Origin: an uncultured Pelagibacteraceae bacterium
Lineage (GTDB): Bacteria; Pseudomonadota; Alphaproteobacteria; Pelagibacterales; Pelagibacteraceae
Direction of reading: 5' to 3'
Assembly (NCBI GenBank): GCA_902516345.1
Contig: CABXYJ010000002.1
Span: forward strand, 1 to 64,000
Length of the DNA: 64,000 nucleotides
Under the pieces are notes generated by a model. The model saw only the letters and a program-made list of their open reading frames with translations, ran no database searches and was not told the DNA's origin. Made by a program: the position numbers and the translations under genes. Below are positions 1-64,000 of this stretch, piece after piece (position 1 is the stretch's first letter; each line of letters opens with the position of its first letter).

Positions 1-60
1 ATTTTCGTTTGTGAATTCAAAACTTTCTGGTTGGGTTTTAGATATTTTTCTTAAAGTCAT
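1..60 (-). CDS. nuoE: NADH-quinone oxidoreductase subunit E, N-terminal fragment (runs off window start)
   Basis: Reverse-strand ATG at 58-60 reads [20 protein letters not shown]; position directly downstream of nuoD. Confidence 0.75.
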
Positions 61-1232
61 CTGTCAACCTCCCCAAATACTATATCAAGAGATCCAAGAA
101 CTGCCGGCACATCAGCAAGCATATGTCCTTTAATTAAATAATCCATAGCTTGCAAATGAGAAAACCCTGGTGCTCTGATCTTACATTTATAAGGTTTACT
201 TGAACCATCTGATATTAGATAAACTCCAAACTCACCTTTGGGTGCCTCTACAGCTGTGTAAATTTCGTCTCTCGGTACTCTATAACCTTCTGTGAATAAT
301 TTAAAATGATGTATTAATGCTTCCATAGATTGTTTTAACTCTTTTTTTGACGGTGGTGTTATTTTTCCATCTAAAGTTTTTACAGGACCTTTCTCCATTT
401 TAGTTAGGCATTGTTTGATAATCGAAACACTTTCTTTCATCTCCTCAACACGACATAAATATCTGTCATAACAATCTCCATTCTTGCCAACTGGTATTTT
501 AAATTGTAATTCATTATAACAATCATAAGGTTGTGATTTTCTTAAATCCCAAGGAATTCCTGAACCTCTTATCATCACTCCTGAAAAAGAATAATCAAGT
601 GCGTCCTCTTTGGAAACTATGCCTATATCTACATTTCTTTGTTTAAATATTCTATTGTCAGTCAATAAATTTTCTAAATCATTAATTATTTTTGGAAAAT
701 TGTCACAAAATTTAGCTATATCAGACTCTAATCCCGCTGGTAAATCTTGGTGTACACCACCAGCTCTAAAATAATTTGCGTGTAATCTTGAACCTGAAGC
801 TCTTTCATAAAAAGTCATTAAAGTTTCTCTTTCCTCAAAACCCCATAGCGAGGGGGTTAGTGCACCTACGTCTAAAGCCTGAGTCGTTACATTAAGAATA
901 TGACTTAAAATTCTACCGATTTCACAAAACATTACTCTTATAAATTGAGCTCTTATAGGCACATCAATCTTAAGAATCTTTTCAATAGCTAAAGCGAATG
1001 CATGTTCTTGATTCATAGGAGCAACATAATCAAGTCTGTCAAAATATGGAACTGCTTGCATATAAGTTTTATTTTCTATTAATTTTTCAGTCCCTCGATG
1101 TAACAAACCAATATGAGGGTCTGCTTTTTCAACAATCTCACCATCTAACTCTAAAATAAGCCTTAGAACTCCGTGAGCAGCTGGATGTTGAGGACCAAAA
1201 TTTAAATTTAAATTTTTAATTTTTTTTGTCAT
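57..1232 (-). CDS. nuoD: NADH-quinone oxidoreductase subunit D
   Basis: ORF track protein with [14 protein letters not shown] and C-terminal [11 protein letters not shown]; likely start is [13 protein letters not shown] at 1232, not the ORF maximum 1292. Confidence 0.97.
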
Positions 1233-1824
1233 TAATATTTTTTGATTGTTCATTGATATATTTTGTACCTTCCCAAGGGCTTTCATAATCAAAATTTCTA
1301 TAATTTTGTTCTAATTTTACTGGTTCTTTGATAACTTTCTTTTCTTCCTCACTGTATCTTACTTCTGAATGGCCAGTTAAAGGGAAATCTTTTCTCAGAG
1401 GATGACCATCAAATCCATAATCTGTTAATATTCTTCTTAAATCCGGATGATCTTTAAAGCTTACACCATACATATCGAAAACTTCTCTTTCCATCCAATT
1501 TGCTGAGGGAAAAATTGTAGTTATAGATGGGATTATTTCATTCTCATTTATATCGTAGCTCAAAATCATCCTTTGATTAAATTCATGGCTCAAAAATAAA
1601 TACACAATCTTAAATCTTTGAGTTCTTTCAGGATAATCAACGACAGTGATGTCTATTAATTGTCTAAACTTAGTATTTTTATTTGATTTAATAAATAAAA
1701 CGACACTTATTAAATCTTCTTTGTCTATTTCTAAATAAATCTGATTATGTTTTATTTCTGATTTATTAATTTTTGTTGTTAACTCTGAATTAATTTTTTT
1801 TTCCAAATCTATTAAATTACTCAT
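1216..1824 (-). CDS. nuoC: NADH-quinone oxidoreductase subunit C
   Basis: [41 protein letters not shown] motif; operon position. Confidence 0.97.
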
Positions 1825-1826
1825 CG

Positions 1827-2342
1827 TTATCTAGCAATTGAACCTTTATTTCTAATTTTTTTTTGAAGTTGCATTATTCCATACAACAAAGCTTCTGCAG
1901 ACGGTGGACAACCGGGCACATATACATCAACTGGCACTATACGGTCACAACCTCTAACAACTGAATATGAATAATGATAATATCCTCCTCCATTTGCGCA
2001 ACTACCCATTGATATAACATACCTCGGTTCAGGCATTTGGTCATAAACTTTTCTTAGGGCTGGGGCCATCTTATTTGTTAATGTACCTGCAACTATCATT
2101 ACATCTGATTGTCTTGGAGATCCTCTAGGAGCAGCTCCAAATCTTTCTAAATCATATCTTGGCATAGCAGTTTGCATCATTTCTACTGCACAACATGCTA
2201 ATCCAAAAGTCATCCAGTGCAACGAACCTGCTCTAGACCAATTGATTAGATTATCTAAAGAGGTTGTAATAAAACCATTTTTACTAAAATCTTCAGCTAA
2301 TTTTTTAAATTCTTCAGGTACTTGATCAAGCTTATTATTCAT
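1827..2342 (-). CDS. nuoB: NADH-quinone oxidoreductase subunit B
   Basis: LACCAVEMM...[21 protein letters not shown]...PGCPP Fe-S motifs. Confidence 0.98.
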
Positions 2343-2354
2343 TTGAATTTTATA

Positions 2355-2723
2355 TTATTCCCAGTCTAAAGCGCCTTTTTTCCATTCATAAATAAAACCT
2401 ACGGTTAATATGAATAAAAAAATCATCATTGATGTAAAACCTAGAATACCAATATTCCCCAAAGAAATGGCCCAGGGAAACAAAAAAGCAATTTCAAGAT
2501 CAAAAATAATAAATAATATTGCTACTAAATAAAATCTTACATCAAATTCCATTCTCGAGTCTTGAAATGGTTCAAAACCACACTCATAAGCTGAAAGCTT
2601 TTCAGGATCTGGATGTTTTGGAGATAATATAAAATTTATTAATACAAAAACACAACTTAAACCTAATGCAATTATTAGGAATAAAATTATTGGTAAATAA
2701 TCTTGTAAAAATTCCGCTATCAT
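2355..2723 (-). CDS. nuoA: NADH-quinone oxidoreductase subunit A
   Basis: [41 protein letters not shown]. Confidence 0.98.
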
Positions 2724-2849
2724 TGAGGAATATATATCATTTTTTATGAGTAGATGAAGTGATGATAGGTCACATTATTCAAAATATCCACTAATATTGA
2801 TAACTATTATCAGCATAAAAAGTAAAAAATAAGATTTATTTTTTTTAAG

Positions 2850-2926
2850 TGGCGGGAGTGAAGGGACTCGAACCCTCGACCTATCGCGTGACAGGCGATC
2901 GCTCTAACCAACTGAGCTACACCCCC
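2850..2926 (-). tRNA. tRNA-Asp (GTC)
   Basis: Cloverleaf read by eye: GGGGGTG acceptor, anticodon loop CTGTCAC, GGTTCGAGTCC T-arm, encoded CCA. Confidence 0.96.
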
Positions 2927-2941
2927 ACTTTTGATTCTTTT

Positions 2942-3017
2942 TGGTGGGCAGTAAAGGACTCGAACCTTTGACCCCCTCGGTGTAAACGAGATGCTCTACC
3001 AACTGAGCTAACCGCCC
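2942..3017 (-). tRNA. tRNA-Val (TAC)
   Basis: Acceptor GGGCGGT/ACTGCCC, anticodon loop TTTACAC, encoded CCA. Confidence 0.96.
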
Positions 3018-3094
3018 TTAACCAAAATAAAGATTTATATATCTTAGTCTATTAACGTCAAGATTTATTAGTTGTTATAAAATGTAGAAAATTT

Positions 3095-3217
3095 TTAAAA
3101 ACCACCTCTCCAATTATTTTTGGAGTTAAAATTTTCTTCTTCTTTTTTAGATATTGGTCTGAATAAATAAAATATTACAAATATTAATGAAACTAAAATT
3201 AAAAAAAATTCTATCAT
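3095..3217 (-). CDS. Small single-TM hypothetical protein (40 aa)
   Basis: Reverse ORF MIEFFLILVSLIFVIFYLFRPISKKEEENFNSKNNWRGGF in the lon/tRNA intergenic gap. Confidence 0.4.
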   Translation of the reverse strand: MIEFFLILVSLIFVIFYLFRPISKKEEENFNSKNNWRGGF

Positions 3218-3226
3218 TTTTTACAA

Positions 3227-5605
3227 TTATTGGATACTCGCTTGAGATTTTTCATCTTTTTTAGAAATATCAACCTCTACCCATTCTGTTTTCTTTAACT
3301 CTTTGGTTAAAGAAATTTTTAATACCTCGTCTGCAGTTTCAACAGAGGTGATCTTAATTTCATCTAAAATTTTTTTTGGAATATCAATTAAATCTTTCTC
3401 ATTTTCTTTTGGTATTAACACCTGTTTTATTCCCGCTCTATGTGCTGCTAAAAGTTTTTCCTTTAGTCCCCCTATTGGAAGAACTTGTCCGGTTAAAGTT
3501 ACTTCTCCTGTCATTGCTACGTCTTTTTTAACAGGAATATTTGTTATAGATGAAACTATAGAAGTGACCATTCCTATACCCGCAGAAGGACCATCCTTAG
3601 GTGTTGCTCCCTCAGGAACATGTATGTGAAAATCTTTTTTTTCAAATAGTGGTGGTATAATTCCGTATTCAAGGCATTTAGATCTGACAAATGATTTTGC
3701 AGCTTTGACTGACTCCTGCATAACATCTCCTAGTTTACCTGTTATTTGCATTCGACCTTTACCTGGCATAGTAACTGTCTCTATTTTTAAAATTTCTCCT
3801 CCATATTCAGTCCATGCTAAGCCGGTTACTATACCAACTTTATTTTCACTCTCCAATTCTCCAAATTTAAATTTTGGTATGCCAAGAAAATCATTTAAAT
3901 TTTTTTTATCTATAATTACTTCGGTCTCTTCACCTGAAACAACTTTTTTAACAACTTTCCTAGCAACTTTTGAGATTTCTCTTTCTAAATTTCTTACCCC
4001 TGACTCTTTAGTATAGCTTCGTATTATTTCCTTAATAATTTCATCATTTAATTTCATTTCTTTTTCTTTAACTCCGTTATCTTTTATTTGTTTTGGAAGT
4101 AGGAATTTAGTTGCTATATTAATCTTCTCATCCTCAGTGTAACCTGCCAACCTAATTACTTCCATTCTATCTAACAGTGGAGGCAAAATGTTTAAAGTGT
4201 TTGCTGTTGTTACAAACATTACATCAGATAAATCATAATCAACTTCTAGATAATGATCATTAAAAGTAGTGTTTTGCTCAGGATCTAATGCCTCTAATAA
4301 AGCTGAGGAGGGATCTCCTCTGTAGTCATTACCGATTTTATCTATCTCATCCAATAAAATAAGTGGATTTTTTGTTCCAGCTTTTTTCATCATCTGAATT
4401 ATCTTTCCTGGCAAGGATCCAATATATGTTCTTCTATGACCTCTAATTTCAGCCTCGTCTCTCATTCCACCAACTGACATTCTCACAAATTCTCTGTTTG
4501 TAGCTTTAGCAATTGATTTACCTAAGGATGTTTTTCCAACTCCTGGTGGACCAACTAAACATAAAATAGGTCCTTTTATTTTTTCCATTCTTTTCTGGAC
4601 TGCCAAAAATTCTATTATTCTCTCTTTTACTTTTTCTAATCCAAAATGATCTTTGTCTAAAATATTAAGTGCTTTATTTAAATCAATATCTACTTCACTC
4701 TTTTTATACCAAGGGAGGTCTGTCATCCAATCTAAGTAGTTTCTCACCACAGTCGCCTCTGCTGACATAGGACTCATATTTTTTAATTTTTTTAGTTCTT
4801 GTAAACATTTCTTTTCGACTTCTTTAGGCATTTTTGCTTTAATAATCGCTTTGTTTAAACTTGTACTTTCATCTTTACCGTCTTCTATTTCTCCTAATTC
4901 TTTTTGGATAGCTTTTAGCTGTTCATTTAAATAATATTCTCGCTGAGTTTTTTCCATTTGGTTTTTAACTCTACCTCTTATTCTCTTTTCAACCCCAATA
5001 ATACTAGTTTCATTTTCCATTATTTTAACTATCAGGTTCAGTCTTTTCTTTACATCAGAGGTTTCAAAAATTTGCTGTTTTTCTGAAATTGTCGCCGTTA
5101 TGTGAGAAGCTATATTATCGGCAATTTGAGACGGATCTTTTAATTGTTTAATTGTATTTATTGTTTCACTTGAGATTTTTTTATTTATTGATGTCAATTT
5201 TTCTAATCTTCTGATTGCAGTTGCAGCAAGTGGAAATAAATCCTCATCTTTGTTGATTATGTCGCTTAAAGTTGTGTATTCACAATTTATAAATTTATCA
5301 TTATCTTTAAAATCTAATATTTTTACCCTTTTAATTCCTTCAACTAAAACTTTAACTGTGCCATCGGGTAGTTTAAGTAGTTGTAAGATGCTACCTTCAC
5401 AACCATACATAAAAATATCTGTTTTTTTCGGATCGTCAATTTCTGAATTTTTTTGTGTAACCAAGATTATCTTCTTATCTTTTTTCATTACCTCATTTAA
5501 TGCAGATATTGATTTGTCTCTGCCAACAAAAAGAGGGATAACCATACTTGGAAATACTACAATGTCTCTTAACGGTAACATTGGTAATGTGATTTTAACA
5601 TCCAT
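3227..5605 (-). CDS. lon: ATP-dependent protease La
   Basis: GPPGVGKTSLGKSIA Walker A and PKDGPSAGIGMVTS catalytic Ser region. Confidence 0.98.
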   Translation of the reverse strand: MDVKITLPMLPLRDIVVFPSMVIPLFVGRDKSISALNEVMKKDKKIILVTQKNSEIDDPKKTDIFMYGCEGSILQLLKLPDGTVKVLVEGIKRVKILDFKDNDKFINCEYTTLSDIINKDEDLFPLAATAIRRLEKLTSINKKISSETINTIKQLKDPSQIADNIASHITATISEKQQIFETSDVKKRLNLIVKIMENETSIIGVEKRIRGRVKNQMEKTQREYYLNEQLKAIQKELGEIEDGKDESTSLNKAIIKAKMPKEVEKKCLQELKKLKNMSPMSAEATVVRNYLDWMTDLPWYKKSEVDIDLNKALNILDKDHFGLEKVKERIIEFLAVQKRMEKIKGPILCLVGPPGVGKTSLGKSIAKATNREFVRMSVGGMRDEAEIRGHRRTYIGSLPGKIIQMMKKAGTKNPLILLDEIDKIGNDYRGDPSSALLEALDPEQNTTFNDHYLEVDYDLSDVMFVTTANTLNILPPLLDRMEVIRLAGYTEDEKINIATKFLLPKQIKDNGVKEKEMKLNDEIIKEIIRSYTKESGVRNLEREISKVARKVVKKVVSGEETEVIIDKKNLNDFLGIPKFKFGELESENKVGIVTGLAWTEYGGEILKIETVTMPGKGRMQITGKLGDVMQESVKAAKSFVRSKCLEYGIIPPLFEKKDFHIHVPEGATPKDGPSAGIGMVTSIVSSITNIPVKKDVAMTGEVTLTGQVLPIGGLKEKLLAAHRAGIKQVLIPKENEKDLIDIPKKILDEIKITSVETADEVLKISLTKELKKTEWVEVDISKKDEKSQASIQ

Positions 5606-5667
5606 AAAACTATAATATGGATATTATATATTAGATTGCAATACCTTTTTATTAATTATCAAGGTTA

Positions 5668-6936
5668 TTAAGCCGCTGATGTCTTATTTGGCTTAGATTT
5701 ATTATCAATTTTTGAATGTACTAAAATTGGCTGAGTTTGACCTTTCGCAGAAGATGAATCAATTATAACTTCTTCAATATTATTCTGACTAGGCAAATCG
5801 TACATGGTTTTTAAAAGTATATTTTCTAGTATCGACCTAAGTCCTCTTGCTCCAGTTTTCTTTTTTATCGCTTTGATAGCTATTTCTTTTAGGGCACTTT
5901 CTTTAAAGGTCAATTTAGCTCCATCTAGTTTGAATAATTCCTGATATTGTTTTGTTAAAGAATTTTTTGGTTCAAGAAGTATTTTAATTAATGATTTCTC
6001 ATCTAAATCTTCTAACGTCGCTATCATAGGTAATCTACCAATAAACTCTGGAATCAAACCATATTTTAATAAATCCTCTGGTTCTAATCCTTTCATCCAC
6101 TCACCTGTCTTTTTATCTTGTGAATTTTTAACATCTGCACCAAATCCAATAGACGTTCCTTTATCTCTTTGGGAAATAATCTTATCTAAACCAGCAAATG
6201 CTCCTCCACAAATAAATAGAATATTTGTAGTATCAACCTGTAAAAACTCTTGTTGAGGATGTTTCCTTCCTCCTTGAGGTGGGACACTGGCTACAGTGCC
6301 TTCCATTATTTTTAAGAGTGCTTGCTGAACCCCCTCACCTGATACATCCCTAGTAATAGACGGGTTTTCTGATTTTCTAGAAATCTTATCTACTTCATCA
6401 ATGTAAACGATTCCTCGTTGAGCTTTTTCAACATTATAGTCGGCTGCTTGTAATAATTTCAAAATTATATTTTCTACATCTTCTCCTACATACCCTGCCT
6501 CAGTGAGTGTAGTAGCGTCTGCCATTGTAAATGGAACATCTAATATTCTAGCTAAGGTTTGTGCTAGCAAGGTCTTTCCACAACCTGTAGGTCCCACTAA
6601 CAAAATATTTGACTTAGCTAGTTCAACATTTTTACTAGTTTTATTTTCGTAATTTAATCTTTTGTAATGGTTATGAACTGCAACTGATAAAACTTTTTTC
6701 GCATGGTTTTGCCCTATTACATAATCATCTAAAACTGCACAAATTTCTTTCGGGGAAGGGAGACCGTCTTGATGTTTCACAAATGTATCCTTGCTCTCTT
6801 CTTTTATAATATCCATACACAATTCTACACATTCATCGCAGATAAATACTGTTGGACCAGCAATAAGTTTTCTTACCTCATGTTGACTTTTTCCACAAAA
6901 AGAACAGTAGAGAATATTTTTATTATTTGTGCTCAT
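5668..6936 (-). CDS. clpX: ATP-dependent Clp protease ATP-binding subunit ClpX
   Basis: N-terminal zinc finger [26 protein letters not shown], adjacent to clpP. Confidence 0.98.
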
Positions 6937-7025
6937 AAAATTTAAAACGAATCAATGATAAGATTGTAGTATAAGTAATACATTGTTATCAAGTTCTGAA
7001 TGTCTGTTTTTCAATATGTTGTGTT

Positions 7026-7637
7026 TTAAGATCTTTTTTCCACAACTTCATCTATTAATCCAAATGATTTCGCTATTTCTGCGGTCATAAAATTATCTCT
7101 TTCCAAAGCAGATTTAATTTCTTCAACTGATTTACCTGTATGTTTTGAGTAAATTTCATTCAATCTTTTCTTAAGAGAAAGAACTTCATTAGCATGAATT
7201 TCAATATCAGTTGCTTGACCTTGAAAACCTGCAGAGGGTTGATGAACCATTATTCTAGAATTTGGTAAAGAAAAACGTTTACCTTTAGTGCCAGCGGCTA
7301 ATAAAAAAGATCCCATTGATGCAGCTTGACCAATGCATAGTGTGGATATATCTGGCTTGACATATTGCATGGTATCATAAATGCCCAATCCAGATGTAAC
7401 TAAACCTCCTGGACTATTTATGTATAAATTTATTTCTTTTTTTGGATCCTCGGCTTCGAGAAATAAAAGTTGAGCAGTAACAAGAGAGGCTACATTGTCA
7501 TTAATCTGCCCAGTTAAAAAAATAATTCTTTCCTTTAATAATCTTGAATAAATATCATAAGCACGTTCACCTCTATTTGATTGCTCAACAACCATAGGAA
7601 TAAGGTTGTTCATATGTTCAGATAATTTATTTGTCAT
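7026..7637 (-). CDS. clpP: ATP-dependent Clp protease proteolytic subunit
   Basis: [15 protein letters not shown] and [14 protein letters not shown] motifs. Confidence 0.98.
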
Positions 7638-7669
7638 AAGTTGATTCGTTAAACTTATACAACTTGTGA

Positions 7670-9094
7670 TTACTTTTTGCTAACTTTTTTTGTTTTTTTT
7701 AATGAAGTCTCTATTTTTGCTTTTTTAATTGGTGGATTTTTTGCTCCTACTTTTTTTGTAGCTTTAATATCTTCTTTATTTTCAGTATTTGGTAAATTGT
7801 TTTGATTTTGGGATGCCTTTAATATTTTTTCTGCTTCAGATTTTGAAACTTGTTTTTTATTTGGTTTGGCTTTCTCTTTAATTAATTTGATAATCTTTTC
7901 TTCATAAACAGTTCCTCTTAGACTGGCTAAAGCAGAGGGATTCTTTTGATAAAAATCCATTACCATTTTTTCTTGACCGGGCATCATGCCTATTTGTTTT
8001 TGTATCTCACTTTGTAACTCTTGTTCAGTAACTTTAATTTGATTTTGAGATCCAAACTCATTTAATATCAGTCCCACTTTTATTCTTTTTTTTGCTACTT
8101 CTTCAAAATTTTTTCTGCTTTTCTTAATATCTTCCTCAGACATTCCTTGAGACAAGACTTTTATTTCCTCTTCAACTAGGTTTTGTGGTATTTCACTAAC
8201 TTTAAATTTTTCTATTTCTTTTATAATTTCATTTTTCGATAAACGATCTAATGAATTTTTATACTCATCATTAATTTGTCTGGAAATTAAAGATTTAAGA
8301 TCTTTCAAATCTTTAGCACCTAAATTTCTTGCAAAATTATCATCAATTTTTACATCTTCAGGATTTTTTACATTTATAACTTTGCAATCGAATTTTGCTT
8401 TCTTATTAACGAATTCTTTTTCTGGAAAATTTTCAGGCAAAACTGCTTCGACTATTTTTTGATCACCTTTTTTTATACCTACCAATTGTTTATCGAAACC
8501 TTTTAAAAATAAATCCTTTCCTAATGTTAATTGAGTATTTTTACCCTCACCTCCTTTAAATGATTTACCATCAACAGTTGCTGTATAATCGAATATTACT
8601 AAATCTTTTTCTTTAGCTTTAGTCCCGTCTGGAGAGTCTTTAAAATTTGGTTGATTTTTTGCAATTTCTTTAATTCTTTTCTCAGTTTCATCTTCATCAA
8701 TTTTAACCTCATATTGATCAAATTTAATATTATCTAAAGCTTTGACCTCAACCTTTGGTAGTTCTGTTACTGATATAACATATTCTAAATCTTTATCTTC
8801 CCCGTAAGTTTTTAAATCTAATTTTGGTTGACCCGCAGGCTTTATCTTATTTTCTTCCAGTGCTTTTGTTGAGGTATCTTTAATTACTTTATCTAATACC
8901 TCATTAAATACTGCTTTACCAAATTGTCTTTTAAGTATTTCTCTTGGTACTTTACCTGGTCTAAAGCCTTTAAGATTTACATTTCCTTTAATTTCTTCAT
9001 ATTTTTCATCTAGATAAGAATTCATTGTTTTTTTATCAACGAAAACCTTTAAATCTTTATTTAATCCTTTTTTATTTTCAATTGTTACTTTCAT
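7670..9094 (-). CDS. tig: Trigger factor
   Basis: [17 protein letters not shown]... [17 protein letters not shown]; start placed at 9094 because the longer ORF runs into tRNA-Leu. Confidence 0.95.
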
Positions 9095-9103
9095 AATATA
9101 ATT

Positions 9104-9188
9104 TGGTAGGGCGAAAAGGACTCGAACCTTCACAGATTGCTCTATCGGTTCCTAAGACCGACGCGTCTACCAATTCCGCCATCGCCCC
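9104..9188 (-). tRNA. tRNA-Leu (TAG)
   Basis: Class II tRNA, anticodon loop CTTAGGA, acceptor GGGGCGA/TCGCCCT, encoded CCA. Confidence 0.95.
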
Positions 9189-9276
9189 ACAAATTAAATG
9201 GTTTTATATATGATTGAAACTAATTGTCCAACGACTATTATTGTAAAAAATTTCAATTTTACTCTATAATATTGTT

Positions 9277-9528
9277 ATGATTATTTCGCCTTGCATAAGT
9301 ATTTGTAAAACTAACCCATCTACAGGGTATTGTTATGGATGTGGAAGGACAAATGACGAAAAAAAAATCTGGAAACTTGAAAATACAACTGATCAATGGA
9401 AAAGAAAAAATATAGAAATGACCAAAAAAAGATTAACTGGCTGGCAACTAAAAAGTTTCGAAGAGTCGTATACATATAAAATTAATAATGGTATTTCTTT
9501 ATTTAAAAAAAGTTTGAAAAATGAGTAA
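9277..9528 (+). CDS. DUF1289-family Cys-rich protein
   Basis: SPCISICKTNPSTGYCYGCGRTNDEKKIW Cys pattern. Confidence 0.85.
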   Translation: MIISPCISICKTNPSTGYCYGCGRTNDEKKIWKLENTTDQWKRKNIEMTKKRLTGWQLKSFEESYTYKINNGISLFKKSLKNE

Positions 9529-9694
9529 AACCTCAATTGTTATTATAATTTATATTTTAGGTCTTATTATAGGAGCTCTTTTTTTTGACTTATGGAGCGC
9601 GGATACAAGTGTATTTAAAGGACTTCTTGGATTAGGTTGGACTGCATTGTTATTAATAGGTTTATTTTTTGCAGAAAAACATGAGAAAAATTAA
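9521..9694 (+). CDS. Small two-TM hypothetical protein (57 aa)
   Basis: ORF MSKTSIVIIIYILGLIIGALFFDLWSADTSVFKGLLGLGWTALLLIGLFFAEKHEKN overlapping neighbours by a few bases. Confidence 0.65.
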   Translation: MSKTSIVIIIYILGLIIGALFFDLWSADTSVFKGLLGLGWTALLLIGLFFAEKHEKN

Positions 9695-10103
9695 TTTTTT
9701 TGTATCTCTACTTTTAATAATTTTACCCTTACAGAATCTTCACTCTGAGATAATAGTTATGAGTTCTTGTGATGATAGGCAAGATGAATTCTTAAAAAAT
9801 GAGTATATTCTTAATCTTAACGAATTAGTTATGACGAGAAATTATGTTTATAAAGAAAAAACATATCAAAAATATAAAATAACTGATTTGAGTGTCAAAA
9901 AATCAAATTCATATGTTCAAAATATTTATGAGGAGGATGGAAAAATTTTAACTTACAAACATGGGTATCCACAATTCTATACACAAATCCTTTTTGAAAA
10001 AGGAAAACAAGAAATTTTCATTAAAACTGTTTTGAATAATGAAGTGGGTATTTCAAAAATTTCAACATGTAAAAAAGTTGAAAAATTTGAAGAAGAAAGC
10101 TAA
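9681..10103 (+). CDS. Secreted hypothetical protein
   Basis: ORF with signal peptide MRKINFFVSLLLIILPLQNLHSE. Confidence 0.6.
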   Translation: MRKINFFVSLLLIILPLQNLHSEIIVMSSCDDRQDEFLKNEYILNLNELVMTRNYVYKEKTYQKYKITDLSVKKSNSYVQNIYEEDGKILTYKHGYPQFYTQILFEKGKQEIFIKTVLNNEVGISKISTCKKVEKFEEES

Positions 10104-10225
10104 TTCTTTTTATTCTGTTTATTATTATTTTTTTTTCTAGAATTAACTCGGTTTTTAAAAACGTTACTTCTGTGTTTAGCGTAAGCCTGTTTTTGTGCTT
10201 GTTTCATAGCTCTCTTAGACGACAT
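10100..10225 (-). CDS. Small highly basic hypothetical protein (41 aa)
   Basis: ORF MSSKRAMKQAQKQAYAKHRSNVFKNRVNSRKKNNNKQNKKN read on reverse strand. Confidence 0.45.
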   Translation of the reverse strand: MSSKRAMKQAQKQAYAKHRSNVFKNRVNSRKKNNNKQNKKN

Positions 10226-10226
10226 A

Positions 10227-10784
10227 TTAGTAATTAATTTTTATAGTTCCTATTATTTTAAAATTTTTATCTGAAATAACTATTTCTCCAGAAGATGGAG
10301 CATAATCTAAAGCTTCAGATATTACTACATAATGAGTAACTAAAACTATATTTTTTTGAGTTTTAGATAACTCCAAATATTTTTTTAAGTCTTTCATTTG
10401 TTTATTTCTATTTTTTGCAAATTTTGAACTATAAAATGAATTTAGAAATGAATTAGTAGAAAATTTTCCAAATGCGATTTTTGCTGTATCTTTACATCTG
10501 CACCATTCGGATGACAACACTTCATAAACTGTAATCTTATTGTCTTTAAAAAATTTTCCAATTTTTTGTGCTTGAATTCTTCCCTCTTTACTTAAATTTC
10601 TTTGAGTTGAACAATCTCCCAAATTGAAATTTTCAGGATCTCCACCTCCTGGAGCATAAGCATGTCGTATGAATATTAATTTTTGACCATCTTTTAAACT
10701 ATTTACTAAGTAATTATTTAAATCTGCTTTAATAGACGTTGTTAAAGATATAAATATGATTATTAAAAATTTAAAAAAATTCAT
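10227..10784 (-). CDS. Histidine phosphatase family protein, probably exported
   Basis: LIFIRHAYAPGG (RHA motif), SSEWCRCKDTA, VLVTHYVV; N-terminal signal. Confidence 0.85.
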   Translation of the reverse strand: MNFFKFLIIIFISLTTSIKADLNNYLVNSLKDGQKLIFIRHAYAPGGGDPENFNLGDCSTQRNLSKEGRIQAQKIGKFFKDNKITVYEVLSSEWCRCKDTAKIAFGKFSTNSFLNSFYSSKFAKNRNKQMKDLKKYLELSKTQKNIVLVTHYVVISEALDYAPSSGEIVISDKNFKIIGTIKINY

Positions 10785-10786
10785 TA

Positions 10787-11467
10787 ATGAATATTAGAAT
10801 AGAAAATCTGAATAAAACAGTAATTAACTGCAAAAAATGTCCCCGACTTGTAAAATTCATACATAAAATCAGAACTGAAAAAAGAAAACAAAATATCAAT
10901 GAAACTTATTGGGGAAAACCAGTTCCAGGCTTTGGAAATATTAATTCAAAATTAGCAATTATTGGTTTAGCTCCTGCTGCACATGGCGGAATTAGAACTG
11001 GGAGAGCTTTTACCGGTGATAAATCCGGAGATTTTTTATTTAAATCACTATATGAGGCAGGAATATCAAATAATCCATATTCAAAAAATCTTAATGATAA
11101 TCTGAAACTAAATTCTACTTACATAACTAATGTATTAAAGTGTGTGCCACCTGGAGATAAACCACTAAGACGAGAACTAATTAATTGTTCTAATTTTTTT
11201 GATACAGAGATCTTATACCTAAAAAAATTAAAAGTTATTGTAACACTTGGAAAAGTGGCTTTTGATAACTGTACTAGTTTATATAAAAAAAAATTTCTGA
11301 TTAAACAAAAACTTACATTTACTCATGGAAAAGTACAAAATTTACCAAATGGTTTAATAATACTACCAAGTTATCATCCTAGTCCTAGAAACGTTAATAC
11401 AAAACTTATCACTCTAACAATGATGATCAATTTGTTTAAAAAAGCTAAAAACTTAGCTAAATTTTAA
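10787..11467 (+). CDS. Family 5 (UdgB-like) uracil-DNA glycosylase
   Basis: CKKCPRL, GFGNINSKLAIIGLAPAAHGGIRTGRAFTGDKSG, LPSYHPSPRN. Confidence 0.9.
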   Translation: MNIRIENLNKTVINCKKCPRLVKFIHKIRTEKRKQNINETYWGKPVPGFGNINSKLAIIGLAPAAHGGIRTGRAFTGDKSGDFLFKSLYEAGISNNPYSKNLNDNLKLNSTYITNVLKCVPPGDKPLRRELINCSNFFDTEILYLKKLKVIVTLGKVAFDNCTSLYKKKFLIKQKLTFTHGKVQNLPNGLIILPSYHPSPRNVNTKLITLTMMINLFKKAKNLAKF

Positions 11468-11879
11468 TAGTATCGCAAAAGTAAGGCTTAAATTTTTGAT
11501 ATATTTCATCAGGAATTTTAATTGGTTTGCCTTGATTATTTACAAATACTAAATGAATTTTAGACTCAACAATAACATCATTTTTTCTTGAAATAAACTG
11601 GTTCATAAAAAAGGATGTTTTTGTAATTGATTTAACAAATGATCGTATTTTTAAATCATCTTCTAAATAGGCAGATTTTTTATATTCTATATTACAAGAC
11701 TTAACTATTATAATTGCATTAAATTGATCTAAAATTTTCTTATTACTATACCCTATTGAAAATAAAGCCTCAGTTCTCGCTCTCTCTAAATATTTAAGAT
11801 AATTAGCATAATAAACTACTCCACCTGCATCAGTATCTTCATAATAAACTTTTATATTATGGTAAAAATTTTCATGCAT
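11457..11879 (-). CDS. ybgC: YbgC-type acyl-CoA thioesterase
   Basis: VYYEDTDAGGVVYYANYLKYLERARTE. Confidence 0.92.
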   Translation of the reverse strand: MHENFYHNIKVYYEDTDAGGVVYYANYLKYLERARTEALFSIGYSNKKILDQFNAIIIVKSCNIEYKKSAYLEDDLKIRSFVKSITKTSFFMNQFISRKNDVIVESKIHLVFVNNQGKPIKIPDEIYQKFKPYFCDTIKI

Positions 11880-11934
11880 AATTAATTATATCAAAAAATT
11901 AATAATTTTACAGAAACTAAGGTATAACTATTTT

Positions 11935-12075
11935 ATGAATATTTTTGTAATTTGGTTAGTAATGGTAATTGCTTGGAATTTTGGTTATCCTCAGGCAACC
12001 CCATTAGAGGACGTTGTTGTCGCTGTGATATTATCTTTATTTAATATAGCTCTAAAAAAATACTTAAAATTTTGA
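11935..12075 (+). CDS. Small membrane hypothetical protein (46 aa)
   Basis: ORF MNIFVIWLVMVIAWNFGYPQATPLEDVVVAVILSLFNIALKKYLKF. Confidence 0.55.
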   Translation: MNIFVIWLVMVIAWNFGYPQATPLEDVVVAVILSLFNIALKKYLKF

Positions 12076-12726
12076 CTAATTTTTCGAGAAATAAATATTT
12101 TGATAATAAGCTATCGCTGTCATCTTAGAATTATCTGTATCTGACATTATAGCTAATCCATCTAGTTCATTAACATCTAAGTTATGAAATCTCTTAAAAT
12201 CTTCCTTTACATTGGCCTTCACAGTAACCCATTTATTTAAAGAATTTTTTGTACTTGCAAGCACGTTATCAATAGATTTCTTAGTATAAGGACTAGGCGA
12301 ATTAAATCCCACGTCATTATTGCTTGAGAAAACATAATTTATTGCTCTATTTGAAAGTGGTGTTGCCCCTGTTTTTTTTACCGCGAAAACCCTCGCTGAA
12401 AAATCATGTCCTTTTTTAGTATCTTCTTTAATACCAGCTAAATCTTTCTCGACCTTCCAGGTAATATTAATAAAAGGAGTTTTGTTTAGGTCTATCTTAA
12501 CCTCTTTACCTAACCCTGACGCGGCATTTTCAGCTACTGCTTTTAAAAAATTACCACTTTCATTAGCTCCAGTGGTATAAATTGTCATATTATCTGCACC
12601 TCTTACTTTTCTCACATCAAGTTTATCAAGCTCTTCGATAGTAAAATCAAATACTTTAATTTCATCTGCAATAGCAAAATTGATCCCGTTTAAAAAAATG
12701 ATTAAAAACTTTAATATAAATTTCAT
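12076..12726 (-). CDS. DUF3047-like exported protein
   Basis: Signal peptide; W.V......KKGHDFSARVFAV and LAIMSDTDNSKMTAIAYYQNIYF. Confidence 0.7.
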   Translation of the reverse strand: MKFILKFLIIFLNGINFAIADEIKVFDFTIEELDKLDVRKVRGADNMTIYTTGANESGNFLKAVAENAASGLGKEVKIDLNKTPFINITWKVEKDLAGIKEDTKKGHDFSARVFAVKKTGATPLSNRAINYVFSSNNDVGFNSPSPYTKKSIDNVLASTKNSLNKWVTVKANVKEDFKRFHNLDVNELDGLAIMSDTDNSKMTAIAYYQNIYFSKN

Positions 12727-12812
12727 AATTTTAATTTTAAAAAATTCTTTAATACATTATTTGGACAAAATTTAAACATTCAAAAATCAACTTTTAATAT
12801 TAAATAATAAAT

Positions 12813-12944
12813 ATGAAATCATTTTCAATTTTTATTTTATTGATTTATTGGTCTATTATACTTTTTGCACCTATTATATCAAAAGACCTTAAAATCAGTA
12901 GAGCTAAGACTGCTCAAATCAAAATAATTGAGCAAAAATTTTAA
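12813..12944 (+). CDS. Small membrane hypothetical protein (43 aa)
   Basis: ORF MKSFSIFILLIYWSIILFAPIISKDLKISRAKTAQIKIIEQKF. Confidence 0.35.
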   Translation: MKSFSIFILLIYWSIILFAPIISKDLKISRAKTAQIKIIEQKF

Positions 12945-12945
12945 T

Positions 12946-13698
12946 TTAGTAGGTAGATCGCCCACCGCTTATATCAAAGACTGCTGCTGTTGAAAATGTG
13001 TTTTCCTCAGATGAAAGCCAACATACTAATGAGGTAAACTCTTCAACCTCTAAAAATCTACCTCTTGGAACTTTAGATAACATTCTTTGAACATGCTCTT
13101 TAGTCATTTGATCTAAAATTCTTGTTTTAGCTCCAGCAGGGGTTACTGCATTTACTGCAATATTTTTGTCAGCAAGCTCTTTACCTAAGGATTTAGTCAA
13201 TCCTATTGCTCCAGCTTTACCAACGCTATATGCGCTAGCATTAGCATTTCCATCTTTACCCGCAACTGAGGCAACATTTACAATTCTTCCATAATTATTT
13301 TTAATCATATTTGGTACAATTGCTCTACAACAATTGAATGTACCTATTATATTAATATCCACTACTTTTCTCCAAGACTCAATTTCATACTCCCATAATG
13401 AAGCTGTTGGACCCGTGATACCTGCATTGTTAATCAAGATGTCTATATTAGAATTCTTAATTATATCTAAAGTACAACTTTCAACTTGTTTATAATTAGT
13501 TATATCAATAACATTTGAGCTTAATGATGAATTATTTAAATCACTAACTGTTTTTTTTGTCATATCTGCGTCATTGTCCCAAATAATTACTTTAGCCCCT
13601 GACTTTAATAGTCTTTTAGTTATATCCAGACCAAACCCTTGAGCACCCCCTGTAACGATTGCAGTTCTATTTTTAAAATCAAAAGATATTTTTTCCAT
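12946..13698 (-). CDS. SDR-family oxidoreductase
   Basis: TGGAQGFGLDI, NNAG, YSVGKAG. Confidence 0.93.
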   Translation of the reverse strand: MEKISFDFKNRTAIVTGGAQGFGLDITKRLLKSGAKVIIWDNDADMTKKTVSDLNNSSLSSNVIDITNYKQVESCTLDIIKNSNIDILINNAGITGPTASLWEYEIESWRKVVDINIIGTFNCCRAIVPNMIKNNYGRIVNVASVAGKDGNANASAYSVGKAGAIGLTKSLGKELADKNIAVNAVTPAGAKTRILDQMTKEHVQRMLSKVPRGRFLEVEEFTSLVCWLSSEENTFSTAAVFDISGGRSTY

Positions 13699-13702
13699 AT
13701 AT

Positions 13703-15160
13703 TTATTTTTTAGCTAATAGATAATATGAAATTGATGTTACAAATCCACCAATTATCCAAGCATACGATTGAAGAAAAGAAAAATTAGGATTCCAAATAG
13801 TGGAGGCTGAGAAAATGAATCCTAAAAATAAAGAATATACACCCTTAATATGCCAGCCATTTGAAAAATAATAATCACCACCACTATCTAACGAATAAAT
13901 ATTCTTATTAATTAAAATAGTTTTTTTAATTAAATAAAAATCAGTTATCATCAAACCAAATATTGGTCCAAAAAAAGCAGCTATCGTATCAATTAAAGAT
14001 AAAATGCCAATTTGACTAATAATTGATATCCAAAAAATTCCAATTATAAAACCAAAAAAAGCGATTATATAACTTGAACTTTTAAAAGTTAGTGATGATG
14101 GAGCTAAGTTGATTAATGAGTATTGCGATGGAATAAAGTTAGCAATTAGATTTGTTGAGCCTGATGCAATAATTATAAAAATCAACACTAGATTCGTGAC
14201 AAGTAAATTATCTAACTTACCAATGATGTCAGTCGGATTAGTTAGTATCTTTTCTAAATTACTAGAATTTGTATTTAAAAACGCATCTGTTCCAATAACT
14301 ATAAATAGTGCGAAAAAAGAAAATATTATAAGATTTAGAAATAAACTTAAGTTTCCTTTTTTTAGTTCATTCTCATTTTTAACGTACCTAGAAAAATCTC
14401 CAAAACTTAAAATAATAATAGAGAAATATGCAAAGATCGTACCGGTCACAGTAATTAATGGAACAACATTATTTTTATCAAAAAAATTTTCAATATTAAA
14501 CGCATTAATAAATACGCTTGAAGTCAACTTTACGTCATTTAATAAAACCGCAAAAAAGAAAATAGCCATTCCAATGTAAATACTTATTGCAGAAAATTTA
14601 ATTAACTTTCTGTTAAAATTCATACCAACACTAAACAATATAATTTGAATTATCATTGCAAAAGATATTGAAAACCAATCGATGATATTTAAACCCATCA
14701 AAAAAGTTAGAAAAATTTCCTTGTTTAAAAAATCATTATCAAAAGAATATAATATTATCCTAATTAAGTAACCTAAAGCCTTTGACAAGAAATATGTTTG
14801 AATGCCAAACATAAATATTCCGACCAAACTTCTCAAAAAACCAAAATATTGTGCACCTCTTATTCCTAGCGAAGATCTCAATAATACTACAAAAGGAAGT
14901 CCAAATTTTTGTGAGGGTTTACCTATCAAATTAGAAAAAAAATAGACCAATAGTGATCCAAAAATAGTTCCAAACAAAACTACAAAAGTATTCAGATTAT
15001 AAACAACATAAAGTGATGTGATTAAAGAAAATCCAATTACACTTTGAATATTTACTCCCCAGAAACAAAATAAATCTTTCCAATTCCAATTTTTATTGCT
15101 TGGATTTACAGTAACCAGATCCCAATTTATTAATGTTTTTTTTGGATTTTGAGGACTCAC
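13703..15160 (-). CDS. NCS1-family nucleobase/cytosine-purine type permease
   Basis: Multi-TM, N-terminal FCFWGVNIQSVIGFSLITSLY and GLPFVVLLRSSLGIRGA, typical NCS1 layout. Confidence 0.85.
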   Translation of the reverse strand: MSPQNPKKTLINWDLVTVNPSNKNWNWKDLFCFWGVNIQSVIGFSLITSLYVVYNLNTFVVLFGTIFGSLLVYFFSNLIGKPSQKFGLPFVVLLRSSLGIRGAQYFGFLRSLVGIFMFGIQTYFLSKALGYLIRIILYSFDNDFLNKEIFLTFLMGLNIIDWFSISFAMIIQIILFSVGMNFNRKLIKFSAISIYIGMAIFFFAVLLNDVKLTSSVFINAFNIENFFDKNNVVPLITVTGTIFAYFSIIILSFGDFSRYVKNENELKKGNLSLFLNLIIFSFFALFIVIGTDAFLNTNSSNLEKILTNPTDIIGKLDNLLVTNLVLIFIIIASGSTNLIANFIPSQYSLINLAPSSLTFKSSSYIIAFFGFIIGIFWISIISQIGILSLIDTIAAFFGPIFGLMITDFYLIKKTILINKNIYSLDSGGDYYFSNGWHIKGVYSLFLGFIFSASTIWNPNFSFLQSYAWIIGGFVTSISYYLLAKK

Positions 15161-15185
15161 TTAAACAATATAAGACTTATATTAT

Positions 15186-16538
15186 CTACTGTCCATACAA
15201 GAGAGATGGTAACCAAAGTGCAATTTTAGGAAAAATTATAATCAATACTAAACCAATTACCTGTAAGACCATAAATTGCATCATGCCAATATATATGTCT
15301 TTTAAATCCCATTCGGGCACTACACCTTTTAAGAAGTAAGCTGATAAGGCGACGGGGGGTGATAACCATGCGGTTTGAAGATTAACGGCAACTAGTATTG
15401 CAAACCAAGTTAAATTAAATCCTAAAGCCTCGACTAAAGGTAAAATGATTGGAATTATAATCATTACAATTGGTACCCATTCTAAAGGCCACCCAAGTAA
15501 AAAAATCATAACCATAATCATTGCTAAAATTAAGTATTTATTCATCTCCAAACTAAGTAAAAATTCTGTTAATAATGTTGGTGTTCCTAATCTTGCAAAG
15601 ACAGCTCCGAAAAAGTTTGAGGCAGCAACCAAAACCATTATCAAGGCTGTAATTTCTAAAGTTTTAACTAAAGCTTCTTGCAATTTTAAAAGAGTTAGTT
15701 TTTTATAAGCTAATGATAGTAATAAAGCGCCCATAGCTCCACACCCCGCCGCCTCAGTAGGAGTTGCAAAACCAAAAAGGATGCTTCCTAAAGCAGCGAA
15801 AACTAATGCTGCTGGTGGAACTAATCCTAAAAAAAATTCAATCCAAACATCTTTCATACTTGTTGCTCTCATTTCTTCAGGTAATGGTGGTCCAAGTTTA
15901 GGATTAAGCATACATCTTATTGTTGTGTACGCTGCATAAAGTGAAGCAAGTAAAATACCTGGAATTATTGCTGCTGCAAATAAATCTATTACAGGTATTT
16001 CCATTATTGGACCCATAACTACTAACATAATGCTTGGAGGTATTAGAATCCCTAAAGTACCGCCTGCAGTGATTGTTCCAGCTGCTAACCTAACGTCATA
16101 GCCAGACCTATTCATCGATTTTGCAGCCATAATACCAAGAATTGTCACTGAAGCTCCTACTATTCCAGTCGCTGCAGCAAAAATTACTGATACAAACAAA
16201 ACTGCGTAATAAAGAGAACCTCTAACTCTTGAAAGCATTAATTGAAATGCTGAAAATAGTCTCTCCATTAATCCTGCTTGTTCCATCATAATTCCCATGA
16301 AAACAAAGAGTGGTACGGCGGCCAGTGTTTGTTCGGTCATTACCATGGAAAATTGAAGTGTCATCAAATAAAATACAAGTTTTCCAAATCCCAAGTATCC
16401 AAAGACAAATCCTAAAAAAATAAGAGTAAATGAAATTGGAAAACCTACAAAAATTGCAAAAAGCATTACTCCTACTAAGATAAAACCTAGAACTGCTGGA
16501 TCTATAAACTCGGCAATCATTTCTTTTCTCCAGGCCAC
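15186..16538 (-). CDS. dctM: TRAP transporter large permease (DctM)
   Basis: GFPISFTLIFLG, GTLGILIPPSIMLVVMG; adjacent to dctQ/dctP. Confidence 0.96.
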   Translation of the reverse strand: MAWRKEMIAEFIDPAVLGFILVGVMLFAIFVGFPISFTLIFLGFVFGYLGFGKLVFYLMTLQFSMVMTEQTLAAVPLFVFMGIMMEQAGLMERLFSAFQLMLSRVRGSLYYAVLFVSVIFAAATGIVGASVTILGIMAAKSMNRSGYDVRLAAGTITAGGTLGILIPPSIMLVVMGPIMEIPVIDLFAAAIIPGILLASLYAAYTTIRCMLNPKLGPPLPEEMRATSMKDVWIEFFLGLVPPAALVFAALGSILFGFATPTEAAGCGAMGALLLSLAYKKLTLLKLQEALVKTLEITALIMVLVAASNFFGAVFARLGTPTLLTEFLLSLEMNKYLILAMIMVMIFLLGWPLEWVPIVMIIIPIILPLVEALGFNLTWFAILVAVNLQTAWLSPPVALSAYFLKGVVPEWDLKDIYIGMMQFMVLQVIGLVLIIIFPKIALWLPSLLYGQ

Positions 16539-17131
16539 ACACCTTTTTTTGCTGCCCAGTAGCTTTTAAATAATTCTGAAATACCTTGAATTAGTAAAAA
16601 TATAATCCCAATCAATAAACAAGTTTTAATAGGCCACATATAAGGCATCCACGTAGTATCCATACCTCTTTCACCTCTCTGAATAGACTCACCTACATAC
16701 CCAATGGTCATGTAAAGAAAAACTATCAAACCTGGAAAGTAAAATATTAGATATAACCAAAAATCTATTGTGCCTTGTGTTTTGGTCTTAAAATTTCTAT
16801 ATAAAAAATCAGCTCTTATATGAACCCCTCTTGATAACGCATATCCAGCTCCTAACATAAATAAAGCGCCATACAAAAATCTACTTATGTCGTATGCCCA
16901 AATAGTAGGAGCTAAAAATAATTTTCTTGCGAGAACTTCATAAGTCATTGCAAAAATTAATGGCATGAGTATCCAACAAACTATACTTCCAACAATTCTG
17001 CTAAATTTATCTATTTTAATTATAGTTTTAGCCATCCAAGATGGCATTTCATCAGGCATTTTTTCAGAACCACCACGCCTTTCAGCTATCATTTCATCTG
17101 ATATATCTAATTTTGATGGTTCGTTAGTCAT
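16517..17131 (-). CDS. dctQ: TRAP transporter small permease (DctQ)
   Basis: Four-TM protein, GAGYALSRGVHIRADFLYR; operon position. Confidence 0.95.
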   Translation of the reverse strand: MTNEPSKLDISDEMIAERRGGSEKMPDEMPSWMAKTIIKIDKFSRIVGSIVCWILMPLIFAMTYEVLARKLFLAPTIWAYDISRFLYGALFMLGAGYALSRGVHIRADFLYRNFKTKTQGTIDFWLYLIFYFPGLIVFLYMTIGYVGESIQRGERGMDTTWMPYMWPIKTCLLIGIIFLLIQGISELFKSYWAAKKGVWPGEKK

Positions 17132-17146
17132 AAAATTTCAGAAAAA

Positions 17147-17177
17147 ATTAGAGCGAACCATAAAAGTTCGCTCTAAT
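17147..17177 (-). terminator. Stem-loop between TRAP binding-protein gene and DctQ gene
   Basis: Perfect 12-bp inverted repeat ATTAGAGCGAAC-cataaaa-GTTCGCTCTAAT. Confidence 0.75.
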
Positions 17178-17196
17178 AAAATAGATTTATTACTGA

Positions 17197-18291
17197 TTAC
17201 TTTAATGTCGCCGCGTGAGCCATTCCTAGCTTCGCATTAGACATTTGAGCACCACTCCAGAAAGGAACAGCAACATCAGCAAAATTTTTCATTGATGTAT
17301 AAACTTCGTTGAAAAATTTATTTTCTGCAGCGTTCTTATTTAAAGAAGCTTTTGCAGCAGCCATATATTCTGTAAAATAATCAGAAGGTGTATCTTCTAA
17401 GATTACTCCATGTTTAGTAGTTAACTCTCTTAAAGCTTTACCGTTCTCATAGATTCTGTAACTTAAAGATTTAGCTAATGAAGCATTAGCAGCAACTTCA
17501 AGTGACTTTTTTTCATGAGCACTCATAGCATTATAAGTTTTTCCAGTAATGTAAAAGTCGGCATTTACAACAACTTGGTGTAAACCTTGTAAATAGTAAT
17601 GCTTTAATACTTTTTGAAAACCAAAAGTTAAATCTGGTTTTGGACAACACCACTCAGCAGCATCAATTGTACCTGCCTCTAAAGCTGGAAGAATATCTCC
17701 ACCACCCATAGCAACAGATGCTATACCAATGTCTTTATAAGTTTGTCCCGGAATTCCTGGAGGAGTTCTGAACTTATATTTTCTAAAGTCAGCCATATCT
17801 TTAATTGGTTTTGGAAACCATCCTAAAGCCTCAGGTCCAACTGGTTGAATCATAAATCCTTTAATATCTCTTCCCATTTCTTTCCAAAGTTGATCGTATA
17901 ACTCTTTACCACCACCATATTGAAACCATGATAAGAAAGCAATATTATCAATACCTACACCACCACCAGCTACTGGCGAACCAAATAACATAGCTGCAGG
18001 GTGATCTCCTGACCAATAGTGAGTCCATGCGAAGCCACAATCAATCAGACCTTTGTCAACAGCGTCTAAAGTTTCTTTAACACCAACAACTGCTCCAGCT
18101 GGTAGAATTTCAAACTTAAGAGACCCACTTGTTAAAGTTGTTACAGTGTCAGTAAAATCTTTTAACATTTTAACTTCATCAGCTTTAGTGTTAAGAACTG
18201 TTTGACATTTAAGTGTTTTTGCAGCGTTAGCGTTAGAAATAAAACCTAGCACTAAAACAGTTGCAAATAACGTTGAAATGATTTTTTTCAT
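17197..18291 (-). CDS. dctP: TRAP transporter substrate-binding protein (DctP)
   Basis: Signal peptide, GTIDAAEWCCP, KYKFRTPPGIPGQTYKDIG. Confidence 0.95.
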   Translation of the reverse strand: MKKIISTLFATVLVLGFISNANAAKTLKCQTVLNTKADEVKMLKDFTDTVTTLTSGSLKFEILPAGAVVGVKETLDAVDKGLIDCGFAWTHYWSGDHPAAMLFGSPVAGGGVGIDNIAFLSWFQYGGGKELYDQLWKEMGRDIKGFMIQPVGPEALGWFPKPIKDMADFRKYKFRTPPGIPGQTYKDIGIASVAMGGGDILPALEAGTIDAAEWCCPKPDLTFGFQKVLKHYYLQGLHQVVVNADFYITGKTYNAMSAHEKKSLEVAANASLAKSLSYRIYENGKALRELTTKHGVILEDTPSDYFTEYMAAAKASLNKNAAENKFFNEVYTSMKNFADVAVPFWSGAQMSNAKLGMAHAATLK

Positions 18292-18413
18292 TATTATTCC
18301 TCTTGTTAGTTAATTATAACAACTTAATTCAATCAGAAAAATAAAGTGGACACAAGTGACAATTGTGCAATTTAAGTATAAATAATAATATTAAATTATC
18401 TATTCAACTATAA

Positions 18414-20009
18414 ATGGAAAACTTTGACTATATTATAATCGGTGCTGGTTCTGCTGGATGTGTTCTAGCCAATAGACTTTCTGAAAATCCTAAAAATAAA
18501 ATTCTATTAATTGAAGCTGGAGGCAAAGATACTAATCCATGGATACATATTCCCGTTGGATATTATAAAACAATGCACAACCCAAAAGTAGACTGGTGTT
18601 ATAATACAGAACCAGATGTGACTATGGCAAATAGATCAATACCCTACCCTAGGGGTAAAACATTAGGTGGTAGCTCTTCAATCAATGGGCTTTTATACAT
18701 AAGAGGTCAGGAACAAGATTATGATATTTGGAGGCAATTAGGTAATAAAGGATGGGGTTGGAAAGATATATTACCTTATTTCATTAAATCTGAAAACCAA
18801 GAGAGAGGTAAAGATGAGTTTCATGGTGTTGGTGGACCATTATCTGTATCAGACACAAGAATAAAATTAGAATTATTAGAAAAATTTATGGATGCTTCTG
18901 AGGAGAAAGGAATTCCAAGAGTAGAGGATTTTAATAAGGGAAATAATTTCGGTTGTGGTTATTTTCAAGTGACTGAAAAAAATGGTTTAAGATGTAGCGC
19001 AGCAGTTGGATATCTAAACCCTGTAAAAAATAGAAAAAATTTAAAAATTGAAACTAATTGTCACGTAAAGAAAATAAATTTTGATGGAATAAAAGCTAAG
19101 AGTGTATCGTTTTGGAAAGATAATAATTTAATAGAAGTAAAAGCAAATAAAGAAATTTTATTAAGTGCTGGTTCAATTGGGTCTACTCAAATTTTACAAA
19201 CTTCTGGTATTGGTAATGGTGATAAATTGTCTAATCTTGGTATTAAAATAGTTAAAGAATTAAAAGGTGTAGGTCAAAATTTGCAAGATCATTTAATGTT
19301 TAGACCTGTGTATAAGATTAAGAATATAAAATCGTTAAATAAAAAAATTAATAGTTTATTTGGAAATTTATTAATTGGTTTAGAATTTGTTTTTAATAGA
19401 TCAGGACCAATGACAATGGGAGCAAGCCAACTTTGTTTATTTGCTAAAAGTGATGGTTCAAGAGAAACTCCTAATTTACAGTTTCATGTTCAACCAATAA
19501 GCACTGATAAGTTGGGGGGTGCTGCATTACATAATTTTCATGCCTTTACACCTACTGTTGCAAATATAAGACCAACTAGTCGTGGTGAAATTAATATAGT
19601 CAGTGCTGATAGTAGAGAAAAACCGAAAATAAAAATGAACTATTTATCAACTGATGAAGATAGAAAAGTTGCGGCTGATGGTCTTAGATTGGTCAGAAGT
19701 ATAGTTTTTGAAAGTGAAACATTTAAGAAATATCACCCAGAAGAACTAAGACCAGGTCCAAAATTTCAATCTGATGAAGAACTTGTTCAAGAAGGTAGTA
19801 AATTTACTCAAACTATTTTTCACCCAGTGGGTACTTGTAAAATGGGTAATGATGAAAATGCAGTTGTTAATGATGAATTAAAAGTTCATGGACTACAAAA
19901 TTTAAGAATTATTGACGCCTCAATAATGCCAAATATAACTTCAGGTAACACTAATGCACCGACAATAATGATTGCCGAAAAAGGTGCAGATATGGTACTT
20001 AGGAGTTAA
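18414..20009 (+). CDS. GMC-family FAD oxidoreductase (choline/alcohol dehydrogenase type)
   Basis: DYIIIGAGSAGCVLANRLSE, GGSSSINGLLYIRG, HPVGTCKMG. Confidence 0.95.
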   Translation: MENFDYIIIGAGSAGCVLANRLSENPKNKILLIEAGGKDTNPWIHIPVGYYKTMHNPKVDWCYNTEPDVTMANRSIPYPRGKTLGGSSSINGLLYIRGQEQDYDIWRQLGNKGWGWKDILPYFIKSENQERGKDEFHGVGGPLSVSDTRIKLELLEKFMDASEEKGIPRVEDFNKGNNFGCGYFQVTEKNGLRCSAAVGYLNPVKNRKNLKIETNCHVKKINFDGIKAKSVSFWKDNNLIEVKANKEILLSAGSIGSTQILQTSGIGNGDKLSNLGIKIVKELKGVGQNLQDHLMFRPVYKIKNIKSLNKKINSLFGNLLIGLEFVFNRSGPMTMGASQLCLFAKSDGSRETPNLQFHVQPISTDKLGGAALHNFHAFTPTVANIRPTSRGEINIVSADSREKPKIKMNYLSTDEDRKVAADGLRLVRSIVFESETFKKYHPEELRPGPKFQSDEELVQEGSKFTQTIFHPVGTCKMGNDENAVVNDELKVHGLQNLRIIDASIMPNITSGNTNAPTIMIAEKGADMVLRS

Positions 20010-20602
20010 TGTTTGTTGATATATTTTCCCCAGAACAAATAGCAATATTAACACAAATTATTTTTATCGATCTAGTATTGGCTGGTGATAATGCAATAAT
20101 CATTGGGATGGTAGCCTCAAAGTTTCCATTAGAGCAAAGAAAAAAAATTATTTTCTGGGGAATTGGTGGCGCTGTAATTTTAAGAATAATTTTAACTTTA
20201 TTTACTGCTTATCTTTTACAAATTACGGGCTTAAGATTAATTGGAGGTATTCTACTTCTCTATATTGTGTACAAATTATACAAAGATGTTATTTCTGACC
20301 TAAATAATGAAAAGGATATTAAAGTTGATAATTCAAGTTTTTTGAGAGCAATTTGGACAATTTTGCTTGCAGATTTTACAATGAGTTTAGATAACGTATT
20401 AGGTGTCGCTGGAGCTGCAGGTGATCATTATACCTTATTAGTTTTTGGTCTAGTTTTATCAATTATTTTAATGGCTACTGCAGCTACTTTAATATCTGGT
20501 TGGATAAAGAAATATAAATGGATAGCTTGGGCTGGTTTAATAGCAATTTTAATTGTTGCTATTGAGTTAATTTACACTGATATTAAAATACTAATTTTAT
20601 AA
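20009..20602 (+). CDS. TerC-family integral membrane protein
   Basis: IIFIDLVLAGDNAIIIGMVAS and LADFTMSLDNVLGVAGAA. Confidence 0.92.
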   Translation: MFVDIFSPEQIAILTQIIFIDLVLAGDNAIIIGMVASKFPLEQRKKIIFWGIGGAVILRIILTLFTAYLLQITGLRLIGGILLLYIVYKLYKDVISDLNNEKDIKVDNSSFLRAIWTILLADFTMSLDNVLGVAGAAGDHYTLLVFGLVLSIILMATAATLISGWIKKYKWIAWAGLIAILIVAIELIYTDIKILIL

Positions 20603-21369
20603 TGTTTTTAAAAAAATATAATCTTAAAAATAAGACTGCAATTGTTACAGGTGCAGGCAAAGGAATTGGTCGAGCCTGCGCGATAGCCTTAGCTGAGGCA
20701 GGATCAAATCTAGTTATAATAAGCAGAACTAAAAAGGATCTGGATGAAGTTTCTAGAGTTATTAAAAAACTAAAAGTAAAATGTAAATCCTATGTTTGTG
20801 ACATTACAAATTATAATCAAATAAAAGATATTATCAATAAACAAAGCAAGATTGATATATTAGTGAACAACGCTGGCAACAATATTCCTGAACACTTTAC
20901 AAAAGTAAAAACTAAAAATATGGAGTATTTGGTAAAAATTAATACTATTGCAACTTTTAATCTTGCACAATTATGTGCACTAAAAATGCTTAAATATAAA
21001 AATAGAAAAAAAATTGGTGGTGCAATAGTTAATATGTCATCTCAAATGGGGCATGTAGGAGGTCCAATTAGAAGTGTTTACAACATGACCAAATTTGGTC
21101 TAGAGGGCTTAACTAAAGGTATGTCAATAGACCTTGCGAAATATAATATTAGAGTTAACACAATATGTCCAACTTTTGTTGTAACTCCAATGACAAAAAA
21201 ATTTTTTAAAGATAAAAAATTTATAAAAGAGGTTTTGGGTAATATTCCTTTAGGAAGATTTGCTGAACTTTCTGATGTGGCAACGGCTGTTGTATACCTC
21301 GCCTCAGACGCTGCATCTATGATTACTGGAACTTCGTTATTGGTTGATGGTGGATGGACAGCAAGATAG
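20602..21369 (+). CDS. SDR-family oxidoreductase
   Basis: TGAGKGIGRACA, NNAGNNI, YNMTKFG. Confidence 0.93.
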   Translation: MFLKKYNLKNKTAIVTGAGKGIGRACAIALAEAGSNLVIISRTKKDLDEVSRVIKKLKVKCKSYVCDITNYNQIKDIINKQSKIDILVNNAGNNIPEHFTKVKTKNMEYLVKINTIATFNLAQLCALKMLKYKNRKKIGGAIVNMSSQMGHVGGPIRSVYNMTKFGLEGLTKGMSIDLAKYNIRVNTICPTFVVTPMTKKFFKDKKFIKEVLGNIPLGRFAELSDVATAVVYLASDAASMITGTSLLVDGGWTAR

Positions 21370-22157
21370 TATTTAAGTTATTTTTTTTAATTTTTTTTTT
21401 CCAAACATTAAATTTAGAGGCAGTTGAATTTAAGGGAAAATTTCTACAAGGTCATTACATAATTGGAATTACAGATCCATCAGCTAAAATAATTATAGAT
21501 AAAAAAAAAGTAAAAGTTTCAAAAGATGGTTTTTTTGTTTTTGGATTGGATAGAGATAGAAAATTTGATGTTACTATTACAAAAAATCTAAATGGAAAAA
21601 AAGAAATAATAATCAAAAAGATTTTAAAAAGAAAATATAATATTCAAAGAATAGATGGATTACCTGAAAGTAAGGTAACACCTCCTGAATCAGTTTATAA
21701 AAGAATAAGAGAAGAAAATAACATGATTGGAGAGGCACGTGCAATCAACTCAAATTTACCTTTTTTTAAAAATCAATTTATTATGCCAGTTGAGGGAATT
21801 ATTAGTGGAGTTTATGGGAGTCAAAGAATTTTGAATGGAAAACCTAAGTGGCCCCATTATGGAATTGATATTGCTGCTAAAAAAGGAACGATGATTAAAT
21901 CTTCTGGATCCGGTACAGTCACAATGGCAGAGGATGATCTATATTATACTGGAGGTACAATTATAATGGATCATGGTCATGGTATATCCACTATTTATTC
22001 TCATCTTGAAAATGTACTTGTTTCAGTTGGAGATAAAATAAATCAAGGAGATATAATTGGTACAGTTGGGTCAACTGGAAGGTCTACTGGACCTCATTTA
22101 GATTTTAGAATTAATTGGTTTCAGACTAGACTCGATCCGATGTCAGTATTAAACTAG
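21354..22157 (+). CDS. M23-family metallopeptidase
   Basis: GIDIAAKKGT...HGHGISTIYSHL...GSTGRSTGPHLDF. Confidence 0.93.
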   Translation: MDSKIVFKLFFLIFFFQTLNLEAVEFKGKFLQGHYIIGITDPSAKIIIDKKKVKVSKDGFFVFGLDRDRKFDVTITKNLNGKKEIIIKKILKRKYNIQRIDGLPESKVTPPESVYKRIREENNMIGEARAINSNLPFFKNQFIMPVEGIISGVYGSQRILNGKPKWPHYGIDIAAKKGTMIKSSGSGTVTMAEDDLYYTGGTIIMDHGHGISTIYSHLENVLVSVGDKINQGDIIGTVGSTGRSTGPHLDFRINWFQTRLDPMSVLN

Positions 22158-22161
22158 ATTT

Positions 22162-22935
22162 ATGAAATCTTTAATAGATAGAACTTCTGATAAACTAGTT
22201 AAAGCTTTTTTAAAAAATAAAATCATTGCTCCAATACCATCAAAATTTTGCAAAAAAATAGAAGAGGCCCAAAAATTAAGAAAATTATGTGAAAGTAAAA
22301 TTAAACTACCTATAATAGGTTTTAAAGCTGCTGGCACTGGCATTTCACTTATAAAAAAATTAAAAGAGAAAGAACCTTTCTATGCAACAGTTTATAAAAA
22401 GAATGTATTAAAGAATGGTAAAAAAGTAAAAGTTAACAAGTCCACTTTAGGCATTGAACTAGAAGTGTGTTACTTAATTAAAAAGACTTTTTTTTCATCA
22501 AAGGGACCGATAACAAGACAAAATATATCAAAATTTATATCTCACATGGCTCCATGTATTGAAGTTGTTGGTTATAGGCAAAGAAAAAAAGGTATCAGTT
22601 CTTTTGGAGATTTATGTAGTGATTTTGGTGCAAATGTAAAATTTTTAATTGGAAAGAAGAAAAAATTTAAAAAAATTAACATAGGAAACCTTAAAACAAA
22701 TATTTCTAATAAAAAAATTGATCAAAGCGTTAATGGTAATACAGGCACCGTTTATATTAACCCCCTAAATTCTCTAAAATTTGTTCTTAAAAAAGTTAAA
22801 AAAGACAAAATAACTTTAAATAATGATTTTTATGTTTTTACAGGTTCAACTGTTGGTGTTGTACCTATTAAAAGTAAAGGTGTTTATTTAGGTAAAATTG
22901 ACAAATTGGGATCTGTTAAATCTCAAATTGTTTAA
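22162..22935 (+). CDS. 2-keto-4-pentenoate hydratase/fumarylacetoacetate hydrolase-like protein
   Basis: IGFKAAGT, GIELEVCYLI, HMAPCIEVVGYR, GSTVGVVPI; typical hydratase layout. Confidence 0.75.
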   Translation: MKSLIDRTSDKLVKAFLKNKIIAPIPSKFCKKIEEAQKLRKLCESKIKLPIIGFKAAGTGISLIKKLKEKEPFYATVYKKNVLKNGKKVKVNKSTLGIELEVCYLIKKTFFSSKGPITRQNISKFISHMAPCIEVVGYRQRKKGISSFGDLCSDFGANVKFLIGKKKKFKKINIGNLKTNISNKKIDQSVNGNTGTVYINPLNSLKFVLKKVKKDKITLNNDFYVFTGSTVGVVPIKSKGVYLGKIDKLGSVKSQIV

Positions 22936-23498
22936 TGAACTTTCTTGAAAAGTATAATCATGAAAAAAATATAAGATTTGAGTCTTTTAAATTTGCTCTA
23001 ACTGAAGCAAATACTAGAGGTTTAAAGACTATTGTCGAAACTGGTTGTGCAAGAGGAAAAAAGAAATTCTTTTTTTTTTCAAAGAAAAATTGGAAAGACG
23101 GAATGAGTACAATGATCTTTTCTGATTATGCAAAATTTGTAAATGGATCTTTAATAACATGTGATATTGATAATCATAATATTAAGAATGCAAAAAAATT
23201 TGTTGGTTTAAATAAAAGATATGTGGAATTTGTTGTTGATGATAGCTTAAATTTTTTGAATAAAATTGATAAAACTATAGATTTTTTATATTTAGACTCC
23301 TTAGATGGACAATTTAAAGAGGCTTCAAATCATCAACTAAGTGAAATTAAGATTGCAATTAACAAATTACAAAATAATTCTTTAGTTCTACTTGATGATA
23401 AAGGTTCAAAGACTAATTTATCAATTGATTACATGTTAAAAAATAACTTTAAAATATTGAATGAAACAAATGAACAAGTTCTTTTATCTCTAATTTAA
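22935..23498 (+). CDS. Class I SAM-dependent methyltransferase-like protein
   Basis: TIVETGCARG, LITCDIDNHN, DFLYLDSLDG. Confidence 0.7.
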   Translation: MNFLEKYNHEKNIRFESFKFALTEANTRGLKTIVETGCARGKKKFFFFSKKNWKDGMSTMIFSDYAKFVNGSLITCDIDNHNIKNAKKFVGLNKRYVEFVVDDSLNFLNKIDKTIDFLYLDSLDGQFKEASNHQLSEIKIAINKLQNNSLVLLDDKGSKTNLSIDYMLKNNFKILNETNEQVLLSLI

Positions 23499-23502
23499 TA
23501 TT

Positions 23503-24273
23503 TTAATTAACTTCTTTTCTTATCTGCTCTAAATTGATCTTTTTTTGTAGACTTCTATTCTGATCATATAAAAGATTAAATTTAATCTTTTTATTCGTTT
23601 TAACACTGATAATTTTTGCATTTCTTACTTCAGAGTTATCTGCAACAGCACTTATAGGTCTTTTAATAGAGTTCAAATTTTTTATTAAAATTCTATTTGT
23701 GTCTTTTGTGATTTTACCTTTCCATCTTCTAGGTCGAAAAGGACTTATGGGTGCTATAGACAATTTTTTAGAATTTAAGCTCAATATAGGACCGTGAACA
23801 GATAAATTATAAGCCGTACTCCCAGCCGGTGTAGATACGAGAACTCCATCTGAAACAAGTTCTTTTATAATGATTTTACTTCCACATTTTATAGATAGCG
23901 ATGCTGCTTGCCTACTCTGTCTTAAAATTGAAACTTCATTAATAGCTAAATATTTTCTATTTTTACCTTTATTACTTTTAACAGTCATTTCTAATGGAGA
24001 AATAGATATCGATTTAGCTTTAGATAAATTTCTTAAAAAATTTTTTGATGAAAATTTGTTCATTAAAAAACCGTAATTTCCCGAATTTATTCCGTAAAAG
24101 CTCTTATTAGATTTTTTGTTATTTTTTAAAGTTTTTAGCATAAAACCGTCTCCACCTATCACAATAGTTCTTTGAAAATTTAGAAATTTAATTTTGTTTA
24201 GTTCTTTTAAAACTTTTTTTTTTATCTCTTGAGATTTTTTATTCTTATCAGAAATAATTTGGATTTTTTTCAT
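23503..24273 (-). CDS. nadK: NAD kinase
   Basis: IGGDGFML, NSGNYGFLMN, DGVLVSTPAGSTAYNLS; start MKKIQIISDK at 24273 since the longer ORF enters tRNA-Leu. Confidence 0.95.
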   Translation of the reverse strand: MKKIQIISDKNKKSQEIKKKVLKELNKIKFLNFQRTIVIGGDGFMLKTLKNNKKSNKSFYGINSGNYGFLMNKFSSKNFLRNLSKAKSISISPLEMTVKSNKGKNRKYLAINEVSILRQSRQAASLSIKCGSKIIIKELVSDGVLVSTPAGSTAYNLSVHGPILSLNSKKLSIAPISPFRPRRWKGKITKDTNRILIKNLNSIKRPISAVADNSEVRNAKIISVKTNKKIKFNLLYDQNRSLQKKINLEQIRKEVN

Positions 24274-24279
24274 TAGTTT

Positions 24280-24365
24280 TGGTGCCCTCGGCCAGACTCG
24301 AACTGGCACTCCGCAAGCGGCAAGGATTTTAAGTCCTTTGTGTCTACCAATTTCACCACGAGGGC
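24280..24365 (-). tRNA. tRNA-Leu (TAA), intact; integration target
   Basis: Class II tRNA, acceptor GCCCTCG/CGAGGGC, anticodon loop CTTAAAA, encoded CCA. Confidence 0.96.
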
Positions 24366-24368
24366 ATT
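24326..24368. repeat. att-like repeat copy A (part of intact tRNA-Leu)
   Basis: ATTTTAAGTCCTTTGTGTCTACCAATTTCACCACGAGGGCATT. Confidence 0.95.
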
Positions 24369-24418
24369 AATGAATTTCATGAGTGTTTATGCCATTATTT
24401 ATAATTGAACAAGATGAA

Positions 24419-24468
24419 TAAGTAAATTTTTTTTATTTTATCTCTCTAGATCCGAGAATGATCCGAGA
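24419..24468. repeat. Unit 1 left subterminal repeat containing GATCCGAGA-at-GATCCGAGA
   Basis: Matches 28687-28736; 32 bp perfect core TTTATCTCTCTAGATCCGAGAATGATCCGAGA (24437-24468). Confidence 0.9.
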
Positions 24469-24509
24469 GTTGTCCTATAAAATCCTATAAGAATATATAA
24501 ATTTAAATA

Positions 24510-24881
24510 CTATCTCCTTGCGTCATCCAACCTTAATGTATCACTGAAATCTTCAGGACCTGGACTGAAACTTGAATACAATACAATAATCAAAAAGATA
24601 ATTGCTACTCCCCAATAAATTGGCCTTAATGGTTTGTGAAATTCTTCTGAGTCTTTCTCACGAGCTTCCCGAGCCTTATAAAATTCTTGTCTTTTTTGAT
24701 TATAAATTCTCTCTAATTCCTCAGTTTGTTCTTTAGTTAAAATCGCTTTTTTATCAAATGGAAAAAGGCCATCTCTTAAATTATATGGATGAAATTGTGT
24801 GAATTCTTTAACATCATCTTCACCATATATCTTGGAATTTTTAGCCTTACTTAATATTTTTTTAAATTTTTCTTTATTCAT
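24510..24881 (-). CDS. Hypothetical protein with C-terminal TM segment
   Basis: ORF track; hydrophobic IYWGVAIIFLIIVLYSSF. Confidence 0.6.
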   Translation of the reverse strand: MNKEKFKKILSKAKNSKIYGEDDVKEFTQFHPYNLRDGLFPFDKKAILTKEQTEELERIYNQKRQEFYKAREAREKDSEEFHKPLRPIYWGVAIIFLIIVLYSSFSPGPEDFSDTLRLDDARR

Positions 24882-25550
24882 TTAAAAATTTTCTACAATT
24901 ATATTTGATAATTCTGTTTTAGAAACTTGAAATTTTTTTTCAAAATGATTTGATAAATTTAATCTTTCTTCCCAATTACTAGCCCTTATTTTTTTTATAA
25001 GTTTGATTGTTTTGTCATCATATTCAAATAAGTAATATGTCTCATTCCAAGGCATTCCAAAAGCATAGCCGACATCGATAAATAACTCATCTTTTCCATT
25101 TTTATTAAGATCTTTATCTATATAAAAATTAATATTTAAATATATTCTTCTATCTTTAAGATGTTTTCTGCCTTTAAAAAAATCAGTTCTAGAGTCGTAT
25201 TTTTCCTCATTTTTATAAAACACTTTAAAATAAGTATCATTCATACCTCGGCATCCATTATTTTCGTAAAAAACCAATTTAACACTGTTGTTTATAGACT
25301 GAGTTAGAATAATTTTTTTAAACCCATCAGAATCATATTTAGTATAGTTTATAGAAGTAAATTTTTTTTTATTAAAATAAAAACAATCCCCAGACCAACT
25401 TATACGCTTATTACTAGAAGGATTTTCATCCATAAATTTAGCAGCTTCTTTGTAATTTTTATAACCATCATCAGCAAAGTCATATTCTTTAGCGAGACTT
25501 ATATTTATTGAAAGTAAGGATAATAGTAAAATAATAAAAAATTTTTTCAT
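24882..25550 (-). CDS. Secreted hypothetical protein
   Basis: ORF track; signal peptide MKKFFIILLLSLLSINISLA; abuts 24881. Confidence 0.6.
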   Translation of the reverse strand: MKKFFIILLLSLLSINISLAKEYDFADDGYKNYKEAAKFMDENPSSNKRISWSGDCFYFNKKKFTSINYTKYDSDGFKKIILTQSINNSVKLVFYENNGCRGMNDTYFKVFYKNEEKYDSRTDFFKGRKHLKDRRIYLNINFYIDKDLNKNGKDELFIDVGYAFGMPWNETYYLFEYDDKTIKLIKKIRASNWEERLNLSNHFEKKFQVSKTELSNIIVENF

Positions 25551-25569
25551 AGTTTAAACATCATTTCAT

Positions 25570-26010
25570 CTAATAAAATTTACACAATTCATCAACATAT
25601 TCGTAACTAGGTGCAATACCAACTTTATTACCTTTTAAATCAAAAATTGTTAATCTAGTTGGCTCAGCCCAACCTCCTGCAAAAAAATATTCTTTAACAC
25701 TAGCAAAAAAAATTGGTTGTTCTTTAATCATTGTGCACTCCTTTGCAAATTTGCCAAAACTAAAAACTCTTTTAATTGAAGTCCTTGAATTTGTTTTGGG
25801 ATCAACTAGCCATAGTTCCTGATAAGTAACTTCTTGAGTGATTACATATTTTTCATTTTCTATCTCATATTTTTCAATTATATCTCCATATTTCTCAGCG
25901 TTAAAAGATTTATAACTTGCGGCCCAAGCTTTATCTTCACCTATCAGTAAGCTTATTGTTAATATAAAAATGAATAAAATAGAAAATGGATACAAAAACC
26001 ATTGTTTCAT
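25570..26010 (-). CDS. Exported hypothetical protein
   Basis: ORF track; N-terminal signal, co-directional with neighbours. Confidence 0.55.
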   Translation of the reverse strand: MKQWFLYPFSILFIFILTISLLIGEDKAWAASYKSFNAEKYGDIIEKYEIENEKYVITQEVTYQELWLVDPKTNSRTSIKRVFSFGKFAKECTMIKEQPIFFASVKEYFFAGGWAEPTRLTIFDLKGNKVGIAPSYEYVDELCKFY

Positions 26011-26129
26011 TAATAAACTCTAAACTTAAATATTGTCTTTATTGTGTTAATTTTTTGTAACCAGTACTTCATCTAATTGCTTTCCCAGTGTTTACTCATT
26101 TTTTTGAAAGGACAACAAATTCATTTTTT

Positions 26130-27158
26130 TCATATAATTTTTAAATCATTGTCAAAAATTGATTTAATATTTGCAACAATCTCCTCAGGGAAATTGAATA
26201 CTTCTTTATATCCATCTAATTGTTCAGGATTAATTTCTCTATCTCTATATTTTGAAAATTTATTTAATAATTTTTTTTCAATCAAATAACATTGATATAA
26301 ATTTGTTTTAAAATGTTTAACTAATTTAAAGCTTGAAAATTCTTTAGATAATCTATCTCTAATTGTTTTAGTGGTTATTCCAATTTTATACCTATTATTA
26401 TTATTAATTAAAACAGAGGCGAAATATAATTTACCTGAAGTATTAGCTAATTCTGGATTTTTTTTAAAAATTTTCATGTTATACCTGCCCTCATTGCCAA
26501 TATTATTGTTACCTAAATCTAAAGCTTCTCTAATGGTTAATCCTCTATTTAATCTATTGCGCAAAAGAGAGACTGAAAAATTAAAAACACTACAAAGATG
26601 ATTTCTATCTCTATAAAATTTTCCTTCAAATTCAAATGAGTGTTCAGTTGGTTTCAGCTCTAATTTAAATGCCTGATTAATGTTTGCTCCCTTTTCCAAT
26701 GCTGCTACAACTGTTTCGGGTGTTAATCTATAATGTCTGGCTGCTTCAGATATTGATTTATATGTTTTATTTTCAATAGTAATTTGTCTTGATCTAAATC
26801 CTCCTTGACCACCATTAGTTAATCCTGAAGGAATTGATAAAGCTCTTTCTAAAGACCAACCATATTCTTCATATCTTTTTCTAAATGTACAATAATTTAC
26901 ATTATTTTTTCTACACGCATCTTGTTTTGATTTGTATCCTACTCCATTGACAATTAGGCTAAATTTAATTTTTTTTTCAGGAGGTTGGTAATTTTTACGT
27001 TTTTTTTCTGGAACCAAATCATCGCCTTTAGCTCCACGCGAGTATCTTTTGTATACACAATTTTTTGTTATACCGTATGCTTCAGCTATCGAGGGAAGGT
27101 TTGGATATTCCACTCCCTCGACAACATGACTTCCTAATCTAGAAATTATTTTTCTCAT
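26130..27158 (-). CDS. Protein with about four tandem HTH-like modules and C-terminal GIY-YIG/T5orf172-like domain
   Basis: Modules of ~45 aa (YPNLPSIAEAYGITKNCVYKRY; YKSKQDACRKNNVNYCTFRKRY; YKSISEAARHYRLTPETVVAAL; YRDRNHLCSVFNFSVSLLRNRL); C-terminus KLYFASVLINNNNRYKIGITTKTIRDRL. Confidence 0.65.
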   Translation of the reverse strand: MRKIISRLGSHVVEGVEYPNLPSIAEAYGITKNCVYKRYSRGAKGDDLVPEKKRKNYQPPEKKIKFSLIVNGVGYKSKQDACRKNNVNYCTFRKRYEEYGWSLERALSIPSGLTNGGQGGFRSRQITIENKTYKSISEAARHYRLTPETVVAALEKGANINQAFKLELKPTEHSFEFEGKFYRDRNHLCSVFNFSVSLLRNRLNRGLTIREALDLGNNNIGNEGRYNMKIFKKNPELANTSGKLYFASVLINNNNRYKIGITTKTIRDRLSKEFSSFKLVKHFKTNLYQCYLIEKKLLNKFSKYRDREINPEQLDGYKEVFNFPEEIVANIKSIFDNDLKII

Positions 27159-27163
27159 ATTTC

Positions 27164-27511
27164 TTAAGTAGGTTTTTTATTTCCCCTTTCTTTTATGATT
27201 TCCATAAAGTCGATTACTTCACCTTCATCTTTTGCATCGTGAGTACTCTCTGCAATACACTCAACATCTTTAGGTATTTTTTTACTTTTACGATCTTCTG
27301 CAAAACCTTTAATACCTTCAGAATAAACTTTATGAGGTTGTTCAGTTGCAATTTTGACCATACCCCTTGCAATTCCTGAGCATAATTCATAATTTTCTGA
27401 GGACATTTCAGAGGACGACGACATCATAACTCCACATGTAAATCCACGTTCCCACGGAGCAACTAGCACCTGCACTGAGTTTTTGATATTTAGTTTGTTT
27501 TCCTTTTTCAT
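27164..27511 (-). CDS. Hypothetical protein
   Basis: ORF track; ATGA-type overlap with the upstream gene at 27508. Confidence 0.55.
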   Translation of the reverse strand: MKKENKLNIKNSVQVLVAPWERGFTCGVMMSSSSEMSSENYELCSGIARGMVKIATEQPHKVYSEGIKGFAEDRKSKKIPKDVECIAESTHDAKDEGEVIDFMEIIKERGNKKPT

Positions 27512-27732
27512 ATTTCAACACATTCGCCCTCAATGATTGCTTCGTCTTCCAAAACATCTTCATTAAGTACTAAATTTTCCTCATTTAAGAGTATTTTGGC
27601 ATATTTCGAAGCAATCTTGGCTTCAATGAGAGCCGATAAGCATCCAAATGAAATATTAGTTTTTTCTCCTTTCGTTATTGTGATTTCAATTTGGGGATAT
27701 AGGGTATTATTAATTTTAGTTATATCGCTCAT
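27508..27732 (-). CDS. Hypothetical small acidic protein
   Basis: ORF track; 4-nt overlap with 27164..27511. Confidence 0.5.
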   Translation of the reverse strand: MSDITKINNTLYPQIEITITKGEKTNISFGCLSALIEAKIASKYAKILLNEENLVLNEDVLEDEAIIEGECVEI

Positions 27733-27805
27733 CGTTGAGTTAGATATAATTTGTATGATAAAAAAATAAAGCTAAGCTTAACTGCTGGAAGTTTCCGAAA
27801 GTAAA

Positions 27806-28600
27806 TTATCTTACCTTTAAAAAAAGACCCCAGTTATCTTCCCAATGATGTTTGAAATCTGGTTCATATGCTTGAAAATAATTTAAATCATATTGGGGTT
27901 CTTTAATTTTCATTATGCAATCATTAAATTCTTCAATTTCTTTTCTAAAAATCGATTTATTATTTTTTTCTTCAAAACTTTTGTTTAATAAGGACTCTCT
28001 TTGTTTCCAATAATTATCGGTATCAAGTATCTTTTTAACTGTATCTTTTTTATTTGGAAATTTAATATTTGTTATAAATTTATTTTTTCCTAAATTAGAT
28101 AATTCTTTTCTCTCCTCATTTTTCATTTTATATAAAGCTTTATAAGAAGCATTTCTTTGTTCTTTGGGCATATCTTCGACTTCACTATAAAGGTGCTCTA
28201 AAAAATCTATATCTCCCAGATTAGCACTATATGAGGCTTTTCTACCCTTTTGGATACCCAATCCGCTTGAGAAAGCATATGAAGTATGTAACATTAAATA
28301 TAATTTCTCATTTACAAGTTTATTAATTTTTTTGTTAGGTTTTTTTGTATACTTTTTATAAAGTTGATGAAATTCATCTATATGTTTTTTAATATATTTC
28401 CTAAGTATGACGTTACATTCTACCAATCTATACTTTCCATAAAGATAAATTCTATAATTTTTCCAAATTGATTGTGTTCTAGGTTTTCTTTTTTTCAAAT
28501 TAAATTTGGTTTTCCATTCTGAAGGAAAAATAATATTACTTTTATGTAGAAAATTTTCCAATTCTTCGAAAGTTTCAATTTTTCTTTTATTTGAACTCAT
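27806..28600 (-). CDS. Hypothetical protein, no recognised domain
   Basis: 264-aa ORF, first gene of the unit 1 minus-strand block. Confidence 0.6.
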   Translation of the reverse strand: MSSNKRKIETFEELENFLHKSNIIFPSEWKTKFNLKKRKPRTQSIWKNYRIYLYGKYRLVECNVILRKYIKKHIDEFHQLYKKYTKKPNKKINKLVNEKLYLMLHTSYAFSSGLGIQKGRKASYSANLGDIDFLEHLYSEVEDMPKEQRNASYKALYKMKNEERKELSNLGKNKFITNIKFPNKKDTVKKILDTDNYWKQRESLLNKSFEEKNNKSIFRKEIEEFNDCIMKIKEPQYDLNYFQAYEPDFKHHWEDNWGLFLKVR

Positions 28601-28686
28601 AAATTTAAAATAGCATAAATAATCGTACTCCGCTATGTACTACTCATTTGTGATTATTAATTATAAAGAGCAAAGTTTGGTGGGAG

Positions 28687-28736
28687 TAAGTAGATTCTTA
28701 TAAATTTATCTCTCTAGATCCGAGAATGATCCGAGA
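28687..28736. repeat. Unit 1 right subterminal repeat containing GATCCGAGA-at-GATCCGAGA
   Basis: Direct copy of 24419-24468; perfect core at 28705-28736. Confidence 0.9.
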
Positions 28737-28860
28737 ATCTGAAAACTAATTGTTAAGATTTTCCAATAAAAATAACCCAATGATTTTAAAAGTTATGGGA
28801 TTATAAGGGATTTAGATCATTAGAGACCATTAGAGACTCTAAAATTCCTCAACTCAAACT

Positions 28861-28903
28861 ATTTTAAGTCCTTTGTGTCTACCAATTTCACCACGAGGGC
28901 ATT
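28861..28903. repeat. att-like repeat copy B (5' half of tRNA-Leu, truncated)
   Basis: 43-bp perfect copy of 24326-24368 lacking the tRNA 3' half. Confidence 0.95.
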
Positions 28904-28920
28904 CCAATTTGTCATTCTTA

Positions 28921-28991
28921 TAACTCACTTTATTTATAACTCAACCTAGTAAACAAAAGCAAATTAATATGGTGTATGACTGGTGTATGAC
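28921..28991. repeat. Unit 2 left subterminal repeat containing GGTGTATGAC-t-GGTGTATGAC
   Basis: 71 bp, no gaps, about 60/71 identical to 31322-31392 by hand count. Confidence 0.9.
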
Positions 28992-29175
28992 CCAAGTCAT
29001 CCGAGGGGTCCCAAATGGAAGTCAAAAAAGCTTAGGTTTTTAAAGGTCAATACCCTTAAATATATAAAGGGGTCCCACTACTTTCCCCTGTGTTGAAATA
29101 TTTATATTTTAAAGTTATTCTTATTAATATAATTTATAAAAATTAACTATAAAACAAATCTCTTTAACTAATCAA

Positions 29176-30465
29176 ATGTATATAAAAAAATATTATCTAC
29201 TAGCAAAACATACGCTTTTTCCAATATGCAGAAGTTTAACTGGCGATGGTTTTAGAAAATCCTTAAAAATTATAAAAAAAGAATTTCCTAAATTAAATAT
29301 ATACAAAGTGGCATCTGGAACTCGAGTCTTTGATTGGCATGTACCTCCTGAATGGAATATTAAAGATGCGTATATTTTAGATAAAAACAATAAAAGAATT
29401 ATTGATTTTAAAAATAATAATCTCCATTTAGTAGGATACTCCATTCCTGTTAATAAATATTTTTCAAAAAAAGAACTTTTTAATCATATTCATTCCTTAC
29501 CCGAGCAACCAAAAGCAATTCCATATATTACTTCATATTATAAAAAAATTTGGGGATTTTGTGCAAACCACAATGAAAAAATAAAATTAGAAAAAAACTA
29601 TAAAAATTCAGACAAATTTAAAGTTGTTATAAAATCTAATTTAGATTCAAAGGGCCATTTAAATTATGGAGAATTAATTTTAAAAGGAAAATCAAAACAA
29701 GAAATCTTAATTTCTACTTATTTATGTCATCCTTCAATGGCAAATAACGAATTGTCTGGTCCAATAGTTTCTATGTCTTTAATTAAACATTTTAGTAGGA
29801 TAAAAAATCTAGAAAAAACTATAAGATTTATTTTTATACCTGAAACCATCGGTGCAATTACTTACCTTAGTAAAAATTTAAATTATCTAAAACAAAATAC
29901 CATAGGAGGATACCTCCTAAGTTGTATTGGAGATGACAGGCAATATGGTTGTATGCTCTCAAAATATGGAAATACTCCGTCTGATAAAGCTATTATTATG
30001 GCATTTAAAAGTTTAAAAATTAAATTTAAAAAATATTCTTTTTTAAGAAGAACTGCCGATGAAAGACAATATAACTCTCCAGGGATAGATTTACCAATAG
30101 CATGTATATATAGATCAAGAGATGGTGCATACCCTGAATACCATACATCATTAGATAATTTTAGTTTAGTAACTGAAAGTGGTGTTAAAGGTGGTTTTAA
30201 AGTTGCTAAAACAGCAATTAATATACTCCTTAAAAAAATCATACCCCAAAATAAAATTTTGTGTGAACCAAAAATGGATAAAAGAAATCTTTACCATTCA
30301 TTATCAACAAAAAAAATAAAGAAAATTTATCAACATTATTTGAATTTTTTACAATATGCTGATGGAAAAAATGATTTAGAGAGTATTTCTATTTTATTAA
30401 ATATTAAGATAAGTTTAGCATATAAAATATATAATGTTTTAAAAAAGAAAAAATTGGTCCTTTAA
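29176..30465 (+). CDS. DUF4910-like/aminopeptidase-fold protein
   Basis: LFPICRSLTGDGFRKSL, RVFDWHVPPEWNI, STYLCHPSMANNELSGP, RRTADERQYNSPGIDLP, EYHTSLDN. Confidence 0.8.
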   Translation: MYIKKYYLLAKHTLFPICRSLTGDGFRKSLKIIKKEFPKLNIYKVASGTRVFDWHVPPEWNIKDAYILDKNNKRIIDFKNNNLHLVGYSIPVNKYFSKKELFNHIHSLPEQPKAIPYITSYYKKIWGFCANHNEKIKLEKNYKNSDKFKVVIKSNLDSKGHLNYGELILKGKSKQEILISTYLCHPSMANNELSGPIVSMSLIKHFSRIKNLEKTIRFIFIPETIGAITYLSKNLNYLKQNTIGGYLLSCIGDDRQYGCMLSKYGNTPSDKAIIMAFKSLKIKFKKYSFLRRTADERQYNSPGIDLPIACIYRSRDGAYPEYHTSLDNFSLVTESGVKGGFKVAKTAINILLKKIIPQNKILCEPKMDKRNLYHSLSTKKIKKIYQHYLNFLQYADGKNDLESISILLNIKISLAYKIYNVLKKKKLVL

Positions 30466-30466
30466 A

Positions 30467-31324
30467 ATGAAAATTCTATCTCATAAATTTTTTAATTCTA
30501 AAAAAGAAACTAGTTATTATTCTCAATTATATAAAAAAATTAATTTTAAAGAATCTTATCCAGCAGATGTAAAAAGACTGGAAATCTTTAAGTCACTTAT
30601 AAAGAAACATAAACCAAAAACTATAGTTGATGCCGGATGTGGAGCAGGTATGCCATTAATTCAAATAAAAAAAATGGGATTTAATATTACTGGTTATGAT
30701 AAAGCAAAAAATATGGTTAATGAAGCAAAGGCAAATTTAATTAAATATAAACTCCCAGAAAAATTAATTGATATTGGGAATTTTGAAAATCCAAAGCATA
30801 TAAAAGATAATTCAATAGATTGTATTTTGGGTATGGGAACTTTCTATTACTCAAAAAATTTTATCCAAACATTAAAAAACCAAAGAAAAAAACTAAAAAA
30901 AAATGGAAGATTAATTTTTTCATTGAGAAATCAATTATTTGATATTGCTACTTTAAATGATTATTCAATTAAATTTTTTTCAAATTTATATGAAATAAGC
31001 AAAACTAAAAATACATTAAAAAAAAAATATTTAAGATTATTTCAAGGATATTCTGATAGAAAAAAATTTAAATTAAAAAACATTGATGACAGCCAAGTTT
31101 ACTCTAAAACATATAATCCTCTCACAATTGAAAATCTAATTTTGAGTAAAGTAGGACTAAAATGTAATGGAATATATTTTTATCACTTTCACGCCTTGCC
31201 TCCAATATTTGAAAATATTGATAAAATTAATTTTAGAAAGCAATCTTTCAAGATTGAAAAACCAAATGACTGGAGGGGTTTTTTTATTGCCTCTGGTTTT
31301 GTCATTGACTGTCAAAAAAAATAA
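30467..31324 (+). CDS. Class I SAM-dependent methyltransferase
   Basis: TIVDAGCGAGMPLIQIKKMGFNITGYDKA; 1 bp after the preceding gene. Confidence 0.85.
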   Translation: MKILSHKFFNSKKETSYYSQLYKKINFKESYPADVKRLEIFKSLIKKHKPKTIVDAGCGAGMPLIQIKKMGFNITGYDKAKNMVNEAKANLIKYKLPEKLIDIGNFENPKHIKDNSIDCILGMGTFYYSKNFIQTLKNQRKKLKKNGRLIFSLRNQLFDIATLNDYSIKFFSNLYEISKTKNTLKKKYLRLFQGYSDRKKFKLKNIDDSQVYSKTYNPLTIENLILSKVGLKCNGIYFYHFHALPPIFENIDKINFRKQSFKIEKPNDWRGFFIASGFVIDCQKK

Positions 31325-39845: not shown

Positions 39846-40651
39846 ATGAAAAAAAAATTTGTTATTTTAATTTTTACTGATCTTGATGGATCGCTTTTAA
39901 ACAGAGATACTTTTAAATTTGATGAAATTAAAAATTTTTTAAAAGATCTTATATCAAAAAGAATTTTTATTATTCCAAATTCAAGTAAAACTGAAAATGA
40001 AATAATTGATTTTAATCAAGAATTGGATGAAAATTTAACTTATATTTCGGAAAATGGCTCAGTGATTAACGGTTTAGATTTATTAAATGCAAATTTTCCA
40101 GATAAAATTGTTCTTAGTAGGGAAAAAAATGAAATACAAGAAATTTTTGATTCTAAGATATCTAAAAACTTAAAAGATAAATGTAAATTTATAACAAAAA
40201 TGAAAAAAAAAAACAAATAGAAATATTAGGTCTTTCAAACGATAAATTAAAAAATGCACTAAATAGAAAATATTCAATCCCTTTTTTATTTGATGGAAAC
40301 AAAAATGAAAGAGATAGATTGAATAAAAGTATTGCGAAGAATGGTCTTTCTTTACAAGAAGGAGGAAGAGTTATCAATCTTTGCGATAAAGTAAATAAAG
40401 TAAAATCTATGAAAAGAGTTGTTAAGATATTTAAAAAAATTGAGAAAAATATTAAAGTTATAGCTGTTGGAGATAATTATAATGATCTTGAAATGTTAAA
40501 GAATAGCGATGTTCCTTGTTTAGTGTTTAACGATAGATTTAAATTAGATGAAATTTTCATAGATAATCTAATTATCTCAAATCAGCCATCACCTTTAGGT
40601 TGGGCAGATGTGATAAAAAAAGCGCTGGTTAAATTAGATTATAATAGCTAA
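39846..40651 (+). pseudogene. HAD-IIB mannosyl/glucosyl-3-phosphoglycerate phosphatase-like gene split by a frameshift at an A11 tract
   Basis: ORF 39846-40220 (IFTDLDGSLLN) continues in the -1 frame as QIEILGLSND...GDNYNDLEMLKNSD to 40651; A11 at 40203-40213. Confidence 0.75.
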
Positions 40652-40659
40652 AATTTAAA

Positions 40660-41880
40660 ATGGGTGATTTTTCTCAAAATGGAATAATTTCAACTTTGCA
40701 TGACTTTGGTACAAAGTCTACTTCAACGATTGAAAAAGAATTACTTAAACATTCAGCAGAGAGAAAAATGGAATTAATTTTACCTTCACTTTATTCAGAA
40801 TTAGAAGGTTCAGCTCTACCAAAGATTGTTGAAGAAATAAGTAAAACTAAATATTTAGATCACGTAATCATTGGGCTTGATAAAGCTAATGAAACACAGG
40901 CAAAAAAAGCGTGGAAATTTTTTAAAAAATTAAAAACTCCATTTACAATTCTTTGGAATGATGGACCTAATTTAAAAAAACTTCATCAAGAATTAAAAAA
41001 AAAAGATCTTGCGCCAAGTGAATTGGGTAAAGGTAGAAATGTTTGGTATTGTATTGGGATGTCTATAGCAAGAGACAGTGCTCGGTCAGTGGCACTTCAT
41101 GACTGTGATATAAAAACTTATGATAGAAGAATGTTAGCTAAATTGTTTTATCCAGTTGTAAATCCACTTTTTAACTTTGAATTTTGTAAAGGATATTACC
41201 CAAGAATTGCTAATGAAAAAATGAATGGGAGAGTTGCGAGACTTTTAGTTTTTCCCTTATTAACTGCTTTAGAAAAAACTATTGGAAAAAGTGATTATAT
41301 TAAGTTTATGAAATCTTTTAAATACCCATTAGCAGGTGAATTTTCATTTAGAAGAAACGTTTTACCAGAGTTAAGAATATCATCTGATTGGGGTATAGAA
41401 GTTGGAATTTTATCAGAAATGCAAAGAAGTTTCTCGCCACAAAATATTTGCCAAGTCGATTTGGCTGACAGTTACGATCATAAACATCAAAGCCTATCGT
41501 TAGATGACGAGACTAAAGGTTTATCAAGAATGTCAATTGATATCATAAAAACTTTTATTAAAAAATTAGCTACTCAAGGTAATTCTTTTAGCAGAGAAAA
41601 ATTTAGGTCTTTAAAAGCCACTTATTATAGATCAGCTTTAGATTTAATTGATATTTATAGGAGTGATGCAGATATGAATGGTCTTAAGTTTGACTCTCAT
41701 ACTGAAGAAAAAGCAGTTGAATTATTTGCTATGAACATAATGAAAGCTGGAGAGGCGTTTATTTTAAACCCTATGGATACTCCTTTCATACCAACATGGA
41801 GCAGAGTAAAGAGTGCAATTCCAGATTTTCTTAAAAGATTAAAGGAAAAAGTGAATGAAGAAAACAAAAAGTATAGTTAA
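40660..41880 (+). CDS. Glucosyl-3-phosphoglycerate synthase-like glycosyltransferase
   Basis: Retaining GT with GKGRNVWYCIG...ALHDCDIKTYDRR, AGEFSFRRNVLPELRISSDWGIEVGIL. Confidence 0.85.
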   Translation: MGDFSQNGIISTLHDFGTKSTSTIEKELLKHSAERKMELILPSLYSELEGSALPKIVEEISKTKYLDHVIIGLDKANETQAKKAWKFFKKLKTPFTILWNDGPNLKKLHQELKKKDLAPSELGKGRNVWYCIGMSIARDSARSVALHDCDIKTYDRRMLAKLFYPVVNPLFNFEFCKGYYPRIANEKMNGRVARLLVFPLLTALEKTIGKSDYIKFMKSFKYPLAGEFSFRRNVLPELRISSDWGIEVGILSEMQRSFSPQNICQVDLADSYDHKHQSLSLDDETKGLSRMSIDIIKTFIKKLATQGNSFSREKFRSLKATYYRSALDLIDIYRSDADMNGLKFDSHTEEKAVELFAMNIMKAGEAFILNPMDTPFIPTWSRVKSAIPDFLKRLKEKVNEENKKYS

Positions 41881-43619
41881 TGTTATCTCACTCAGAAAAA
41901 AAAAAAATTGAGTTAAGACTTAAGAATATTTATAAAAAATCAAGTTTTAAAAAAAAAATTAAAACTTATCAAAAAGAAATAACTGATATAATTGAAAAAT
42001 TTAATAAAAAAAAAATTAAGCAAAAAATATTGATTTCAGAGAAAACTTCATTGGTGATTTGTTACGGTGATAGTATACTTTCAAATAATCAAAAATATTC
42101 AATAAGAAATTTTAAGTCCTTTTATAACAAAAAATTAATTAAATATTTTGACTGTATTCATTTTTTGCCTTTTTATCCATCAAGTAGTGATAGTGGATTC
42201 GCTGTAAAGGATCATTATAAAATTGATAAAAAATTAGGTAATTGGTCAGATATATTAAAATTTTCAAAACAGAATAATATTATGGCTGATATTGTAATTA
42301 ATCATTCTTCGGCACGAGGTTTGTGGTTTAAAAATTTTTTAAGAGAGCGAAGACCTGGTAAAGATTATTTCCTTAAAATAGATAATAAATTTGATACTTC
42401 GAAAGTTGTAAGACCAAGAGACCATAAATTACTTAAGAAAATTGATATTTTTAAAAATACGACTTTTATTTGGAGAACTTTTAGTAATGATCAGATTGAT
42501 CTAAACTTTCAAAATCCTGCAGTTTTATTAAGATTTATCAAAATAATGATAAATCTTTTAAATCACGGTGTGAAGATTTTTAGATTAGATGCTATTGCAT
42601 ACCTATGGAAAGAAAGTGGGTCAAAATGTATAAATTTAAAACAAACTCATGAAATTATAAAACTATTTAGACTCATATCCTATCTCCTGAAAGTACAATC
42701 AATAATAGTTACAGAGACCAATTTACCAGAAAAAGAAAACATTAGTTATTTCGGTAAAAAAAGCGACGAGGCTAATTGGATATATAATTTTACTTTACCA
42801 CCTTTATTGATACATGCTTTATTATTTGAAAAAAGTACTTTCCTTAGCAAATGGAGTAAAAAACTTCCCAATAATAAGCCTGGAAATAGCTATTTAAACT
42901 TTATTGCTTCTCATGATGGTATTGGTATGAGACCAATAGAAGGCATACTTAATGAAAGTGATCTGAAAAGTTTTTTAAAGAGATTAAAAAAAAATGGATC
43001 AAAATTTTCTTACAGAAAAATTCAAAATAAGTTTAAGAAGGTTTACGAAGCAAATATTACTATTTTTAATGCACTAAAAAAATCTGATTTTGACCAAAAT
43101 GGTAATTTTTTTTTGGAAAGGTATATAACTGCCCATTCAATTATGATTTCTTTTGAAGGAGTGCCTGCTCTATATTTTAATTCTTTATTCGGCACATCAA
43201 ACGATGAAGCAAAATTTGTCATTACCGGGAATAAAAGAGATGTCAATAGATATAAATGGAACAAGCACAATCTTTTATCTAAATTAAAAAACAAAAAATC
43301 CAAACAAAGTATCTTTTTTATGGAAATTACAAAATTACTTGGAATAAAAAATAAACAAAAAGCATTTCATCCAAATGCAAAAAGAGAACAACTTGATCTT
43401 GGGTCAAAAATATTCGGTTTTAAGAGAATTAGTATTGATAATAAACAAACAATAATCTGTATCTCTAATTTGACCTCTGTCAAACAAAATCTTAAAATTG
43501 GAAAAAAATTCTCTAATTGGAAAGATTTAATAGAATCAAATAGATTATCACTAAGTGGAGTTGAATTAGAACTTAGACCTTTTCAGACAGTATGGTTAAC
43601 TAATAAACCTAATAAATAA
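41880..43619 (+). CDS. GH13 sucrose phosphorylase/glucosylglycerate phosphorylase-like enzyme
   Basis: FLPFYPSSSDSGFAVKDHY, ADIVINHSSARGLWF, GVKIFRLDAIAYLWKESG, VTETNLPE, NFIASHDGIGMRP. Confidence 0.85.
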   Translation: MLSHSEKKKIELRLKNIYKKSSFKKKIKTYQKEITDIIEKFNKKKIKQKILISEKTSLVICYGDSILSNNQKYSIRNFKSFYNKKLIKYFDCIHFLPFYPSSSDSGFAVKDHYKIDKKLGNWSDILKFSKQNNIMADIVINHSSARGLWFKNFLRERRPGKDYFLKIDNKFDTSKVVRPRDHKLLKKIDIFKNTTFIWRTFSNDQIDLNFQNPAVLLRFIKIMINLLNHGVKIFRLDAIAYLWKESGSKCINLKQTHEIIKLFRLISYLLKVQSIIVTETNLPEKENISYFGKKSDEANWIYNFTLPPLLIHALLFEKSTFLSKWSKKLPNNKPGNSYLNFIASHDGIGMRPIEGILNESDLKSFLKRLKKNGSKFSYRKIQNKFKKVYEANITIFNALKKSDFDQNGNFFLERYITAHSIMISFEGVPALYFNSLFGTSNDEAKFVITGNKRDVNRYKWNKHNLLSKLKNKKSKQSIFFMEITKLLGIKNKQKAFHPNAKREQLDLGSKIFGFKRISIDNKQTIICISNLTSVKQNLKIGKKFSNWKDLIESNRLSLSGVELELRPFQTVWLTNKPNK

Positions 43620-43627
43620 ATTAATGA

Positions 43628-45238
43628 TTAATAAATAACTTTAAAAAAATAGACTTCTTTATAATTTTTATTAGCTAAATTCTGATTTCCAATAGGAGCC
43701 TTGCCATACCAGCCAATATAATATTCTAAATCACCTAAAAATTTTTTTTGTGGTTTAGTAATCTTATGACTGATAGCCTCATAAGAATTATTTCTAAAAT
43801 CATTAGCATAAATTCTATTAAAATTTTTTGTGATATTGAACATTATTGCAAGAATCAATATATATTTAGCTAAAAATTTAAATCTTATAAATTTTTTTTT
43901 TGATTTGTAAAATAGTAAAAATAGTATCATTAAAGATATAAATATATGGTGGTTCATTCTTAGAACTGGATTCTTAATAAAATAAATTAGTAAAGAAAAC
44001 ACAACAATTAATACGAATGAAATTTTTAAAATATCAAATTTCACGTTTATTTTTTCACCTCCTTTAAATATAAAGTAGGAGATAAAAGTAATAAATGTTA
44101 ATGTAAAAAAATACTCTAAGATTTCAATTTTTCCTCTTTCTAACCATGTCATAAACCAATTAAAATTTTTAATATATTCAACTTCACTAAGATCTCCTTT
44201 GTATGATGTCCAAGATTTGTTAAATACCTCGTTATAAAAAGTAAATTCAACTGAACCTGCATAGTTTGACCATGGTAAAAATTCTAAACATGTGAATTCG
44301 AATGGAAATATCAAACATCCAGAGCTAGATAAATTTTTAATTAAAAAAATTGATATTGGTATAAATATAAAAATGTAATTTTGTCTGAGATTAATTTTTT
44401 CTTGTTGTTTAAAAAAGATTAAAATCGGTAAAATTAAAATTGGAACATAAATAATTTTAATAGAAATTATCGTTATCGATATTAAAAACAAAATTATAAA
44501 ATTATTTGATATTTCATTACTTTTTTTATTGATAAAAAAAAATTTCAAATAACAATAAATTAAGAAACAGAATAATAAGATGGCTGGTTTATCTATTCCG
44601 AATTCTTTTATTCTGGAATATTTAATTACTATAAACAATATTATTGAAAATAAAAATTTCTTAAAAAAATTGTTTATTTTGTTATCAAAAAATAATTCAT
44701 TTATAAAAGTTGATAATATTAAAAGTAACAACAAACCATTTAAAATATGAATATCTGTTAATCGTGAATGATCAAAATTGAAAAAAGAATGTCCAGTTAA
44801 CCAGATTGGTGAAGTACCATATAGTGGGTGGAGGAAACTATTACCCAATATGGTATTAAGTTCGTCAGAATTAGTTATAAATCCGTAATGATAATGATCT
44901 ATATCGTCTGAAAAACCACTTCCATATATATTTAACAAAACTAAAGAAAATAAAGGTATGAACAATTTATAATTAAATTTAATATTTTCAAAAAAAATAT
45001 CTTTATTATAAATAAAAAAAAGGATTAGAAATGATAAATTTAACAAAATAAACAAATTATTTAATGGAATAAATAAATTTATAAATGGAGATATGATTAG
45101 AGTTACAATTAAACCAATCAGACAAATTTCAAAGAAATTATAATTGGTCTTAGTTTTAAGTAGTTTCTTTAAAAAAATTAATCCATGAGAGTAAAAAATT
45201 AATAAAAATAAAAAACTATGTAAAAAGATGTTAGTCAT
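43628..45238 (-). CDS. Polytopic membrane protein (possible glycosyltransferase/polymerase)
   Basis: 536 aa with many TM segments; next to GT2 and methyltransferase. Confidence 0.6.
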   Translation of the reverse strand: MTNIFLHSFLFLLIFYSHGLIFLKKLLKTKTNYNFFEICLIGLIVTLIISPFINLFIPLNNLFILLNLSFLILFFIYNKDIFFENIKFNYKLFIPLFSLVLLNIYGSGFSDDIDHYHYGFITNSDELNTILGNSFLHPLYGTSPIWLTGHSFFNFDHSRLTDIHILNGLLLLLILSTFINELFFDNKINNFFKKFLFSIILFIVIKYSRIKEFGIDKPAILLFCFLIYCYLKFFFINKKSNEISNNFIILFLISITIISIKIIYVPILILPILIFFKQQEKINLRQNYIFIFIPISIFLIKNLSSSGCLIFPFEFTCLEFLPWSNYAGSVEFTFYNEVFNKSWTSYKGDLSEVEYIKNFNWFMTWLERGKIEILEYFFTLTFITFISYFIFKGGEKINVKFDILKISFVLIVVFSLLIYFIKNPVLRMNHHIFISLMILFLLFYKSKKKFIRFKFLAKYILILAIMFNITKNFNRIYANDFRNNSYEAISHKITKPQKKFLGDLEYYIGWYGKAPIGNQNLANKNYKEVYFFKVIY

Positions 45239-45271
45239 TAATTAATCTTTTATTAATAAAAAAAATTAAGA

Positions 45272-45952
45272 TCAAATTACCTTGCCAAACAAAAGTAAAT
45301 TTGATTTAAAAAATAAAAAATCTATTTTTTTTACTTCAAAATTAGAGTGATTTAATTTTTCCATAATTCTTTGTAAATCATTATTGGATAATAAATTAAG
45401 ATTTTCTTCTTTTGATAAAAAATGCATTCCTAAAATTGACAAAATTTTTCTATGAATTTTTTTTGGTAACCAATGAAAGAAAGGTAATTTTGTATGAAAA
45501 TCTAAAGGGTGATATCTGTTAGGAGTTATTATTATGAAATATTTTTTACTTAATTTTAAAATATTTTTACACATTTTAGTCTGATTTTCTAAATTGCCTA
45601 CATGCTCAATAGTGGCATTTGAAATAACTAAATCAGATTTGTAATCTTCTATTTCAGAAACAGTATAATCTTCAGTAATTGATTTTTTTACTTTAACAGA
45701 GAAAAAATCAGAATTAATAGATTGATCTGAAATAGATTTATATTTTTTATAATTTCCCAAATTTTTAACAATATAATTACTTGATTTATTTTTTTCATCT
45801 TCAGTTGAGCCTACATCTAATACATCATCTATATCTTTGTTTTTTAAGAATTCTTTAATTAAAATTAACATTTTTTCTCTTTTTTTTTGGATTACTTGAT
45901 CAATAAAAGAATAATGAGCCTGAGAATATGTTTTTTCTAAATTATCTTTCAC
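45272..45952 (-). CDS. SAM-dependent methyltransferase
   Basis: DDVLDVGSTEDE, SDLVISNATIEHVGN, FIITPNRYHPLDFHTKLPFFHWLP. Confidence 0.8.
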   Translation of the reverse strand: MKDNLEKTYSQAHYSFIDQVIQKKREKMLILIKEFLKNKDIDDVLDVGSTEDEKNKSSNYIVKNLGNYKKYKSISDQSINSDFFSVKVKKSITEDYTVSEIEDYKSDLVISNATIEHVGNLENQTKMCKNILKLSKKYFIIITPNRYHPLDFHTKLPFFHWLPKKIHRKILSILGMHFLSKEENLNLLSNNDLQRIMEKLNHSNFEVKKIDFLFFKSNLLLFGKVI

Positions 45953-45958
45953 TATTTT

Positions 45959-46648
45959 TTAACCGAAAAGATTATATTTAATTATACATCTTATTGCACT
46001 AAATCCATCTTTCCAGGTAATTTTTTTTCCATCAACATATTTTCTACCAAAATATGAAATTCCTACCTCATAAATTAGAAGATTTTTTTTAGAAATCTTT
46101 GCTGTTACTTCTGGTTCAAAACCAAATCTATTTTCTTTAAGATCTATATTTTTTAATATTTCACTTTTAAAAGCTTTATAACCAACTTCCATATCTGTAA
46201 GATTTAAGTTTGTGAAAATATTTGAAAAAAGTGTTAAAAATTTATTACCTAAAGTGTGCCAAAAATATAGCACTCTTTTTTTATCAGATCCAATAAATCT
46301 TGAGCCATATACCACATCTGCTACCCTCGATTTTAATGGTTCCAAAATTTTATAGTAATCATTTGGGTCATACTCTAAATCAGCATCTTGAATCAAAATA
46401 AATTCACCAGTTGCAGTTTCAATCCCTTTCCTTATCGAGTATCCCTTGCCACTATTTATTTCATTGTTTATAACTTTATGAACTTTATTTTTTAACTTGG
46501 TTTCAATTATATTTTTTGATGAATCATTTGAATTATCATCAATAATAATTATCTCTAAATCTAAATCTTTTAATTCTAAAATCTTATTTACAATTTTTTC
46601 AATTGTTTTTTCTTCATTATAACAAGGAATAATTACGCTTATTTTCAT
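45959..46648 (-). CDS. Family 2 glycosyltransferase
   Basis: ISVIIPCYNEEKTIEKIV, IIIDDNSNDSS, QDADLEYDP. Confidence 0.93.
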   Translation of the reverse strand: MKISVIIPCYNEEKTIEKIVNKILELKDLDLEIIIIDDNSNDSSKNIIETKLKNKVHKVINNEINSGKGYSIRKGIETATGEFILIQDADLEYDPNDYYKILEPLKSRVADVVYGSRFIGSDKKRVLYFWHTLGNKFLTLFSNIFTNLNLTDMEVGYKAFKSEILKNIDLKENRFGFEPEVTAKISKKNLLIYEVGISYFGRKYVDGKKITWKDGFSAIRCIIKYNLFG

Positions 46649-46833
46649 TAAGTTAATATTATGTATTTAAAAAAACTTATTTCTTTTAAATTAAATTAAC
46701 GAATTTTAATAGTAAAATTATAAATGAAAACAATATTAATATCTTGTGGTGGTTATTTATCCATTTTACTTTCTTAATTTCTGCTTGAAAACATAAAGAA
46801 ATAAAATCATTAAAATGTTATAAAAGATTTAAA

Positions 46834-47241
46834 TTATATTCTTTGACTTAAAGCAAAAATAAGATGTTTGTATTCAAGTTCACAATCTTTGTAACCTCTT
46901 TTTACGATATTTAGATAACGATCTGAGGGATATCTAAATGTTGTTTTATTAGTCATAGTATAAGTCATGACTTTTTTTTTACCGTAAAAAAAATAATATT
47001 TCTTATATAAAGTAGGGAAATCTTCGTAAATATCTAATTTTTTTTCATCATTTTTTGATATTTCAAATAAGGCGCCCGGGACAATTGAATCTTTTTTTTT
47101 TTCTATATCGGCAGCTCTAAATCTACTACGAAATGTAAGTCGAAAATTTTTTAAATTTATTTTCTTGATAAAGATACTGTCTTTACATCTTCTTTTCATT
47201 TGAATATGATTTAGATTACTGCCGTAAGCAAAATAAAGCAT
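46834..47241 (-). CDS. Gamma-glutamylcyclotransferase-family protein
   Basis: LYFAYGSNLNHIQMKRRC. Confidence 0.88.
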   Translation of the reverse strand: MLYFAYGSNLNHIQMKRRCKDSIFIKKINLKNFRLTFRSRFRAADIEKKKDSIVPGALFEISKNDEKKLDIYEDFPTLYKKYYFFYGKKKVMTYTMTNKTTFRYPSDRYLNIVKRGYKDCELEYKHLIFALSQRI

Positions 47242-47991
47242 TTATCTATCAACTATTTCAATTTTTTTATTTTTAACAATTTCTAAAATTTGTGAGTTGC
47301 ATATATCAATCTTAGACTGACTTTCAGAACGAAGAACAATTGAAACACCTAATTTACCAGCGTGAAAAAAAGGATAGCTACCAATTTCGACATCATCATT
47401 TTGATTTTGAACTTTGCTTATAGAGTTCGCAATTTCACTCTCTACTGTTCTTAAACTAATTGTATGACTTATAATGGGTTCACCTCCAATAATTTTATTT
47501 TTTAAACCGCCCAACATCGACTTTAAAATTGATGGTACGCCAGGTAAACAAAATACATTTTCAACACTAAACCCAGGTGCTCCGCTAGTAGGGTTAAGAA
47601 TTAAATTTGCATTCTTGGGCATCCAAATCATTTTTTGTCTACCCTCATTGAATTCACCAGGTTTATAATAAGACTCTAAAATTTTAAACCCTTCTTTATG
47701 AATTTCATATTTTAAATTAAATGCCTCAGCAACTGATTGGGCTGTAATATCATCATGTGTAGGTCCTATTCCACCTGTTGTAAAAATATAATCATATTTT
47801 TTTCTAAGTACGTTTACAGTATCTATAATTTTCTCCTGCTCATCTGGAATTACCCTTACTTCACTTACCTTGACCCCCAATGAATTTAGCCATGTCGCTA
47901 AAGCACTAGTATTTGTATCTTGCGTTCTGCCTGAGAGAATTTCATTTCCAATTATTATAATTGCAGCATTTACTTTTGTGTTTTTTTTCAT
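47242..47991 (-). CDS. Molybdopterin-binding/CinA-N-like protein
   Basis: AAIIIIGNEILSGRTQDTN, FTTGGIGPTHDDIT, GAPGFSVENVFCLPGVP. Confidence 0.92.
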   Translation of the reverse strand: MKKNTKVNAAIIIIGNEILSGRTQDTNTSALATWLNSLGVKVSEVRVIPDEQEKIIDTVNVLRKKYDYIFTTGGIGPTHDDITAQSVAEAFNLKYEIHKEGFKILESYYKPGEFNEGRQKMIWMPKNANLILNPTSGAPGFSVENVFCLPGVPSILKSMLGGLKNKIIGGEPIISHTISLRTVESEIANSISKVQNQNDDVEIGSYPFFHAGKLGVSIVLRSESQSKIDICNSQILEIVKNKKIEIVDR

Positions 47992-48011
47992 TTTAAATGT
48001 ATAATTTAGTT

Positions 48012-48710
48012 ATGGAATTTACCAAGTCTTTAATAAAAGGCAAATTAATCAAGAGATATAAACGTTTTTTTGTTGATGTGAATATAAAAAAAAAAATTAT
48101 TACAGCGCACTGTCCTAATACTGGTTCTATGAAAGGCCTTCTTGATAAAGATAACGAGGTCTATTTACTTAAAAATGATAATCCAAAAAGAAAATTGAAA
48201 TATGGCCTCGAAATAATAAAAGCACGAAAAAATTTAGTAGGTGTAAATACGCATCTTGCTAATAAAATTATTAATCACGGATTACAAAATAATCTAATAA
48301 AAGAACTCAAGAATAATGATACAATAAAATCCGAGGTTTTTTTTAATAAAGAAACAAGATTTGATTTTTTGATTGAAAAAAACAACAAAAAAAGTTTTGT
48401 AGAAGTAAAAAATGTTACCCTTTTTAGAGAAGAAAATACTGCAGAATTTCCTGATGCTGTAACTACCAGGGGCTCAAAACATCTGCTTGCACTTATTGAT
48501 GCCACAAAAAAAGGTTATAAATCGTACTTAATTTTTTTGGTACAAATTCAAAATATGGAAGAATTCAAAATAGCTAAAGATATAGATAATAAATATTATC
48601 AAAATTACCAATTAGCAAAAAAAGCGGGTGTTATTTTTTTAGCTTATAGATGTAAAATAAATACAAAAGAAATTATAATCGATAAAAAACTTAAAATAAT
48701 TAATGAGTGA
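48012..48710 (+). CDS. sfsA: Sugar fermentation stimulation protein SfsA
   Basis: GKLIKRYKRFFVDV, AHCPNTGSMKGL, VEVKNVTL, FPDAVTTRGSKHL. Confidence 0.95.
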   Translation: MEFTKSLIKGKLIKRYKRFFVDVNIKKKIITAHCPNTGSMKGLLDKDNEVYLLKNDNPKRKLKYGLEIIKARKNLVGVNTHLANKIINHGLQNNLIKELKNNDTIKSEVFFNKETRFDFLIEKNNKKSFVEVKNVTLFREENTAEFPDAVTTRGSKHLLALIDATKKGYKSYLIFLVQIQNMEEFKIAKDIDNKYYQNYQLAKKAGVIFLAYRCKINTKEIIIDKKLKIINE

Positions 48711-49476
48711 TTATTTAGAAAAATTTGAAAAAATGAAGCTAGCCGGAAATCTTGCGGCTAAAACTCTAGATATGCTAACAGACAATATTAAAGAAGGAAT
48801 ATCAACAGCTTATATAGATAAACTTGGTTATGAATTTATAAGAGATAATGGAGGATATTCAGCACCATTATACTATAGGGGTTTTAATAAATCTTTATGT
48901 ACATCTCTTAATCATGTTGTTTGTCATGGTATACCGTCAGAAAGTAAAATTTTAGAAGATGGAGATGCGTTAAATGTTGATGTTACTGCAATAGTAGATA
49001 ATCATTATGGCGACACTAGTAGAATGTTTTGTATAGGGGAAACATCTGTAAAATTTAACAATTTGATAAATGTAACTTACGACTCAATGATGAAGGCAAT
49101 AAAAATCTTAAAACCAGGAATTAAAATAGGAGACATTGGATTCGAAATACAATCTCATGTAGAAAAAAAAGGTTTCTCTGTTGTTAGAGATTTCTGTGGA
49201 CACGGAATAGGTACATCTTTCCACGAGCCACCTAATATTTTGCACTATGGCAAGAAAGGTACTGGTATTGAAATCAAACCTGGTATGACATTCACTATCG
49301 AACCAATGATTAATGCTGGTAAATTTGATACAAAAACACTTAATGATGGATGGACAGCTGTGACTAAGGATAAATCTTTATCAGCACAATTTGAACATAC
49401 GGTAGGTATAACTGAAAATGGTTATGAAATATTTACAGAATCTGCTAAAAGTTTTACAAAGCCTCCATACTTATAA
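48703..49476 (+). CDS. map: Type I methionyl aminopeptidase
   Basis: CTSLNHVVCHGIPS, DVTAIVDNHYGDTSRMF, FCGHGIGTSFHEPP. Confidence 0.97.
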   Translation: MSDYLEKFEKMKLAGNLAAKTLDMLTDNIKEGISTAYIDKLGYEFIRDNGGYSAPLYYRGFNKSLCTSLNHVVCHGIPSESKILEDGDALNVDVTAIVDNHYGDTSRMFCIGETSVKFNNLINVTYDSMMKAIKILKPGIKIGDIGFEIQSHVEKKGFSVVRDFCGHGIGTSFHEPPNILHYGKKGTGIEIKPGMTFTIEPMINAGKFDTKTLNDGWTAVTKDKSLSAQFEHTVGITENGYEIFTESAKSFTKPPYL

Positions 49477-49479
49477 TTA

Positions 49480-50772
49480 ATGATAAAAAGATACTCTAGA
49501 AAAGAACTCACTGATATATGGTCAGAGGAGAATAAGTACAAAATTTGGCTTGATGTCGAAATAGCTGCTGCTCAAGCAATGGAAAAGCTTGGACAAATAC
49601 CGAAGGGTGTTTCTTCAATTGTAAAAAAAAAGGGTAAAATAAATGTTAAGAGAATTCACCAAATTGAAAGCCAAGTGAAGCACGATGTAATTGCTTTTCT
49701 AACATCTATAACAGAAAAAGTTGGGCTAAAAGCAAGATATCTTCATCAAGGTATGACTTCATCTGATGTTTTAGATACAACTTTCAATATTCAATTAGTT
49801 CAGTCTGGAAAAATTCTAATCAAAGACTTAGATCAAATACTTAAAGTTCTTAAAAGACAAGCAAAAAAATATAAATTTGCTCCTTGCATGGGTAGAAGCC
49901 ACGGTATTCATGCTGAACCAATTACTTTTGGTTTAAAATTAGCTTCTTTTTATGAGGAATTTAAAAGAAATAGAAAAAGATTAGTAAATGCGATTGATGA
50001 AGTAGCTACATGTGCAATCTCAGGTGCCGTTGGAACTTTTGCAAATATTAATCCAAATGTAGAAAAACATGTTGCAAAGAAACTAGGTTTAAAAGTTGAA
50101 CCCATATCGACACAAGTTATTCCTAGAGATCGACATGCTTTTTATTTTTCTGTTTTGGGAATTATTGCTGGATCAATAGAAAGGGTTTCTATAGAAATTA
50201 GACATTTACAGAGAACAGAAGTTTATGAATTACAAGAATACTTTTCGAAAAATCAAAAAGGTTCATCAGCAATGCCCCACAAAAAAAATCCTATTTTAAG
50301 TGAAAATCTTACTGGTCTTTCAAGAATGGTGAGAAGCACTGTCACTCCTGCCTTAGAAAATATAGCTTTATGGCATGAAAGAGACATTTCACATTCAAGT
50401 GTAGAGAGAAATATTGGACCAGATGCAAATATTACTACAGATTTTGCACTAGTAAGATTAACCAATATTTTAGACAATATGATTGTATATCCTAAAAAAA
50501 TGTTAGAAAATTTGAATTTAACTAAAGGATTAATTTTTTCACAAGAACTAATGCTGGAACTAACTAAAACTGGTTTGAGTAGAGAAAAATCCTATAAGAT
50601 GGTTCAATCTTATTCGAAAAAATGTTTTTCAGAAAACTTAGACCTATTTGATGTCATCCAGTCCGACAAATATATAATGACTAATATTTCATTAAAAAAA
50701 TTAAAGACAATCTTTAGTTATTCTAAGCATTTAAAAAATGTAAATTTAATTTTTAGAAGAGTGTTTAGATAA
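49480..50772 (+). CDS. purB: Adenylosuccinate lyase
   Basis: [33 protein letters not shown]. Confidence 0.97.
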
Positions 50773-51557
50773 TGAAAAAAGGAAAAAAACTTTATGAAGG
50801 AAAAGCTAAGATCATTTATGCTACTCAAGATAAAGGTTTGGTTATTCAATACTTTAAGGATGACGCAACAGCATTTAATAATCAAAAAAAAACAACTATA
50901 GAAGGTAAGGGAGTTTTGAATAATAGAATTTCAGAGCATATTCTCTCGAACTTGTCTCAGATTGGAATTAAAAATCATTTGGTTAAAAGACTAAATATGA
51001 GAGAACAAGTAATCAAATTAGTTGAAATTATTCCTATTGAATTCATTGTAAGAAATGTAGCAACAGGCTCAATTACCAAAAGGTTAGGTATCGAAGATGG
51101 CACGGTTCTAAAAGAACCATTAATTGAATACTGTTTAAAAGACGACAAGCTTGGAGATCCATTAGTTTCAGAGGAACATATTTATACTTTTGAATGGGCG
51201 AACAAGAAAGAAATTGAAAAAGTCAAAAAGATGATTTTAAGAATTAACGATTTTATGATTGGGATGTTTAGAGGAATCGGAATAAAACTAATTGATTTCA
51301 AACTAGAATTTGGCAGACTTAAAATTAGTGGTAAGAATGAAGTTATCCTTGCCGACGAAATAAGCCCTGATACCTGTAGATTATGGGACTCAATTACTGA
51401 TAAAAAATTAGATAAAGACAGATTTAGAAAAGATCTTGGAGATTTAATTCCTGCCTATACCGAAGTTGCAAAAAGATTGGGTATTTTACATGAGCAATCA
51501 AATGTTTCTGCTGTTAATGTAACAAAATTATCATCAGTTAAAAAAAAAGGTAAATGA
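50772..51557 (+). CDS. purC: SAICAR synthetase
   Basis: [49 protein letters not shown]. Confidence 0.97.
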
Positions 51558-51796
51558 AAGTCTCTGCGATTATAACTCTGAAAAAAGATGTTTTAGATCC
51601 TCAGGGAAAAGTTATAAACCAAACATTAGATGGCATGGGATTTAAAGATATTAATGAAGTTAGACAAGGTAAATACTTTGAAATTGATGTTAAAGAAAAT
51701 GATCCAACAAAAGCTAAAAGAATAGTTGAAGATATGTGTAAAAAACTTTTAGCTAATCTTGTCATTGAAAATTATAAAATTATTGAAATACAATAA
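51554..51796 (+). CDS. purS: FGAM synthase subunit PurS
   Basis: [17 protein letters not shown]; between purC and purQ. Confidence 0.95.
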
Positions 51797-51799
51797 TTA

Positions 51800-52483
51800 A
51801 TGAAATCGTCAGTAATAACCTTTCCTGGTTCAAATTGTGATAGAGATATGGACGTTGCTCTAAAGAAATTTGGATTTAATAATAAAATGGTTTGGCATAA
51901 TGATAATGAATTACCAAAAAGCGACTTAGTAGTTTTGCCTGGAGGTTTTTCTTATGGTGATTATTTACGTTGTGGAAGCATGGCCTCAAAATCTAAAATT
52001 ATGCAATCAGTAATAAATTTTGCAAAATCAGGTGGATTAGTATTAGGTATATGTAATGGTTTTCAAATATTAGTTGAAACAGGATTAGTTCCTGGAGTTC
52101 TATTAAGAAATAAATATTTAGAATTTATTTGTAAAAATGTATTTGTTAAATTAGATAATAAAGATAACCCTTATTTTAAGAATATAGATAAAGATATTTT
52201 CGAATTACACATAGCTCATAATGAAGGTAATTATTTTTGTACAGACGATCAACTTAAAGAAATTAAAGATAATAACCAAGTTGCAATTTATTATAGTAAC
52301 AACAAAGGTCAAATAGATGAAATTTCAAACCCAAATGGATCAATTAAAAATATTGCTGGTATTTTTAATAAAGAGAAAAATGTTCTCGGTATGATGCCTC
52401 ACCCCGAAAGAATGATTGATCAATCCTTATCAGGTGAGGATGGATCGATATTTTTTAAAAATTTAATTAAAAATATAAAATAA
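51800..52483 (+). CDS. purQ: FGAM synthase subunit PurQ
   Basis: [45 protein letters not shown]. Confidence 0.97.
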
Positions 52484-54675
52484 TGTTGGTAAATGAAAAA
52501 ATAGCTATTGAACATGGTCTTAAGACTGATGAATACAAAAAAATTTGTGAACTATTAAAAAGAACACCAAATTTTACAGAGCTTGGAATATTTTCAGCTA
52601 TGTGGAATGAACATTGTTCCTATAAATCATCAAGACTTCATTTAAAAAAATTACCTACTAAAGGTAAAAAAGTCATTCAAGGACCAGGAGAAAATGCAGG
52701 GATTATTGATATAGAGGATGGCGATGCAATAGTATTTAAAATAGAAAGTCATAATCATCCATCTTTTATTGAGCCTTATCAAGGGGCTGCAACAGGTGTT
52801 GGTGGAATAATGCGAGACGTATTCACGATGGGTGCAAGACCTATTGCAAACTTAAATTCAATACATTTTGGATCGACACAACATAAAAAAACAAAAAATT
52901 TATTGAGAGGTGTCGTTCAAGGTATTGGGGGTTATGGTAATTGTATGGGAGTTCCAACGATAGCAGGACAAACATCTTTTGATAGATCGTATAATGGAAA
53001 TATTTTAGTTAATGCTATGACATTGGGTTTAGTTAAAAAAGACAAGATCTTTTACTCTAAAGCTGCAGGTTTAAATAAGCCAGTCATATATGTTGGATCA
53101 AAAACTGGAAGAGACGGAATACATGGAGCAAGTATGGCATCTGCGAGTTTTGATGAAAAAATAGAGGAGAAAAAACCAACAGTGCAAGTAGGTGATCCTT
53201 TTACGGAAAAGCTTCTTTTAGAGGCCTGCTTAGAATTAATGGCAGGTGACTCGATTATTGCAATTCAAGATATGGGTGCAGCTGGTCTTACTTCCTCTAG
53301 TATTGAAATGGCATCAAAAGGAAATTTAGGTATTGAAATTAATTTAGATAAAGTTCCTTGCCGTGAAACAAAAATGACTCCTTATGAAATTATGTTATCT
53401 GAAAGTCAAGAAAGAATGTTAATTATTTTGGAAAACGGTAAAGAAGATTTGGCCAAAAAAATATTTGATAAGTGGAATCTTGATTTTGCTGTAATTGGTA
53501 AGACAACAAATACAAAAAATATTGAATTATACTTTGAAAATAAAGTAGTAGCAAATATTCCAGTCAATACTTTAGTTGAAAATTCTCCTATGTATGATCG
53601 AAAGTGGAAAAAGTCCAAATTACCAAAAAAAAATAAGATTAAAAAAGAAATTTATAATGAAATAAAAATAAAAGATGTTTTAAAAAAGATTTTATCTAAC
53701 CCAAATGTTTGTAGCAAGGAGTGGATTTGGCAGCAATATGATCATACTGTCATGGGCGATACTATTCAAAAACCTGGTGGCGATGCTGGAGTAGTAAGAG
53801 TACATGGTACAAATAAAGCAGTCGCTGCATCTGTAGACTCTTCTGCAGTTTATTGTTGGGCTCATCCGTTGACAGGAGGTAAACAAGTAGTAGTTGAGAG
53901 TTGGAGAAATTTAATTTCAGTTGGGGCAACTCCTATTGCAATAACTAACTGTCTGAACTTTGGGAGTCCAGAGAATGAGGATAACATGGGAGAATTTGTG
54001 GAATGTGTTCAAGGGATTGGTGAAGCAAGTAAATATTTAAATTTTCCAGTAGTGTCTGGTAATGTATCTTTTTATAATCAAACAAAAGAAATCGGAATTA
54101 AACCTACTCCATCTATTGGTGGAGTTGGTCTAATTAAAGATTATAAAAAAATGATCACAATGAATCTTAAAGAAGTAAATAATCTTATTTTGATTATTGG
54201 AAAAACCGAAGGTCACATTGACCAAAGTCTATTTGCTAGAACAATATTAGATGAGAGTAAAGGCCCCCCACCAGAGGTTAATTTATTTAACGAAAAAAAT
54301 AACGGTGAGTCTTTACTAAATCTAATAGATAAAGATCTCGTTAAAAGTGCTCACGATGTATCTTTGGGTGGAATTATAACTGCGATTAGTAAAATGTGTA
54401 TCAAGGGAAACAAAGGTATCAAACTAATGACACCTAAGAATTTGATAAACAAGACCGAGTATTTGTTTGCAGAGGATCAAGGAAGATACATCATAGAAAT
54501 AAACCCTGAAGATTTAAAAGAAGTTTCAAAAATTTTGAGCAAAGACTCAGTACATTACGAGGAATTAGGTGTTATTATAGATAATGAAATGATTATTAAT
54601 GAAAAGACAAAGGTTACAATTGACGAATTAAAATCATATAATAGTAATTGGTTATATAACTATATGGATTCATAA
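52483..54675 (+). CDS. purL: FGAM synthase subunit PurL
   Basis: [33 protein letters not shown]. Confidence 0.97.
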
Positions 54676-54905
54676 TGGCAATGGACTTAAAAGAAATAGA
54701 AAAATTTATAAAAGAGGCAATGCCAGATGCCGCTATTGATATTCAAGATTTAGCCGGTGATGGAAACCATTATTCAGCAACAATAACTTCCTCGTTATTT
54801 GTTGGTAAGAGCAAAATCGAACAACATAAAATGGTGTATAATTCTCTTAAGGGCAGAATGGGCAATGAACTTCATGCTTTAGCAATTAAAACAAAGGAGC
54901 AGTAA
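54675..54905 (+). CDS. bolA: BolA-family protein
   Basis: DLAGDGNHYSATITSSLFVGKSKIEQHKMVYNSL; upstream of grxD. Confidence 0.9.
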   Translation: MAMDLKEIEKFIKEAMPDAAIDIQDLAGDGNHYSATITSSLFVGKSKIEQHKMVYNSLKGRMGNELHALAIKTKEQ

Positions 54906-55237
54906 TGGAAGATAAAACAAGAGATATAATAAAAGATCATATTGATAATAATGAGGTGTGTTTATTCATGAAAGGAACACCTGATGCTCCTCAGTGTGGA
55001 TTCTCAATGGCTGTTACAAATTTGTTAAAAATCTTAGAGGTAAACTTTAAAGCTATTAATGTATTAGAAGATCAATCAATTAGGGAAGGTATCAAAACTT
55101 ATAGTGATTGGCCAACCATACCTCAATTATACATTAAAAAAGAATTTGTGGGTGGATGTGATATAATTAAAGAAATGTATGAGAACGGTGAGCTAAAAAA
55201 AATTTTAGAGACAAAAAATATAAATTTCAAAAAGTAA
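54905..55237 (+). CDS. grxD: Monothiol glutaredoxin Grx4 family
   Basis: LFMKGTPDAPQCGFSMAV, WPTIPQLYIKKEFVGGCDI. Confidence 0.96.
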   Translation: MEDKTRDIIKDHIDNNEVCLFMKGTPDAPQCGFSMAVTNLLKILEVNFKAINVLEDQSIREGIKTYSDWPTIPQLYIKKEFVGGCDIIKEMYENGELKKILETKNINFKK

Positions 55238-55240
55238 TTT

Positions 55241-55507
55241 GTGAAGCAATATATATATAAAGTTATAATTGCATTAATAGCTGTAATTTTAATTTATGAA
55301 TTTACCATCGGCAAAGTAATAAAAAAATACACTGATAAACTTAATTTTATTTCAACAAAAGAAGGTAGAAAAGAGCTTGTTATTACATTAAGAGAAGAAA
55401 TTAAAAGAGGTGTCAAAAAAGAGAGATATCTTTCAAAAGAAGATGCGATACTTTTAAATCAATTTATTGAAAAAATTCGCTCTGAGCTAAGAGAAAGCAA
55501 TAATTAA
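55241..55507 (+). CDS. Hypothetical membrane-anchored protein (GTG start)
   Basis: ORF track; N-terminal TM; follows grxD. Confidence 0.6.
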   Translation: MKQYIYKVIIALIAVILIYEFTIGKVIKKYTDKLNFISTKEGRKELVITLREEIKRGVKKERYLSKEDAILLNQFIEKIRSELRESNN

Positions 55508-57096
55508 TTGCACAACCAAATACTACTTACACTTATATTTTTTTTATAAAAAGTATAATTTAATGTTTCTCTCCAAATTAATTCACAATCTTTTGGGTCA
55601 GATCTTCTTACATTTCTATGTGTCTTATGTGCTATGAATGGTTTTTGCTTCGCACCATCAACTTGAGAATAATTCCCCATGTAACCATTAAAGTCATAAG
55701 GTATTAAAAACTCTTTAATATAGATATCAGAGTAAATATCTATTGATTTTTCTATTTTATTTTCCTCTACATAATTTATAATTTTTTTTGAAATATTCTT
55801 ATTATTCACACCCCAATAATCAATTTCAAAGTTTTTTTCAATATTTTTAAATTTAGCAAAAGAATTCAACCATGAATATTGATAAGGGTTAAGTTTGATA
55901 TTCTCACTTATAAAAAAAATAATCACTAATGACAGCAGAGGAAATATAATTTTTTTTTTAAAAAAATAAAAAATATTCGTAAAAGATGTTATAAAAATAA
56001 GAGGGAAAATAAATAATAAGTGTCTTAATTCATCATAAACTGCAACATCCTTAAGAATAAATAATACAATTATAGTCGGAACACTTATTGTAATAGTGCC
56101 ATAATAGATAGTCACAATATCATCTTTAAAAATTTTACTTTCTACTAAAGGAAACAAGCAGTAACCAATTAATATCAAAATAGGCAGTTTAAAAAACAAC
56201 CATATGAAATAATAATTTGATGGTAAGTTTAATGAGTATAAAAGAGATCCATTCGTCAAGGTACCTATATTTTGTGGATACTTCCCCATCCATTTAATTG
56301 AATTTAAAATTTCTATTGGATTATGCCAAAATATTGGATTTAGTATTATTAAAAATATAAAGAAAGTAAATCCAAAAACACATATATTTTTGTAGTTTTT
56401 TTTTAAAAATGAATAAAAAGAAATTTTTTTTTTTTCTAGAAAAATTAATAAAGATATAAAAAATTGAATAAAAATTAAGGTACCCACAACCCTAATACTT
56501 ATTAAAAAAGCTGTAATTAACGAGAATAAAATTAAATTTCTTATTCCAACATTATTTTCATTGTACAAATTTTCAAAAATCTTAAGTGATAAATATGTTG
56601 TTATTAGCCAAAATGATAAAAATGGAATATCTTTAGGATTAAAATGAGCATGACCAAAAAGGTATGGATATAAAAGATAAATCGAAGTCGATAATAATGA
56701 GATATTTTCATCTTTAGTAATCTTTAACAATATGAGATAAAAAAATACTCCAGATACTGCAAAAGTTAAAAATACTACAAAATGTTTTGAAATTAATAAT
56801 CCACCATAATCGGTAACATTATTTATATTAGCTACGAAATCTTTGATTAAAAATTGAATTGGTTGACTGATTAATTGAAAAGCAACTCCGTGATACCGAT
56901 CCCAATAATCCAAAAAACTTTCATATTTACCTGTGTAAATAAATTCTTTAATTGCAGATAAATTTACCAGCCAATTTTTTTGTTCATGGTATTCGTCGCT
57001 GGTGATGCCTGTTGTAATACTTAGGAATGAACCAACTAAAATATAAACTAAAAATAAAGATGAAATAATAAATTTTTTATTTAAACTTTTATTCAA
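55504..57096 (-). CDS. Polytopic glycosyltransferase family 39-like protein
   Basis: GITSDEYHEQKNW, LYPYLFGHAHFNPKDIPFLSFW. Confidence 0.75.
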   Translation of the reverse strand: MNKSLNKKFIISSLFLVYILVGSFLSITTGITSDEYHEQKNWLVNLSAIKEFIYTGKYESFLDYWDRYHGVAFQLISQPIQFLIKDFVANINNVTDYGGLLISKHFVVFLTFAVSGVFFYLILLKITKDENISLLSTSIYLLYPYLFGHAHFNPKDIPFLSFWLITTYLSLKIFENLYNENNVGIRNLILFSLITAFLISIRVVGTLIFIQFFISLLIFLEKKKISFYSFLKKNYKNICVFGFTFFIFLIILNPIFWHNPIEILNSIKWMGKYPQNIGTLTNGSLLYSLNLPSNYYFIWLFFKLPILILIGYCLFPLVESKIFKDDIVTIYYGTITISVPTIIVLFILKDVAVYDELRHLLFIFPLIFITSFTNIFYFFKKKIIFPLLSLVIIFFISENIKLNPYQYSWLNSFAKFKNIEKNFEIDYWGVNNKNISKKIINYVEENKIEKSIDIYSDIYIKEFLIPYDFNGYMGNYSQVDGAKQKPFIAHKTHRNVRRSDPKDCELIWRETLNYTFYKKNISVSSIWLCN

Positions 57097-57714
57097 TTAT
57101 CTTGAGTAATATTCAATTACTAGGTTGGGCTCCATGACAATCGGATAAGGAACCTCATCAAATTTTGGAATTCTTATGAATTTAAACTTTTTATTTTTTT
57201 GATCTATTTGAATATATTCAGGAATTTCTCTCTCCTTATTAGCTAACGCAATATCTATAATAGCTAATTGTTTAGATTTATCTCTAATCTCTATTGAGTC
57301 TTCTTCTTTAACTAAGTAACTTGAAATATTTACTTTTTTACCATTCACTTTCACATGGCCATGGTTAATTAATTGTCTTGCTGAAAAAATTGTTGTTGAA
57401 AATTTCGCTCTATAGATTACTGAATCTAATCTTCTTTCTAAAAGACCAATTAAGTTTTCTCCAGTATCGCCCTTTAACATTGCAGCCTTTTTATAGATAT
57501 TTCTAAATTGTCGTTCATTCATATTTCCATAATATCCTTTTAATTTTTGTTTTGCTTGCAATTGAATTCCGTAGTCTGATGGTTTTGAGGATTTTGTTTG
57601 GCCATGTTGACCTGGACCATAAGCTCGAGTATTAAAAGGACTTTTTGGACGTCCCCACAAATTTACTTTAAGCCTTCTATCAACTTTGTGTTTAGAGTTT
57701 AATCTTTTAGTCAT
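57097..57714 (-). CDS. rpsD: 30S ribosomal protein S4
   Basis: [33 protein letters not shown]4 domain [16 protein letters not shown]. Confidence 0.98.
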
Positions 57715-57753
57715 TAATATTGGGTCTTATAAACTTACTCTTAATTTTGTCAA

Positions 57754-58467
57754 TCAACGTTTTTTACCTAAACTTGCAAATACACTAGATAAAATACGAG
57801 TTTCTTTATCTGACAAGTCCATCTTATAAAAAATATTTCTTAAATTTTGTAACATTATTGGTTTTTTTTCTTTAGGTTTAAAAAAATTTATATCTTCTAA
57901 ATTTTTTATACAAAGATTCATCATTAATTTAATTTCTTTTTTTGAAGCAGTTCTAATTTTTTTTGATCTCGAAAATCTTTTCGTTTTGAGCTTAAGAATA
58001 CTAGAAACAATCTGAGCAATAATTATTAAGCTGTGAGATAGATTTAAAGATTTAAATTTGGGGTTGGTAGGAATTTGTAGAGTATAATTTGTATAACTTA
58101 TCTCATTATTAGATAATCCAGAAGCCTCTGACCCAAACAAAAAACCAATTTTTTTTTTAAAATCAATCTTTTTGATCTCATCTAAATCAATATGTTTAAC
58201 ATTTTGATTTCTAAATCTCACGGATGTAGAAATAAGTATATCAAAATTTTCTACTGCTTTTTCAATATTCTTATAAACCTTGCTTTGCTTTATTATATTT
58301 TTTGCGCCTACTGATGTTGCTAAAATTTTATCATTTGGAAAAATAGGTTTTGGATCTATTAAAACAAGTTTTTTAAAATCAAAATTTTTAATTGCTCTTG
58401 CACATGCACCTATATTCTCAGATAATTGAGGTTTATGTAGAATAAATGAAATATTGTTTTTTGACAT
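57754..58467 (-). CDS. TrmJ/SpoU-family RNA methyltransferase
   Basis: LHKPQLSENIGACARAIKNF, GFLFGSEASGLSNNEI, SLNLSHSLIIIAQ. Confidence 0.92.
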   Translation of the reverse strand: MSKNNISFILHKPQLSENIGACARAIKNFDFKKLVLIDPKPIFPNDKILATSVGAKNIIKQSKVYKNIEKAVENFDILISTSVRFRNQNVKHIDLDEIKKIDFKKKIGFLFGSEASGLSNNEISYTNYTLQIPTNPKFKSLNLSHSLIIIAQIVSSILKLKTKRFSRSKKIRTASKKEIKLMMNLCIKNLEDINFFKPKEKKPIMLQNLRNIFYKMDLSDKETRILSSVFASLGKKR

Positions 58468-58517
58468 TTTTATTAATCAAGGCATAGTCCTAATAAGATG
58501 AAATTTATAATTTTCAT

Positions 58518-60119
58518 CTACTTGCTCGCAGGAGCCTTATCTTTAAACAATTTGAAATCAAGACTATCTATTAATGCTTTAAAAGAAGCATCTATTATAT
58601 TTGGAGAAACGCCTATTGTGAACCAATTCTTTCCTTTAGAATCTGTACTCTCAATTGACACTCTAGTGGTTGCTTCGGTTCCAGTATTTAAAATCCTCAC
58701 TTTATAGTCAACAAGTTTTAGATCTTTTAAGTACTCTGAATATTTTACTAATTTAGTAACATTTTTTCTAATTGCATTATCTAAAGCGTGAACTGGGCCA
58801 TTCCCTTCCCCTTCACAAATAATATGTTCTCCATCGACTTCTAATTTAGCTTTTGCTTTAGATATTATTTGATCTCTATCATTTTTTGATACAGAAACAT
58901 CATATTCCTTTATTGAGATATATCTTGGAATTTCTCCCATCACTCTTCTAGCTAATAATTCAAAAGAAGCGTCAGCTCCATCATAGCTATAGCCAATAAA
59001 CTCCCTATCCTTTACTTCCTCAAGTAATCTCTTTACATTGGGATCATTTTCCTCGAAATCAATTCCTATTGTTTTAAGTCTAGATAAAATATTTGATTTT
59101 CCTGATTGATCTGAAACTACTATATTTCTATTATTGCCCACTTGTTCAGGATTAATGTGCTCGTAAGTTTTGGGATCCTTTTGGACTGCAGATACATGCA
59201 AACCTCCTTTGTGAGAAAATGCAGCAGCACCCACATAAGGTAAATGTTTATTAGGTTTTCTATTTAATATTTCATCTAATAATCTCGAACATTGAGTGAT
59301 TTGTTTAATATTTGTTTTCTTTATATTCATCTCATATTTATCTGATAACTCTTTTTTAAGATAAAATGTTGGAATTATTGACATTAAATTAGCATTGCCA
59401 CATCGTTCACCTAAACCATTTATTGTTCCTTGAATTTGTCTAACGCCTGACAAAACAGCTGCAATAGAATTAGCTACTGCATTACCTGTATCATTGTGAG
59501 CGTGTATACCTAAATTTTTGCCTGGAATATGATTTGTTACCTCTTTTACAATTTTAGTAACTTCATGAGGTAGAGTTCCACCATTCGTATCACACAATAC
59601 TATCCATTTAGCTCCATTATCATAAGCAGCTTTTACGCATTTTAATGCATATTTTGGATTTGATTTATATCCGTCAAAAAAATGCTCAGCATCAAACATA
59701 AATTCTTTGTCATTTTCAACAAAATGTCTTGTTGTCTCTCTGATGTTTTTTAAATTTTCCTCATTTGAAATTCCTAATGCAACATCAACATGAAAATCCC
59801 AAGACTTTCCTACCAAACAAACAGACTTTGTATTAGAATTCATAATCGCTGATAAACCAGGGTCATTCTCGGCACTACGTCCAGATTTTTTTGTCATTCC
59901 AAAAGCTGTAAATTTTGAATTTTTTAACTCTAAACCCTTTTGAAAAAATTCTGTATCTGAAGGGTTCGCGCCGGGCCAACCACCCTCAATGTAATCAACA
60001 CCCAAACTATCTAGTGAATGTGCAATTTTAGTTTTTTCATCTATTGAAAAATGCACACCTTGCGTTTGAGCACCATCTCTCAAAGTTGTATCAAATATGT
60101 ATAATCGCTCTTTACTCAT
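58518..60119 (-). CDS. cimA: Citramalate synthase
   Basis: YIFDTTLRDGAQTQGVHFSIDEK, EGGWPGANPSD, GIHAHNDTGNAVANS. Confidence 0.93.
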   Translation of the reverse strand: MSKERLYIFDTTLRDGAQTQGVHFSIDEKTKIAHSLDSLGVDYIEGGWPGANPSDTEFFQKGLELKNSKFTAFGMTKKSGRSAENDPGLSAIMNSNTKSVCLVGKSWDFHVDVALGISNEENLKNIRETTRHFVENDKEFMFDAEHFFDGYKSNPKYALKCVKAAYDNGAKWIVLCDTNGGTLPHEVTKIVKEVTNHIPGKNLGIHAHNDTGNAVANSIAAVLSGVRQIQGTINGLGERCGNANLMSIIPTFYLKKELSDKYEMNIKKTNIKQITQCSRLLDEILNRKPNKHLPYVGAAAFSHKGGLHVSAVQKDPKTYEHINPEQVGNNRNIVVSDQSGKSNILSRLKTIGIDFEENDPNVKRLLEEVKDREFIGYSYDGADASFELLARRVMGEIPRYISIKEYDVSVSKNDRDQIISKAKAKLEVDGEHIICEGEGNGPVHALDNAIRKNVTKLVKYSEYLKDLKLVDYKVRILNTGTEATTRVSIESTDSKGKNWFTIGVSPNIIDASFKALIDSLDFKLFKDKAPASK

Positions 60120-61462
60120 TTAAGTTTCCACAATGTTGTACCATCTTTATCTTCTATTAAAACACCTTTATCTAAAAGTTCATCTCTAATTCTATCGGCT
60201 TCATCATAATCTTTATTTTTTCTTGCTTTATTTCTCAATTCTATTTTAATTTTTATCTCATGTTCGGTAATTGACGCGTTATCATTTTTAAATTTACGCC
60301 AAACTTCAGTGCTTTCATTTAATAAACCAACAAATTTGCATGCAGAAATAAATAATTCCATATCTTGCCCTTTTTTAGCTTTTTCATAAAGATTATGTAA
60401 ATTCGCAATATAGCCAGGGGTATTTAGATCTTGATATAAAGGTTTTAAAATTTCATCAGAAATTTGAATTGTTGTTTTAAAATTTTCAGAATATAATTGA
60501 TACCATTTATCTAAAGTATTTTGACACTCATATAAAAGCTTATCACTCCAGTCTAGAGGTTGTTTATAATGTGCACTCATTAAAGCTAGTCTTAAAACTT
60601 GCCCGCTCATTTTTTTTCTAAAATCTTTTATCTTTAAAATATTTCCTTGAGACTTAGCCATTTTTTCGTTTGACATAGTTATGAAAGCATTATGTACCCA
60701 ATAATTAGCAAAATTTTTTGTTCCGTTTACACATCTTGATTGTGCAATCTCATTTTCGTGGTGAGGAAATATTAAGTCTATACCTCCCCCATGTATATCA
60801 AATTCATCTCCCAAAAATTTTTTTGACATAGCAGAGCATTCTAAATGCCAACCAGGTCTCCCTCTCCCCCATGGAGAGTTCCATGAAGGCTCATCTTCAT
60901 TTGATGGTTTCCACAAAACAAAATCTTCAGAATTTTTTTTATTTTCACTTACTTCAATTCTTGAACCAGCTATCAAATCTGCTAACTTTTTATTTGATAA
61001 TTTTCCATAATCTGAAAACTTCTTAACTTCAAAATAAACATGTTTATTATTTTCGTAGGCAAAACCCTTTTTTAATAGTTCAGTTATCATTTTGATCATA
61101 AGATCTATATGTTCAGTAGCTTTAGGTTGATGACTTGGACTCTCACAATTTAAATAAGAACAATCATCAAAAAAATTTTTAGTTATGTTCTCAGTCAAAT
61201 TCTTGATAGGAATATTTTGCTCCTTAGAAGATTTAATAATCTTGTCATCAATATCTGTAATGTTTCTTACGTAAGTGACTGAAGTAAATTCGTTTTTTAA
61301 AAGTCTAAATAGAATATCAAAAATAACTAAGGGTCTGGCATTTCCAATGTGCGGATCGTCATAGACAGTTGGTCCACAAACATACATTTTAATATTTTTT
61401 TTATCTTTGGGAACAAATTGTTCTTTTTTATTAGTTAAATTATTTGTTAAATAAATATCCAT
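60116..61462 (-). CDS. cysS: Cysteinyl-tRNA synthetase
   Basis: MYVCGPTVYDDPHIGNAR, GGGIDLIFPHHENEIAQS, KMAKSQGN. Confidence 0.98.
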   Translation of the reverse strand: MDIYLTNNLTNKKEQFVPKDKKNIKMYVCGPTVYDDPHIGNARPLVIFDILFRLLKNEFTSVTYVRNITDIDDKIIKSSKEQNIPIKNLTENITKNFFDDCSYLNCESPSHQPKATEHIDLMIKMITELLKKGFAYENNKHVYFEVKKFSDYGKLSNKKLADLIAGSRIEVSENKKNSEDFVLWKPSNEDEPSWNSPWGRGRPGWHLECSAMSKKFLGDEFDIHGGGIDLIFPHHENEIAQSRCVNGTKNFANYWVHNAFITMSNEKMAKSQGNILKIKDFRKKMSGQVLRLALMSAHYKQPLDWSDKLLYECQNTLDKWYQLYSENFKTTIQISDEILKPLYQDLNTPGYIANLHNLYEKAKKGQDMELFISACKFVGLLNESTEVWRKFKNDNASITEHEIKIKIELRNKARKNKDYDEADRIRDELLDKGVLIEDKDGTTLWKLK

Positions 61463-61513
61463 GGTAATAGATCAAGAAATATACCTTATTTTATGATTTG
61501 TTAATCTAATTGA

Positions 61514-62257
61514 TTAACTAGGAATTTTGCATACAGGAATAGGGTCCATTTTATGCAAGTTTTGTTTTCTAATTTTTTCGTATTTAGTTTTATGTGGTGA
61601 GTCGGGATTAATCATTGCATCCTCTAATTCAGTGTAATTAAAACCAAGCTGACCTTCGTCTGTTCTTCCATCATCCCACAGTCCATCTGTAGGAGGGGCA
61701 TCAATAATTTCATTTAATATACCTAATTCTTTTCCTAACTCCCAAACTTCGGTTTTATTACAATCTGCGATTGGAGAAATATCTACACCACCATCTCCAT
61801 ATTTTGTATAAAATCCAACACCAAAATCTTCTACTTTATTTCCTGTACCAACAACAATACCTTTGTTTGCTGCGGCCACTTGATAAAGTGTGGTCATTCT
61901 TAATCTAGCTCTAGAATTAGCAAAACCGTGTTCATTATCAAATTTATTTAATGTTGAAGAAAAAGTCTCAAATAATTTATCTAAACTGATTGTATGAGCC
62001 TCAACATTTTTAAAATTTTTAACTAGCCATTCTTGATGTTTTAAACTTAGGTCATGCTGGTTCTCTATTTGTTTAATTGGCATTGTTAAAACTATAGTTT
62101 TTAAGCCTGTCATTGCACTTAATGTGCTTGAAACAGAAGAATCTATACCACCAGAAATACCTATTACTAAAGATTGCGCTTTTGAGGGCATTTGATCAAC
62201 ATATTTTTTGATCCAATTTGATATATATTTTACTTTTTCTGAAGAATTCATAGTCAA
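61514..62257 (-). CDS. nadE: NH3-dependent NAD+ synthetase
   Basis: VIGISGGIDSSVSS, GTGNKVEDFGVGFYTKYGDGGVDISPI. Confidence 0.96.
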   Translation of the reverse strand: MTMNSSEKVKYISNWIKKYVDQMPSKAQSLVIGISGGIDSSVSSTLSAMTGLKTIVLTMPIKQIENQHDLSLKHQEWLVKNFKNVEAHTISLDKLFETFSSTLNKFDNEHGFANSRARLRMTTLYQVAAANKGIVVGTGNKVEDFGVGFYTKYGDGGVDISPIADCNKTEVWELGKELGILNEIIDAPPTDGLWDDGRTDEGQLGFNYTELEDAMINPDSPHKTKYEKIRKQNLHKMDPIPVCKIPS

Positions 62258-62290
62258 ATATTTAATAATCTTATCACTAATGACAATAGA

Positions 62291-64000: not shown

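Follow-up and report, generated by a model that had tools for sequence, protein, structure and literature searches.

The single tRNA-Leu(TAA) gene in a stretch of SAR11 (Pelagibacter-like) DNA carries two tandem insertions on its 5' side, which are separate elements in the same orientation. The stretch analyzed (here the window) is 64,000 nucleotides long, and the genome that it comes from has 28.6% GC. The preferred reading, to which we give a probability of roughly 0.85, is that a tyrosine recombinase places such elements on the 5' side of the tRNA gene, that autonomous versions exist in relatives, and that the two elements of the window are non-autonomous members with the same ends. SAR11 bacteria are among the most abundant organisms in the ocean, and in most of the genomes examined a single-copy tRNA gene serving 56% of leucine codons is joined to upstream DNA borne by an element.

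The tRNA-Leu(TAA) gene and its tandem elements

The intact gene lies at 24280-24365 on the minus strand (ARAGORN and Rfam) and is the only full match in the window's genome; the same holds in the complete relatives G012 and G082, where the gene is single-copy. Its 3' half (24280-24325, minus strand) is the host part, and its 5' half (about 24334-24365, minus strand) is attributed to element 1. The halves are joined in the anticodon loop, seven nucleotides (24327-24333, minus strand; TTTTAAG, or CTTAAAA on the tRNA strand) that are the presumed strand-exchange overlap. The left junction is a 43-bp block composed of the tRNA 5' half and the anticodon loop (copy A, 24326-24368, minus strand). This block recurs at the junction of elements 1 and 2 (copy B, 28861-28903, minus strand; tRNA nt 1-40 plus 3 bp), where it is identical to copy A at 43 of 43 positions (BLAST E = 3e-17 within the window). 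The earlier note had placed the intact tRNA at the left end and had described copy B as a 5' half only, and both points were borne out. Copy C (31519-31539, minus strand) retains 21 bp of core only, the first 21 bp of the 43-bp block, and the displaced 5' half past it has been lost. The arrangement of copies A and B is far beyond chance, and the same 5'-half-only pattern is found in dozens of related genomes.

At its ends each insertion has the tRNA 5' half or its core, together with terminal repeats of its own, and it is because each interval has its own end repeats that A-B and B-C are considered to be two elements. Element 1 (24326-28860, plus strand, about 4.5 kb) has the terminal repeat pair TTTATCTCTCTAGATCCGAGAATGATCCGAGA at 24437 and 28705. 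Its left arm-type repeats (24437-24468, plus strand) comprise GATCCGAGA twice with a period of 11, at +84 and +95 from tRNA nt 1, a position conserved across elements; the right arm-type repeats are at 28705-28736 (plus strand). A phage-type endonuclease-like protein with HTH repeats and a MUG113/T5orf172 GIY-YIG-like domain is encoded at 26130-27158 (minus strand). Six other cargo ORFs, all on the minus strand and spanning 24510-28600 (24510-24881, 24882-25550, 25570-26010, 27164-27511, 27508-27732 and 27806-28600), had no family match in Pfam or PHROGs. Element 2 (28861-31518, plus strand, about 2.7 kb) has the terminal repeat pair GGTGTATGACTGGTGTATGAC at 28971 and 31372, with left arm-type repeats at 28971-28991 (GGTGTATGAC twice) and right ones at 31372-31392, both on the plus strand. 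Its cargo is a DUF4910/DUF2172 aminopeptidase-like protein (29176-30465, plus strand) and a methyltransferase-like protein (30467-31324, plus strand), and its right end is similar to that of an integrase-bearing element in another genome (G202, locus L126). An integrase gene was not found in either element with Pfam or PHROGs, and no protein in the window proves mobility.

In relatives the native right flank of the tRNA is a gamma-glutamylcyclotransferase-like gene (gene cluster 2), the counterpart of which in the window is at 46834-47241 (minus strand), about 22 kb from the tRNA. The position of this native neighbor implies an island of about 22 kb that ends just left of the gene. The native flank was assigned by gene order, compared by eye with related loci, and by flank sequence.

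Attachment sites, arm repeats and the integrase

The tRNA was found in 72 of the 101 genus genomes searched, and extra partial copies were overwhelmingly 5' halves. Related loci, named as Pelagibacteraceae single cells, were sampled as 60 from the genus search and 80 named loci reached via the neighboring NAD kinase gene. Among 134 distinct loci with an intact tRNA, 62 had at least one displaced copy, 22 had DNA inserted before the native neighbor with no copy visible, 10 were empty and 40 could not be resolved because the available sequence stops too early. The native neighbors, named from reading the sequences, were an AzlD/AzlC-like pair, oxidoreductase-like (cluster 21) or gamma-glutamylcyclotransferase-like genes. 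Eighty extra 5' halves lay on the 5' side on the tRNA strand and one lay on the opposite strand; a single extra 3' half was seen in the 134 loci. Three criteria were applied to integration. In the window, direct repeats that match part of the tRNA exactly flank the insertion and the gene is restored (A/B, 43/43, and an intact tRNA), and empty sites occur in relatives. An integrase of the element's own is absent from the window's elements and present in relatives at the same tRNA site.

In all displaced copies the tRNA sequence runs as far as the anticodon loop (plus-strand TTTTAAG), and one of a few recurrent right-end sequences comes next. Identity to the tRNA is lost just 3' of this heptamer in every copy and in the phage and satellite attPs alike. 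The identical 43-bp block lies beside an integrase gene in Pelagibacter phage HTVC105P and in AP013542, and the tRNA 5' half was found as an attP in 23 IMG/VR contigs, in a search that demanded a full 39-bp match and would have missed shorter attPs. Three satellites among these contigs (L092, L107 and L111) are regarded as complete circles because they have terminal repeats, of 99, 123 and 99 bp, respectively. They are 7.7-8.9 kb long and encode an integrase and a primase-helicase, with no structural gene recognized.

The satellite recombinase (545-549 aa) matched PHROG_1 (E=4e-20) and, below Pfam's cut-off, PF00589 (E=5e-5). R373, K400, R485 and Y518 did not vary across ten relatives and H508 hardly did, while another residue takes the place of the first box II His. 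An AlphaFold model (mean pLDDT 79.5) resembled lambda integrase (E=5e-6) and weakly matched the arm-binding domains of P4-like integrases (rmsd 1.9-2.5, E 0.07-0.25). The protein is a diverged tyrosine recombinase. Matches of its profile to PDB sequences were designed helical proteins and were taken as spurious. The same integrase is present at this tRNA in the SAR11 chromosomes G168 (L125), G120 and G202. The element of G168 is intact throughout, and the native AzlD gene lies beyond its displaced half. Only 5 of 300 genus genomes had the integrase. A XerC/D-like recombinase was considered as the mover. There is one PF00589 match per genome, not near the tRNA (on another contig in the window's genome), and this candidate was set aside in view of the arm-type sites at the ends and of the dedicated integrase found in relatives. 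In G158 (L121/L127) a tRNA-Ser(GCT) gene lies between an integrase relative and the next element genes; tRNA-Ser as a second target was rejected because the gene sits inside the element.

A period-11 tandem repeat (at least 8/10 matches) was present in 109 of 203 element or native ends, against 20 of 203 after shuffling, and in only 1 of 16 native-adjacent ends. Nearly all of these repeats begin between +80 and +84 relative to the tRNA, with a matching arm pair about 146 bp inside the right end. The repeat unit has 68 spellings; its sequence thus varies between elements while its position is fixed. Integrase-bearing and integrase-less elements share this layout, and many ends with the upstream block of element 1 (type 1) have no clear arm repeats. 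The GATCCGAGAATGATCCGAGA of element 1 is close to the TATCCTAGAATGATCCTAGA of satellite L107. The exact arm repeats of the window were not found in IMG/VR, since arm sequences differ between elements and only their position is fixed. One locus, L073, has a 267-bp remnant that consists solely of a left end, one arm pair and a right end, which is what recombination between an element's two arm pairs would leave.

In the mechanism that we propose, a tyrosine recombinase would act on an attP that combines the tRNA 5' half with the heptamer of the anticodon loop and a right end specific to the element, and the partner site would be the anticodon loop of the one tRNA-Leu(UAA) gene. Given such an attP, insertion would be on the 5' side. 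The host 3' half would thereby be joined to the element-borne 5' half and upstream block, which would restore an intact gene. The native 5' half and upstream DNA would end up at the far end, where they could decay or be used again when further elements stack. The autonomous forms would be either satellite-like, with a large lambda-fold integrase and a primase, or temperate pelagiphages; the window's two elements would be non-autonomous cargo carriers with the same ends. The 5'-side location, the replaced upstream DNA, the matching attPs and the circular forms of autonomous relatives were all observed. Movement of the window's elements in trans by such a recombinase is most likely, and is inferred, without excision data, from their sharing ends with relatives while encoding no integrase.

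Exchange of the upstream DNA and the presumed tRNA promoter

Empty and occupied sites were compared in four sets: L200/L125, L143/L144, L143 or L059/L048, and L159/L189. Over 60 bp, the upstream sequence of the empty site was 82-93% identical to that of the displaced copy, compared with 45-68% for the occupied tRNA. The values were 93% versus 45% for L200/L125, 82% versus 51% for L159/L189, and 85-88% versus 67-68% for L143/L059 against L048/L144. In the empty L143 and L059 an oxidoreductase gene lies 48 bp from the tRNA, with TTGAGTTATAAATAATTGTGGATATAA upstream; in the occupied L048 and L144 this gene is 48 bp from the displaced 5' half, and the element block is at the tRNA. The left flank agreed in most comparisons (76-87%); in those with L144 it agreed at only 48-49%, and the tRNA-proximal flank of L144 differs. 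With the upstream DNA swapped in this way, the functional gene of an occupied strain owes its 5' half, and everything upstream of it, to the element. The earlier note had inferred insertion on the 5' side, with the element supplying the 5' half and upstream region and the native ones displaced. This inference is supported by the 80 copies against one, by the attPs and by all four comparisons. Polymorphism between 5' and 3' halves was also considered as proof of hybrid tRNAs and judged weak, as host variation is mostly in the variable arm. In the empty L159 the tRNA 5' end abuts the 3' end of a glutamylcyclotransferase-like gene, as the displaced half does in L189; as there is no intergenic space, the L189 element may have added a promoter that was absent from the empty state.

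Copies A and B have the upstream blocks AATTATAAATAATGG and AGTTATAAATAAAGTG, respectively, and upstream of copy B the sequence TTGAGT (28939-28944), 16 bp, TATAAG (28917-28922; minus strand, 28917-28944 overall) is present as first described; its layout is that of the native upstream DNA at several empty sites. The presumed tRNA promoter supplied by element 1 is a conserved 70-bp block (24366-24435, minus strand). In 178 distinct type-1 ends, conservation was 1.4-1.9 bits per column from -70 to -1 and fell to 0.2-0.5 bits beyond -80. The best -35/-10 reading is TTTACT (24421-24426), 17 bp, TATAAA (24398-24403) on the minus strand, ending 32 nt before the tRNA. A strict -10/-35 scan found nothing at this spot, and the sigma-70 consensus score of 19 upstream types (mean 9.0, versus 8.57 shuffled) barely exceeded chance, being reached by 15 of 300 shuffles; consensus scoring by itself is therefore weak evidence. 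The first element gene points toward the tRNA in 102 of 112 type-1 loci and away in 10, and in these 10 a promoter is therefore needed within 74-175 bp. The tRNA itself is needed: its gene is single-copy, and UUA accounts for 56% of leucine codons in the long ORFs here. That the 70-bp block is a working tRNA promoter is inferred from its conservation and position, from the 10 loci and from this need, without transcript data.

The earlier note would have been refuted by the presence of the window's upstream block at empty sites, and this was the case in 2 of 10 (L197 and L200) and not in the other eight. The type-1 block also lies beside three displaced native copies (L063, L125 and L161). It is therefore common to elements and some hosts, and is not exclusive to elements; the direction of transfer is left open, and many insertions may swap like for like. 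These same five occurrences are what favors the possibility that the block is a host promoter copied by elements, so that insertion usually swaps in an equivalent and adds nothing new in function. We hold this to be a serious possibility, albeit one that we lean against, given the other upstream sequences at 8 of 10 empty sites, the difference between tRNA and displaced-copy upstream DNA in L125, L048, L144 and L189, and the unrelated upstreams in phages and satellites. Such a history would alter where the block came from, not the element's physical supply of it. Transcription mainly by read-through from element genes aimed at the tRNA, without a dedicated promoter, would fit the 102 loci with that orientation and the HTVC105P integrase gene, which stops some 85 bp short of the tRNA half on its upstream side. 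It is improbable in view of the 10 loci with the first gene pointing away and 74-175 bp between, and of a conserved block that lies directly upstream and whose conservation stops near -75.

The tandem copies could also have arisen by segmental duplication or homologous recombination rather than by site-specific integration. Homologous exchange clearly also occurs, and the L073 remnant looks like an arm-repeat deletion. As an account of the copies, however, duplication is scarcely credible: every copy breaks off at the anticodon loop, the copies are 1-9 kb apart and carry unrelated cargo, and their arm repeats, private to each element, sit at fixed distances; the copies also match attPs found in phages and in circular satellites. 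A further proposal is that SAR11 elements are exchangeable promoter cassettes for the essential tRNA-Leu(UAA). One incoming element after another would take over the gene, each having arm repeats of its own as an address for its particular helper integrase, and mobile DNA would thus determine how much of the tRNA for the commonest leucine codon is available. This proposal is speculative and less likely than not.

Relation to known systems and other elements at the site

A review states that recombined tRNA genes of bacteria, with very few exceptions, keep using their original promoter (PMC8371274); nearly all elements that target tRNAs thus spare the host promoter, and the arrangement inferred here is the reverse. 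The pTN3-like archaeal integrases use the 5' half and expression is from the integrase promoter, an arrangement seldom found in bacteria (PMC8371274). Like the elements described here, pTN3-like elements (Thermococcales) have as attB the 5' half of a tRNA gene or of a related gene, and the element side drives expression of the restored gene, which in our case is inferred (PMC8371274). According to PMC6563490, which cites Zhao and Williams 2002, 5'-distal recombination is considerably less frequent, and the bacterial element of Zhao and Williams 2002 was 5'-targeting like the SAR11 elements. These known 5'-targeting integrases are described as suicidal, with the gene split by integration, or as isolated cases. 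The SAR11 system differs from them in that the integrase, where present, is intact beside the site, and in its tandem stacking, private arm repeats, preponderance of elements without an integrase, and occupation of the site in most genomes examined. Integration on the 5' side with an element-borne promoter is thus known but rare in bacteria, and is common at this SAR11 site. By anatomy the SAR11 elements belong to this rare kind; what sets them apart is their prevalence, their stacking, the existence of non-autonomous members and the private arm repeats.

Tycheposons of Prochlorococcus and other marine bacteria are likewise tRNA-targeted cargo elements or satellites in streamlined ocean bacteria; they have a tyrosine recombinase (PMC10872708, PMC11389934), unlike the window's elements, which have no recombinase. 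The pelagiphage HTVC105P (Pelagivirus), with its identical 43-bp tRNA-Leu(TAA) 5' half beside an integrase gene, differs in being a full Autographiviridae phage with a short, 297-aa integrase; in the pelagiphage comparison, no arm-repeat layout matching that of the elements was seen in L115. In gene content the three circular satellites resemble phage satellites of the PICI/VEIME kind, being circles with an integrase and a primase and no recognized structural gene, and the window's elements have neither an integrase nor a primase gene. With the gene joined to element-borne upstream DNA in most genomes examined, host dependence on mobile DNA, promoter exchange and trans-mobilization of cargo become directly testable with existing strains and single-cell genomes.

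Cargo at the site includes genes related to osmolytes, pilin and the cell surface. One element, about 2,177 bp long and of the same length in L036, L054, L057, L137, L191 and L049, has sugar-phosphatase-like and glucosyl-3-phosphoglycerate-synthase-like genes, and elements in L047 and L126 (12927-16583) have tandem arrays of up to nine or so type IV pilin-like genes. In L087, L088 and L091 the anticodon stem of the tRNA contains a compensated pair (ACGGA/TCCGT in place of AAGGA/TCCTT), and both resolved loci among them are empty. Such sites are possibly resistant, since the 5' half of an element would mispair; the cases are few and closely related. Insertions of the usual orientation were also seen at the same tRNA in L129 (oriented 10775-10830), L176 and L207/L209, where the native 3' half ends at TTTTAAG and is followed by foreign DNA with AATGCACA-type repeats. 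In L176 and L207 these include what reads like an integrase gene, and both orientations of insertion thus coexist at one tRNA.
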